Virus record (IMG/VR): IMGVR_UViG_3300021590_000001
Coordinates: 1-45,462 of that record
Reading direction: 5' to 3' (one strand)
From: a virus
Length of the DNA: 45,462 nt
Shown here: piece after piece, positions 1-45,462 of the stretch
Layout: each line of letters starts with the position of its first letter
Numbering within the stretch: position 1 is the stretch's first letter
Notes under the pieces: model-generated
What the model was told of the DNA's origin: nothing
The model's database searches: none
The model's input: only the letters and a program-made list of their open reading frames with translations
Program-made: the position numbers and the translations under genes

Positions 1-214
1 TAACAGGCACAGGCATGCTGTTATATTCCTAGTTGAAGTAACTCCCGAAGCAGCCAAGCAAATCGATGATTTAGTAAAAGAGAGCAAATTCATAGAAGCT
101 TTGAAATTGCTCAAAGCATCAGCTAAGCAGACTTGGTTCCCTGACCAGTATGCAAACCAATTCAGCAAGTCTTGGGAATTAATACCTAATCCGGATCTGG
201 ATCCGTGGTCATAA
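1..214 (+). CDS. C-terminal fragment of an unidentified protein
   Basis: An open frame runs in from the left edge (codons begin at base 2) and ends with TAA at 212-214, giving 70 residues of the C-terminus. The start lies outside the window. The fragment is soluble-looking and mixed alpha/beta, with a short hydrophobic strand (VIFLVEV) followed by a charged helix and a C-terminal tail ending in DLDPWS. I do not recognise the family. Its stop codon overlaps the ATG of the MT-A70 gene by one base, so the two are probably cotranscribed and translationally coupled. Confidence 0.6.
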   Translation, partial: NRHRHAVIFLVEVTPEAAKQIDDLVKESKFIEALKLLKASAKQTWFPDQYANQFSKSWELIPNPDLDPWS

Positions 215-756
215 TGAAATTATATAGAACTATTTATGCTGATCCACCTTGGTGTTTCAGAGACAAACTAGATCCCACAAGGAGAAAGCCATATCCAGAA
301 ATGACAATCGAAGAAATCAAGAAGTTACCAGTAAAGAAGCTTACAGCTGACAAGGCTCATTTGTATCTTTGGTGCGTACATACTCATCTCAAGGAAGGTT
401 TAGAAGTAATGGAATCTTGGGGGTTTCAGTACAAAACTCTTATCGTTTGGAGAAAGCTGACCAAGCATGGGAAGTTATGGTTCGGTATGGGTCATTACTT
501 CCGAGCATCAGTAGAAATATGCTTATTCGGTGTAAAAGGGAATTTGCCTACCAGAACCAAGAATACAAGGAATATTTACGATGCTGTCCGCCCAGATTTG
601 CATTCAGCTAAACCTGACAAAATGTACGAAATAATAGAAGCCAATTCGTACCCACCATATCTGGAGTTATTTGCTCGGAAACAACGAGCAGGTTGGGATG
701 TTTGGGGGAATGAAGTGGCAAGTAGTATAAATTTGGAGGAATTGAAATGTCTTTAG
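214..756 (+). CDS. MT-A70 family N6-adenine DNA methyltransferase
   Basis: Predicted 180-residue class I SAM-dependent methyltransferase of the MT-A70 family, which transfers a methyl group to the N6 of adenine in DNA or RNA. The catalytic DPPW motif is at residues 10-13, right after the first strand (LYRTIYA). The family layout follows: a tyrosine/tryptophan-rich loop (LYLWCVHTHL), a central strand TLIVWRK, and YLELFAR near the C-terminus where MT-A70 proteins carry their ELFAR motif. A GTG at 205 is in frame, but the ATG at 214 overlaps the previous stop and fits the family N-terminus better. In phages such solitary enzymes usually methylate the genome against host restriction. The target sequence cannot be read from the gene. 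Confidence 0.9.
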   Translation: MKLYRTIYADPPWCFRDKLDPTRRKPYPEMTIEEIKKLPVKKLTADKAHLYLWCVHTHLKEGLEVMESWGFQYKTLIVWRKLTKHGKLWFGMGHYFRASVEICLFGVKGNLPTRTKNTRNIYDAVRPDLHSAKPDKMYEIIEANSYPPYLELFARKQRAGWDVWGNEVASSINLEELKCL

Positions 757-1109
757 GATTAAAGTTAAAACAAGAATATAAATCTATGACAGACCGATGG
801 GAACGCGGAGATTTGTACTATCATTTAAAGCAATACATAAGAACATATACAAAATATCCTGTTAAAGCTGGCCTAAAGAAGTATATTTGTACAGTCTTAG
901 CTATTGCTAGAGTGGGCTTGCCTATAACCAGTAGTTTGGTAGCATGGTTGGCTAATGTGAAAATTGATGCAGCACATAGTGAACTGGAGCATTTGACATC
1001 GCTTAACATCGTAGACCCGGTGCCAACCAAAGAGAAATTAAGAAAATACAAGTTAACCAAGGATTTCATAAATGCAGTTTATACCAAATTAAGTGATGTT
1101 AATCGGTGA
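747..1109 (+). CDS. small winged-helix-like protein
   Basis: Protein of 120 residues with no firm family assignment. It starts at an ATG preceded by GGAGGA and overlaps the methyltransferase gene by 10 bases. The central part (about residues 45-95) reads like a winged helix: a helix with AIARVGLPITSSLVAWLA, a second helix DAAHSELEHLTSLNIV, then a short charged wing ending in KLTKDF. That pattern, with a conserved-looking LxxLxxLxIV recognition helix, is common in archaeal transcription regulators, so a DNA-binding role is inferred. No enzyme motif is visible. Confidence 0.55.
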   Translation: MSLGLKLKQEYKSMTDRWERGDLYYHLKQYIRTYTKYPVKAGLKKYICTVLAIARVGLPITSSLVAWLANVKIDAAHSELEHLTSLNIVDPVPTKEKLRKYKLTKDFINAVYTKLSDVNR

Positions 1110-1113
1110 TATT

Positions 1114-1254
1114 ATGACAAAATGTCCTAAATGTGGGAGCACTGAAGTCTACAAGTTAGGAGAGAATTTCGACGGAGAATTCTTCGAGTGCTTAGACTGT
1201 AATTGCCATTTCACTCGCTACTATGATGGCAAAACAGAGATATGGGATAGTTAA
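1114..1254 (+). CDS. 46-residue zinc ribbon protein
   Basis: Short gene with ATG at 1114 and TAA at 1252-1254. It has CPKC at residues 4-7 and CLDC at residues 26-29, separated by an 18-residue beta-rich loop, which is a classical zinc ribbon. A tail FTRYYDG with aromatic residues follows. The fold resembles TFIIS/TFIIB-like ribbons that bind nucleic acid or protein partners. It sits 4 bases after the preceding gene. The function is unknown. Confidence 0.65.
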   Translation: MTKCPKCGSTEVYKLGENFDGEFFECLDCNCHFTRYYDGKTEIWDS

Positions 1255-1270
1255 GCAGAGGAGGGATAGC

Positions 1271-1594
1271 ATGAAAATTTTTATAGCTCATTCTTTAGGC
1301 TTGACAAATAAAGCCATTAAATATGCTGTAGCTTTGGAAGCTGAAGGCTGTGAGACATATGTTCCTGGAAGAGATACTCCTCAGAATTTGCCAGCTGAAG
1401 AAGTATACAAAAGGAATGTCGATGCTATAAGGAATGCTGATGAAATCCATGTGATCTGGGACGGTGCCAGCTACGGCACAATATTTGACATAGGAGCAGC
1501 TTATGCTCTGAACAAACCTATCTTAGTGGTGTATGTTAAGCCTCGAACCTGGTATTCTCATCTTAGAAAATACGAGGGAAACTTACTGCGTTAA
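1271..1594 (+). CDS. nucleoside 2-deoxyribosyltransferase-like protein
   Basis: Protein of 107 residues starting at ATG 1271, behind the ribosome binding site GAGGAGGG. It begins with a Rossmann-type strand (KIFIAHS) and later carries AIRNADEIHVIWDGAS and TIFDIGAAYALNKPILVV. This pattern belongs to the nucleoside 2-deoxyribosyltransferase/DUF4406-like superfamily: a nucleotide-binding loop near the N-terminus, then an acidic residue followed by a Gly-Ala helix. The catalytic Glu of true deoxyribosyltransferases appears here as Asp (FDIG), so base-exchange activity is uncertain. It could salvage or modify deoxynucleosides, or bind a nucleotide signal. It lies in the same operon as the AAA+ ATPase. 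Confidence 0.6.
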   Translation: MKIFIAHSLGLTNKAIKYAVALEAEGCETYVPGRDTPQNLPAEEVYKRNVDAIRNADEIHVIWDGASYGTIFDIGAAYALNKPILVVYVKPRTWYSHLRKYEGNLLR

Positions 1595-1603
1595 TTCAAT
1601 AGC

Positions 1604-1804
1604 ATGGAGATGATTATGATTGATGGTGTTCCAATAGTGATTGAGAAACGTTACAATCGAATTCTGATTAAATGGCTACCTTGCCCAAATGTATTGTTTG
1701 CTGAGAACATTGCTCGGAAATTCCTTGAAAGCTTAAAAGAAGTGTTGGACGGAGACTACTCCGAAATCATCCTCTACGTTTATCCAGAAGTAAACGACAC
1801 TTAG
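1604..1804 (+). CDS. hypothetical protein, 62-66 residues
   Basis: Small gene between the deoxyribosyltransferase-like gene and the AAA+ ATPase. Three in-frame ATGs (1604, 1610, 1616) are possible starts. The one at 1616 has GGAG six bases upstream and is perhaps the true start. The product is alpha/beta: strands IVIEKRYNRILIKW and IILYVYP flank a helix. No motif or family is recognised. Confidence 0.5.
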   Translation: MEMIMIDGVPIVIEKRYNRILIKWLPCPNVLFAENIARKFLESLKEVLDGDYSEIILYVYPEVNDT

Positions 1805-1807
1805 AGG

Positions 1808-2515
1808 ATGGCTATGCCGTGGTATAAAAAACAGCGTAGACAATCAACGAGGTTTCCTAAAGATCTCTTCGATGTTATAGTAGGCTATGAAGATGTTAAG
1901 AAAATTCTATTAAAAACTTTGAAGAGCAAGAAGCCTGTCCATGCACTATTAGCTGGAGTGCCTGCTTCAGCTAAGTCATTGTTCCTCTCTGAGATACAAC
2001 GCCTTCCCTCCTCCTATTTCCTTTTAGGAGGCAAGACTACTAAAGCAGGTTTAGCTTGGATTCTGAGCAGGTACAAGCCTAAATATTTGCTTATAGATGA
2101 ATTAGACAAAATGCCTAGGAGAGAAATGACTGTGTTACTCTCCCTTATGGAAACAGGCTTGGTCAAAGACGTTAAGTACAGGAAGGAAATCGAAGTGGTT
2201 CTGAATACAAAAGTGTTTGCTGCTTGTAATTACGACGATGCTATACCTGCAGAGCTTAAATCACGCTTCTACTTGAAATTCTACTTTAAGCCATACAGTC
2301 TAATTGAATTCAAAGAAGTTGGAACTAAAGTGTTGATTAACAGAGAAGGAGTCAAAGCCAGTTTAGCTAGTTATATAGTCAACCGAGTATCTGAGTTTAC
2401 ACGCGATGTCAGAGTCTGCATAGGAATAGCCAGAATAGCTGAGAGACGGAGCGATGTAGATTTCATAGTGGATTCTCTTAGAAAGTACAAGAAGTTTGAT
2501 TGGCTTTCAAAGTAA
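1808..2515 (+). CDS. AAA+ ATPase, RuvB-like
   Basis: AAA+ ATPase of 235 residues. Walker A is GVPASAKS at about residues 50-57 and Walker B is LLIDELDK at about 94-101. A sensor-1 Asn is probably in FAACNYDD, and an arginine-finger region is at ELKSRF. The C-terminal helical domain (RVSEFTRDVRVCIGIARIA) is in the sensor-2 position. The small size and the LAGVPASAKS/LLIDELDK pattern resemble RuvB-like and MoxR/MCM-related AAA+ proteins of archaea and their viruses. The likely role is Holliday-junction branch migration or helicase loading. It is the only DNA-translocase candidate in the window besides the terminase, since no MCM or DnaB is visible. It is the last gene of the left rightward cluster, before a hairpin terminator. 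Confidence 0.75.
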   Translation: MAMPWYKKQRRQSTRFPKDLFDVIVGYEDVKKILLKTLKSKKPVHALLAGVPASAKSLFLSEIQRLPSSYFLLGGKTTKAGLAWILSRYKPKYLLIDELDKMPRREMTVLLSLMETGLVKDVKYRKEIEVVLNTKVFAACNYDDAIPAELKSRFYLKFYFKPYSLIEFKEVGTKVLINREGVKASLASYIVNRVSEFTRDVRVCIGIARIAERRSDVDFIVDSLRKYKKFDWLSK

Positions 2516-2552
2516 GCATACAATATGCTTTTCAGACGTATTGAGTATGCTT
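2514..2552. terminator. hairpin between convergent genes
   Basis: AAGCATA (2514-2520) pairs perfectly with TATGCTT (2524-2530) around a 3-base loop and runs into four T residues. A second copy, GTATGCTT at 2545-2552, can pair with AAGCATAC as an alternative longer-range stem. The element lies exactly between convergent genes ending at 2515 (plus) and 2551 (minus), so it probably terminates both transcripts. Confidence 0.5.
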
Positions 2553-2847
2553 AAAGTGCCAAATAGAATTCTTCTATGCCTGTTTCTCCTGTGCTCAATG
2601 TGGCTTTCACAGTGAATGTCCATAAGCCAGATGCAGCATCTTCAGGTATTTTCCACTTCATTTTGTAAACTCCAGTCTCTTCTTTTACTAAATCACTTAA
2701 GCTCAGAGTAGTTTCTGTTTCCCCATTGGGTTTTTTGATTGTGATAGTCAAGCTGACAGGGTCAACTTTGTTTCCGCTGTCGTCTTCTATAGTTATTCTT
2801 CTACCGTATGTTTCTCCCTTGTGCCATACTTGTTTTTCCTCACTCAT
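2551..2847 (-). CDS. Ig-like beta-sandwich virion protein
   Basis: Protein of 98 residues, predicted all-beta. The order is GRRITIEDDSGNKVDP, SLTITIKKPNGE, TGVYKMKWKIPEDAASGLW, TFTVKATLSTGETG. The motif TGVYKMKWKIPEDAASGLWTFTV is typical of Ig-like/MG2-type domains seen in phage baseplate and upper-baseplate-like proteins. Its ATG overlaps the TGA of the large fibre gene upstream, and GGAGGT precedes it. It is therefore translated after the fibre, as a probable fibre accessory or host-attachment domain. Confidence 0.6.
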   Translation of the reverse strand: MSEEKQVWHKGETYGRRITIEDDSGNKVDPVSLTITIKKPNGETETTLSLSDLVKEETGVYKMKWKIPEDAASGLWTFTVKATLSTGETGIEEFYLAL

Positions 2848-5504
2848 TCGATTACCTCCTCTGTTGAAATAGCAACAGGCTTAAATTCTTGAGTAGCTAT
2901 CTTGACAGGCAAAAATTCAGTCAGAATTAGTTTGAGAATTTTAGCTATTAAGCTTATTAACGTTATGACATCTAGAAGCTGTATTTGATCTTTGACTACT
3001 AATTCTTTGTGGGCGAGAATTTGTTCAGATAATTTCAGAGCATCACGTACAACCTTTACTATCTGGATTATTTGTACAGTGTCAGTTAAGCCTATTTGAT
3101 CTGCTATTATGAAAAGCTTGCTGGCTATTACAGATTCCAGTAATGATATTTGATCTTGAACTTTGAAGATTTTATTTCTTAAAACTGCTTCGCTCAACGT
3201 TACAGAATCCTGAATTAAGAAGTTTTTATGTCTTAAAATTTCTTCTAGTAAGGAGATACTATCTAATATAGCAAAAACTTTTTTATGCCTAAGAACTGAA
3301 TCACTAAGTGAAATGTTGTCAGAAACAATTTTGAGTATTGTTTTAATTACGTTAACTAAATCGGAGAGGGAAATGCCATCTGAGACTGCGAAGCTTTTGC
3401 CTCTGATGATTTGCCCAGTTAATTGTATTACATCAGGAATTGTCAACATTTTGTACGTCAAAATTTCATCGGAAAGCCCAATGTTGTCTATTACAGTTTT
3501 AAGTATTCCCTTTAGCACAGTTATTGCATCTGAAATTGAAATTGAGTCGGTGACTGTCAATGATTTGTCTCGTAAAACTTGTTCTGCACTTATTTGAATT
3601 AAGTCTGAAATTGTAAGGTTTTTGTCAATGATAGCTTGGTCTGTTAATTCAATGCTGTCGGTTACTGTTTTAAAAATCTGTTTGATTACATTTATGAGGT
3701 CGCTTAACAATATTGTATCAGGAATAACAAATGATTTATCACATAAGATTTCGTCTAATAATTGCATTGTATCGGTTACACTGAATACTTTGTGTGTAAA
3801 GATTGAATCTGAAGCATTTATTAAATCGGTTATTGAAAATGATTTATCCCGAAACAGCTGCTCTGAAAGGCTTATCAAGTCTGAGATCGTTACGGGCTTG
3901 TTTCTTAAGATTTGCTCAACAAGCTGAATTAAATCTGGAACTTTAAGGATTTTGTCGCTAAGAACGAAATCTGAAAGGTTTATTGAATCTGTTAGATCAA
4001 ATATCTTGTTGCGCAAAATCTGATCTGAAACACTCATTTGGTCTGAAATGATTAAGGATTTGTTTCGCAGTATCTGGTCAAGTAATTGTATAGCATCTGC
4101 AATTCCAAGAGTTTTGTCTCTAAGCATAGAATCAATCGCATTGATTACATCTGTAATTGTGAATGTTTTATGTCCGAGAGCTTGGTCAGATGCGCCTATT
4201 GAGTCGTTTATAGTCAAGGTTTTATGGCGGAGAGCAGAGTCGGAAAGAGAAACTGAATCGGTGACTGTAACCTCGATTGCCCCGGCTTCAGCTGTGTAAG
4301 TGCAGTAAATACTCATTTTATATGCGTAAAAAACTGCGGGATTCCACGGGTCTGGCCAAGAATTATAAGTAACCGAGGGTTGTATGCCCATCTTATCATC
4401 TTCGGTGTCGGTGTCATAACGCAAAAAAAGACAATTCGAGCTAGTTGGAATGTATTTTCCCCATATACACAGCCAATAATCCACATTTTCCAGAGAAGGT
4501 TTCGGAGTCGGGAAGTTGAGGGTATTCCACTGGTGTGTCGTCGAAGCGTTTATTTCCTCCGTTCCCGCTACTAAAGAATTATCACTCTTTTTGTATAAAG
4601 CACATTTAATTGGGTCTGCGGCATCTCTGTGGCAGTAAATTGAAATTGAATCTGCAGTTCCTTGTTCGGGGCATGTATACCAAGAACCATAAATAGTATC
4701 AGGTCCACCAGTGACTTCTGAGGCTCCTATTGTTTCGTATCCAAACGTTGGGTCTATCGTAACAGGATAAACAGCTTTTTCCAAAAACTCCTGTGGAATT
4801 GTAACCGTCAACAAGCCTTTAGCTTCATCAACATGCAAGTCGCACCAAGTTGTGTTTCCAGCAGAATCAGTTGCTTTTGGACGGTAAATGTGGAATGCCT
4901 TTCCAGTCCTATACTTTTCAGCGTCAGCTTTGTTTCTATGCATGTTGCCTTTTGTAGCGTGATAAACAGCGTAGGAGCCAACGACTTCAGGCGGACGGAA
5001 AACAACAACTACTCCATCTTTAACAGCATAAGTTTCAGTAACTTCATCATATTCATCTGAATTCAATTCTTCAGTCAACGGCGGTTGATAATAAAACTTT
5101 AATCCCTTCGTCTCTATCCTAAAATTGAAAGAGTTAGTCGGCGGTTTCTCTTTTAATATAGCTTCAAACTCTAACCCGCCAAGCTCATTCTGAATAAAAA
5201 CATGTTCTTTATTGCCGATTCTCACTTTTCTTTCCTTTTTGTCTACTGGATAAACTTTAACTGTGAACCAGTCGCCTTCCCAGACTATATAGTTGTTTTC
5301 TTCGTCAAACTTTAACTGTTTAGCTGTTGTTCCTATAGGAAGTTTGATGTAGCATTCTCCAAGCCAGCGTTTAAGTAAGCATTGAGGCTTGAATTGTATA
5401 GTTTCTGTTGGATCACCTATGCAGACTTCATCATTGCTGTGAGTAAAAAAACGGTAGGCTTTTTTCCCTTTAACCTTTTGTAATCTAAGTCTGTTAGTTG
5501 ACAT
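2844..5504 (-). CDS. large repeat-containing tail fibre protein (886 aa)
   Basis: Large virion protein. The N-terminal ~400 residues are beta-rich and include an AVYPVTIDPTF motif near residue 240, which recurs in phage structural proteins. A carbohydrate-binding-like jelly-roll segment follows, around residues 250-405. From about residue 410 to 850 the protein is built of roughly twenty copies of an imperfect 20-residue unit with consensus xIxDxIxLSDxILRxKxF. The units lack Cys or Pro and predict alternating short strands and helices. The last ~30 residues are hydrophobic then acidic. With the Ig-like gene downstream and the GDSS structural gene upstream it forms a leftward cluster separate from the main tail operon. 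A receptor-binding fibre or long spacer is the best guess. The repeats could also vary in copy number. Confidence 0.7.
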   Translation of the reverse strand: MSTNRLRLQKVKGKKAYRFFTHSNDEVCIGDPTETIQFKPQCLLKRWLGECYIKLPIGTTAKQLKFDEENNYIVWEGDWFTVKVYPVDKKERKVRIGNKEHVFIQNELGGLEFEAILKEKPPTNSFNFRIETKGLKFYYQPPLTEELNSDEYDEVTETYAVKDGVVVVFRPPEVVGSYAVYHATKGNMHRNKADAEKYRTGKAFHIYRPKATDSAGNTTWCDLHVDEAKGLLTVTIPQEFLEKAVYPVTIDPTFGYETIGASEVTGGPDTIYGSWYTCPEQGTADSISIYCHRDAADPIKCALYKKSDNSLVAGTEEINASTTHQWNTLNFPTPKPSLENVDYWLCIWGKYIPTSSNCLFLRYDTDTEDDKMGIQPSVTYNSWPDPWNPAVFYAYKMSIYCTYTAEAGAIEVTVTDSVSLSDSALRHKTLTINDSIGASDQALGHKTFTITDVINAIDSMLRDKTLGIADAIQLLDQILRNKSLIISDQMSVSDQILRNKIFDLTDSINLSDFVLSDKILKVPDLIQLVEQILRNKPVTISDLISLSEQLFRDKSFSITDLINASDSIFTHKVFSVTDTMQLLDEILCDKSFVIPDTILLSDLINVIKQIFKTVTDSIELTDQAIIDKNLTISDLIQISAEQVLRDKSLTVTDSISISDAITVLKGILKTVIDNIGLSDEILTYKMLTIPDVIQLTGQIIRGKSFAVSDGISLSDLVNVIKTILKIVSDNISLSDSVLRHKKVFAILDSISLLEEILRHKNFLIQDSVTLSEAVLRNKIFKVQDQISLLESVIASKLFIIADQIGLTDTVQIIQIVKVVRDALKLSEQILAHKELVVKDQIQLLDVITLISLIAKILKLILTEFLPVKIATQEFKPVAISTEEVIE
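3000..4290 (-). repeat. tandem 60-bp / 20-residue repeats within fibre gene
   Basis: The DNA encoding the C-terminal half of the fibre repeats with a period near 60 bases. On the plus strand each unit shows a degenerate core like AAATCTGAAAT...TTTGTCTCTTAAAAT. Units differ at many third positions, so the array is old rather than a recent expansion. At several points the 20-residue register is broken by a 12-16 residue insertion (for example INVIKQIFKTVTDSI), giving a superperiod of longer units. Confidence 0.75.
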
Positions 5505-5524
5505 ATCTGAAGCTCCAGTGAGAA

Positions 5525-6067
5525 TTAGCTGAATGTTATTTGCAGTTCAAGCGTCCAAGTTTCACCGGAGGCTTTGGTTCCTTTGTCAGCAACTTTGCGG
5601 TTCAAGTTTTTCCCTGTGTCATCGGATGCATTGACAACTGTAAATTCCTGCCAGGAGAAATTAGCATCGTCTCCACCGAATGTTGCTCTCCATATTGCAG
5701 TTTGATTGCTTTTCTGAGGATATCCTGTGTCCATGGCTTTGTATGCTTTATTTGTTCCTAGAAGCCCTGTTTGTGAAGCGTCTTCTGCTGAACTTGAGTC
5801 TCCGACTCCCAAACGTGCATTTGTATTATCCCATAAAGTCGGCGAGCCTAAGCCGCAGATTATGTCAATTAGCTCTTCTAATCCTTCATTTAAAGCTACG
5901 TTTCCTTCATGTACGCTTATGTCTGGCTTTATTCCGAATCGTTCAATTATTTTGTTTATTGATGCACCGTTCCTCAGAGCATTATAAACTTCTTTAGAAG
6001 CTTTGCCCCAGTTGTACCTTGTCCAGCGAGCTTTCCAAGGGCCTAATTTTTCATTTACAGTTTTCAT
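5525..6067 (-). CDS. virion structural protein with LGVGDSS motif
   Basis: Protein of 180 residues. The helical N-terminal third (KARWTRYNWGKASKEVYNALRNG) is followed by NTNARLGVGDSSSAEDASQTGL, a WRATFGGDDANFSW segment, and a C-terminal beta region with LNRKVADKGTKASGETWTL and a final TLELQITFS strand. This combination, with LxVGDSSxAExxxQTGL and a closing TWTLxVxITxS strand, is recognisable in many phage structural proteins found near tail or fibre genes. The start ATG has AAAGGAGCTGGG upstream and a TATA box about 50 bases away. It is the first gene of the leftward fibre cluster. Confidence 0.7.
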   Translation of the reverse strand: MKTVNEKLGPWKARWTRYNWGKASKEVYNALRNGASINKIIERFGIKPDISVHEGNVALNEGLEELIDIICGLGSPTLWDNTNARLGVGDSSSAEDASQTGLLGTNKAYKAMDTGYPQKSNQTAIWRATFGGDDANFSWQEFTVVNASDDTGKNLNRKVADKGTKASGETWTLELQITFS

Positions 6068-6200
6068 TTTCCCAGCTCCTTTTCTTTGTCTAATATCATT
6101 ATGGATCTTTCTTTAATAAACTTTGCACTGAATGTCTTAGAATATATTTATATATAAGTTTAATACTAATGTATATGTAAATATACAAAGGGTGATCAGC
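6068..6200. promoter_or_regulatory. divergent promoter region
   Basis: Very AT-rich gap between divergent genes. On the minus strand TTTATTAAA (6120 down to 6112) lies about 50 bases before the ATG at 6067, with the Shine-Dalgarno AAAGGAGCTGGG in between. On the plus strand TTTATATATAA (6147-6157) lies about 45-50 bases before the ATG at 6201, with GGTGAT at 6191-6196. Both fit archaeal TATA spacing to a start about 26 bases downstream plus a leader of roughly 20 bases. The small RHH gene next door is an obvious candidate regulator of this region. Confidence 0.5.
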
Positions 6201-6392
6201 ATGCCTGGCAAAGGAAAAACAGCTGTTTTGATTGTTGTACCAAATGATTTACTTGAAGACTTCAGGAATACAATAAACCGAGTATTAGGAGGTAAAAAAG
6301 GAGACTTAAGCAAAGCAGCATGCGAAGCCTTCGAAATGTGGATCAAGAAGAAGAAAATCAAAACAGCTGTTTATGAAACTGTACAGATGTGA
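6201..6392 (+). CDS. ribbon-helix-helix DNA-binding protein
   Basis: Protein of 63 residues starting at ATG 6201, with GGTGAT at 6191-6196. The layout fits a ribbon-helix-helix repressor: a strand TAVLIVVP, helix DLLEDFRNTINRVLG, a Gly-rich turn with basic residues, and a second helix LSKAACEAFEMWIKKKK. Such proteins dimerise to insert a two-stranded ribbon in the major groove. It is the first rightward gene after the divergent promoter and may control it. Confidence 0.6.
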   Translation: MPGKGKTAVLIVVPNDLLEDFRNTINRVLGGKKGDLSKAACEAFEMWIKKKKIKTAVYETVQM

Positions 6393-6678
6393 AATATGTT
6401 CAAGAAAAGGAGGGATAGGAATGTTTGCACCCACTTGTTTAGACTGTAGAGCCGTAATGAAAAAAGTAAAGACTGGAATAAGCGTAATAGTGGTCAAGCA
6501 AGGCTGCGGTTTAGAATATGTGCCTGACGACGTGCTGTACTTGCTTAGGGGAGACATCTATGAATGCCCTATGTGCGGACGCAAAGTGATAAGCGATTAC
6601 GGAAGCAAAATCAACCCTGATATAGAAGCCATTACAAATGCTATGAAAGGTGAGTATGTAGTTGCAGAAATCGAGTAA
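6373..6678 (+). CDS. zinc-binding protein
   Basis: The frame encodes CEIC (residues 6-9), CLDC (22-25) and CPMC (65-68), so at least one zinc site is likely. Two starts are possible. ATG 6373 keeps the CEIC/CLDC pair but has no ribosome binding site. ATG 6421 has GGAGGG about seven bases upstream and gives an 85-residue product with CLDC and CPMC as the only pairs. The middle (ISVIVVKQGCGLEYVPDDVLYLLRGDIYECPMCGRKV) reads like a ribbon with a two-strand hairpin. Function is unknown. It overlaps the RHH gene if the early start is used. Confidence 0.55.
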   Translation: MKLYRCEICSRKGGIGMFAPTCLDCRAVMKKVKTGISVIVVKQGCGLEYVPDDVLYLLRGDIYECPMCGRKVISDYGSKINPDIEAITNAMKGEYVVAEIE

Positions 6679-7180
6679 AGGAGAGCGCAGAGATTTTCCT
6701 CAGTGGAAAGTAGACTTAGTCTATATAGCTCAAGACGGTGTATGCACTAAGTGTGGCGGTACACTAGCGTATGGTTTTCATAGGCACCACAAAGACGGTA
6801 ATCCTCACAACAATTCTATAGACAATTTGGAATTGCTCTGCGCTGAATGCCATAGAGCTACTCTTGGAGACAAATACAAAGCCCATGTAGAGCAAGAGAG
6901 ACGAATTCTAGAGAATCTTAATAAGCTTATTGAATTAGGCTTCGAGGGCAAGTTAAGCGGTGCCAATATGGAGAGGCTCCTGGAAGCTATGACGTTAAGC
7001 CTCAAAGTAAGCAGGCAAATAAATGAGTTAGACAAAGGGATAGAGTATCCGTCTCCGTGGCTTGTGTTCGGCCAGCGCCAAGGGGAGTTAGCCAGAATAA
7101 CTGAAGCCTACTTAAATGGCCTAAGAGAAGGAATAAAATTAGCTGAGGCTGCTAAGGATGGGAAGCAGGAAAGCAATTGA
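6662..7180 (+). CDS. HNH endonuclease
   Basis: Nuclease of 172 residues, using a TTG start at 6662 that overlaps the upstream gene by 17 bases. The N-terminal ~70 residues hold an HNH domain: zinc pair CTKC at 28-31, the HRHHKDGNPHNNSIDNLELL core, and CAEC followed by His. This is the canonical beta-beta-alpha metal nuclease. The C-terminal 90 residues are helical and charged (KVSRQINELDKGIEY, LNGLREGIKLAEAAK). HNH proteins in tailed viruses often help terminase cleavage or act as homing nucleases. Here the location inside the replication operon, away from terminase, argues for a free-standing or homing role. Confidence 0.8.
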   Translation: MQKSSKGERRDFPQWKVDLVYIAQDGVCTKCGGTLAYGFHRHHKDGNPHNNSIDNLELLCAECHRATLGDKYKAHVEQERRILENLNKLIELGFEGKLSGANMERLLEAMTLSLKVSRQINELDKGIEYPSPWLVFGQRQGELARITEAYLNGLREGIKLAEAAKDGKQESN

Positions 7181-7820
7181 GAAACTTAAAGAGTTAGACT
7201 TGAATTGCCCAGAGTATTTATTCTTAGAAAACTACCATGACATAAACAAGCTTGAGCCTGGAGCTGAGTACAGCATAAGAAGTATACCTAAGAAAGACTT
7301 CCCTGCATTCGCAAAGCATTCGATAATGAAAATCCTGTCTAAGAACTTCTCTTACGTAGAGCCTCATTGGCCTCCTCATGCTTATTATATTCTGGGGAAC
7401 GAAGCTAAAGGTTTCTGCTCAATATTGCTTGCTTTAGGCATTCAACCTATGGTTTGCAAGCTTATAGATCCTGATGATGCAGTTTTTGCTGGCGCTGCTA
7501 TAAGAGAGGAGAATTCAATAATAATAGAGATAGCTATTGGCCCTGTTATGGTTAGAAAAGTAACCAGAGACGGAGAAGTAGATTTCTCGTTTAGCTATCA
7601 TATTAGTGAAGTTGATGCAATAGAGGAGAAACTGAAAACTTTGCCTAATGAAGTTAAAGAAGGACTGCTTAAAATAGCTATAGAGATAGCTGAGAAATTA
7701 CCTGAGAAGCATATAATTGAGCTTTCATATTATCGTATTCCCATAGGTTGGAAACAAGAGAAGCAGATATATTGGGATATTTACAGTGCTTCTAATGCTC
7801 TTGAGGAGCTGAAGTGGTGA
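7158..7820 (+). CDS. ATP-grasp-like domain protein
   Basis: Protein of 220 residues. Segments recall the PEP-synthase/PPDK-type ATP-grasp fold: LNCPEYLFLENY as opening strand, YSIRSIP where kinases of this class have YSxRS, PHAYYI, then GIQPMVCKLIDPDDAVFAGAAI and SIIIEIAIGPVMVRKVTRDGEVD, which corresponds to the IVIExxxGxxxxVTxxG strand pair. These are pattern resemblances read by eye, so the call is tentative. If right, it would be a small phosphotransferase or ligase acting on a nucleotide or base adduct, which would suit the adjacent methyltransferase and ThyA-like gene. It overlaps both neighbours. Confidence 0.4.
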   Translation: MGSRKAIEKLKELDLNCPEYLFLENYHDINKLEPGAEYSIRSIPKKDFPAFAKHSIMKILSKNFSYVEPHWPPHAYYILGNEAKGFCSILLALGIQPMVCKLIDPDDAVFAGAAIREENSIIIEIAIGPVMVRKVTRDGEVDFSFSYHISEVDAIEEKLKTLPNEVKEGLLKIAIEIAEKLPEKHIIELSYYRIPIGWKQEKQIYWDIYSASNALEELKW

Positions 7821-8602
7821 TGGAGGAGACAAGGTATATAACAAAGTACGGAGGAAAGCTGAATTTAACTCTTTGTGATCCGTACCAGCTCTGTGAAAAG
7901 CGCAAACGAATTCATCGAGACTACCTTGCTCACTTGTTCCGTTTTTACTTTGTCGGTCGCTTAATCAAGAGAGGAATGAAAATTTTAGATGTAGGAGCAG
8001 GAGTTGGTGCCTTAGCAGAAACTTTATACCGTAATATGTTAAAGCCTGAGCATTACGTAGCAGTAGAAATCAAGGATAGCTTTGTGCAAAAACTACAAGA
8101 TTTAGCTGCTAAAGTAAACTTTAGATTTGACATTATACAAGCAGACATAAGAAAAAGTTTATTCGCTACTGGCTTCCATGAATATTTCGACGTAGTATGC
8201 TGCTTCGAAGTCATTGAACATTTCGAGTCTTACTGGGACAAGCCTGAATACTTAACTAATGTTCTTGAACAGATGAAATATGCTGTTAAACCAGAAGGAG
8301 TCATACTTCTAAGCACTCCTAACTTCGATGGAAAACATAAAGCTAAGAACCATATTTATGAATACACTGAGGGAGAATTAGAGACAATATTTCAAAAGCA
8401 CGCATTAAAAATAGAAAAGAAATTCGGTACTTTCATGAGCTTAGGTCGGCCTAAGCAAGCCAAGCAGATTCTGAGTAAATGTGAATATGAAGTCTACAGA
8501 AAGCTCTATGAATACTATAATAGCTCAATACTTAGCGTTATGTTTGCTCCATTACATCCAAGTGAATCTAGAAATATCCTCTGGGTTTTAAGAAAGAAGT
8601 GA
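7820..8602 (+). CDS. class I SAM-dependent methyltransferase
   Basis: Protein of 260 residues starting at ATG 7820, which overlaps the upstream TGA. Motif I is ILDVGAGVG at about 54-62, the acidic end of strand 2 is VAVEIKD, motif II/III is IIQADIRKS, and motif IV is FDVVCCFEVIEHF. The VKPEGVILLSTPN strand after helix D is typical of UbiE/Methyltransf_11-type enzymes. No DPPY/NPPY or PC motif is present, so it is not an ordinary DNA base methylase. A small-molecule, nucleotide, lipid or protein substrate is more likely. Neighbouring nucleotide enzymes make a role in base modification possible. Confidence 0.8.
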   Translation: MEETRYITKYGGKLNLTLCDPYQLCEKRKRIHRDYLAHLFRFYFVGRLIKRGMKILDVGAGVGALAETLYRNMLKPEHYVAVEIKDSFVQKLQDLAAKVNFRFDIIQADIRKSLFATGFHEYFDVVCCFEVIEHFESYWDKPEYLTNVLEQMKYAVKPEGVILLSTPNFDGKHKAKNHIYEYTEGELETIFQKHALKIEKKFGTFMSLGRPKQAKQILSKCEYEVYRKLYEYYNSSILSVMFAPLHPSESRNILWVLRKK

Positions 8603-8606
8603 TTAA

Positions 8607-9524
8607 ATGTCTAAAATAATCGAGGGAGTAAGCCAATTAGACGTTATCAAGAGAGCTGCCGATACACTGTTTACATTTGCTACTCCTGAAGAACGTGTTG
8701 TTGGAGATTGGTGCATGCAGAAAGCAGAGAAAGTGATGATGGCAGAGCTTTTGAACGTAGTGTTCCAAGTGAAAAAACCAGGATTTCGCTGGCATACAAT
8801 GCTTAGGAGAGGGAATCTCTTAGAAACTTTAGATTACTTACTGGGTTTAAATCCTGGATTCTGCTACAACATGATTAAATTCTACCAGAAGTGGATCGAG
8901 AAATATAACGGTATTTTGATTTATTCATACGGAGCTAGAATTCAAGGGACAGAGCCTTACCCAGCTGACTTTGAAGCTAACCAGCTGGATCAATGGTCAA
9001 CTATAGCAGTTAAACTAAAGGAAAACCCTACTAGCCGCCAAGGAACAATGGTTATTAGAAGGCCTGTAGATGTTTTGAGAGCCGATACTCCATGCACTAT
9101 TTGCTACCACTTTCAAATTCAGTGGAATAAGTTATACATGACTACATTCATGAGATCTTGTGATATTCTCTATGGCTTGCCATTTGATTTGTTCTCTCAG
9201 AGCATGTTCTTTGAGCAAATGTCTTTAGCTTTAGGTGTGCCTATGGGAGCTCAGACTCTCTTTGTAGCTAACTTCCATGCTTACGAGAATCAATGGAGAC
9301 GAGCATTAAAGACTATAAATGCTGCTGAAGGCTTCTACAAGGAGAGGAAAGGAACTTACATTGTAGGTGAAAAGCATGGGAGAATTTTCAAGATCCTCTC
9401 CCAAGTTAAAGAGTGGCCCAAGAACAGGTATCTCAGAGAAGATGAACTTAAAGAATTCCTTGAATCTGATGGTGATTACTGGCTAGACTACTTAAAGCTT
9501 ATAGGGTTAAACAAAAATGAGTAG
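8607..9524 (+). CDS. thymidylate synthase-fold enzyme, probable dCMP-type (hydroxy)methylase
   Basis: ThyA-superfamily enzyme of 305 residues, using a folate cofactor to add a one-carbon group at C5 of a pyrimidine nucleotide. Visible landmarks are an SRxGTMVIRRPVD stretch (143-155) for phosphate binding, the catalytic Cys163 in TPCTICYHFQ, RSCDILYGLPFD (183-194), and the His224/Tyr226 pair in NFHAYEN. Ordinary thymidylate synthases have LPFN at the last position, and that Asn selects dUMP. Here it is Asp194. Asp at this site is the hallmark of T4-type dCMP hydroxymethylase, so dCMP is the predicted substrate. The His normally following the catalytic Cys is Thr. The start uses GTGAT upstream. 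It overlaps the UDG gene by 8 bases. The alternative is a divergent thymidylate synthase fed by the dCMP deaminase at 20231. Confidence 0.8.
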   Translation: MSKIIEGVSQLDVIKRAADTLFTFATPEERVVGDWCMQKAEKVMMAELLNVVFQVKKPGFRWHTMLRRGNLLETLDYLLGLNPGFCYNMIKFYQKWIEKYNGILIYSYGARIQGTEPYPADFEANQLDQWSTIAVKLKENPTSRQGTMVIRRPVDVLRADTPCTICYHFQIQWNKLYMTTFMRSCDILYGLPFDLFSQSMFFEQMSLALGVPMGAQTLFVANFHAYENQWRRALKTINAAEGFYKERKGTYIVGEKHGRIFKILSQVKEWPKNRYLREDELKEFLESDGDYWLDYLKLIGLNKNE

Positions 9525-10200
9525 CAAAACAAAATTGAGTAACAAGCTAATACCTGACCATATACCATTAGACTATGCAGCTAAGCAAAAAGAGCGCTTA
9601 GAGAAGAACTGGAGCAAATTCCCTCCGCCATTAAGAGAGCTCTTGGAGAAAGTTAAGCAATGCAGGAAATGCCCTGAATTAGTCAAGAGCAGGGAAATGT
9701 ACTTGTATAGTGAGCCTACATTCGGCTACGGAAATCCGGACAGCCCTGTTGTCTTAATAGCTCAAGCGCCGGGATGGCTAGGATGTGGAACTACAGGATT
9801 TGTCTTTGAGCCCTTAAGCAGGACAGGGAAAATTTACGAAGCAGTATTGAAAGCTGCAGGGTTAAGCTTTGAGCATGTCTACACAACAAACTTAGTTAAG
9901 TGCTGCCCTAGAGGATCTGATGCTCCTACGAAGCAGCAGATAAGAAACTGCGAAGTCTACTGTCTACGCGAGATTAAATTAATTAATCCGTTTAGCATAA
10001 TAGCTGTAGGCAAGCTCCCTTGGGATTTTGTAATGAGGAACAAGCTTTACAAAGATTATAAGTGCCACCGAGTGTTCCATCCAGGATACATTCTAAGGAA
10101 AGGCTTTGGTATTGACAGGTACATAAGCTCATTTGCTGCTTTGCTAAGAAGTGAATACAAGAAGGGAGCTTCTAAGAAAGGCTTGAGGAGATGGCTGTAG
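9517..10200 (+). CDS. uracil-DNA glycosylase superfamily protein (family 4/5-like)
   Basis: Protein of 227 residues. Four Cys that could hold an iron-sulfur cluster begin with CRKCP at 51-55 and continue with the Cys residues in KCCP and NCEVYC. Motif 1 is LIAQAPGWLGCGTTG (family 4 has GEAPG, family 5 GLAPA). The strand TTNLVKCCPRGSDAPT follows, and motif 2 is HPGYILR near 190. It would excise uracil or another damaged base from DNA. Divergence in both motifs leaves the exact base specificity open, and a virus that alters its cytosines might use it for specificity or host DNA attack. It is tightly coupled to the ThyA-like gene. Confidence 0.8.
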   Translation: MSSKTKLSNKLIPDHIPLDYAAKQKERLEKNWSKFPPPLRELLEKVKQCRKCPELVKSREMYLYSEPTFGYGNPDSPVVLIAQAPGWLGCGTTGFVFEPLSRTGKIYEAVLKAAGLSFEHVYTTNLVKCCPRGSDAPTKQQIRNCEVYCLREIKLINPFSIIAVGKLPWDFVMRNKLYKDYKCHRVFHPGYILRKGFGIDRYISSFAALLRSEYKKGASKKGLRRWL

Positions 10201-10763
10201 TGCTTATAGAATCCAAGCTTGAACTGCTCAACGACTGGATTAGACGGAGAGAGTACACGAAAGGCTTGTACAAATTAGTCTGGGTCGGGCCGCCTCGGAT
10301 AGTCAAGAGAAGCAAGTTTGATCTTTATGCTCCATGTTTGGCTCCACCAAACTCCATGAGGAAGCGCTTCGAAGAATTAAGAGAGAAAAATATAAGAATA
10401 GCATCTGGTATGCGCTCTTGGGGAGAAACAGAGAAAGAGAGGTTATTAACTGCAGAATTCAAAGCTTTCAAAGATGCTTACGGCCCAGATGCAGTCTACT
10501 ACAGACGCTACTTAAGAAGATTAAAGAGAGCTCAAGAAGCAATATCAAAGATTAGGAATTGGCTAAAGAAGAAATTTAACGTAATATTGATCAGCCCAGG
10601 AAGGACAGTAGCGAGGCCATCACTGATTCTAATGTCTATAATATTGAGAAAGCAAGACTTAGCTAAATTGCTTAGAGAAGCTGGATACTTCTTCGATAGA
10701 GACATAAAGTTTGCAGAGTACATCCAGAAGCAAGTCAAGAGAAGACCGTTCAAGACGGTTTAG
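10191..10763 (+). CDS. hypothetical basic protein
   Basis: Protein of 190 residues with no recognised family. It is rich in Arg and Lys. The N-terminal third is alpha/beta (LYKLVWVGPPRIVKRSKFDLY), the centre is a long helix (YYRRYLRRLKRAQEAISKIRNWLKKKF), and the end has a strand NVILISPGR and a helix. The basic helix suggests nucleic acid contact. It overlaps the UDG gene by 10 bases, so it is probably made with it. Confidence 0.5.
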   Translation: MAVVLIESKLELLNDWIRRREYTKGLYKLVWVGPPRIVKRSKFDLYAPCLAPPNSMRKRFEELREKNIRIASGMRSWGETEKERLLTAEFKAFKDAYGPDAVYYRRYLRRLKRAQEAISKIRNWLKKKFNVILISPGRTVARPSLILMSIILRKQDLAKLLREAGYFFDRDIKFAEYIQKQVKRRPFKTV

Positions 10764-10773
10764 GTGAATAGCT

Positions 10774-11052
10774 TTGAGCAAAATGAAAATTTCAAAAATA
10801 GAAGATAATCAAATGACAAATTCTAGACATAGATTATTAAATGCTATGATGATTTCACTAGGATCTTATATTGAGCAAGAAGCAAAGAAAAAAGATGATT
10901 GGAGAAACAAAAGCTTTGGCGAAATTTATGCTCATCTACGGCACGAAATAGAAGAAATAAAGCGAAGTAAAACAAAAACTCAACAATTACATAATGCTAT
11001 GGATGCTTGCTCTCTTTCTGCTATGCTAGTAGCAAAATTGCTTGAAGAATAA
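10774..11052 (+). CDS. MazG-like all-alpha NTP pyrophosphatase-related protein
   Basis: All-helical protein of 92 residues. A TTG at 10774 lies behind AGGTGA at 10762-10767. The segment FGEIYAHLRHEIEEIK matches the ExxE pattern of MazG-like dNTP pyrophosphohydrolases, and NAMDACSLSAMLVAKLLEE fills the second-helix position where these proteins have an xxDxAxxAxML stretch. Such small phage enzymes hydrolyse dNTPs to monophosphates and clean the nucleotide pool. The call is from pattern only. Confidence 0.45.
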   Translation: MSKMKISKIEDNQMTNSRHRLLNAMMISLGSYIEQEAKKKDDWRNKSFGEIYAHLRHEIEEIKRSKTKTQQLHNAMDACSLSAMLVAKLLEE

Positions 11053-11065
11053 TTGAGGAATCGCT

Positions 11066-11206
11066 ATGAAACGCTTTAAAAAGAAAGGGATAGTGAGAAA
11101 GTGCAAAGTATGCGGCAAATACTTCTTAGGGATTAGAGACATATGCCCGGAGTGCTATGAGAATGTTAAAGCCAAGAATAAGAATAAACTACAAGAAAAC
11201 AGATGA
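11066..11206 (+). CDS. 46-residue zinc ribbon protein
   Basis: Short gene, ATG 11066 to TGA 11204-11206. CKVC at 13-16 and CPEC at 27-30 are separated by 10 residues, and the whole is strongly basic. It is one of several tiny zinc ribbons in this window. It overlaps the Cas4-like gene by 50 bases in a different frame, so the Cas4 start region is double-coding. Confidence 0.55.
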   Translation: MKRFKKKGIVRKCKVCGKYFLGIRDICPECYENVKAKNKNKLQENR

Positions 11207-11813
11207 ACTGTGCAGGAAATTATGGAAATACTATATGCTCTTCACTAAAGACAACTACGAGCGAAGCGACTTGATTTACTGCCCTCTGAAAGCTTACAAC
11301 AGAATGACTAATGTTTCTATAAGGAAATTGCCTAACAAAGCTATAGCAACATTCTTGGTGGGCCAAACACTACATGTACTAATACAAAATGCATTTCCTA
11401 AAATAGAAGTTAAAGAAGAGCTTATGCCTAACTTGATAGCCAGAGTAGACATTATGTGGGATAAGGTTACAGAGATAAAAACCACTACTATGAGCATGTA
11501 CACGAAAGAGCACATACCTATGAGCTATATTGAGCAGCTAGCAGCGGTGTTGGCTTTCAGAGAAGAAAACTCAGGCTACCTTGTAACTTTAGATATACTG
11601 AACAAGACATTGCTTGTCTGGGATGTAGCATTCAAGAAGAAACAGCTCGATGAATTCAAAAGGATCCTTGAGGACCGCTACCAAAGACTTCGGAAAGCCG
11701 TACAAGAGAAGTCTTTCTCTAGTTTAACACCCAAAGTTCTGGAGTGTGATGCATGCTTGTATGGAGTAGAAAATTGTCCTTTATTTAGGAGGTTAAGAAA
11801 TGTCAAGCCGTAA
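11157..11813 (+). CDS. Cas4-like PD-(D/E)XK exonuclease with Fe-S cluster motif
   Basis: Protein of 218 residues. One Cys at 42 (IYCPLKAYNR) and three near the C-terminus (ECDACLYGVENCPLF, about 197-208) form the four-Cys pattern of the Cas4/AddB-type iron-sulfur nucleases. The nuclease core is ARVDIMWDKVTEIKTTT, giving the Asp and the ExK pair of the PD-(D/E)XK fold, then a QLAAVLAF helix with the motif-QhxxY Gln. The enzyme resects DNA ends 5' to 3'. With RadA next door it probably generates single strands for recombination. No CRISPR array or cas1/cas2 is in the window. ATG 11157 or 11163 are both possible starts. Confidence 0.8.
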   Translation: MRMLKPRIRINYKKTDELCRKLWKYYMLFTKDNYERSDLIYCPLKAYNRMTNVSIRKLPNKAIATFLVGQTLHVLIQNAFPKIEVKEELMPNLIARVDIMWDKVTEIKTTTMSMYTKEHIPMSYIEQLAAVLAFREENSGYLVTLDILNKTLLVWDVAFKKKQLDEFKRILEDRYQRLRKAVQEKSFSSLTPKVLECDACLYGVENCPLFRRLRNVKP

Positions 11814-12822
11814 AGTTATAGAAGACTTAAAGAAGGTACCTAAGATAGGGGAGAAAGCAGCAAACGCTCTTATGAAAGCAGGATTCAACGTTAAAAGATT
11901 GTCTACAGCAAACCCAGCTGAAATAAGCAGGATCTTAGGCTGCAGCTTGAGAGAAGCTAAACTAGTCATCAATGGAGCCAGAGAAACTTTCCAAGGCTTA
12001 GTCAAGCCGCCGTTGACTGCTAACCAGTACCAAGAAATATTAGACAAAGAGATAATGCTTTACAAGACTGATGTGAATGCTTTAGATGAGCTCTTAGGAG
12101 GAGGTTTCAAGAGTTCATCTACTGCTGGCTTAGCAGGCCCTCAAGCTACAGGTAAAACTCAGATATGCAACCATATGCTTGTACAAGTCACTTGTAAATA
12201 CGGCAGAGATGGTGTATTCATAGAAACAGAACTTAACACATTCAGTAATCCTAGATTGAGGCAGATAGCTGCAGCTAGAGGATACAAGTACGATCCTTCT
12301 AAAGTCTTGGTGGTTCCAGCTAGGCGGATAAGAGATGTAGGAATGCAGTTTTACCAATACGAAAAAGTCTATGAGATAGCTGAAGCTAAAGGTATGGATG
12401 TAGGAATAATCATTGTGGACAGCTTCACTGCTTTGTTCCAGAGGAAGTACACAGGGAGAGAATTATTACCAGATAGGAAGCAAGAGCTAGGCAGGCACTT
12501 GTCTTACTTAGAAGACTTAGCTAAAGAGTGGAACGCTCTGCTCTTGTGCACTTGCCAAGTAATCGAGTGTCCTGTATCTCCTATGGAAGCGAGAGGGATG
12601 ATGAGCAGCAAAGATGTACGCATACAATTCGGTACAAATTACATGGTCTGGGGAGGACACATACTAAGGCATACTTTGGGTACTTGGCTAAGCTTAGTCA
12701 AAGTAGAGAAAGATGTTTGGAAAGCCATACTCTTCGACAGCAGCGAAATTCCTAGCGGTGAATGCTACTTCAGAATAACAGAGAAAGGCATAGAAGACGT
12801 AAAGAAGAAAGAGATAAAGTAG
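11800..12822 (+). CDS. radA: RadA/Rad51-family recombinase
   Basis: RecA-fold strand-exchange ATPase of 340 residues. The N-terminal helix-hairpin-helix (VPKIGEKAANALMKAGF, 13-29) is the archaeal RadA/Rad51 domain. After a linker come TDVNALDELLGGGF, Walker A GPQATGKT (113-120), and Walker B GIIIVDSFTALF around 202-213. RadA-like loop regions follow (MMSSKDVRIQFGTNYMVWGGHILRHTLGTW). It has full archaeal RadA length and no sign of an intein. GGAGGT precedes the ATG, and the gene overlaps cas4 by 14 bases. It would drive recombination-dependent replication or repair together with the nucleases around it. Confidence 0.93.
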   Translation: MSSRKVIEDLKKVPKIGEKAANALMKAGFNVKRLSTANPAEISRILGCSLREAKLVINGARETFQGLVKPPLTANQYQEILDKEIMLYKTDVNALDELLGGGFKSSSTAGLAGPQATGKTQICNHMLVQVTCKYGRDGVFIETELNTFSNPRLRQIAAARGYKYDPSKVLVVPARRIRDVGMQFYQYEKVYEIAEAKGMDVGIIIVDSFTALFQRKYTGRELLPDRKQELGRHLSYLEDLAKEWNALLLCTCQVIECPVSPMEARGMMSSKDVRIQFGTNYMVWGGHILRHTLGTWLSLVKVEKDVWKAILFDSSEIPSGECYFRITEKGIEDVKKKEIK

Positions 12823-12830
12823 GTGCTGAT

Positions 12831-13064
12831 ATGAGCGATTACCACAGGAACACGAAGAGGCTAATTCAGATCCACGATGAAATTATAAAACTAGGCTTCG
12901 CTGATAAGTACAATTTAGATTTCTGCTATGAAGTCGCTAAAGCTTCAGGAGAATTAGGAGCTGACTACCCTAGCGATGAAGCTATAAAGCTTGCAGAGTC
13001 ATGGCTCGAAGAATTCCGTAGATCCAGGAGAATCAAAACTTTGGAAGCTGATGAAAATGAGTAA
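12831..13064 (+). CDS. hypothetical protein, 77 residues
   Basis: Starts at ATG 12831, with AGGTG upstream and 8 bases after the RadA stop. The product is helical and acidic: LIQIHDEIIKLGF, FCYEVAKASGELGA, DEAIKLAESWLEEFRRSRR. No family is recognised. It may be an accessory of RadA or the next nuclease, judged from position only. Confidence 0.5.
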   Translation: MSDYHRNTKRLIQIHDEIIKLGFADKYNLDFCYEVAKASGELGADYPSDEAIKLAESWLEEFRRSRRIKTLEADENE

Positions 13065-13191
13065 AACCAAAAGAAGATTCCGAGTGGAATGCAGGCATGG
13101 AAAATTTCTTTTGTACTTGCCTTGCAATTGGGTAAAGAATGGCTTCTGCGGTGCTGACGGAAAGAAATGCAATGCAAAGATAAGAGGGTAA
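13057..13191 (+). CDS. small cysteine-rich basic protein
   Basis: Protein of 44 residues (ATG 13057, or 13051 six bases earlier) overlapping the previous gene by 8 bases. Cys at 12, 25, 33 and 40 plus His14 could bind one zinc. The pattern VECRHGKFLLYLPCNWVKNGFCG is not a standard ribbon spacing. Function unknown. Confidence 0.5.
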   Translation: MSKTKRRFRVECRHGKFLLYLPCNWVKNGFCGADGKKCNAKIRG

Positions 13192-13195
13192 AAAT

Positions 13196-13408
13196 ATGAG
13201 CAAGTCTGAAAAGAAGAAAACTGAGCAGACAGCTTGGGAATGCCCTGTGTGCGGGGTAAAAGCTGTTATAATAGCTCCAGGAGCTCACATTTCTATGCTG
13301 CAGTGCATGAACTGCGGCTGGAGCATGAGCGTTCAGCAGTGGAACCGCTTATCTAAAGAAGAGAAGAAGAAGTTAAGGAAGAAAAAGAAGCGCTTCAAAA
13401 TCTTCTGA
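13196..13408 (+). CDS. zinc ribbon protein with lysine-rich tail
   Basis: Protein of 70 residues with CPVC at 16-19 and CMNC at 37-40, a two-knuckle zinc ribbon of ordinary spacing. It is flanked by a lysine-rich N-terminus and a very basic C-terminal helix (KEEKKKLRKKKKRF). The basic tail suggests nucleic acid binding. It is 4 bases downstream of another Cys-rich gene. Confidence 0.6.
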   Translation: MSKSEKKKTEQTAWECPVCGVKAVIIAPGAHISMLQCMNCGWSMSVQQWNRLSKEEKKKLRKKKKRFKIF

Positions 13409-13416
13409 GGGATTGC

Positions 13417-14049
13417 ATGAGCATTATAATTGACAGCAGAGAGGCCAACCTCTCTAAGACAATATACGAGAAGCTGTGCAAAACATTTGATGTGCAAGTT
13501 CTTTACTTGCCTGCAGGAGACTACTTATTAGCTGATGGAGTAGCCATAGAAAGAAAGACTGGAGCAGGCTTCTACTCTGACTTGATAAGCGGTCGCTTGT
13601 GGGAGCAATTGAATAAGCTTTGCGAATGCTATCAGAAGCCTATTGTCCTCATAGAAAATTTGGAGTACAGTGGCAGGCTCAGAGAAGCAGCTTCAGTTTG
13701 CAGAGCAGGTATATCGACTATATTGCTTCACTGGAGGAAAATCCGTTTGTTGTTCACTAAAGATGAGAATGAGACTGTGTACTACCTTAAGTATTTAACC
13801 AGCAGAATAAGCAATCCTAAGAAGAGAATCTACGTTCCTCCATTCGTAAAGAAAAGCAGGAAGCCTGGTGAAATAAGATCGTATATGCTCCAGTGCATTT
13901 CAGGGATAGGGCCTAAAGCTGCTCAGAGAATCCTAGAGAAATTCCCTACTCTGGAAAAATTGTGCTTAGCCAAAGAAGAAGACTTAAAGAAAGTAGTCCC
14001 TAGGAGTAAACTCCCTATTTTAGTAGAAGTGATAAAAGGTGAGAGGTGA
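13417..14049 (+). CDS. XPF/Hef-type ERCC4 structure-specific nuclease
   Basis: Protein of 210 residues. The ERCC4 nuclease core has Asp6-Ser-Arg-Glu (IIDSREA), GDY at 34-36, and ERKTGAGFYSDL at 45-56, matching the family GDxxxERKxxxD signature. A tandem helix-hairpin-helix segment follows at about 155-205 (LQCISGIGPKAAQRILEKF). These enzymes cut flaps, forks and 3' overhangs near single/double-strand junctions. There is no helicase domain, so it corresponds to the nuclease half of archaeal Hef or to crenarchaeal XPF. It belongs to the recombination block with RadA and Cas4. Confidence 0.92.
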   Translation: MSIIIDSREANLSKTIYEKLCKTFDVQVLYLPAGDYLLADGVAIERKTGAGFYSDLISGRLWEQLNKLCECYQKPIVLIENLEYSGRLREAASVCRAGISTILLHWRKIRLLFTKDENETVYYLKYLTSRISNPKKRIYVPPFVKKSRKPGEIRSYMLQCISGIGPKAAQRILEKFPTLEKLCLAKEEDLKKVVPRSKLPILVEVIKGER

Positions 14050-14053
14050 TATC

Positions 14054-15169
14054 TTGAAGAAAGTAGAAAAATGGCTAGCTAAACTAGCCAAAGAAAGAAA
14101 TTTAGAATTGGAAAGATTGAGGGAAGAATATGCACTGATAAGAAACGATTTGGAGAAGCGAGGAATCCAAGGAGACTTAAACGCTATAGCAAAAAACATG
14201 CTCATGGTGAAGTACAGAGAGTACAAGACTCTTAAGAGAAAGAGAAAGTACCCGCTGGAGAATTTTGTAGGCTTCAAGATAGGAGATGTAGGCTTAACTG
14301 ATGATGCTCAGAGAATGAGAGAATGGGCCAGGTATGTTGTAGACAGGTACGGCTTGGAGTATGCAAAGCAGCAAGGCTTAGTTGAAGAAAGAGAAGATGA
14401 AATAGTAGTCCTAGACACAAGGAAGACAATATTCGGCAGAGAGAACAAGAACTATGGCAAACCATTGCCTCCAGACTTGAAGCTTAGGCGTCGAGACTTG
14501 ATATTCTTAGCGAAGAAAGCCGACGACGAAGAATTCATGTTCACGAGGATCCAGACCAAAGACAACAAGCTTGCAGTGGCTTGGGGAGATGTGCCGTTCC
14601 ATGTTCCAGTGTCTTTTACAGCTGCTGTCCAAACAGCTGATGCTTCTGGGTATTTGCTATCAAGCTCCAGTGCTAAAGCTACAATGACGATTTTCAGAGA
14701 GATAAAGGAGAAGTGGGATGTCTACAAGATTTTCAAGAAGTGGGCAGACGAGAATTTGACTCCTATACAAGATGCTCTAAAGTTCCATGAAGCAACCAAA
14801 GATGCTTGGGACCGCTGGATACTCCTGAAAGGAATAGTGGCTTCTATAAATTTTGAGAATGAAACTTACCGTGGCATACCAGCTACTTTAGTGGACAGTG
14901 AAACAGGCTACAGCGCTGAAGACTCAATATTGTTCTATATACCTGACCATTTGAAAGTGAACTTTGGCGTGTACAGCGAAATCTATTTGCTGGGCAAGAC
15001 CAGAGGTATCCAAGAAGTAGATGAAGAAACTGGAACTAAATTCACTGTCGACGTCACTGTTGATGCTTGGGGATTCTTCCCTGTCCCAGGCAAGAGCACT
15101 GAGCCTCAAGAGAGCTTGCTCGAAGAAGAGGGAGAAGAGGAGATTAAAGGCTTCATACCAGCTGAGTGA
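14054..15169 (+). CDS. probable single-stranded DNA-binding protein (RPA-like)
   Basis: Protein of 371 residues. TTG 14054 is chosen because AGGTGAT lies just before it. The N-terminal ~65 residues are a charged helical region. At least two beta-rich segments follow (around residues 70-190 and 265-350, including FKIGDVGL, LDTRKTIFG, IPATLVDSETGY and TVDVTVDAWGFFPVPG) that could be OB folds. The extreme C-terminus is acidic (SLLEEEGEEEIKGF), as in many SSB proteins where the tail recruits partners. Its place between the XPF nuclease and nucleotide genes supports an SSB role, but no motif proves it. Confidence 0.45.
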   Translation: MKKVEKWLAKLAKERNLELERLREEYALIRNDLEKRGIQGDLNAIAKNMLMVKYREYKTLKRKRKYPLENFVGFKIGDVGLTDDAQRMREWARYVVDRYGLEYAKQQGLVEEREDEIVVLDTRKTIFGRENKNYGKPLPPDLKLRRRDLIFLAKKADDEEFMFTRIQTKDNKLAVAWGDVPFHVPVSFTAAVQTADASGYLLSSSSAKATMTIFREIKEKWDVYKIFKKWADENLTPIQDALKFHEATKDAWDRWILLKGIVASINFENETYRGIPATLVDSETGYSAEDSILFYIPDHLKVNFGVYSEIYLLGKTRGIQEVDEETGTKFTVDVTVDAWGFFPVPGKSTEPQESLLEEEGEEEIKGFIPAE

Positions 15170-15173
15170 GAGC

Positions 15174-15509
15174 ATGCCTGGGCACCCCAGATTCCACGAG
15201 CTTCTCGAGGAGATAAGGGAGCTTCACAACAGGAAGAATGCTGACTACTCTGAAGAAAACAATCCTTTGAGCAACTTCTACGAGTGCGAGAGATTCAACA
15301 TCCCTGCGTGGAAAGGCTGTTTAGTCAGGATAAGCGACAAAACCAGCAGAATCTTCAGGCTGGCTGCTAAAGAAGGGAAAGCTGAAGTTAAAAGCGAGAG
15401 CATAATTGACACTCTCAAAGATCTGGCTGTCTACAGCTTGATATGCATAATTCTTTATGAAAAAGCTTGTGGTTCGGATGTGCGAATGCCAGAGAATACC
15501 CTTGGCTAA
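15174..15509 (+). CDS. DUF1599-like (nucleotide modification associated) protein
   Basis: Protein of 111 residues starting at ATG 15174. The sequence HELLEEIRELHNRKNADYS, NPLSNFYECERFNIPAWKGCLVRISDKTSRI and IIDTLKDLAVYSLICIILYE closely follows the family found in phages and named nucleotide modification associated domain 1 (DUF1599). Conserved features are the H-x-RKNxDY helix, the NFxxxxxF-xxPxW stretch and the RxSDKxxRI helix ending in a DTLxDLAxYxxI helix. The fold is all-alpha, related to MazG-like NTP pyrophosphatases. Its family is linked in phages to synthesis of modified bases, which fits the dCMP-type ThyA gene upstream. Confidence 0.7.
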   Translation: MPGHPRFHELLEEIRELHNRKNADYSEENNPLSNFYECERFNIPAWKGCLVRISDKTSRIFRLAAKEGKAEVKSESIIDTLKDLAVYSLICIILYEKACGSDVRMPENTLG

Positions 15510-15786
15510 GAATCTGCCTGAGAAGGCAGTGAATGTTGTCTACGGCTATCTAGTTATATACCCTGATCTCATGGATCTCTTCGAGTACTACGATGTCGAA
15601 TGGGACAATCGAAAGCTTAAAGTGTGGAAGACAAAGGTGAACGTTGAAGTCTTGGATGAGCATTGCATTCCTTTTCTCCTTCTCCCTTTGTCGATGAAGA
15701 TAGGCAAGACTTTGGTTTTCAGCAGCTATGTTGCAGGCAAGTCCGATCTAGGTGTGATAAGCATTGCTAAAATCGATGAATTATAG
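15457..15786 (+). CDS. hypothetical protein
   Basis: Up to 109 residues, overlapping the DUF1599-like gene. Starts at ATG 15457, ATG 15478 or TTG 15502 are all possible and none has a clear ribosome binding site. The TTG would overlap the previous stop by only 8 bases. The product is alpha/beta with hydrophobic strands (VNVVYGYLVIYPDL, CIPFLLLPLSMKIGKTLVFSSYV). No family is recognised. Confidence 0.45.
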   Translation: MKKLVVRMCECQRIPLAKNLPEKAVNVVYGYLVIYPDLMDLFEYYDVEWDNRKLKVWKTKVNVEVLDEHCIPFLLLPLSMKIGKTLVFSSYVAGKSDLGVISIAKIDEL

Positions 15787-15790
15787 TTAT

Positions 15791-15818
15791 GTAAAGTTTA
15801 AGCTTTACTTATGTAAAC
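15791..15818. promoter_or_regulatory. inverted and direct repeats upstream of the interrupted gene
   Basis: GTAAAG (15791-15796) and CTTTAC (15803-15808) form a perfect 6-base inverted repeat around TTTAAG. The flanking TTATGTAAA is repeated directly on both sides. It lies in the 45-base gap before the ATG at 15832 and could be an operator or a weak hairpin. No T-run follows, so a terminator is less likely. Confidence 0.35.
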
Positions 15819-15831
15819 AAGGATGGATTAC

Positions 15832-16144
15832 ATGAAAATAAAAACCGAGCTTAACCGAGTTGTAGTCACTCTGGACAAACCAGCAAACCAGATTTTCGTG
15901 TACCCAAAAAGGAGAAATACAAGTCAGCCTGGCTGACTTCTACGGGCACTTAGCGAAATGTAGGGTGAAAACCGTTGAAGTGCGGTATATGTGGAAAGGA
16001 AATAAAGTCAGATTGGAGCGACCCTCCAGCTGGTATTTTGATAGACATGGCAGGACACCGTTATACTGTAGGGATATATCATCAGTCTTGTTTAATGAAG
16101 AGACTGAGAGAGCTACTCGAAGAGAAAAGTCTAGAGGAAGGTGA
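15832..16144 (+). pseudogene. gene interrupted by a frameshift at an A-run
   Basis: The ATG frame from 15832 encodes 34 residues and stops at 15934-15936. The +1 frame then continues open to TGA 16142-16144 with a good coding look (VSLADFYGHLAKCRVKTVEV, RLERPSSWYFDRHGR) but has no start codon of its own. The two frames meet at CCCAAAAAGG (15903-15912), where one extra base would explain the shift. Together they would make about 103 residues of unknown function. It may be a sequencing or assembly error in the homopolymer, a real pseudogene, or programmed +1 slippage. Confidence 0.55.
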
Positions 16145-16150
16145 AAGCCG

Positions 16151-16384
16151 TTGAGCAAATTAAAATGTCCGTATTGCAACAGCAAAAAGATACAGAGCTT
16201 TGATGAGTACCGTTTCTGTTGCATCTTTGGTCATGGAGAAAAAACGTTGGCAGATCTAGATGAGCAAACCATCAAAGACAGAGTAGAGAGAATTACGGTC
16301 GAATATGAATGCTTGGACTGCGGAAAAACTTTCTATGCATTCTACGAACTAACAAAAGTATGTAAAGAAGGTGAAAGCCATTGA
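16151..16384 (+). CDS. zinc ribbon protein
   Basis: Protein of 77 residues with TTG start 16151 in the context GGTGAAAGCCGTTGAG. CPYC at 6-9 and CLDC at 54-57 flank a long insert (KIQSFDEYRFCCIFGHGEKT with an extra CC and His). It ends with an FYAFYEL strand. Probable zinc ribbon of unknown role. Confidence 0.6.
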   Translation: MSKLKCPYCNSKKIQSFDEYRFCCIFGHGEKTLADLDEQTIKDRVERITVEYECLDCGKTFYAFYELTKVCKEGESH

Positions 16385-16482
16385 TTCAGTTCCTATGTGG
16401 CTTCCTCATTGGTTTCACCGTAGGATTCCTTTTAGGCTACTTTTACCGATTCCGAGAAGAGTTAAAGGAGCTGATGGGGTGA
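16381..16482 (+). CDS. 33-residue single-pass membrane peptide
   Basis: TTG 16381 (overlapping the previous stop, in the context GGTGAAAGCCATTGAT) to TGA 16480-16482. Residues 3-21 are a hydrophobic Gly-rich segment (FLCGFLIGFTVGFLLGYFY) with GxxxG spacing, followed by a charged tail RFREELKEL. A small membrane peptide of this type could be a holin-like or regulatory protein. The repeated initiation context supports it being translated. Confidence 0.45.
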   Translation: MIQFLCGFLIGFTVGFLLGYFYRFREELKELMG

Positions 16483-16488
16483 AAGCCG

Positions 16489-16530
16489 TTGAGTGAGGAG
16501 CGTAAAAAGTCTTTTTTACATCCCATCTAA
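16489..16530 (+). CDS. 13-codon mini-ORF
   Basis: TTG 16489 in the third copy of the GGTGAAAGCCGTTGAG context opens a frame of only 13 residues before TAA at 16528-16530. It could be a leader peptide, the remnant of a gene, or only a copied initiation signal. The following 56 bases lead to a TATA-like box and the next gene. Confidence 0.25.
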   Translation: MSEERKKSFLHPI

Positions 16531-16550
16531 GCAGGACAGGATAGGCAGAG

Positions 16551-16578
16551 TTTATTTAAAATTCATAAAAGGAGGTGG
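16551..16578 (+). promoter_or_regulatory. TATA-like box and strong ribosome binding site
   Basis: TTTATTTAAAA (from 16551), preceded by purine-rich GGCAGAG, resembles an archaeal TATA/BRE element. GGAGGTGG (16571-16578) is the Shine-Dalgarno for the ATG at 16587. A start 26 bases after the TATA would leave a very short leader that cuts the Shine-Dalgarno, so either the promoter or the distance is imperfect. Confidence 0.35.
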
Positions 16579-16586
16579 AAAAGAAA

Positions 16587-17327
16587 ATGCCAAGAGAAAT
16601 TGGCGTAGAAGAGCAGGAAAGTGAAGTGGAATACCTCGGGTACGCGGAAGAATGGCTCGACAATCTAATAAACAACGTCAAGCCTATACTAGCTAAAATA
16701 GCAGAGGATACTTTCACGAGGTATCGGCAAATAGGAAAGATGATTCTGAAGTCAGGATACAAGAAAGGGCAGTGGAAATCGAAACACAAGAGGAAATTCA
16801 TTAAAGAATTGGGTATTAGCGGCTCAACATTCAGCTTATTTGTTCGCTTAGCTGAAATAAACGAGAAGGAGTTTAAGAAAATCAAAGACACTTACAGCTC
16901 AGTAAACGAGTGGTACCGAAGAGGAAAACCTAAGCAAATCAGCGATGAACGCAAAGCTTTGCTAAGCAGCTTGATAGAGAACTTCCCTGAGCAAAGCCAG
17001 GAGATAAAAGAGATTCTGAGGACGGAGAAGCCTTACTTAAAGGAGAAAGACTTAGGGGAGTTCTCAAGGAAAGTCTTCTTAGGCAACCAGACTCCCATGG
17101 AAGCATTCGTTAAGTACTACTACTTAACCAGCGATTCGAAAATTAAATTGCCTATATGGATACTGGTGGGTTTCCAAATATACCTTGAAAAAACAGGCTT
17201 GGACCAAGACTTGGACGCTACAATATTCTCAGCTCTAAATGACATTCTCTTAGATGAAGGAATAACCCAAGATGAAATAGAGAAAGCAGCTAAAAACATG
17301 CTCAGATCAGAGTGGGGAATCCAGTGA
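16587..17327 (+). CDS. putative HTH DNA-binding protein
   Basis: Protein of 246 residues. The N-terminal half is helical, with a segment YRQIGKMILKSGYKKGQWK followed by KRKFIKELGISGSTFSLFVRLAEI, which reads as a helix-turn-helix (ELGISGSTFSLFVRL). The region YSSVNEWYRRGKPKQIS resembles DUF3102/replication-initiator-type phage proteins. The C-terminal half is helical and acidic. Its position directly upstream of and overlapping DNA polymerase suggests a regulator or replication-initiation factor. No catalytic motif is seen. Confidence 0.5.
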   Translation: MPREIGVEEQESEVEYLGYAEEWLDNLINNVKPILAKIAEDTFTRYRQIGKMILKSGYKKGQWKSKHKRKFIKELGISGSTFSLFVRLAEINEKEFKKIKDTYSSVNEWYRRGKPKQISDERKALLSSLIENFPEQSQEIKEILRTEKPYLKEKDLGEFSRKVFLGNQTPMEAFVKYYYLTSDSKIKLPIWILVGFQIYLEKTGLDQDLDATIFSALNDILLDEGITQDEIEKAAKNMLRSEWGIQ

Positions 17328-19939
17328 AAGTCTCAATAATAAATGCTGTATACTATCCTATTAAAGGTAGAGCTTCTGAACCAGCTAGGCCAGGAGTGGC
17401 TTTAATAGGCAGAGACATAGAGACTAAAGCTAAAGTCTACTATGCTTGCTCTGTTGATCCACATTTCTACGTTGAAGACTGGATTCTTAAAGGAGTTGAC
17501 TTAGCAGCGTTAAGGAAGCTTGGAGCCAAAAAAATTGAGTACAGCACAAAAAGGACTCTGTCTAATCGGCTTACCAGAAAAATCAGCGTGCGTAAATGCT
17601 CAAATGTAGATGAAATACTGACTTACTTAAGGAAAGTCTGCCGAGCTCGAGCTTACGAAGCTGACTTAGCTAAGGTTTCTGGCTTGCCAATAAGGTTCCT
17701 TACAGAGCACCATTTAACCAGCGGCTTTGAAGTTAAAGACGGCGATATGTACCCAGCTGATGTTGAGCCTGTGCTCAGATACTGGCTCTTTGACATAGAG
17801 TGGATAAGCTCCAGAGCTGCATCTGTAGACGCTAGGAGAGATGAGCCTATAGTTTTGTTCTCTTGGTACGACAACTTCGATGACAAAATATTCACTGTGT
17901 ACTGGCATGAGAGAGATTTTCAAGCTCTCTCCAACACCCATAAAGTTTACAAAGCTAAGTGTGAAAAGGAGCTTCTTTATGAAGTGCAAAAGAATCTTGA
18001 AGAGCAGAATCCAGACTTGCTCGCTGCCCACAACTTGTATCGAGCAGATTTAGCTAAGTGGTTCTCCAGGATGCTTAAACATCGAATGAATCTTAATCTG
18101 CTTAGCCCTAAGCCTTTTAGGAAAGTGAGCATGTATCCTAGGACAACGATTAAAGGGAGAGTCCTCTTCGATGTTCTCTCAGCGTTCAAATTGTACACAA
18201 ACAAAGAGCTTGCCAGGTACAGCTTAGAGTATATTGCTGAGCATGAGAAATTAGGAGTCCCTAAGATTCCTCTGAAAGGCACTACTTCTAAGTATTGGAA
18301 CGATGAAATTAGTATAGATGTAACTTTAATACCTGAAGAAGCTGAGAAGTATTTGCCTGAAGAAGTACCCTCAAGCTTTGTCCTTTATTTAAGAAATTAC
18401 CTTGACGTATTAATACTTAAGCTGCTCGAAGACAAGCACTCCCTCATAAACTTCTTTGCTAGCTTGAGAGCTTTTGCAGGCTGCTTGTTTGAAGACACTT
18501 TCTTCAAGTACAAAATCTACGATGCTGCTTTGCTGAGGATGTGCAGCAATACAGCTTTGCCTACTGCTGGTCGCTACTCGGGGAGCGGTGGTTTCAGAGG
18601 AGCTTTAGTTATTGAACCTGAGCCTGGAATCTACGACAATGTAGTCTGCATAGACTTCAAGAGGCAGTACCCAATGATAATCAGAGGGATGAACATAAGC
18701 CCTGAGACTTTTGCAGGAGTGGAATACAAAGACCCTGGAAATTTCGCTAAGAGGATGCTCAGGAAAGGTTATTGTGTAGCTTACAATGAGAGAGCAGCAT
18801 ACGCATTCAAGAGCAAGCCTAAAGGGATAATGGTGAAGCTTGTAGAATACTACTGGAAGCAGAGAGACCGCTTCGAGGAAGCTGCTCTAAGAGCTGCTAA
18901 AGCAGGGGACAGAGAAGCAGAGAAAATAGCTAAAAGGAAAGCATTCCAAACAAAGCAGATTCTGAATTCAGCATTTGGGGTTACAAGCTACTCAGCATTT
19001 AGGCTCTACAAAAGAGAGTCATGTGCTGCTATACCTTTCATGGCTAGAATAGGAAGTGAGAAGACTCTCAGTAAATTAAATAGCAGAGGATACAGAGTCC
19101 TCTATGGAGACACAGATTCAATGTTCTTTATCTCTTCGGAGGGCATTGAACAGCTTAAGCAGCTCATAGATGAAATCTCAGCAGAATTAAACAGGGAAGC
19201 TAAGGAGAAATGGAATGCTAAAAGAGATTTATTTGCTCTTGACTTGCAGAGAATCTACAAGAAGTTCATAGTCCTTACTAAGAAGAGATATGCAGGCTTG
19301 TACATGTGGGACTCAAAAGAAGGCTTCACTGAAGGCTTCGAGTGGAAAGGCTTAGAAGCCATAAGGAGTGACTCCAGCGTTCTTGAGCGTACTGCTCAAA
19401 GAGAAGTCATTACGATGCTTCTTAGAGAGAAACGTAAAGAGGAAATCCTTGAATATGTAAAAGGCGTACTCAGGAACATAGACAAGAGAGCTTATCCTCT
19501 CATAGAAGTAGGTTTCCCTGAGAAAATAGGCAAGCGCTTCAAGATGGCCAAAGGCAAAATAGTTGAGTATGGCTATGGCAATCGAGCTCCAGCAAACGTA
19601 AAGGCTGCATTCTACAGCAATTTGTACTTAGGCACTGATTACTCTTCTGGAGATAAGCCGATTAGACTACCAATAATACCTGGTAAACTATCAAGCTTTC
19701 CTAGGCGATTCACGATGGTTATCAAGTATTCCTCTCGGGAATACGAGTGTAAATGGATAGCCATAGATGAAAGCTTAGAGATACCGGAAGAAATAAAGAA
19801 TGCTGTGGACTGGAACAAAATAAAAAGCAGGTTCCTGAACAAAATGTCTCCTTTGCTTAAGCTAGCAGGGATAGAAATAAGCGAGTTAGAGCCTAAAGAG
19901 AATTTGAACAGGTGGATTAAATGTGGCGAAGTGGACTAA
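17312..19939 (+). CDS. polB: family B DNA polymerase
   Basis: Protein of up to 875 residues from GTG 17312. GTG 17324, which overlaps the upstream stop, is an alternative. The 3'-5' exonuclease is present: motif I FDIEW near residue 160, motif II region AAHNLYRADL near 240, and motif III NYLDVLIL near 363. Polymerase motif A is DFKRQYP at about 448 (usual DxxSLYP, so Ser-Leu is replaced by Arg-Gln), motif B is KQILNSAFG around 549, motif C is YGDTDS around 600, and KKRYAGLY follows. All catalytic Asp are intact, so it should be active with proofreading. It is not protein-primed in type, as no TPR1/TPR2-like insertions are obvious. No intein is seen. This is the replicative polymerase of the virus. 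Confidence 0.95.
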   Translation: MGNPVKVSIINAVYYPIKGRASEPARPGVALIGRDIETKAKVYYACSVDPHFYVEDWILKGVDLAALRKLGAKKIEYSTKRTLSNRLTRKISVRKCSNVDEILTYLRKVCRARAYEADLAKVSGLPIRFLTEHHLTSGFEVKDGDMYPADVEPVLRYWLFDIEWISSRAASVDARRDEPIVLFSWYDNFDDKIFTVYWHERDFQALSNTHKVYKAKCEKELLYEVQKNLEEQNPDLLAAHNLYRADLAKWFSRMLKHRMNLNLLSPKPFRKVSMYPRTTIKGRVLFDVLSAFKLYTNKELARYSLEYIAEHEKLGVPKIPLKGTTSKYWNDEISIDVTLIPEEAEKYLPEEVPSSFVLYLRNYLDVLILKLLEDKHSLINFFASLRAFAGCLFEDTFFKYKIYDAALLRMCSNTALPTAGRYSGSGGFRGALVIEPEPGIYDNVVCIDFKRQYPMIIRGMNISPETFAGVEYKDPGNFAKRMLRKGYCVAYNERAAYAFKSKPKGIMVKLVEYYWKQRDRFEEAALRAAKAGDREAEKIAKRKAFQTKQILNSAFGVTSYSAFRLYKRESCAAIPFMARIGSEKTLSKLNSRGYRVLYGDTDSMFFISSEGIEQLKQLIDEISAELNREAKEKWNAKRDLFALDLQRIYKKFIVLTKKRYAGLYMWDSKEGFTEGFEWKGLEAIRSDSSVLERTAQREVITMLLREKRKEEILEYVKGVLRNIDKRAYPLIEVGFPEKIGKRFKMAKGKIVEYGYGNRAPANVKAAFYSNLYLGTDYSSGDKPIRLPIIPGKLSSFPRRFTMVIKYSSREYECKWIAIDESLEIPEEIKNAVDWNKIKSRFLNKMSPLLKLAGIEISELEPKENLNRWIKCGEVD

Positions 19940-20255
19940 GGAAGACGATGAAATACTCAGGAAATTGTACCCTACTTACGACATCGACGTTATCCTTGAC
20001 GCTCTAGGAGGAAAATTCTCTTGGCATGCGGTCAGAATTCGAGCTTCTTTATTAGGCTTGAAGAGAATAGGGAGAGGTGGAAGCCGTGGAGAAAGCAAAT
20101 ATGAAGGAATGGCTTACTGCTCGAAATGCTCTAAGTGGATTCCTAAAGAGAAAGTTAAAAACTACCGCTGCCCTTACTGCGGCAGGAAAGTTAGGTTCCC
20201 AGGCCCACTCAGCTACAGGAGGAAGAGGAAATGGAGGAAAGAAAAGAAAGAATAA
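19923..20255 (+). CDS. SANT/Myb-like HTH plus zinc ribbon protein
   Basis: Protein of 110 residues with GTG start 19923, overlapping polB by 17 bases. Residues 3-48 (WTKEDDEILRKLYPTYDIDVILDAL, WHAVRIRASLLGLKR) form the tryptophan-led SANT/GcrA-like three-helix DNA-binding unit. Residues 66-90 hold a zinc ribbon, CSKC and CPYC, and the end is highly basic. The related two-copy protein at 21307 lacks the ribbon. A role as a site-specific DNA-binding or transcription factor is inferred. Confidence 0.65.
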   Translation: MAKWTKEDDEILRKLYPTYDIDVILDALGGKFSWHAVRIRASLLGLKRIGRGGSRGESKYEGMAYCSKCSKWIPKEKVKNYRCPYCGRKVRFPGPLSYRRKRKWRKEKKE

Positions 20256-20770
20256 GCAAGACTGAATACTACTTGAGGATAGCAAGCATGGTGGCTATGC
20301 GCTCGACATGCTTAAAAGTAAAATTCGGTGCTATAATAGTAGACGATGACGGAGTGATACTGTCTACAGGATACAACGGCTCTGCTCGAGGTAGCTTCAA
20401 CTGTGATGATTTAAACTATTGCTTACAGGAGCATTTGGGAAGCAGAGGCTTCTTTGACTACTGCATTGCAGTCCATGCAGAAGAGAATGCTGTAATAAAT
20501 GCAGCCAGATCAGGAGCTAAAATCAAAGGAGCTACACTTTACTTGGCAGCTGCAGCAGATTCAACTCCTAAACAGATCGAGAGAGCTTATGGATGGTTAA
20601 ACAAAGGGCCGTGCTTCCGCTGCAGAAGAATCTTAATAAATGCGGGAATCAAAGAAGTTGTAACGCCTTATAAGCGCTGGACTTTCAACGATTTGGTGAA
20701 CTTAGAGAGGAAGTGGTTCGAGGATGCTTACAGAAAAGCAAGAGAAAGAGAGAGCAAAGAAGCTCTTTAA
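20231..20770 (+). CDS. deoxycytidylate (dCMP) deaminase
   Basis: Zinc-dependent deaminase of 179 residues that converts dCMP to dUMP. The zinc site is HAEENAV (His and catalytic Glu, about 82-88) and GPCFRCRRI (the two Cys, about 126-134). The N-terminal helix YYLRIASMVAMRSTCLK and the VKFGAIIVDDDGVILSTGYNGS segment are typical of ComEB/dCMP deaminases, and so is the inserted NCDDLNYC region with extra Cys that may bind a second zinc. The gene overlaps the one before by 25 bases. It would feed dUMP to a thymidylate synthase or balance the pool used by the dCMP-type ThyA enzyme. Confidence 0.92.
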   Translation: MEERKERISKTEYYLRIASMVAMRSTCLKVKFGAIIVDDDGVILSTGYNGSARGSFNCDDLNYCLQEHLGSRGFFDYCIAVHAEENAVINAARSGAKIKGATLYLAAAADSTPKQIERAYGWLNKGPCFRCRRILINAGIKEVVTPYKRWTFNDLVNLERKWFEDAYRKARERESKEAL

Positions 20771-21329
20771 GAAATTGTACGGAAAGAAAGCTCCTCACTA
20801 CAAAATTCTTAAGAAAGAACACCCTCTGCTGTTTGACATAATAATGAAATATTGGAATGGCTACAGAGCGTTCTTGAGATCTATAAAAGTTAAGCCTCCT
20901 AAGCCTACTCCTAAAGAGAAAGCATTCATAGAATTCTCGAGCCGCTGCGCTAAGCGCTACTATGAGAACGGAGAATGGAGCACATTCGAAAAAGAAATGA
21001 AGAATCTTATAGACAAAATATGCTTGGATTTAGGCTTAACTTACGTCCACAACTACAAGTATCCTTCTATGAAAGGCAAAGGCTACTATAAGTTTGACTT
21101 CTACTTCTTCCTAGGCAGCAAAGAACTTAAGGCTCGAATAGAGTGTGACGGAGTATTCCACAGGATAGGCAACACTGCAGAGAGAGACAAAATCATAGAT
21201 GACTATTTAAGAAGCAAAGGAATAGAAACTCTGAGGATAACGATCAAAGATGACCCGAACAAGCATGCTGTAAAAATACTGGCTTTCCTTCTTAAGAGGA
21301 TAGGTGATGCAAGTGAAATGGCTGCCTGA
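20724..21329 (+). CDS. Vsr/DUF559-like endonuclease
   Basis: Protein of 201 residues. The C-terminal half has KFDFYFFLGSKELKARIECDGVFHRIGNTAERDKIIDDYLRSKGIETLRIT, which is the Vsr-like/DUF559 nuclease pattern: an Asp in FDFYF, Glu-Cys-Asp-Gly, a conserved His, and DxxxDxxLxxxGxxxLRI. The N-terminal half is helical and basic (KPTPKEKAFIEFSSRCAKRYYE). It may be a repair nickase or a free-standing homing nuclease. It overlaps the dCMP deaminase gene by 47 bases. Confidence 0.7.
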   Translation: MLTEKQEKERAKKLFKKLYGKKAPHYKILKKEHPLLFDIIMKYWNGYRAFLRSIKVKPPKPTPKEKAFIEFSSRCAKRYYENGEWSTFEKEMKNLIDKICLDLGLTYVHNYKYPSMKGKGYYKFDFYFFLGSKELKARIECDGVFHRIGNTAERDKIIDDYLRSKGIETLRITIKDDPNKHAVKILAFLLKRIGDASEMAA

Positions 21330-21660
21330 AGAAATAGAAGCTCTCAAAAAACTATATGGCAAAAAGAAAGTAAGGGAAATAGCTCGGCTTCTCCGGAGAT
21401 CTCCTGACTCGATAGAGCATAAAGCAAGTGAGCTAGGCTTAAGGAGGCCAGGATATTGGAGCCAAGAAGAAATAGAAATCCTGAAGGAAAACTACACGTA
21501 CAGCAGCAAAGAAAAGCTTCTTGAACTTTTACCCAAGAGAACTTGGCACGCCATCCAAAATAAAGCGAGGCAATTAGGCTTAAAAAGACGAACAAGGTTT
21601 AAAAACGAGCAAGACTTTAAAGAGTATTTAGAATCTTTAAGAAAAGTGGTGGAATTTTAA
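21307..21660 (+). CDS. tandem SANT/Myb-like HTH protein
   Basis: Protein of 117 residues. ATG 21307 overlaps the AGGTG ribosome binding site region. Two similar DNA-binding units follow each other: KWLPEEIEALKKLYGKKKVREIARLLRRSPDSIEHKASELGLRR and YWSQEEIEILKENYTYSSKEKLLELLPKRTWHAIQNKARQLGLKRR. Each starts with Trp and ends with a xxKAxxLGLxR recognition helix. It resembles small phage GcrA-like or HTH regulators. It is likely a transcription factor or a DNA-binding partner of the adjacent nuclease. Confidence 0.7.
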   Translation: MQVKWLPEEIEALKKLYGKKKVREIARLLRRSPDSIEHKASELGLRRPGYWSQEEIEILKENYTYSSKEKLLELLPKRTWHAIQNKARQLGLKRRTRFKNEQDFKEYLESLRKVVEF

Positions 21661-22490
21661 TGCTAAAATTAACTCATGAATACAAGCGTATTGTAGCTTT
21701 GATTTCTGACTTGCACGTTGGAAGCCGCTTTGCATTGTGGCCCGAAGACTATACAAGCCCTTTCGACAAGTCTAATATTTCAGCTATGATGAATCCTGGG
21801 CAAAAGAAAATCTTGAGCTACTGGAAAGACTTCGTTAAGACCTGCATGGACTTCAAAGTTGACAGCATATTCTTGGTAGGCGATGCAACTGCAGGCTACA
21901 ACCCCAAAGAATACGGAATGTACATGATGACCACCGACATAGAAGAGCAAATAGACGCTACTGTAAGGCTTTTGGAGCCTCTCTGCAAAGGCAGAAAGCT
22001 TGCAGTTTGGAGAGGAACGCCTTACCATGAATCTTTAGCAACGAACATTAAGATACACAAGACAATAGCTGAACGTTTAGATGGAACCTACTTCGATGCT
22101 GTAACCAATATAAAGCTTGTTCCTTCTAAGAGAGTAGCCAATGTAGCTCATAAAAGCACTGGAGCAGTCATGTATCCTGAGACAGCTATGGGCCGAGACA
22201 TGCTGACTCTCAAGGAAGCTGAAGCTTTAGGCTATTTGCCTACTAAGATAGACGTTATAATTAGAGCTCACAGGCATAAATGGTGCCACATACACAAGAG
22301 AGGAATACATTTTATTCAGCTTCCTTGCTGGCAAGCCTTCATCCCTTGGTACGGAGCTGTGCGCTGGTACACTAGGATGCAGCCTGATTTAGGCGGAGCC
22401 ATAATGCTCATAGACAGCAAGGACAGAATCAGAGTGTTTCACTTCCTTTATCCTGCTGTTCACATATCAGACAGGGCTGTAAAGTTTTAA
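21660..22490 (+). CDS. calcineurin-like metallophosphoesterase
   Basis: Protein of 276 residues. Metal-binding motifs appear in family order: SDLHVGS (16-22, Asp and His), a VGDAT motif around 72-76 in place of GDxxD, GTPYHE in place of the GNHD/E block (about 120-125), and RAHRHKWCH (about 203-211) for the final GHxH. The SDLHxGS start is close to Mre11/SbcD and to archaeal DNA-repair phosphoesterases, but the Mre11 capping domain is missing and no Rad50 is in the window. It is probably a DNA or nucleotide phosphodiesterase/phosphatase. The ATG overlaps the upstream TAA. Confidence 0.8.
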   Translation: MLKLTHEYKRIVALISDLHVGSRFALWPEDYTSPFDKSNISAMMNPGQKKILSYWKDFVKTCMDFKVDSIFLVGDATAGYNPKEYGMYMMTTDIEEQIDATVRLLEPLCKGRKLAVWRGTPYHESLATNIKIHKTIAERLDGTYFDAVTNIKLVPSKRVANVAHKSTGAVMYPETAMGRDMLTLKEAEALGYLPTKIDVIIRAHRHKWCHIHKRGIHFIQLPCWQAFIPWYGAVRWYTRMQPDLGGAIMLIDSKDRIRVFHFLYPAVHISDRAVKF

Positions 22491-22502
22491 GGAGGTGAGA
22501 AT

Positions 22503-22913
22503 TTGAAGGAAATAATTGCTAAAGTATTCACGGTGCTCTTCTGGCTTTGCGTCGGTATTTTAGTTCACGATTATGCTCATGCTCTCTGGCAAATCGGCGG
22601 CATACAGGAAGTCTTAAGCTTGCAAGGTGGCTGGGTAGCTCTGGCTTGCATGATAGTTCTCTGGATACTCCAAGGAAGCTTAGGCTTCCTAGCTTATGTG
22701 AATACAGCTAAATATCGAATACTAGAAGAAGTGTCAAAAGGAACTCTAGGAATTTTAGGAATCAACATTGCTACTTTAGGTATTACATTAGTAAAGGAAA
22801 ACCTTGACGTACTATCAGTTGCTGTACTAGCTTCAGGAGTAGCTTTATTAATTGCATTCGCTTATTGGGTATCGAAGGAGATAGACATCCATGCAGCCTC
22901 GAAGAAAAATTAG
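22503..22913 (+). CDS. four-helix integral membrane protein
   Basis: Protein of 136 residues from TTG 22503 behind a very strong GGAGGTGA. Four hydrophobic segments are visible at about 7-23, 43-65, 80-95 and 104-123, with a short charged tail. Size and topology would suit a holin or another virus-induced membrane protein, although no family is recognised. It is followed at once by two tiny genes. Confidence 0.55.
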   Translation: MKEIIAKVFTVLFWLCVGILVHDYAHALWQIGGIQEVLSLQGGWVALACMIVLWILQGSLGFLAYVNTAKYRILEEVSKGTLGILGINIATLGITLVKENLDVLSVAVLASGVALLIAFAYWVSKEIDIHAASKKN

Positions 22914-23010
22914 AGAGCTAAGAAAGAAAATATTAACTGAAGGATGCAGCTTCGAAGAAGCCATCCTTGAAATACTCGATATCCTTGAGGAATTGGAGGT
23001 GATGAAGTGA
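22891..23010 (+). CDS. 39-residue hypothetical peptide
   Basis: ATG 22891 to TGA 23008-23010, overlapping the membrane protein by 23 bases and the next gene by one base. Basic N-terminus (RRKIRELRKKIL), then an amphipathic acidic helix (EEAILEILDILEELEVMK). It resembles small helical assembly or regulatory peptides. No family known to me. Confidence 0.4.
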   Translation: MQPRRKIRELRKKILTEGCSFEEAILEILDILEELEVMK

Positions 23011-23171
23011 TGTCCACTTCCCTTGAAACTAACAATGCAGAACCTGAATTTAAAAACTACTCTGTTACGTATACATTCGAAGAGGAGATTTACTGCTGGA
23101 GATGCGGATTTAAATGTAAAAGCAGCTGGAATTACTGCCCAAAATGCGGAGCTGAATTATGCAAACGGTGA
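23010..23171 (+). CDS. 53-residue zinc ribbon protein
   Basis: ATG at 23010-23012 overlaps the upstream TGA by one base. TGA is at 23169-23171. CWRC at 29-32 and CPKC at 43-46 form a zinc ribbon with an additional Cys at 36 and 51. Function unknown. Confidence 0.55.
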   Translation: MSTSLETNNAEPEFKNYSVTYTFEEEIYCWRCGFKCKSSWNYCPKCGAELCKR

Positions 23172-23176
23172 TATAA

Positions 23177-24208
23177 ATGAATGTAGATAAATTAGCTAAA
23201 CAGCTTTTGAAATACCCAAATGTAACAGGCTACTCAAAGAAATTGAGGAAACGAATCAAAGACGGCAAAGTGGTCGAAGAATGGTGCATACAAGTCCATG
23301 TATCAAAGAAAGTCCCTCTTAAAGAGCTTAAGCTCAACGAAGTGATTCCTGCAGAAGTAGATGGTATCCCAGTTGACGTAGTAGACATAGGAGAATTGAA
23401 AGCTTTATCTGTAGACAAAACCAAGAAATTTCGGCCGTTGCAGCCAGGAATAAGCATAGGCAATTATGCAATTACCGCAGGGACTTTAGGCAATTTTGTT
23501 CTAGGGACAAAGAAACCTTTCAAAAATGAAGTTTTCACTGCTTCGAATGCCCATGTCTTCTGCGACAATCCGAGCTTAGAGAAGCCTGAGGAGTTTGACA
23601 TTATTCAACCTGGCAGGTACGACGGAGGAACACATAAAGACAAAGTAGGAGAGTACGTATGGCATCAAAGAATTAAGCCTTTAGGCTTTGAATCTTCATG
23701 CCCAATGTTGACTTCTACTGTTAAAGCAGTGAACTGGTTGTTAAAGAAGCTAAAAAGGAAAAGCAGAATTTCAGTGCATACAGAAGAAGCTAACTACATC
23801 GACTTCGCTGTTGCTTCAATAGATGTTCCTTACACGTTCAAGCATGCAGACAAAGTCTTCGACAGCTTATATGAGTGCATAGGCTACGGCTTCGCTGGGA
23901 GCGACAAAGTAAGCTTGGTTTGCAAGGGCAAATACGTTGAGCAAGAAGGCTTCTTGTATCTGAATCATGAAGGACAGCCTAAGCATTATGCTCAAGGTTT
24001 CATAGGAGACACTGTCGAAAAATCGAGCAGGAACTGCTGGGCTCAAGCTGAAATAATAGACGACAGCGCTTACGAAGTGGTAAATTATGGAAGCTTCTAC
24101 GCTGCTTTCGACGATGTGATAATAACTTCAAAGCTTTTGGATCCAGGATGCAGCGGCTCTGCAGTCTACAGGAAAATCACAGAGGGAAGCTTGTGGAATC
24201 CGACGTAA
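23177..24208 (+). CDS. trypsin-like serine protease, possibly C-terminally truncated
   Basis: Protein of 343 residues, ATG behind GGTGAT. The N-terminal ~90 residues (NVTGYSKKLRKRIKDGKVVEEWCIQVHV, KVPLKELKLNEVIPAEVDGIPVDVVDIGEL) are the propeptide-like domain seen in a family of bacterial and archaeal trypsin-like proteases. The catalytic triad is readable: His in TASNAHVF (about 125), Asp in NYIDFAVASID (about 215) and Ser in LDPGCSGSAVY (about 326). Only about a dozen residues follow the Ser motif, whereas the fold normally needs two more strands. So the protein may be truncated, or completed by another route. It is distinct from the prohead protease at 35298 and could process host proteins or virion proteins. 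Confidence 0.8.
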   Translation: MNVDKLAKQLLKYPNVTGYSKKLRKRIKDGKVVEEWCIQVHVSKKVPLKELKLNEVIPAEVDGIPVDVVDIGELKALSVDKTKKFRPLQPGISIGNYAITAGTLGNFVLGTKKPFKNEVFTASNAHVFCDNPSLEKPEEFDIIQPGRYDGGTHKDKVGEYVWHQRIKPLGFESSCPMLTSTVKAVNWLLKKLKRKSRISVHTEEANYIDFAVASIDVPYTFKHADKVFDSLYECIGYGFAGSDKVSLVCKGKYVEQEGFLYLNHEGQPKHYAQGFIGDTVEKSSRNCWAQAEIIDDSAYEVVNYGSFYAAFDDVIITSKLLDPGCSGSAVYRKITEGSLWNPT

Positions 24209-24414
24209 TTATCCCAGATTGCCGAGGCAAAGAATTCCTCGTATGCAAGCGCAAAGGAGGTGATTACGAACTTAGATTCATAAATAAAAAAGGCGAAACT
24301 GTTTTTGTGTTCTGGTTCGCTGTTAAGCCTCCTGCTTCTCAGAACAGCAAAATTATTTCTGCATTGCTCAAGATAATTTCTAATTTAGCTTTGAGGCAAA
24401 CATCTAATTCTTAA
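24193..24414 (+). CDS. hypothetical protein, 73 residues
   Basis: GTG at 24193, with AGAGGGA upstream, overlaps the protease end by 16 bases. The open frame actually extends upstream into the protease gene, so it is either an independent gene or the displaced end of the protease. The N-terminal half is beta (VIIPDCRGKEFLVCKRKGG, YELRFINKKGETVFVFWFAV) and the end is a helix (KIISALLKIISNLALR). No family is recognised. It is the last gene of the rightward block. Confidence 0.45.
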   Translation: MESDVIIPDCRGKEFLVCKRKGGDYELRFINKKGETVFVFWFAVKPPASQNSKIISALLKIISNLALRQTSNS

Positions 24415-24463
24415 CTGAATTGGATAATCAGTTCTACAGCATGAGCTAACTTAAAGAGAAAGT

Positions 24464-24494
24464 AGGAGACAGTCAGACTGGGATTCTGTCTCCT
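24464..24494. terminator. hairpin between convergent operons
   Basis: AGGAGACAG (24464-24472) pairs perfectly with CTGTCTCCT (24486-24494) around a 13-base loop. It lies between the end of the rightward nucleic-acid block (24414) and the end of the leftward virion operon (stop at 24473), and T-rich bases follow on both strands. It could terminate both transcripts. The right arm is inside the last codons of the leftward gene. Confidence 0.45.
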
Positions 24495-24697
24495 TTCTTG
24501 ATGCTCCTCGACTTGATTTTTATTTGCTTTCTTGTCTCCCATATTGACTTTAATGTTCGCTTCACTTCGTCGTCTGACGTTGCTTTGTTGAAGTTCACTT
24601 GTGTTGTCGAGCCATCTGGAAACTTCACTTTCACATACAAACCAACATCGCTTTCCCATACATCTAGTATTTCAATATTCTCTTCTTTCTTTGCCAA
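24473..24697 (-). CDS. small protein at the end of the virion operon
   Basis: Protein of 74 residues. TTG at 24697 is chosen because GGAGGTGGG precedes it. The product has strands IEILDVWESDVGLYVKVKF and TTQVNFNKA, and a basic helix DDEVKRTLKSIWETRKQIKIKSR. It follows the large tail protein by 20 bases and is the last gene of the leftward virion operon. No family is recognised. A fibre assembly role is possible from position. Confidence 0.55.
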   Translation of the reverse strand: MAKKEENIEILDVWESDVGLYVKVKFPDGSTTQVNFNKATSDDEVKRTLKSIWETRKQIKIKSRSIKKGDRIPV

Positions 24698-24717
24698 ATT
24701 ACCCACCTCCTTTTTAT

Positions 24718-27477
24718 TTATGACGAATACACCTTATGTTTGTGTTTAGGATCGTCCACGCTGTGCGAATGCCCAGGGTCATCCACATCGTGTGCATGAC
24801 CAGGGTCTGACACAGAATGCGAGTGCTGCGGGTCTGTCACCGGATGGTCGTGACCTGTGTCAGTGGTTGTATGTGTGTGCCCAGAGTCTGACACTCCATG
24901 TCCATGGCCTGGGTCTGATACCGGGTGGTCATGTTGTGGGTCGTTTACGCCGTGCTGATGTCCAGAGCCTGCATTCGGCTCTGTTATGCTATGGTCATGC
25001 CCACTATCTGTCACACTGTGTACATGGCCTGGGTCCGACACTGTATGGCCGTGCTGAGGGTCGTAGACGCCGTGTTGGTGCCCATAGCCTTCATTGACAC
25101 CGTGGTAGTGTCCACTATCCGTCGTACTGTGCGAGTGCTTAGGGTCATTGACGCTGTGGCCATGCCCAGGGTCGTCTATGCCGTGTGAGTGTCCTTGCCC
25201 AGCATTGGGTTCTGTGACGCCGTGTGAGTGTGCTGTCTCATCTGTTGGATGGCTATGCCCTGTGCCTTCATTTGTCGAGTGTGAGTGGCTTGGGTCGTTC
25301 ACGCTATGGTTGTGTCCTTGGCCACTGTTAGGTTCTGTGACACCGTGTGCATGGGAAGTGCCTGTAATTGCATGTGAATGCTTCTTGAACTGGTACCAGT
25401 ACACGTCGCATCCAAGGTAGCTCCATTGGCCATCGTCAGCAATTGCATCCACGGCAATTGTCTTGCCACTCAAATTTTCTGGGAGCATCACATAGTGGTT
25501 CCAGTATTCAATTTTGCCGTCCCGTATTCTAAATCTGAACTGCTGACTCAATGCACCTCCAACATACAGATATGCACTGCCATTCATCCAGCCACCAGCA
25601 GGCTGAGAATAACCTTGATATATCCGCACACGAATTAAACATAAGTTTATCGCATTTGACACAGTCGGCACAGTTCCTGAACAAATTTCGGTCGGAGGGG
25701 CAGTATCGCCAACGTGCTTGTTAGACGCACCTGTTATGTAGCCATATTGTCTGTCCATATAACCAGACAGGGCTGTGGCTCCAGTTGTGTTCGAGTTGAC
25801 TGACACATCAGAAGTGTTCTTGACAACCGTCAAGCCAGTGGACGTGCTTATCACTGTCAATCCAGTTGTCGCTTGAGTAACGACGATGCCAGTCTCCGTG
25901 CCTTGAATCGTGATGCCAGTTCCACTCAACTGAATGCTCTCACCTGTGTAGTTGTTGATGACCGTCACTGAAGTTCCACGTTTGTTAATTATCAGCCCTG
26001 TTGTTGCTGTGTTTATGGTTATGCCTGTAGTTGAGTACGAAACTGAAATGTCAGTTCCGCTTAACTGTACAGACAAGCCAGTCGAAGCATTCTGAATTGA
26101 CACACCAGTCGTGTTTCCATTAATCGTTATGCCAGTGGGCGAGTATGAAACTGAAATGTCAGTGCCACTCAAATCCACAGACAATCCAGTTGAAGCATCA
26201 TATATCGACACGCCAGTCGTATTTCCATTTATTGTGATGCCTGTAGCGCTTTCATTTACAGTCAAGCCTGTTCCTTGCACATTAATTGTCAGCCCTGTGG
26301 CTGTATCGACAAGCACTATTCCAGTGCTGACCGAAAGCACCGTCACATCAGTAGACTCATACACTGTGTCGGCAAGCTCCCAAGCCGTGCCATTATCGTA
26401 GTACCACTCACCTGTGTCGGTTGCATGGAACAGCCTCCCTTTCTCACCTGCTGGTGGCCGATTTGCAAGTTCATCTTCTATAATGATTGTTGCTTCCAAG
26501 TATATTCCGTATTCCTCGTATTTCTTGAACCAGTTAAGTTCTTGATCCACTGTTTTAACTTTCTTTTCAACTTCAATTTTCACTTTGTCAATAGTTTTAG
26601 TTATAGCTAGAACTCGGTAAGTGACTTCTCCTTCCCAGCCTAATTCAGGTTTATTGAGCTTAACAGTGTCTCCAGGGTAAAGATTGTAGCCTTGGATCAC
26701 TTTTAGAGGCAAAGTTACTCCGCTGGATTCTGTGTTTAATTCATCAAGCTTCTTTTGAGCCAATGTGTTCAAAGTGTCAATATCCATTGCTCCCTTCTCT
26801 GTGAATACAGCTATATTGTCTCCTGTTCCAGCGCTGCCTTCAATGTAGTTACCGTCTTTGTCCACACTCCGAATAATAACTTTGGTTATCTTTTGGCTCC
26901 TGTCCACAGTTCGTTTAGGCCACTCAAGAGGCTCAACAGAAATGTTTGTGTGCTCTTGTCTGGTCCCTATATTGAATCTAGGGTTGAGTGAAGCATCCCA
27001 GTCTGCCCAGAAATCTTTGTTTACAGCGTCAGCTAAGAATTGTGCTGCTTTCAAGCAGTTACTCCTTACAAAGCGAACAGAAACAGTTCCAGATGGGCAC
27101 TCTCCTTTCTGAACTCCAGCTTCATCGCAAATAGCTTGAAGCACATTAGATATTGTCTCTCCTACATATTCAACTTGATGAGATGAGCTTGACGGTATAA
27201 TTTTAGAATCCATTTTAACGTAAGCTTCAGGGTAAGCAAAGCAAACCAATAAGTCTTCATTGTATTCTGCTCCTACCAATAAGCCTTCAAAAACTGCTTC
27301 GCTGCCGTAGAGGATCCTTATTTTCTTATCTGAAGAAACAAAAGTTCTGTTGCTGCTTGTATTAGGCAGAATGAACAAGCATTCTTCATGCCCATTCAGC
27401 TCTTGGTGTATCTTCTTGAATACTGCATCACTTTTCTCGATCCATTCTGTTCCTGTATAATATTCTATTTTCCACAT
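24718..27477 (-). CDS. baseplate/tail fibre protein with beta-repeat and HxH-rich C-terminus
   Basis: Virion protein of 919 residues in four parts. Residues 1-~330 resemble a tail hub/Gp37-like baseplate protein (the opening WKIEYYTGTEWIEKSDAVFKKI; a middle with NLYPGDTVKLNKPELGWEGEVTYRVLAI). A linker has LFHATDTGEWYYDNGTAWELAD, a motif frequent at the base of phage fibres. Residues ~385-575 are ~20 short repeats around TGITIxxxxTGVSI, 8-10 residues each, predicted as a beta-helix or triple-stranded prism. After a jelly-roll-like domain (about 585-700), the last ~220 residues carry 23 HxH motifs such as GHSH, QHGH and KHKH. HxH motifs in T4 gp12-type fibre tips bind metal along a trimer axis, so this is probably a trimeric receptor-binding fibre with a long metal-bound needle. 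Confidence 0.8.
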   Translation of the reverse strand: MWKIEYYTGTEWIEKSDAVFKKIHQELNGHEECLFILPNTSSNRTFVSSDKKIRILYGSEAVFEGLLVGAEYNEDLLVCFAYPEAYVKMDSKIIPSSSSHQVEYVGETISNVLQAICDEAGVQKGECPSGTVSVRFVRSNCLKAAQFLADAVNKDFWADWDASLNPRFNIGTRQEHTNISVEPLEWPKRTVDRSQKITKVIIRSVDKDGNYIEGSAGTGDNIAVFTEKGAMDIDTLNTLAQKKLDELNTESSGVTLPLKVIQGYNLYPGDTVKLNKPELGWEGEVTYRVLAITKTIDKVKIEVEKKVKTVDQELNWFKKYEEYGIYLEATIIIEDELANRPPAGEKGRLFHATDTGEWYYDNGTAWELADTVYESTDVTVLSVSTGIVLVDTATGLTINVQGTGLTVNESATGITINGNTTGVSIYDASTGLSVDLSGTDISVSYSPTGITINGNTTGVSIQNASTGLSVQLSGTDISVSYSTTGITINTATTGLIINKRGTSVTVINNYTGESIQLSGTGITIQGTETGIVVTQATTGLTVISTSTGLTVVKNTSDVSVNSNTTGATALSGYMDRQYGYITGASNKHVGDTAPPTEICSGTVPTVSNAINLCLIRVRIYQGYSQPAGGWMNGSAYLYVGGALSQQFRFRIRDGKIEYWNHYVMLPENLSGKTIAVDAIADDGQWSYLGCDVYWYQFKKHSHAITGTSHAHGVTEPNSGQGHNHSVNDPSHSHSTNEGTGHSHPTDETAHSHGVTEPNAGQGHSHGIDDPGHGHSVNDPKHSHSTTDSGHYHGVNEGYGHQHGVYDPQHGHTVSDPGHVHSVTDSGHDHSITEPNAGSGHQHGVNDPQHDHPVSDPGHGHGVSDSGHTHTTTDTGHDHPVTDPQHSHSVSDPGHAHDVDDPGHSHSVDDPKHKHKVYSS
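24727..25380 (-). repeat. 23-copy HxH repeat array
   Basis: The C-terminal region of the fibre protein is a run of 8-14-residue units built as GHxH-x-V-x-DP-x-HxH-S/T-V-x-D-x. I count 23 HxH triplets. The residue between the His pair varies (Ser, Gly, Asp, Gln, Val, Thr, Tyr, Ala, Lys, Asn). At DNA level the units share the plus-strand core GGGTC...GTG.GAGTG and are more similar to each other than the fibre beta-repeats are, suggesting fairly recent duplication. Confidence 0.85.
25765..26330 (-). repeat. short beta-strand repeats (TGITI type)
   Basis: This coding segment contains about 20 units of 8-10 residues with pattern xTG(I/L/V)(T/S)(I/V)xxx. One composite block (TGITINGNTTGVSI then STGLSV, LSGTDISVSYS) is repeated almost exactly twice. 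Such regular Thr-Gly-hydrophobic repeats form triple-stranded beta-prisms or beta-helices in phage fibre shafts. Confidence 0.7.
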
Positions 27478-27860
27478 TATTCCATCACGTGATGCTCTGA
27501 TCCCTTATAGAATTCCATCTTGTACGTGTAAACATTTGGATATCCACCTATCTTCCTGTATAGGAAAGAAGCCAGAATCCATGCACCATTTATGTTGCTT
27601 TCAAGTTCAGAAATGGTCACTTCTTTGTAGACTCTACTTAGCATAGGAGAAATATACGTTGAAATCAAATAAGAAGCTGTCTTGCCTTTTTCATATAGTA
27701 AGCCTTCCAGAGTCAGTACGTCTGGTTTCTTCCCGTAGCTAAGCAGCATAGCTTTACTACCAGGCTTAGTTAATGATTTAGTTATACTTGTAGATTTTAG
27801 CACTATGCTTTTAGGGTTTCTAGGCCAAGTTATTACTGTTGAATCCCAGCTAAACTTCAT
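27477..27860 (-). CDS. tail protein downstream of tape measure
   Basis: Protein of 127 residues with alternating beta segments (STVITWPRNPKSIVLKSTSIT, PDVLTLEGLLYEKG, YTYKMEFYKG) and a central helix. Both ends of the gene overlap the neighbouring starts and stops by one base. Order after the tape measure and before the hub-like protein corresponds to the distal tail or baseplate-attachment proteins of siphoviruses. The SYGKKPDVLTLEGLLYE part resembles LysM-like baseplate adaptors in which a tail coordinate frame is set, though I cannot name the family. Confidence 0.6.
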   Translation of the reverse strand: MKFSWDSTVITWPRNPKSIVLKSTSITKSLTKPGSKAMLLSYGKKPDVLTLEGLLYEKGKTASYLISTYISPMLSRVYKEVTISELESNINGAWILASFLYRKIGGYPNVYTYKMEFYKGSEHHVME

Positions 27861-29674
27861 TAAAACCTCCTCCTTCTTGAAGCTTCAGCTACAGCTTTGC
27901 TTACGTCATCTATGAGCTCTTCTTTGTCCACATCTGAAGCTAAGCGTTCAACGTTAAATGTAACGTAAACGACTGAATAGCTTGAGCTGCTTTCAATTCC
28001 TCTCGATGCTGTGCCAACAGGACTTTTAATAGTTCTAAGTTCTCCGCCTAATTCAAATGTTTCCCCTGTAGTTTTGGCTATTTCTTTGTTGAAGTCCCTC
28101 AGAGCTTTAGTCATTTTTACTACATGAGGAGTAGCATGCTTAAAGCACAAGCCCATAAGAGCATTTGCAACTCCTCCTAGGAAGTCAGCTACTCCGCCTA
28201 AAACATTGTTTATAGTCTCCAATGCTCCAACAAACCAATCTAAGACAGGTTTCAAAGCATTCCAGATGATTCCTGCAACCCACTCGATAGCTCTCTTTAC
28301 CGCCATGAAAATCTCATACAGCCTTTCGAGCATAGGCATTATTATAGGTGAAAGAACGTCCCAGAGCTTCTGGAAGCCTATGATAAGCCCAGCAACTAAG
28401 ATTCTGATAAGCTCATAGACTATTCTTCCTATGTTATAGAAGAATTCTCCTATCTCTTGAAGCACAGGCATTATAGGCTGCAAAGCAGATATTAAGCCTT
28501 CCCATACTCCTTGAAAGAATGCTACTATTTCGCCCCAATGCTGAATAATTAAGATTATTCCAATAATTGCTCCTGCAACAGCTGCTATAACAGGCAACAG
28601 CGGAGTCAAAGCTCCTAGCAAGCCTCCTAATGTTCCTATAAGCCCAGTTCCAGTGGTAGCTGCAAGCATGCTGTTCATAGCTACAAGCTGCAAAATAGAA
28701 CCTAGGCCTGTAAGTATTGGGCTTAACATGTAAGCTGCAGTTCCTACAGCAATCATTAGAGGTGCAAAAGGCATGAGGAAGCCTATGATTTTAGCAGCTA
28801 AAGGAATCAAAGGCTGCAAAGCTTTAATCAAGCTTAGAATCATAGGAACTGCCACACGTACACCATCTACGAAAGCTTTAATGAATTCCGGGCCTACATC
28901 TCTGAGAATCGACATTACTGTAGGAACAACGTCTCGAGCAAAGTCAGTTAATACAGGAATAACTTTATCTTTTACACTTTCCCAGACTTCGTAGAGAGCA
29001 TCTACAAGCTGGTTAACATAAGGAAGCAAAGGCTCTATAGCTTCAGCTGCTATCAGAGCTATAGTGGCTTGCAGATTCTGCATAGTTCCTTGAACTGCTA
29101 TTCCGGCTTCAGAGACTTTCCCTATAGCTTCTTCCAAGCGTCCTTGAGATTCAGCTGTAAGCAGGCCTGAAGCATAAAGTAAGCCCATAGCTGAAGCTGC
29201 AGCTTCTACGGATTGCTCCCAGCGCAGCAAAGTCCCTAAGCCTTTCCTTATAGGCCTGAGCATCCAGTTAAGCAGTATCCTCCCTACAACTATAGTCCTG
29301 AAAGCAAACCAGCCTAGGCGGTAGCCTGCACGAGTTAAAGCTCTGCCTAAGCGTCCAACTCTCTGGCTTAGCGTTACATGGCTTTTAGCTGCTCTGGCTT
29401 CATCTTCGGTTAGTCTCCTAATTACCTCAGAGAAGAATTGATGGCTCCTCGTAGACGGAACAAGCCTTGCTTTCTCCTCAGCAAATAATTGCTTGGCTAT
29501 GTTCAGAGCTTTCTCTAAACGCTCTTTGTCGGTTATCACTTCTTTAATTCTTCTAGAAGCATTCCCATAGACTCCTATCAAGCTTCTCAGTTTGTCCTCT
29601 ACTCTGCTGGCTACTCCAGGATGCTTCTCGAGCCATTCGAGTATCAGCTGTATTCTAGCTTCTCTAGCTGACAT
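27860..29674 (-). CDS. tail tape measure protein
   Basis: Protein of 604 residues. The N-terminal ~150 residues are charged and helical (RLEKALNIAKQLFAEEKARL, RRLTEDEARAAKSHVTL). The centre is a series of hydrophobic helices with Gly/Ala-rich and transmembrane-like stretches (LIPLAAKIIGFLMPFAPLMIAV, LLPVIAAVAGAIIGIILII). Trp-containing amphipathic repeats follow (VWEGLISALQPIMPVLQEI, LWDVLSPIIMPMLERLYEI). The C-terminus is a short beta end (SYSVVYVTFNVERL). This is the typical tape-measure layout, and it sits right after the frameshifted chaperone genes. From the known ruler of about 1.5 angstrom per residue the tail would be near 90 nm. The GIIxxxxxWGEIVAFFQGVWEGL motif recurs in phage tape measures. 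Confidence 0.88.
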   Translation of the reverse strand: MSAREARIQLILEWLEKHPGVASRVEDKLRSLIGVYGNASRRIKEVITDKERLEKALNIAKQLFAEEKARLVPSTRSHQFFSEVIRRLTEDEARAAKSHVTLSQRVGRLGRALTRAGYRLGWFAFRTIVVGRILLNWMLRPIRKGLGTLLRWEQSVEAAASAMGLLYASGLLTAESQGRLEEAIGKVSEAGIAVQGTMQNLQATIALIAAEAIEPLLPYVNQLVDALYEVWESVKDKVIPVLTDFARDVVPTVMSILRDVGPEFIKAFVDGVRVAVPMILSLIKALQPLIPLAAKIIGFLMPFAPLMIAVGTAAYMLSPILTGLGSILQLVAMNSMLAATTGTGLIGTLGGLLGALTPLLPVIAAVAGAIIGIILIIQHWGEIVAFFQGVWEGLISALQPIMPVLQEIGEFFYNIGRIVYELIRILVAGLIIGFQKLWDVLSPIIMPMLERLYEIFMAVKRAIEWVAGIIWNALKPVLDWFVGALETINNVLGGVADFLGGVANALMGLCFKHATPHVVKMTKALRDFNKEIAKTTGETFELGGELRTIKSPVGTASRGIESSSSYSVVYVTFNVERLASDVDKEELIDDVSKAVAEASRRRRF

Positions 29675-29898
29675 TTCTTAGCCCATAGTCTCCTTCTTTT
29701 CCTCTTAATCTCCTCTTTTAAGCTTTCAGGCTCCTCCTCTTCAGCTGTTATTTGAGCTATTATAGCAGCATCTAAGAGCAAATTCTCCAGTGGAGACTCG
29801 TTGATTTCCAAGAGCTCAGTTGGCCTTTTTCCTATCCTTAGAGCGAGAGCCCCGGCCAATTGAGCCAGAGGATTCTCTGCGAAATTTCTGCCGTTTCT
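29644..29898 (-). CDS. tail assembly chaperone, frameshift extension (gpT-like)
   Basis: Open frame in the +1 (equivalently -2) register relative to the upstream chaperone. It opens after a stop at 29899-29901 and runs to 29644, overlapping the tape measure start by 31 bases. There is no ATG. Translation of NFAENPLAQLAGALALRIG starts inside the upstream frame, so it is probably made only as a frameshifted C-terminal extension of the preceding protein, like lambda gpGT. The extension is acidic then basic (AEEEEPESLKEEIKRKRRRLW). A free product from TTG 29859 is the alternative. Confidence 0.7.
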   Translation of the reverse strand, partial: RNGRNFAENPLAQLAGALALRIGKRPTELLEINESPLENLLLDAAIIAQITAEEEEPESLKEEIKRKRRRLWAKKCQLEKLEYS

Positions 29899-30298
29899 TT
29901 ATGCCTTTAGCAGTTAAACCGTTGAATTCCAGTATCTCTTCGAACAAAGCTACTAAGTCTTCTATCTCCAAGTCGTCTATGCACAAGCATTTCGGGCATT
30001 CTTCGTGCTTTTTCTCAAGTTTAATTTTAGGCTTCACTACGCAAGCCGGTATCACTATGTCTATAAGCTCTGGAAGCTTCTCTCTCACATTTATTGTGCT
30101 CAGAGCTTCATTTATGTTCTCCAAGTCCACGTCTTCTGGAAGCTCAAGCAAGCCTGCAAGCTGTAGTGCTGCTTTAGGGGGAATCTTCCTTATTACGAAG
30201 ACCGGATGCTCGCCTGTAGCAGTTATGGAGGGCAGAGTCACTTTCTTTACTTTTCCAGCTAAGTATTCTTCAGCTGTTGTGTACTCCAATTTGTTCAC
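29816..30298 (-). CDS. tail assembly chaperone (gpG-like)
   Basis: Protein of 160 residues. N-terminal part is beta/alpha (KVKKVTLPSITATGEHPVFVIRKIPPKAALQLAGLL), then a helix with the Cys-rich loop HEECPKCLC and an acidic helix LEIEDLVALFEEILEFNGL. The C-terminus is basic with KKRQKFRRESSGS. Location between tail tube and tape measure, size and the overlapping second frame match the G/GT chaperones of siphoviruses, which guide tail tube assembly on the tape measure. The slippery site candidate is near residue 138. Confidence 0.75.
   Translation of the reverse strand: MNKLEYTTAEEYLAGKVKKVTLPSITATGEHPVFVIRKIPPKAALQLAGLLELPEDVDLENINEALSTINVREKLPELIDIVIPACVVKPKIKLEKKHEECPKCLCIDDLEIEDLVALFEEILEFNGLTAKGIKKRQKFRRESSGSIGRGSRSKDRKKAN
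29881..29884 (-). promoter_or_regulatory. candidate +1 slippery site TTT C in chaperone overlap
   Basis: On the minus strand the chaperone frame reads AAA TTT CGC. A +1 slip at the Phe codon (UUU to UUC) joins it directly to the downstream frame reading GCA GAG AAT CCT, giving KKRQKF-AENPLAQL. A CCGGGGCT stretch further on (about 29851-29856) could instead serve a Mu-like -2 slip. Confidence 0.4.
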
Positions 30299-30300
30299 CT

Positions 30301-31269
30301 CTAGTAAGCAGAATCTTTGTTGTACAAAGTTATTTTATTGTTCGAGTCGTGCAATACTTCGAGAACTAAGCGCTGAGTCAATCTGTCTCGTCTACTCACC
30401 GAAGCGGGGTTCTCCTTGACTACGCATTTAGGCAAGCTTATTGCAAGCTCATAGTTAGGCTTGTCTGTAATCTCTGTAGGAGCACCAGTCAAAGTTATAG
30501 TCACGTCGAATTCTTTCTCTTCGTCTGCAGGCTCTGTATCGCTGCTCTCTGCAGCCCAGAAATTCTTTCTTGCAGCCCAAGACTTCCACTTCAAATCGAA
30601 TTCCAGAGTCCATTCTGAACTTTCAAAGTAGATCTCAGGCAGTTTCCTGCTTCCAGCTTCATGTATGTCGTCGGGTCGGCTATGTGCAATTTGGAATCTA
30701 AAAGCTTCGATGTTGCTTACTGTCAAACCACCTGAGCTGGTTATGCTGGCATCGTGGAACACAAACGGGCGTACAGAATCTAAAGTTAGCATTGAGGATT
30801 TCTCTACTTCTTTCTCCCATCGGTATTGGATTTCAGCTTCCAAAGTAACTCGCTCTCTAGCCGGAGCTTCCAGAGTCAAAGTCTTGATTAAGCAGCCTAA
30901 ATACTGCAATGCTTTGTCTGAGATGTCTCTGTTGTCCTGGACAGTGAACGACTTGATGCTGCTTAAGTCCAAAGCAAATTCATGCTGGTACATCTCTGAT
31001 GAGCCTACTTGACTCGTAGCTACTGAGCCTAGAGCCCACTTAAGGAAATAGCCTATGGCATGAGGTCTGGCATATTGCACTATTCTCCCTGTCCCTACAA
31101 ATGGGCCTAAGATTGATATTGGCTTCATTACGTATGCTGATTCTAAGTCTATTAGTCTCCCTTGGTCTGGAGTAAAGTCTAAATCTATGTAAGACAAGCT
31201 TTTGTCCATTTCAGCTGGTGCTGTGCCGTATGTGCTTTCTTCTCCTATGTCTATCCATCTGGCTGACAT
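30301..31269 (-). CDS. major tail tube protein
   Basis: Protein of 322 residues, beta-rich throughout. It begins with a conserved-looking SARWIDIGEESTYGTAP that is common to siphovirus tail tube proteins (xxYxxIGxExTYGT). Features include LGPFVGTGRIVQYARPHAIGYFLKWALG, a KTLTLEAPARERVTLEAEIQYRWEKE strand pair, and LEFDLKWKSW. It lies between the tail-terminator-like gene cluster and the tail chaperones, as in other siphoviruses. It would form the hexameric rings of the tail tube. No tail-sheath gene is adjacent. Confidence 0.8.
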   Translation of the reverse strand: MSARWIDIGEESTYGTAPAEMDKSLSYIDLDFTPDQGRLIDLESAYVMKPISILGPFVGTGRIVQYARPHAIGYFLKWALGSVATSQVGSSEMYQHEFALDLSSIKSFTVQDNRDISDKALQYLGCLIKTLTLEAPARERVTLEAEIQYRWEKEVEKSSMLTLDSVRPFVFHDASITSSGGLTVSNIEAFRFQIAHSRPDDIHEAGSRKLPEIYFESSEWTLEFDLKWKSWAARKNFWAAESSDTEPADEEKEFDVTITLTGAPTEITDKPNYELAISLPKCVVKENPASVSRRDRLTQRLVLEVLHDSNNKITLYNKDSAY

Positions 31270-31460
31270 TACTTCTCCTTCTCCTCCTTGCTTTTAATTT
31301 TGATATGTCCACTTTTAGACATATTCAGTATAGCTTCGCAGATTACTTCGCTCTCATTGACCGGCTTATCAGGGAAGCCTCTCTCCTTCATTATATTCTG
31401 CAAAGCTTTCCAAGCTTCTTCACTTAGGGCTATTACTCTCTGATATGTTCTCTTGCTCAT
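31269..31460 (-). CDS. small ribbon-helix-helix-like protein
   Basis: Protein of 63 residues from ATG 31460, with GGTGATGA overlapping the upstream stop. A possible strand (TYQRVIALS), then EAWKALQNIMKERGF and SEVICEAILNMSK, read as the two helices of an RHH fold. It sits inside the tail operon between two virion genes, an unusual place for a regulator. It may instead be an assembly accessory. Confidence 0.5.
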   Translation of the reverse strand: MSKRTYQRVIALSEEAWKALQNIMKERGFPDKPVNESEVICEAILNMSKSGHIKIKSKEEKEK

Positions 31461-31465
31461 GTTCA

Positions 31466-31897
31466 TCACCACTGAGCTTTTATTGTGAGCCGGATCATAG
31501 CATTGTAGTAAACGAAGGTTTCAGCTGCTCCGAATGTGTAGATTATTTGGTTAACAGCTAAGTCTTCCCAGACTCCAGGATTGTAAGAATTCTCATCAAG
31601 CTTGTCTTCTACCAAGCCAACCAAGGATATGAAGCTTTCGATTTCCACTTCAGCATTGCTTTGAATGTCTGCTTTAACTCTGACTAGCAAGTTAAACTCT
31701 AAATTATGTAGATTCTCAGCTGTACTCTCCGGAGCTATAACGTCTCGCCTCAAGTGCACTAAAATGCTTCTGTTGTAAGGCAAATGCTTTCTGTAGCCTT
31801 TGAAAACATGCTCCTCGAATTCGTCGATTTCCTTGAGCTTTGTTACTAAAGCATCTAGAATAGCGTTTTTACTCTCTCCGCTCCCCAACTTACTCAC
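31466..31897 (-). CDS. tail terminator-like protein
   Basis: Protein of 143 residues. Layout is a helix NAILDALVTKLKEI, then FKGYRKHLPYNRSILVHLRRD, a NLEFNLLVRVKADI strand, an acidic region, and YNAMIRLTIKAQW at the end. Tail terminator/completion proteins of siphoviruses have this size and arrangement (N-terminal helix followed by a single beta-sheet) and lie directly before the tail tube gene, as here. Confidence 0.6.
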   Translation of the reverse strand: MSKLGSGESKNAILDALVTKLKEIDEFEEHVFKGYRKHLPYNRSILVHLRRDVIAPESTAENLHNLEFNLLVRVKADIQSNAEVEIESFISLVGLVEDKLDENSYNPGVWEDLAVNQIIYTFGAAETFVYYNAMIRLTIKAQW

Positions 31898-31940
31898 CGA
31901 CTCACGTATAGAATTCAGAGCCAGAATTATTAAAACTTTT

Positions 31941-32738
31941 CTAAATCCAGAGGACTTTGGCTCGAGCAGGCCTAGGGAAGAACTTCTTCTCTATCTCTGA
32001 GATTTCCTCTTTCCATCTTCTCAGAGTTTCAGAAATCTGAGTATTAACAAAAGTTTGGAAGTCTCCTCCTACAAAAGAGCCTAAACGAGCAGGCTCGCCG
32101 CTTTCTACTGCAGCTTCCAAAACTCTCATTCCCACTTTAAGTGTAGCATAACGATTCAAAATCTCTTGGGGAAGATTCCAGCCGTATGAGTATGAAGCTT
32201 TCAAAGAAGCTGGGCCTGTCTTCAAAGGGACACCGCTGTAGATAAAGAATGCTACTCCATGCTCCTGTCCGGCTCTCCCTTTAATAGTCAAAACCATGAA
32301 GTCGCTGTCTGCACTTTCATCCCAGCCTGCATAATAGCCTCTAATCAGCTCTTTCCATTCTGGAGTGTCAGCGAGGGAGCTTGTCCTCCTGTACAAAGTT
32401 ACGGTTTTTCCTGGTATAATAGGATAATATTGATTTTCCTGGATAGGTATTACAACTCCTTTCCTGAGCTGCTCAGGGTTGATTCCTTTACATAGCATTT
32501 TGAATCTGGTTAATGGACGTAAGCCTATCCTTATTTTAGGAACACTCAAGTAAACGTTGCTGGCTGAGTATCCGTCTCCAGGATTAGCATTGTCATCCCA
32601 GCCTAACTTTTTCGAGTCTATTTCTTTGTCAACTTCTTCTATCCAGCTGTCAACTTGCTGAGATGAAGGCCTCGTAGAATCAGTGATTTCCATCTGAGCA
32701 AGATCCTCAATTTTCTTCTCGTCAGTGTATTTGCCCAT
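31941..32738 (-). CDS. head-tail connector region protein
   Basis: Protein of 265 residues without a firm family. N-terminal acidic helical part with a DDNANPGDGYSASNVYLSVPKIRI strand, a beta-rich centre (VTLYRRTSSL, GYYAGWDESADSDFMVLTIKG), then a helical C-terminus (LNRYATLKVGMRVLEAAVESG, SETLRRWKEEISEIEKKF). Its position between the HK97 gp10-like gene and the tail terminator places it at the neck. A role as connector or adaptor is from gene order only. Confidence 0.5.
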   Translation of the reverse strand: MGKYTDEKKIEDLAQMEITDSTRPSSQQVDSWIEEVDKEIDSKKLGWDDNANPGDGYSASNVYLSVPKIRIGLRPLTRFKMLCKGINPEQLRKGVVIPIQENQYYPIIPGKTVTLYRRTSSLADTPEWKELIRGYYAGWDESADSDFMVLTIKGRAGQEHGVAFFIYSGVPLKTGPASLKASYSYGWNLPQEILNRYATLKVGMRVLEAAVESGEPARLGSFVGGDFQTFVNTQISETLRRWKEEISEIEKKFFPRPARAKVLWI

Positions 32739-33178
32739 TAGGCTTCACCTAAATCAATTTCTTCTAAGAGCCAATCATACATGTTGTCATAGACGTAATT
32801 CATTGTGTTCTCTAAGAAGTCGTAGCCCATAAAGCCTGGATGGTGGACTCGAGCTTTGACAACCCACTTTCCTTCTTTAAAGAAAGCCAAAGCTCTCTTG
32901 TTCTTTGGGTAAATGTAATGTGGTCGAGCTCCGTCATTCACTATTCGAGCATAAGGAGCGTCAGCGATTATCTTCCTTGCATCAGGTAAACTCTCAACTT
33001 TAATAGATCTTCTTAATCTCCCTGTTTTCTTAGGCACAAGCTTTTTCATTTTCTGCTCTGCATGCTTAGCTAAATTGTCTAAAACTCGGTTGGGCCAGTG
33101 TATTCGAGCTATACGGCTTACCCTCTCGATTAACAAAATTGCTTCATATAAGCCTTTTACTTCTACTCTGACTGACAT
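32738..33178 (-). CDS. HK97 gp10-like neck protein
   Basis: Protein of 146 residues. LDNLAKHAEQKMKKLVPKKTGRLRRSIKVE is the signature of the HK97-gp10/tail-component family, where P-x-x-T-G-x-L-R-x-S is conserved. DAPYARIVNDGARPHYI follows (usual YAxxVExGTxPH), ending with GYDFLENTMN. These proteins form the ring at the head-tail joint. Overlaps of one base on both sides indicate tight coupling. Confidence 0.8.
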   Translation of the reverse strand: MSVRVEVKGLYEAILLIERVSRIARIHWPNRVLDNLAKHAEQKMKKLVPKKTGRLRRSIKVESLPDARKIIADAPYARIVNDGARPHYIYPKNKRALAFFKEGKWVVKARVHHPGFMGYDFLENTMNYVYDNMYDWLLEEIDLGEA

Positions 33179-33522
33179 TAATGCCTCTTCCTGTTCACTG
33201 CTAAGTCTACAACTGCAGAGCCGTCTCCGCTTCCGTCGTAAGTCACTTTAATAGCATCCCAGCACTCAACGATGTCTTCAGGCTCCAACAAGCCTGTAGA
33301 AGTGAACTGCTGAGTGCTCCCTATCTGCTTCCACACAGGGCTTGAAGCATCAGCGTCGTAAGTTCCATAGACTTTTATGTTCACTGTGTAAGTTCCAGTG
33401 ATTGTCACCTTTCCAAAGACTGTTATTCTGGCATAATTGAGAACTCGAGCTATTATAGCAGTTGTTTCGTTGACTGTGCCGCTAATGCTTTTAGTTACTC
33501 TTTCTTTTTTGCCTACAGCCAA
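33178..33522 (-). CDS. beta-rich virion protein
   Basis: Protein of 114 residues, nearly all beta (SISGTVNETTAIIARVLNYARITVFG, TYTVNIKVYGTYDADASSPVWKQIGS, IVECWDAIKVTYDGSGDGSAVVDL). The pattern resembles a BppU/Ig-like decoration or spike domain. It sits between a membrane peptide and the neck protein. Possibly a head decoration protein. Confidence 0.55.
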   Translation of the reverse strand: MAVGKKERVTKSISGTVNETTAIIARVLNYARITVFGKVTITGTYTVNIKVYGTYDADASSPVWKQIGSTQQFTSTGLLEPEDIVECWDAIKVTYDGSGDGSAVVDLAVNRKRH

Positions 33523-33705
33523 TTAAGACACCACAAGATGTAGTATTAAAGCAAGAACGCTTAAAAACGTTCCTGCTCCCAAGAGGGTTTGAAGCCAGTA
33601 GCCTCTCTTAAGCCATTTCATTTCAGTTTCTACTTTGGTGAGCCTGTTGTTCAGCGTTACAGCCCAGCTTGGCATGGGATTATTCTTCTTTTTTTCTTCG
33701 CTCAA
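33523..33705 (-). CDS. XhlA-like single-pass membrane protein (holin-associated)
   Basis: Protein of 60 residues. An amphipathic helix (LNNRLTKVETEMKWLKRGY) leads to one transmembrane segment (LLGAGTFLSVLALILHLVV). This is the arrangement of haemolysin XhlA, a holin partner in PBSX-like phages. The location inside the capsid genes is odd for a lysis gene, so a membrane-anchored assembly factor is equally possible. No endolysin is recognised in the window. Confidence 0.5.
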   Translation of the reverse strand: MSEEKKKNNPMPSWAVTLNNRLTKVETEMKWLKRGYWLQTLLGAGTFLSVLALILHLVVS

Positions 33706-33740
33706 TTAAAGCACCAGCAATATGTCCTCTTTTAGACATA

Positions 33741-34010
33741 TCATTCATGACCAAATGCAAACCAGTAACCGTCTTCTCCTTGAGCAGTCACAATAGTAAC
33801 AGCGCTGCCGTCGCAAGGCAAAGTTTCATTGACTACAGGAGCATCAGAAACAACTGAGTTTCCTTTATGCTGCAAGACAATGAATTCGCAGACTTTCAAG
33901 CCTGTATTTATGTCCCCTCCACTGTCAGTAGCTCCATTGGTGAATGTGCCCCAAGTGACTACTTTATTGCCGAAGACAGTTCTGCCCAAGATGGTTGAAC
34001 TAAATGCCAT
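33741..34010 (-). CDS. small virion protein next to capsid
   Basis: Protein of 89 residues, beta-rich, with GGAGGAGT upstream of the ATG. Elements are FSSTILGRTVFGNKVVTWGTF, CEFIVLQHKGNSVVSDAP and AVTIVTAQGEDGYWFAFGH. Directly follows the major capsid gene, as a decoration/stabilisation protein would. No family is named. Confidence 0.5.
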   Translation of the reverse strand: MAFSSTILGRTVFGNKVVTWGTFTNGATDSGGDINTGLKVCEFIVLQHKGNSVVSDAPVVNETLPCDGSAVTIVTAQGEDGYWFAFGHE

Positions 34011-34068
34011 TTACACTCCTCCTCTATTTAATTGGGAAGATCATCGGCTTAAGCCTCCCAATTCAAGT

Positions 34069-35301
34069 TTACTTTATGTCTCGGAGCTTTCCTTGGACGT
34101 TGAACCTGTAGCAGATAAGCTCGCCTACAGTCAAGTATGCTCCTTCGATTCTCAGCTTGTCTTGAGCTACATAGCTCGTATAGTCTCTCTTAGTCTCCAT
34201 GTACCTTGTTGGAGCAGCAACCTTAAAGGACAAGTACTCAGTGTCCAAGAACATTGCTTTGCTTATGGTGTCACCGTAGCTCGAATCAGTGCATCTCATA
34301 GCTGCAGTCGTAATTATAGGTATTCCTCTGAAAGTGGCTACGCTGAATCCTGCTTCGACTCCTGCAGCTATGCCTCTTACTCCGCCGTATTGAGGCATAA
34401 CCTTGGCTTCTCCTATGAATCTGCGCTCAGGCTCCAAAATCTCTGATAAAGCAGTGACAAAGTCTGCTCCTGTAAGTATCACATCAGGCTTTCCTCCAGC
34501 TTCAATGATCGTCCTCCAGACTTCCTCGATGGCCCATAAAGTTAAGTCGCCATCGGTGCCTAGAGTTCCCCCAGGAGCTTTCACTACAGCATCGTATGTA
34601 GTTCCTGAATCTCTGTCGATGTCTAAGATTCCGTATTTCTTCCATGGATCATAGAAATGATCGTGGCTTCCTCCTACAGCATCTTCTTCTGCATCGCTAG
34701 CTATGATTCTGTCCAGAGTTTCAAAGTTGTCGGTCCCAGCCCAATTTCCAGAAGCATTCCCAGCTAAATACTCAACGGACTGAACAAGCATTGTGTTTAT
34801 TATGGCAGCGTGCTCCTTGCCCAGTTCCTCTCTCATGAGAGGAATAATCTCTACTGAATCGTCTATGCTAGACATAAACTCATAGATTTCTTCAGTGCCC
34901 CATGTATGTATGACTTCTTTAGGCTGAGTAGCATTCACTACTATAGTAGGAGCTATAGTGTCAGGCAGAGCTCCTCCTCGTGAAATGCCTCCAGCTAATT
35001 CAGCTCCAGAGTGAGCCCAAGATTGTCCAGCAGCAGTCAAGAGCCTCCAACCGCTTTGCTTCCAGACTTCTTTAGGCAGGATAGCAAAGACGTTTTTCTC
35101 GTAGTTAAGGAAGCTCCAGACTTTGCGGCCAAAGAGAGGCTGAACCCAGTCAGGAGCAGTTGTGTAAGCTGGAGTAGCAGGAGTAACGTCAGCATCCGCT
35201 TTCCTTATTATAGGCGAGCCGTAGAATTTTCTCTCTAGCTCTCGTAATTCTCTGAGATTCTTTTCAGGATCGTCTATACGCTCTTGTACGTGCACCATCA
35301 T
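34069..35301 (-). CDS. major capsid protein, HK97 fold
   Basis: Protein of 410 residues. After an N-arm (RELERKFYGSPIIRKADAD), it shows the beta/alpha layout of HK97-type capsid proteins: VQPLFGRKVWSFLNYEKNVFAILPKE, the P-domain helix with SVEIIPLMREELGKEHAAIINTMLVQSV, an insert, AIEEVWRTIIEAGGKPDVILTGADFVTALSEIL, and the C-terminal GGVRGIAAGVEAGFSVATFRGIPIITT, a motif frequent in capsids of archaeal tailed viruses (VxGIPVI). The ATG at 35301 overlaps the stop of the protease/scaffold gene. There is no obvious delta domain at the N-terminus, which agrees with a scaffold provided by the upstream gene. Confidence 0.88.
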   Translation of the reverse strand: MMVHVQERIDDPEKNLRELRELERKFYGSPIIRKADADVTPATPAYTTAPDWVQPLFGRKVWSFLNYEKNVFAILPKEVWKQSGWRLLTAAGQSWAHSGAELAGGISRGGALPDTIAPTIVVNATQPKEVIHTWGTEEIYEFMSSIDDSVEIIPLMREELGKEHAAIINTMLVQSVEYLAGNASGNWAGTDNFETLDRIIASDAEEDAVGGSHDHFYDPWKKYGILDIDRDSGTTYDAVVKAPGGTLGTDGDLTLWAIEEVWRTIIEAGGKPDVILTGADFVTALSEILEPERRFIGEAKVMPQYGGVRGIAAGVEAGFSVATFRGIPIITTAAMRCTDSSYGDTISKAMFLDTEYLSFKVAAPTRYMETKRDYTSYVAQDKLRIEGAYLTVGELICYRFNVQGKLRDIK

Positions 35302-36884
35302 AACTCACCTTTCCTTATCTTCGAGAAAGGAATCTTGTACAGTTCCTCTAATGGTATGTCCATCAAGCTTTTCTTGACTTCCTTGGCAGGAGCAACAGAC
35401 TTCTTCACTTCGGTTGTTCCTCCTAAGCGCTTGTTCAAAGCATCTTCTATAGCTCTCTCAATCATTCCTTTGAGGTCTTTCTCGGGGTAAGGCTCTTTGT
35501 ACGGCTTCTCTTCTTCCTCTTCTTCGTCTTTAGGTTTCTTAGCTTTCTCTTCTTCTTCAGGTTCTTTGTATGCCTTGGGTTTTTTCTTTTCTGGATATGG
35601 CTCTTTGTAAGCTTTAGGCTTTTTCTTCGCTTTCTCTTCTAAGTCTTCATCTTCACTTTTCTTAGCTTTAGCTTTGCATTCCTTAACGCATTCCTTGAAG
35701 CTTTTGCCGCTCTTTAAGCATCTGGACATGCACTGTTGATATTCTCCTTTGATAATTCCTTTTTCAGCTAAAATCTCTAGAGCTTTCTCGAAATCGCTTG
35801 GTTCACCAGACTCTGCTTTCTCTTTGTAGGCTTTAGGCTTCTTGTAGGCTTTAGGTTTCTTTTTCTTCTCTGCTATTTGCTCTTCCAGAGCATCTAAGCG
35901 CTTGCCTAGATCTGCTACAAGCTCCAAGACTTTCTCCATGGTGATTTCTTCTTCGCTCAAATCTTCCACCTTTCTCACTATATATGGCGCTTTATCTACG
36001 GGAAGAGAGGCAACGCCACCTTTCCTCTCTTCTTCGGTTAGGAGCAAGCGTTCAGGATTGCTTTGCTTGCTCCGTAACAGTACCAAATCATACAAATCTA
36101 AATAATCAGTGTAAGAATACTCTCCTTCATCTGTTATCCACTCCATAGAATTCCAAATGTCCATTCTCCCTTTTCTCCTGAGCTCATTGTGAATTCTAGT
36201 TTGTATAGCTCTGCCTAGCCATTCCTGAGTAGTAGGAGCCTTAATGTCGTAGTCATGACCATAACCCAGTTCTGCATTTCTGCCCACTAATCTTACTATG
36301 CCTCTAGTAAGAACTATTCCGTCTGGCAATGCATCTAAAAGATTGTCTCTGAAAACATATCCTCCTTTCCTCAGTGCTTTCATAACTGTAAACAAACAAA
36401 GTTTATTAGCTGGTCGGTCTACAACGCTTATCTCATGAAGCTCAAGTTTGTCTATTCTATTGTAAGAGCGGCCGTTATGGACATACGTAGAAGCTAAAAC
36501 TTCTCCAGCTATCGAGAAGCCTCTAAGCTTACCTTCCTGTATAAGCTTCCAAGTCTCCCTGCCTTTCTTGATATCTTGCCTTATTTCAGCTAGAATAAAC
36601 AAGCCTTTATCGTCCACTCCAGACTTGTACTTTTTCCCTTGGGAATCAGTGTATTCAAGGAGAACTCGGCCCACAGGGATATTGGAATGCATAACGTGAA
36701 CGTGAGCGTAATCTAAATCTTTAGTAAAATGCTCCCATGCTTCCTTCAGAGTCTCCAAGGGTATTTTGTCTCTCTGCTCATCAACTATGTCTACTGAAGC
36801 ATAGCCTCCAATAACATGCTTCTCTTCATCTACTTTGCTTATTTCGCACCATAAGGAGAATGGAGCTTTGCACTGAGCTTGCAT
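35298..36884 (-). CDS. prohead protease (XkdF-like) fused to a scaffold-like C-terminus
   Basis: Protein of 528 residues. Residues 1-~170 match XkdF-like prohead proteases: IGGYASVDIVDEQRDKIPL, YAHVHVMHSNIPVGRV with a candidate catalytic His near 65, GKLRGFSIAGEVL with a candidate Ser near 138, and the family hallmark ELHEISVVDRPANKL. An inserted mixed domain (about 190-300) follows. The C-terminus (about 320-528) is coiled-coil then extremely charged, with five or more copies of KKPKAYKEP-like repeats and a Cys cluster (CMSRCLKSGKSFKECVKECKAK). The tail is scaffold-like and probably cleaved off by the protease. It is the first gene of the virion operon, with a good TATA box upstream (36915-36922). 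Confidence 0.82.
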   Translation of the reverse strand: MQAQCKAPFSLWCEISKVDEEKHVIGGYASVDIVDEQRDKIPLETLKEAWEHFTKDLDYAHVHVMHSNIPVGRVLLEYTDSQGKKYKSGVDDKGLFILAEIRQDIKKGRETWKLIQEGKLRGFSIAGEVLASTYVHNGRSYNRIDKLELHEISVVDRPANKLCLFTVMKALRKGGYVFRDNLLDALPDGIVLTRGIVRLVGRNAELGYGHDYDIKAPTTQEWLGRAIQTRIHNELRRKGRMDIWNSMEWITDEGEYSYTDYLDLYDLVLLRSKQSNPERLLLTEEERKGGVASLPVDKAPYIVRKVEDLSEEEITMEKVLELVADLGKRLDALEEQIAEKKKKPKAYKKPKAYKEKAESGEPSDFEKALEILAEKGIIKGEYQQCMSRCLKSGKSFKECVKECKAKAKKSEDEDLEEKAKKKPKAYKEPYPEKKKPKAYKEPEEEEKAKKPKDEEEEEEKPYKEPYPEKDLKGMIERAIEDALNKRLGGTTEVKKSVAPAKEVKKSLMDIPLEELYKIPFSKIRKGEL

Positions 36885-37130
36885 AGGATCACAGTTAATT
36901 CTATCATTGCTAGATTTATAAACTTTTCTTAGTCAAGCTAAATATTGCTGTATTGTCCAAACTTGTTTGGACTTATTTAGACTAAATTAAGTTTATTCGT
37001 ACATATTTGTACATATACAGAATTATCCAAACAAGTTTATACAACTCATATCTCGAAGTTGCTTATTAAACACTTAGTTTATGAGAGTAATACATTAATA
37101 TTTGAAGTTTCAAATGAAGCTTCGATAGAA
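36885..37130. promoter_or_regulatory. divergent promoter and operator region
   Basis: AT-rich gap between the leftward virion operon and the rightward packaging operon. Minus strand: TTTATAAA (36922 down to 36915), preceded by the purine-rich BRE-like AAGAAAAG, lies about 34 bases before the ATG at 36884. Plus strand: GTTTATAC near 37035. Operator-like elements: TCCAAACTTGTTTGGA (36956-36971, 7-base arms), the perfect ATTTAG-A-CTAAAT (36975-36987), a direct GTACATAT pair, and TCCAAACAAGTTTAT (37026-37040), a second copy of the first palindrome that overlaps the rightward TATA. A repressor bound there could block rightward transcription. Confidence 0.6.
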
Positions 37131-38735
37131 ATGCCTAAAAAAGTTACACTGCCCAAATGGCTTCTGAAACTTATGAGAACCAGAGACATGACTCTGGAGC
37201 AAGCGTACGATTTTGTAAAAAAGCACGGATTCAAAGTGAGCATAGGCTGGCTTTCAATGCACAAAGACTTGTGGAAGCCTAGGCGCAAGAGAGAGCTTGT
37301 ATTCCGCGAAGAAGACAAGTATCTAGACAGCGATTTAGCTAAACGAATAATGCTGTTCAAAGGAAAGCACTTAGAAGACATGAGCGAGAAGAAGCACTTC
37401 ACAGCTAAAGACTTAGAGAAATTCACAGAGAGGACTCCTGAAGCTTGTGCAGAATTCGCTAGGCAATGCTTAGTGTGGAAAGGTAAGCCCATTGAACTCC
37501 AGGACTACCAGCTTAAAATTATAGAAGGTTGGCTAGGTCCTAAACCTACAGTCTACCCTATAGGCAGAGGAGGAGGCAAAGACTTTACCCTAGCTGTTTT
37601 TCTAACATGGTATATGACTGTCAATCCTGGAACCAGAGCAATAGTGATATGCCCTGCTCAGAGGCAAGTAAAGACTTTTATCCATGAGAATTTAGCCTTA
37701 TTGTTCCAGACTTCTGGTGTTCTTTATGACTCTATAGAGAAGTTCATAGAGGAAGAATTCAGATTAACCAATAGCTCTGTAGTTTTCACGTATGGAGCTA
37801 CAAGCTTTATTAAAGGAAAGCACCACATTGACTTCATATTCTGTAATGAAGCAGCTGAAATCCCTGAGCATGTCTTTGAGAATGTTCTCTTACCTATGCT
37901 AGGCAGCCATGAAACTAAAGGCCATTTAAGCATTATAGGAGTTCCGGGTGGACAGCAAGGCTACTTTTGGAAAGCCTATCAAGACAGCAGCCCAGATATG
38001 GATGATCCTAAAGCTAAATTTTACAGGATACAGCTCCCTACAGAGGTTAACAAGTACTACAGCAGAGAGCAGCTTGAAATGAACAGGAGACTAATGAGCC
38101 ACGATGTGTTCCTCCAAGAGCACATGGCTCAATTCTTAGATGTAGAAGGAGCTTTGTTTACTCAGCAAATTATAGAGATGATGAAGGAAGACTACGAAAC
38201 CAGGTTCGGCATAGTAGACAGCAAGAAGCAATACTATGCTGGAATAGATTGGGGCAGAACAGGCTCTTACACAGTAGTAGTTATATTGTCTTATGATCCT
38301 AAAGAAAAGTTTGCTAGAGTAGAGTACATTCAAGGAATGCGCAAAGCTTTCCCTGAGCAATTAGCTTGGATCAAAGCTGCAGACAACATTTACGACTTTA
38401 AATGCTTAATGGTAGAGAGAATGGGCTTAGGCATTCCTCCCTCAGATGAATTAAGGAAAGACTTAGGATCAAGGAAAGTAAAGTACTTTATTCCCTCAGC
38501 TAAAATATGGTTCGATGCTTTTACTCACCTCAGAGATGCAGCTGTAAACAACAAGCTTGTTATACCAGCCAGCGAGTTAAAGCTCATATCCCAGCTCAGA
38601 CTTCTAAGCTTCAAAATTAAAGGTGAGCATATCACTGTTAAATCAGAAGGCAAAGATGACTATGCTCAAGCTTTAGCTATAGCTTATTGGGCCATCAAGA
38701 AGCGCGGCCGAGCAGGAGTAGCCGGTAAGCTTTAG
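37131..38735 (+). CDS. terL: terminase large subunit
   Basis: Packaging motor of 534 residues from ATG 37131. A TTG at 37059 is in frame but lies too close to the probable transcription start. The N-terminal part has a small HTH-like segment (AYDFVKKHGFKVSIGWLSMHK). Walker A is GRGGGKDF at about 145-152, Walker B is IDFIFCNEAAE (the usual DE pair appears as NE), and a coupling motif follows in LSIIGVPGGQQG. The nuclease domain has AGIDWGRTGS (Asp near 373), MVERMGLG with the second acidic residue, and KDDYAQALAIAYWAI with the third. All metal ligands are present. No small terminase was identified nearby, and the N-terminal segment might replace it. Confidence 0.93.
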   Translation: MPKKVTLPKWLLKLMRTRDMTLEQAYDFVKKHGFKVSIGWLSMHKDLWKPRRKRELVFREEDKYLDSDLAKRIMLFKGKHLEDMSEKKHFTAKDLEKFTERTPEACAEFARQCLVWKGKPIELQDYQLKIIEGWLGPKPTVYPIGRGGGKDFTLAVFLTWYMTVNPGTRAIVICPAQRQVKTFIHENLALLFQTSGVLYDSIEKFIEEEFRLTNSSVVFTYGATSFIKGKHHIDFIFCNEAAEIPEHVFENVLLPMLGSHETKGHLSIIGVPGGQQGYFWKAYQDSSPDMDDPKAKFYRIQLPTEVNKYYSREQLEMNRRLMSHDVFLQEHMAQFLDVEGALFTQQIIEMMKEDYETRFGIVDSKKQYYAGIDWGRTGSYTVVVILSYDPKEKFARVEYIQGMRKAFPEQLAWIKAADNIYDFKCLMVERMGLGIPPSDELRKDLGSRKVKYFIPSAKIWFDAFTHLRDAAVNNKLVIPASELKLISQLRLLSFKIKGEHITVKSEGKDDYAQALAIAYWAIKKRGRAGVAGKL

Positions 38736-38781
38736 ACATAATGATAATAAATATTCAAAGCTGTATTTTCATGGGCTGCAC

Positions 38782-40656
38782 ATGAAGCACTCATTAGCTC
38801 CTAGCTTAAAAGAGAAACCTTCAGAAGACGATTCTCTAAGAGCTAAAATAGTTAAGGTTATAGCGAAAGCTTTGGGCAAAGAGAATTTAATAAGCAAGCG
38901 ACGCAGAAGTGCTATACCTCAATATGTTTGGGACACTGAGCCCAAGCTTAGACGTCCACGAGTAGACTACGTTACTCTGGTAGAGTGGGCCAGGAACAGC
39001 TGGGTTCTAAGGAGAGTTTTCAACGCTATAATCAGAGAATGCACAAGGAATTGGGGACACGTAGAGCCTAGATTCAGAATGAAATGCGAGAAATGCGGAA
39101 CCGAATTCCAAAGTGTAGTTGATAAATGCCCAATATGCAAAGTTAAAAAGTACCTCAGAGAACCAAACCCGGCTCAAAAGAAGCGTTTAGAGCTCTTAAC
39201 TACAAAGCCTTCCCCAGACCGTACTTTCTATGAATTCATAAGGTCAACACTGTTTTACTTGCTTGCTACAGACGATTTCTACTGGAGCATCGTGTACAAA
39301 AATATAGCTGAGAATGACAAGCCTAAGTACATAGCTGAAGAAGCGCACGTTGAGCATCCAGGCTACATATTCCCAATAGGAGATGAGCGAGGCTATCTAG
39401 GAGGCTACCAGTATTTCTGCCCCAAGTGCTACTACAGCGAGAAATACAAAGGCCAAGACTTGGTGTGGGACATAAGGCAGGAATCACCCAGAGTTCAAGA
39501 ATCTAAGATTTTCAAGTGCCCTATATGCGGAGAAATAATGGTTCAAACTTGCTACGTTCAAGAAGTAGCTGGCAAAGTGGTAGCCAGATTCGGCAGAAAT
39601 GAAATAGTTCACGGCTCAATGTCCAGATTGCCTCCAGAATTATTCGGCAACTCAAAGCTTATATCGCTAGTTAAAATCCTAGAAACTTTGAATGCTATAG
39701 ATGACTACCAGCTTGAAGTGCACACAGAAGGAAAAATAGGCGGATTATTGGTATTTCCAGGCTTGGATCAAGACCGTGTAGGACAAATACTCCAAGACGT
39801 AAAAGCTGAGCGTGAAGAGCTTACTCAAAGAGATTTAGAGACCGGTGAATACGAATCTAAGAAGAGAACAGCTCTAATATTCGTAGGCTTAGAAGAAGGA
39901 GATAAGCCTGTAAAAATACCATTCATAGACGAAGAAGAAGCCAAGCAGACTCTAGAATACTACCAGCTCTACATGAATGCTGTAGACAGCGTGTATGGCT
40001 TAGACACTACTATAAGCACAAGGAAGAGAGGCTCAACCAGAGAAGTGAGAACTAAAATAGAAGTTAAGCGTGAAACAGCTCAAGAGTACCAGCGCTTAAT
40101 AGAAGAGACTTTGAACAATGAATTACTGCCTTTATTTGGTATAACAGACTGGAAGTGGGTGTTTAACCCTCTAGAGTCTAAAGACAAACTCAGAGATGCA
40201 GAAGTTCTACACCAGACTATGGCTGCTGCAGTAACAGCCAGGAATGCAGGCTTCAACGTTAAATTCCAAGATGGAGTCTTGACTATATGGGGAGAAGCAG
40301 AAGCTCTAGAAGAGAATAAAAGCCGAGTAGGCTTACCCAATGTGGAGCCTGGAGTGGCTCCTAGGAGAGTAAGCAGAGAGTTTGTGACTCCAGTAGAGAT
40401 ATCGCCGTATACAGGAGAAGAAGTCTTAGCTTCAACGTTTTCAGAGAGGCTCTCGGAGCGCTTACTTGACATCTTAGAAGAAGCCAGACAAAGAAGCCAT
40501 GAAGGCAAAGGCAAATTAAGCGATATACTCCACGATGCCAGAGCAAAGCTGTTCAGAGCACTAAGCAGAGCCAATCTCAGATTAGACAAGAAGGAAGCTC
40601 TCTACGCTAAATTCGACAAGCTCTTAACGGAGATTGTAAATAATGAGCACAGTTAG
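38782..40656 (+). CDS. portal protein with two inserted zinc ribbons
   Basis: Protein of 624 residues. The portal assignment rests on the order after terminase, VLRRVFNAIIRECTRNWGHVEPRF near the N-terminus, the wing/stem-type segments (FGRNEIVHGSMSRLPPELFGNSKLISLVKILETLNAID), and a long helical C-terminal half ending in KREYAQEYQRLIE-like helices. Unusually, two zinc ribbons are inserted: CEKC/CPIC at 102-119 and CPKC/CPIC at 213-249. Metal-bound knuckles on the portal ring surface could brace the connector or contact DNA. The ring is the unique vertex of the capsid that binds terminase. Confidence 0.85.
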   Translation: MKHSLAPSLKEKPSEDDSLRAKIVKVIAKALGKENLISKRRRSAIPQYVWDTEPKLRRPRVDYVTLVEWARNSWVLRRVFNAIIRECTRNWGHVEPRFRMKCEKCGTEFQSVVDKCPICKVKKYLREPNPAQKKRLELLTTKPSPDRTFYEFIRSTLFYLLATDDFYWSIVYKNIAENDKPKYIAEEAHVEHPGYIFPIGDERGYLGGYQYFCPKCYYSEKYKGQDLVWDIRQESPRVQESKIFKCPICGEIMVQTCYVQEVAGKVVARFGRNEIVHGSMSRLPPELFGNSKLISLVKILETLNAIDDYQLEVHTEGKIGGLLVFPGLDQDRVGQILQDVKAEREELTQRDLETGEYESKKRTALIFVGLEEGDKPVKIPFIDEEEAKQTLEYYQLYMNAVDSVYGLDTTISTRKRGSTREVRTKIEVKRETAQEYQRLIEETLNNELLPLFGITDWKWVFNPLESKDKLRDAEVLHQTMAAAVTARNAGFNVKFQDGVLTIWGEAEALEENKSRVGLPNVEPGVAPRRVSREFVTPVEISPYTGEEVLASTFSERLSERLLDILEEARQRSHEGKGKLSDILHDARAKLFRALSRANLRLDKKEALYAKFDKLLTEIVNNEHS

Positions 40657-41050
40657 GTACCCGGTTAAGCGTGAGCACTGGAGAGAGCCTCCATACATAT
40701 TGCCTAGCGGATTATGGGTTATACCTCAAGGCAGACGCTCGATAATGTGCGAAATGGGCTTCCACAAATTCGTTACTAAAACAGTCTTCGGTGTGCCATA
40801 CTTGGTCTGCACCAGATGTGGCTATATAGCTCCTAAGCCTGTCTTAGAGCATACAGCAACTAAGAAAGAGCTTATAATTAAAATCCAAAAGGAAATGGAC
40901 AAGCAGAAGCCTACTCTGCCTACTCACCCAATTAAGACAGATGAGCTTAAGCGAGCTAAAGAAAAACTCATAGAGAGAGTCTGGGAGGAATACCAAAGCA
41001 AATACAAGAGGAAGCGAGGCAAACTAATCAAAGTAGGTGAGAAGCGTTGA
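40643..41050 (+). CDS. hypothetical zinc-binding protein
   Basis: Protein of 135 residues overlapping the portal gene by 14 bases and the nuclease-ligase gene by 4 bases. CEMGFHKF (Cys36, His41) and CTRC (56-59) may bind one zinc (C-x4-H ... CxxC). The C-terminal half is basic and helical (KRAKEKLIERVWEEYQSKYKRKRGK). Coupling to the giant DNA-repair fusion suggests a partner, but no family is known. Confidence 0.55.
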   Translation: MSTVRYPVKREHWREPPYILPSGLWVIPQGRRSIMCEMGFHKFVTKTVFGVPYLVCTRCGYIAPKPVLEHTATKKELIIKIQKEMDKQKPTLPTHPIKTDELKRAKEKLIERVWEEYQSKYKRKRGKLIKVGEKR

Positions 41051-44000
41051 TTAAAGTCCGCTTTGATGTTCCTCCATCTAGATTCCCAAAAGGAGACAAG
41101 GGAAATAAGCGCTTGTACTTTGAGTATATGCTTCTAAGGCACAGCTTTGCTCAGAAGCTTAAAGACCCTAAGAAAGGCCTCAAAGCCAGCTTAGAAGAGC
41201 ATGCTAAATATTACATACTTATACTTGAGGAAATGAAGAGGAGAGGGCTTAAAATCCCAAAGCCTACTGGCCATCCTATAGAAAGGTATGCAAGGCAATT
41301 CAGCGATGTTGTCCCGGTTAAAAAGAATATGTCTGAATTAGGACATATCCTTAAAGCAAATGCAGTTTACTTAATTAGCCATGCAAAAGAAGTCTACAAT
41401 GGAACAAAAACTCTCTGGGTGACAAAGAAGCCTTATCCAAACATGCTAAAGAAGCCTTTGTACTTAGCTGGAGACGGAAAAGTCTGGGGCAAAGTAATCT
41501 TGCTCAGCATCACTCCTATATCGCTAAAGGAATTCAAGGAGCTCAGAGCCTTGCATAGAGTAACAGAAGAAGAGAGGAAGAAGTGGTGGCCTAAAGCTAA
41601 GAAATTCTATGCTTACTCATTTAGATTCGAGAAATTCAAGGAGCCTTGGACTTTCCTAGGCTTGCCTAAAGGACCACAAGTCTTCTTTACTCTTACAGAT
41701 AAAATGGTGAAGAAAAGCTCAAGCTCAATACATTTCGAATTTATAGGCACAAAAGGAGATGTAGAGTTTCCTCCTAAGCTTACATCTGGAGAGCCTTGCA
41801 GAGCAGATTGGTGCAAAGATCCAGTTAACCTAAAGAGGAAGCATTCAGGCTTGCTCATAGACAATTCAATACTCATAGACGGATGCGGCTTAGATTGGAA
41901 GGACAGCAAAATAAAGCCTAAAGCTGTTCTCTTGACTCATTTGCATCCAGACCATGCTGGAGCTCTCTGGGAAGGACAAGAGAGCTCGTTCAAAGAGTAC
42001 TTAATCAAGAACAGGATTCCTATACATGTATGGAAAGGCTCCCTTGAAATCTCAAAGCCTGTTAAATCTTTAGATAAAAGATTAAGAGTGCTTAAGCATC
42101 AAAGCAGAAGCAGATTCACCGTTCAAGGGCACACTTTCCGCTTCTTCCCTGTCTACCACTCGAAGACTGCTCCATGTGCAGCCATTCTCATAGATGAGCG
42201 GATGCTCTACAACCCTGACTTTTTAGCCTGGAAAGGAGGCAATCCTTTCAAGGACTACAAGATTGACTTGTACATAGGAGACGGCTCATGCATGAAAGTG
42301 GACATTAAAAGGCCTGAGAAAGTAGGGCACATGTCAATGGTTAACCAAGTAAAAATGTGCAGCAAAGCAGGAGTAAAGCATGTAAAGTTCACTCATGTAG
42401 GCCACTTATACCAAACTCATGAGGAAGCCAAAGAGACTCTGAGAATCATAGCTAGGAGCAAAGGCTACTATGAAGACCCAGATAAAGTCTACATAGCTGA
42501 AGATGGAGACTACGGTGAATTATTGCCTGATGGCTCAATAAAGTGGAAAGGCAAAAGCATAGAGAAGAAGAGCTTCTACAAGCCTAACAAGCCTTACTGG
42601 AGAGAGTTTGAGCCTGAGAAAGTAGCTGATATACCAGGCTTCACCTTCCCTGCTAAAGTTGTAATGAAAATAGACGGAATGAGGATCCAAATAAACACTA
42701 AAGAGAAGACTTTGAGAAGCGAAGACGAAGGCTACCACAAAGAGAACAAGTTCAAGAAAATAATCAAAGAGCTTGACAAACTGCCTTACGACAGCATTTT
42801 CGACGCTGAAGGGATAATGGTCAGCGAAGATGGAGAACCCTTACACCGCACGAGCTTTATAGGCTACGTAAACGGCAAAGACTACGAGCCTGACAAAGAG
42901 GATAGATGCCGCTTTATGATATTCGATGTTTACCGCTACAAAGGTAAAGATGTAGTCAATCTTCCTTTCCAAGAGCGCCTAGAAATCTTGAAGAAAGTAA
43001 AGGATACAGAGCACTTTAAGATTCTTAGGGAAGGCAAACATTATAGAATTGTAAAGTCTAAGCTTGACTTAGTTAAAGCCATCAAGTGGGCTTCAGAATT
43101 GCCAGGCTCAGAAGGAGCAATGATAATATGGGACAAAAGAATAGAAACAGCCACAAATCAGAACAAAGCTTGGTGCAAACTCAAGAAATACAAAGAGATA
43201 GACTGCCTTGTAGTCGACAGGACGCATCCAAAGCACAAAGACACAGGAGAGGAAATCAAGACAGTCTGGAACTACATGATAGCTGCAGGCCCATATGAAG
43301 GCAGATGCGCTGAAATAGCCAAGAAGTATGCTCCCAAAGGGAAAGTTGTAATCAAAAGTGAAAGCAAAACATTGCCTGCAATGAAAGATTTCGATGAAGC
43401 CAAGGAGTCATTCCTGGAAGCTCAAGGAGTCATAGTTAAAGGGCAGAAAGTCTATGCTTATCTAGGAAGGACATTCAACACCAAGATTACTGCTCCTGTA
43501 GGAGGAATAATAAGAGTTGTTACACCAGAAGTCAACAAATACCCTATTCTGGATAAGAACGGCAAGGAGACAGGTTGCTACTACTACGGTGTTTTCCAGC
43601 CTCGAGTTGTCGAGTATGTCCACGAGAAAAATGTTCCTGATCGAATAGAAGTCCTAGACAGACTAGCTTCTCTGACTTTGCCTAGAGGAGTAAGCAAAGC
43701 TAAAACTTTGACCCATGAGGAGTATCTTAGAATCAGAGAAGAAGGAAGACCTCTCCCTCCAGAATACTACAAGTTTAAACCTCCATGTAATGGAAAGTGC
43801 AGAGGAGTAGTCCAGAGGCATTGGCCCACTGGCAAAATAGTGGAAGTCAAGAAAGGAAAAATATTAGCTCGAGAAGGCTACATAGCCAAAGCGTACTGGT
43901 GGGAAGGCAATGATTTGGTTGTAGAGTTTACAGGGCCAGAGGTAAAGAAAGAGTTCAACACAGACAGCATAATTCTGAAATTCAGAGATCACATAGACGT

Positions 44001-44505
44001 TAGATTAGAGAAGAACAAAGAGCTTATAGGCTTTACTGTTCATCCTCCGATTCCAGCAGGCAAGACTTCCTGGGATGTCTTCAAAGAAAGAATCGAAGAA
44101 GGAGAGAAGAGTCAAGTGACTGTGAAATATCCTCATCCTAAATCCTGGCTAACTTATGAAGGAGAACTTTTGTTCCCAACTTTGCATGGTGGGCATCGCT
44201 TGTCTGTAGCTAGGATAAAAATAATGGACAAATTCACTGTTAAATATGGTGTTCAAAGGAGAAATCTCCATGAATACTTCCTAGATGGAAACACTCTAAA
44301 AGGGCGCTTTGTTCTCAGAGTAATACTTTCTCCATCGACTAAGAAGCCTATATGGATTTTTGTTAGGCCTAAGAATGCTCAGTATCCTCTGAATCCTGTT
44401 GAGCACAAAGATGAAGGCTACGTAGATCTCATAAGGAATGACAAATTGACTCCTGAGATGGCTGAATCACCTAGAGAAGAGAAAGTTTTTGAAGCTGTAA
44501 GCTAG
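41047..44505 (+). CDS. MBL-fold nuclease / ATP-dependent DNA ligase / LigD phosphoesterase-like fusion
   Basis: Protein of 1152 residues from TTG 41047, behind AGGTGA. Four parts are readable. Residues 1-~230: helical start plus an ASCH/PUA-like beta region (LYLAGDGKVWGKVILL; LHRVTEEERKKWWP), function unknown. Residues ~265-500: metallo-beta-lactamase fold with THLHPDHAG (His298, His300, Asp302, His303), Asp412 in YIGDGS and THVGH (His450, His453), as in SNM1/Artemis and RNase J-type nucleases. Residues ~535-~760: ATP-dependent DNA ligase, adenylated Lys541 in KIDGMR, FDAEG (Glu588), FMIFDVYRY (IIIa), EGAMI (689-693) and CKLKKYKEIDCLVV (motif V). Residues ~965-1120: FRDHIDVRLE (His982, Asp984, Arg986, Glu988) and YFLDGNTLKGRFVL, which follow LigD 3'-phosphoesterase order. 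It would trim, heal and seal DNA ends in one chain. Confidence 0.82.
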   Translation: MIKVRFDVPPSRFPKGDKGNKRLYFEYMLLRHSFAQKLKDPKKGLKASLEEHAKYYILILEEMKRRGLKIPKPTGHPIERYARQFSDVVPVKKNMSELGHILKANAVYLISHAKEVYNGTKTLWVTKKPYPNMLKKPLYLAGDGKVWGKVILLSITPISLKEFKELRALHRVTEEERKKWWPKAKKFYAYSFRFEKFKEPWTFLGLPKGPQVFFTLTDKMVKKSSSSIHFEFIGTKGDVEFPPKLTSGEPCRADWCKDPVNLKRKHSGLLIDNSILIDGCGLDWKDSKIKPKAVLLTHLHPDHAGALWEGQESSFKEYLIKNRIPIHVWKGSLEISKPVKSLDKRLRVLKHQSRSRFTVQGHTFRFFPVYHSKTAPCAAILIDERMLYNPDFLAWKGGNPFKDYKIDLYIGDGSCMKVDIKRPEKVGHMSMVNQVKMCSKAGVKHVKFTHVGHLYQTHEEAKETLRIIARSKGYYEDPDKVYIAEDGDYGELLPDGSIKWKGKSIEKKSFYKPNKPYWREFEPEKVADIPGFTFPAKVVMKIDGMRIQINTKEKTLRSEDEGYHKENKFKKIIKELDKLPYDSIFDAEGIMVSEDGEPLHRTSFIGYVNGKDYEPDKEDRCRFMIFDVYRYKGKDVVNLPFQERLEILKKVKDTEHFKILREGKHYRIVKSKLDLVKAIKWASELPGSEGAMIIWDKRIETATNQNKAWCKLKKYKEIDCLVVDRTHPKHKDTGEEIKTVWNYMIAAGPYEGRCAEIAKKYAPKGKVVIKSESKTLPAMKDFDEAKESFLEAQGVIVKGQKVYAYLGRTFNTKITAPVGGIIRVVTPEVNKYPILDKNGKETGCYYYGVFQPRVVEYVHEKNVPDRIEVLDRLASLTLPRGVSKAKTLTHEEYLRIREEGRPLPPEYYKFKPPCNGKCRGVVQRHWPTGKIVEVKKGKILAREGYIAKAYWWEGNDLVVEFTGPEVKKEFNTDSIILKFRDHIDVRLEKNKELIGFTVHPPIPAGKTSWDVFKERIEEGEKSQVTVKYPHPKSWLTYEGELLFPTLHGGHRLSVARIKIMDKFTVKYGVQRRNLHEYFLDGNTLKGRFVLRVILSPSTKKPIWIFVRPKNAQYPLNPVEHKDEGYVDLIRNDKLTPEMAESPREEKVFEAVS

Positions 44506-44829
44506 AGACTATAAACTTTTGAAGTTGCAAGTAAGAGTACTAGTGCCGCAACCTCAGCGAAACTCCGAGTTTAATTCTGCAAATAACTCCAGGCGCAATT
44601 TTGATTAACACCATCAGCAGCACTTAGAGTGCAATTCTCTCCTGTCTAGTTAAACTCTTGGTGTTATTTTAAATTCTGCTTTAAGTTTTACTTTAAGTGG
44701 TACAGTTAAACTAGTAATTTCCCTGCTAGGGTAATTTTAAATTTACCTGCTGGTGTAATCAGGACTTGTTCATACAAAAACTTAATTTATTTAAACAATT
44801 TGACTTGTCTAAATAGTCTAAACTAAAAA
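44506..44829. other. non-coding spacer with imperfect repeats
   Basis: No credible gene in about 320 bases. Three imperfect repeats are seen: CTCTTGGTGTTATTTTAAATT (from about 44655), CTGCTAGGGTAATTTTAAATT (about 44731) and CTGCTGGTGTAATC (about 44750). GTTAAACT also occurs twice (near 44650 and 44707). GTCTAAA occurs twice at 44807-44813 and 44816-44822. The right end is part of the next promoter. A structured RNA, origin or packaging region is possible, but nothing proves one. Confidence 0.4.
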
Positions 44830-44837
44830 TTTATATA
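44830..44837 (+). promoter_or_regulatory. TATA box of the last gene, with operator-like repeats upstream
   Basis: TTTATATA (44830-44837), preceded by AACTAAAAA, lies about 36 bases before ATG 44870, giving a leader of roughly ten bases that keeps GGGAG. Just upstream is the direct repeat GTCTAAATAGTCTAAAC, whose ATTTAGAC complement also occurs in the 36.9 kb divergent promoter. Confidence 0.55.
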
Positions 44838-44869
44838 TACATTAAACCTCTTCCTACTTGGGAGAAAAA

Positions 44870-45259
44870 ATGGAAAAACCAAATGTCATAGGAAAATACA
44901 ACTTCGGTGTCACCAAAGAGCCACGCAAAAAATTAACACCGGCAGTCAGGCAGAAAATGCTGGCAAGAAAGCTCACCGACATTCAAAAAGCAGATGCAAT
45001 CACACTGCTAAAGCACGGTTACACCGTTTGGGAAACCACCGAGATCATTCACGGTTTCCCCTTCGAGCACAACGACAAGAAGACCTGGGTGTTCTACGCT
45101 CGGATAAACTCTCTGAGGCACAAAGCAGGCTTAAACCCAGTGAAACTTGAGGTTACTCCTGAAACGACACGAATCATTAGCGAATTCGTCAAAAGATTCG
45201 GCGAAGCGAAACTAAAAACCATACTCTCAGCGCAACTCAAAGTTAAACCAAAAGCTTAA
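44870..45259 (+). CDS. putative DNA-binding regulator
   Basis: Protein of 129 residues from ATG 44870 (GGGAG upstream). The start at 44858 would lie at or before the predicted transcription start. A segment around residues 36-62 (DIQKADAITLLKHGYTVWETTEIIHG) reads as a helix-turn-helix. The N-terminus is basic (KKLTPAVRQKMLARKL) and the C-terminus is helical (TTRIISEFVKRFGEAKLKTIL). It is monocistronic, with its own TATA box and T-rich terminator region. Codon choice is visibly different from the rest (many C-ending codons such as ACC, GAC, CGC), suggesting transfer or an early highly expressed gene. The partial operator copies upstream make autoregulation plausible. Confidence 0.5.
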   Translation: MEKPNVIGKYNFGVTKEPRKKLTPAVRQKMLARKLTDIQKADAITLLKHGYTVWETTEIIHGFPFEHNDKKTWVFYARINSLRHKAGLNPVKLEVTPETTRIISEFVKRFGEAKLKTILSAQLKVKPKA

Positions 45260-45462
45260 CCTCAAATTTCACTCCCTCTTTTTTTTTGTTGCTTCAGCGG
45301 CTAAGAAGAGCCTAAGTTTTTTATAAAATTTTTAAGCCCTAGGATTTAAGCTTTTCTTTTGAGGCAAAATTTTAAAGTTCTGAGATTTTGTCCCTTTTTA
45401 AAAGCCGGTTTTTGTAGCAGCTTCTTTTTGTGTATATTTAAGCTCGGCTGTGTCAATGTTGG
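45260..45462 (+). terminator. T-rich terminator region, no gene seen
   Basis: Right after the regulator stop there is a nine-T run (45279-45287), then T-tracts near 45318, 45331, 45354, 45396, 45413 and 45426. Archaeal transcription ends at such T-tracts, so the first run probably terminates the regulator mRNA. The rest of the edge is AT-rich without an open frame of note. Whether it joins base 1 in a circular or permuted genome cannot be seen. Confidence 0.5.

Follow-up and report, generated by a model that had tools for sequence, protein, structure and literature searches.

The tailed archaeal virus analyzed here encodes a protein of the thymidylate synthase (TS) fold that is probably a folate-dependent dCMP 5-hydroxymethylase similar to gp42 of phage T4, which would feed 5-hydroxymethyl-dCTP (5hm-dCTP) to the viral family B DNA polymerase and protect the viral DNA. 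T4 hydroxymethylates dCMP to disguise its DNA, a strategy that is familiar in bacterial phages. The gene is located on the plus strand at 8607..9524 of the window, by which we mean the complete stretch of 45,462 nucleotides under study, a linear IMG/VR virus record. The reading frame is open from the ATG at 8607 to the stop at 9524 and gives a product of 305 amino acids.

Fold and base-selecting position

The ThyA fold that the initial annotation had proposed for this gene is borne out by the Pfam model Thymidylat_synt (PF00303; 2.5e-17, 63.3 bits, cut-off 24.3) and by phrog_160 (4e-27), the best TS match among the phage families. In a PDB sequence search with phmmer, TS chains are among the matches and the CMP hydroxymethylase MilA ranks second. 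The protein has the TS fold and the catalytic Cys that were looked for as features of a T4 gp42-type dCMP hydroxymethylase; Cys163, Arg183, Ser184, His224 and Tyr226 are conserved, and the four residues named initially (Cys163, Asp194, His224, Tyr226) all stand where they had been placed. The C-terminal tail of TS, which closes on the folate, is absent, the protein ends with ...YLKLIGLNKNE, and the Pfam alignment covers the profile only up to position 222 of 266.

The predicted structure points in the same direction. Prediction from the single sequence reached a pLDDT of 34.6, and a model built from 30 aligned rows gave middling confidence (pTM 0.70, pLDDT 67.7). The best PDB matches of this model are MilA (Z up to 19.7) and the phage dCMP enzyme 9iqu (Z 19.5, rmsd 2.8, 201 aligned residues), followed by TS chains (Z at most 17.4), a ranking that may be tilted because the rows behind the model are all of the Asp type. 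In the family tree the protein lies on a long branch, separate from the main clade of the Asp-type enzymes, and joins Jamzy; its exact placement was not used, because this partner is another long branch.

The segment RSCDILYGLPFD comprises residues 183-194. As claimed before, it aligns without gaps, to TS with phmmer and to TS and T4 gp42 with MAFFT, and in every alignment, including the full one with ThyA and T4 gp42, Asp194 occupies the position of the TS Asn. Its column holds Asn177 of E. coli ThyA, Asp179 of T4 gp42 and Asp186 of MilA, and Asn in SPO1 gp29 and in the TS rows from archaea and marine group II. The alignments comprised T4 gp42, SPO1 gp29, E. coli ThyA, archaeal TS and 36 phage relatives from IMG/VR; the latter were chosen by a motif containing the Asp, hence their Asp represents no independent evidence. 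Thr164 stands at the position of His147, so that both ThyA marks (Asn177 and His147 in E. coli numbering) are replaced in this protein. The enzymes characterized on dUMP, i.e. E. coli ThyA and the dUMP hydroxymethylase SPO1 gp29, have Asn at the selecting position, whereas the cytidylate enzymes T4 gp42 and MilA carry Asp (PMC5175136; PMC6400193), which agrees with the initial statement that Asn selects dUMP in TS and that the T4 enzyme has Asp there. In a metagenome phenotype screen, modified and unmodified phage contigs were best distinguished by two TS positions, 177 and 147 (PMC8670742). Moreover, a profile of the Asp-type enzymes matched MilA and T4 gp42 at 1e-44 to 4e-42 versus approximately 3e-31 for TS. 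Based on Asp194, Thr164, the phage relatives and the experimental literature on the selecting position, dCMP is well supported as the predicted substrate. A deoxyribose sugar is also predicted by Arg144 and Ser184, which agree with the enzymes that prefer deoxyribose.

Reaction product and alternative activities

Two marks have been described for hydroxymethylases (PMC6400193): an acidic residue (Asp or Glu) at the third position ahead of the catalytic Cys, and Ser or Thr at the second position ahead of the catalytic Tyr. The first is present as Asp160, three residues before Cys163, and corresponds to the water-activating Asp145 of T4, where TS has Leu; it is suggestive and not strictly diagnostic, because archaeal Asn-type enzymes (in G019 and G194) have Asp at this position, too. 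The second mark, Ser94-x-Tyr96 in T4, was not found in the protein, which has Tyr106-Ser107-Tyr108 with the Ser one and not two residues before the Tyr. Gly occupies this position in several further phage rows of the Asp type, hence this mark is not universal in the group. Due to its absence, our claim is that the protein works like a dCMP hydroxymethylase, not that it is strictly a member of the T4 type. It shares with T4 gp42 the TS fold, the Cys nucleophile, Asp at the selecting position and at Cys-3, Thr after the Cys and the lack of the TS tail, but the identity is about 25% over a short stretch, the Ser94 mark is not kept and the protein is 59 residues longer. The initial annotation had left the product open between 5-methyl- and 5-hydroxymethyl-dCMP; the dCMP part stands, and the choice now leans to hydroxymethyl by Asp160, Thr164, the missing TS tail and Asp186/Gly190/Tyr226. 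Judged from these residues, hydroxymethylation is the favoured reaction, methylation comes second and direct hydroxylation third.

Phage Xp12 has a dCMP methylase and 5-methylcytosine throughout its genome. A methylase of this kind would complete the reaction by hydride transfer to 5-methyl-dCMP, and the present virus would carry 5-methylcytosine throughout. The missing Ser(-2) hydroxymethylase mark is consistent with such an activity, according to Liu and Santi (1992; quoted in PMC8670742) exchanging the single Asn for Asp is sufficient to convert TS to the methylation of dCMP, and the halophage phiN is an archaeal virus with modified cytosine, in its case a full 5-methylation of the genome (PMC4284463). 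However, Asp160 in place of the TS Leu at Cys-3, Thr164 instead of His147, the loss of the folate-closing tail and the closer relation of sequence and fold to MilA and the phage hydroxymethylases make methylation unlikely.

An action on dUMP, either as TS or as dUMP hydroxymethylase, could be supplied by the viral dCMP deaminase (20231..20770, plus strand; PF00383 2.9e-18, phrog_174 2.8e-36, 2hvv 8.7e-14), which makes dUMP. The best curated NCBIfam model for the protein is indeed a methanogen-type TS (TIGR03283), but its 54.5 bits are far under the cut-off of 174.55. Known dUMP enzymes keep the Asn, whereas Asp194 and Thr164 are found here; SPO1 gp29 shares the superfamily, the Asp at Cys-3 and the Arg-Gln phosphate motif with the protein, but has Asn at both of these positions. 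The deaminase is also compatible with dCMP hydroxymethylation, since T4 encodes both a dCMP deaminase and its dCMP hydroxymethylase. Furthermore, the bin of the probable host contains ThyX genes, hence viral dTMP synthesis by the 305-aa enzyme is not obviously needed. Taken together, a dUMP substrate is quite improbable.

A direct hydroxylation of C5 might also be considered, the type of reaction found in Mosigvirus phages with arabinosyl-hydroxycytosine DNA. Such 5-hydroxy-dCMP synthases are TS homologues (PMC13390438), and share the TS fold and the Asp at the base-selecting position with the protein. One of them, AfhB of phage HY126 (9iqu/9iqc), was solved with dCMP and FAD under the title of a dCMP hydroxylase, and ranks second among the families matched by the structural model, above all TS chains. 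In contrast to the protein, two gp42 sequences, one of Mosigvirus and one of the related Kanagawavirus, have Glu at Cys-3, RSQN with Asn for Asp186, Val for Gly190, and Phe for Tyr226; the marks were read from these two sequences and not taken from a published signature, and both were typed by genus and divergence, not by assay. The Mosigvirus gp42 marks RSQN, Glu at Cys-3 and HxF were not found in the 305-aa protein, which keeps Asp160, Asp186, Gly190 and Tyr226, the residues of the folate-using enzymes. Direct hydroxylation is therefore very unlikely.

Neighboring genes and the proposed pathway

For the preferred dCMP hydroxymethylation, the following scheme can be proposed. Cys163 would attack C6 of dCMP, Asp194 would pair with and protonate N3 of the cytosine, and the methylene group of CH2-tetrahydrofolate would be transferred to C5. 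Water activated by Asp160, and not hydride, would then add to the exocyclic methylene to yield 5-hydroxymethyl-dCMP, which host kinases or unrecognized viral ones might convert to 5hm-dCTP. The family B DNA polymerase PolB (17312..19939, plus strand; PF00136 1.2e-34) is the likely user of the modified dCTP and would insert it in place of dCTP; the modified viral DNA could be shielded from host nucleases.

Some other genes of the window fit this scheme. The product of 15021..15509 (plus strand) resembles DUF1599, the nucleotide modification associated domain 1 (PF07659, 5e-4, under the cut-off; phrog_1485 of unknown function, 1.2e-17), and a dCTPase-like role for it is a guess. TS and dCMP deaminase genes were found together on modified contigs (PMC8670742), and in this regard the dCMP deaminase, the weak DUF1599 match and PolB fit a cytosine-replacing virus. 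Neither a glycosyltransferase nor an HM-dCMP kinase nor a firm dCTPase was recognized in the window, a record that may be incomplete. The virus thus differs from T4, with its glucosyltransferase, gp56-type dCTPase and gp1-type kinase, as well as in being archaeal. As neither a glycosyltransferase nor a dedicated HM-dCMP kinase could be recognized, we infer rather than state the presence of modified cytosine in the virion DNA.

The TS-like gene is flanked by two genes on the same strand. Upstream, a class I SAM-dependent methyltransferase (7814..8602; Methyltransf_23 2.2e-14; UbiG-like 2.3e-12, under the cut-off) ends 5 bases before it, for which a role in further base modification is possible. 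Downstream, a family-4-like uracil-DNA glycosylase (UDG) superfamily protein (9517..10200; PF03167 4.7e-16; NF040953 4.2e-21, under the cut-off; 1ui0 1.3e-15) overlaps the TS-like stop and has AQAPG instead of GEGPG as motif A. A rather bold reading would be that the methyltransferase alters the hydroxymethyl group, for example to 5-methoxymethylcytosine, while the UDG-like neighbor polices the genome, which would make it an undescribed base modification in an archaeal-virus lineage of dCMP hydroxymethylases; in one variant a methanopterin-type C1 carrier would be used and not folate. As a whole, including this variant, it is a long shot.

Finally, a MilA-like action on CMP to supply a precursor of a small molecule or of RNA, in which the nucleoside deoxyribosyltransferase-like gene near the left end of the window (1223-1594; Nuc_deoxyrib_tr, 2e-10) might serve as MilB counterpart, is scarcely credible despite the rank of MilA as top structural and second-best PDB sequence match and as closest solved fold with shared Asp186, Asp at Cys-3 and CT motif, because Lys133 and Ala176, by which MilA selects ribose and differs from the deoxyribose-preferring enzymes (PMC5175136), were not found in the aligned 305-aa protein, where Arg144 and Ser184 predict deoxyribose, and because the candidate partner is 7 kb away and belongs to a kind of gene known from tailed archaeal viruses (PMC8651126). 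Near the same end, an MT-A70 methyltransferase is encoded at 205-756 (1.3e-29). At 41047-44505, a chain of 1152 amino acids combines a metallo-beta-lactamase domain with an ATP-dependent DNA ligase or capping-type nucleotidyltransferase domain.

Virus, host and precedents

The window contains genes for RadA, an ERCC4 nuclease, an MCM-like ATPase, PolB, terminase, portal and capsid, and its terminase is closest to that of halovirus HGTV-1, which indicates an archaeal tailed virus. A Thermoplasmata MAG from the Guaymas Basin (G008) includes several contigs with DNA of 84-93% identity; judged by this binning, the host is probably a deep-sea Thermoplasmata archaeon. Among the ThyX genes of this bin, the second one (contig C80, L078, 841-1965) contains an in-frame insert of about 149 amino acids resembling a mini-intein. 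Searches of this MAG for FolD and MCH gave no match, which says little, as it has 1.1 Mb and may be incomplete. Some regions of the virus are represented twice in the bin, by the overlapping contigs C13/C71 and C49/C149, which suggests that it contains at least two strains of the virus group.

Among bacterial phages, enzymes of the Asp type are very common: a narrow motif search of IMG/VR retrieved 37 stretches with such enzymes, and relatives of T4 gp42 of Asp or Asn type occur in 1121 phage records. For archaeal viruses, the available part of a survey of tailed viruses lists ThyX as thymidylate synthase and does not list dCMP hydroxymethylase (PMC8651126), while ANME-1 viruses have ThyX and some itzamnaviruses ThyA (PMC9894754). 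The initial description of modified cytosine as rarely documented in archaeal viruses is fair; however, it has already been documented there, for the fully methylated phiN (1988) and for HRPV-3 (PMC4284463). In the literature and sequence collections searched, no earlier description of an archaeal virus with a dCMP hydroxymethylase was found. Hence, as far as found, the kind of enzyme is known and the host domain is new. Contig L064 of G244, which is binned with a Thermoplasmatota genome and carries an Asp-type gene, was rejected as second archaeal case, since its PolA-like and other genes look bacterial-phage-like; at 4451-5729 of that contig the Asp-type TS gene lies beside deaminase-like and HD-domain-like genes. 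If our reading is true, hydroxymethylcytosine-type DNA as in T-even and many bacterial phages would also exist in a tailed archaeal virus from hydrothermal sediment, the evasion of archaeal restriction or CRISPR through base replacement would become a testable question, and thymidylate synthase annotations in archaeal viruses would need to be checked for the Asp variant.

A scan of viral contigs with the single protein retrieved no close relative of the 305-aa enzyme, whereas the genome scan found one, on L026, which is among the contigs of the Thermoplasmata bin. It covers the last 125 residues (181-305) at 96% identity and keeps Asp194; over this part a dN/dS of 0.083 between both copies indicates that the gene is under purifying selection. 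In the other contigs of the virus group, all fragments that were found via the capsid protein and polymerase, the enzyme gene is absent. The UDG gene of L026 (371-1843, the counterpart of window 9517-10200) carries a 789-base intein-coding insert, which the window copy lacks. This intein has Ala as first residue and VHN at its end before Cys, and matches Pfam Intein_splicing at 1.1e-6, under the cut-off. Inside it, a LAGLIDADG homing endonuclease is encoded in another frame (888-1418). Resampling the synonymous codons of either frame, in 20,000 trials each, never left the other frame open, hence this double coding is unlikely to be due to chance.
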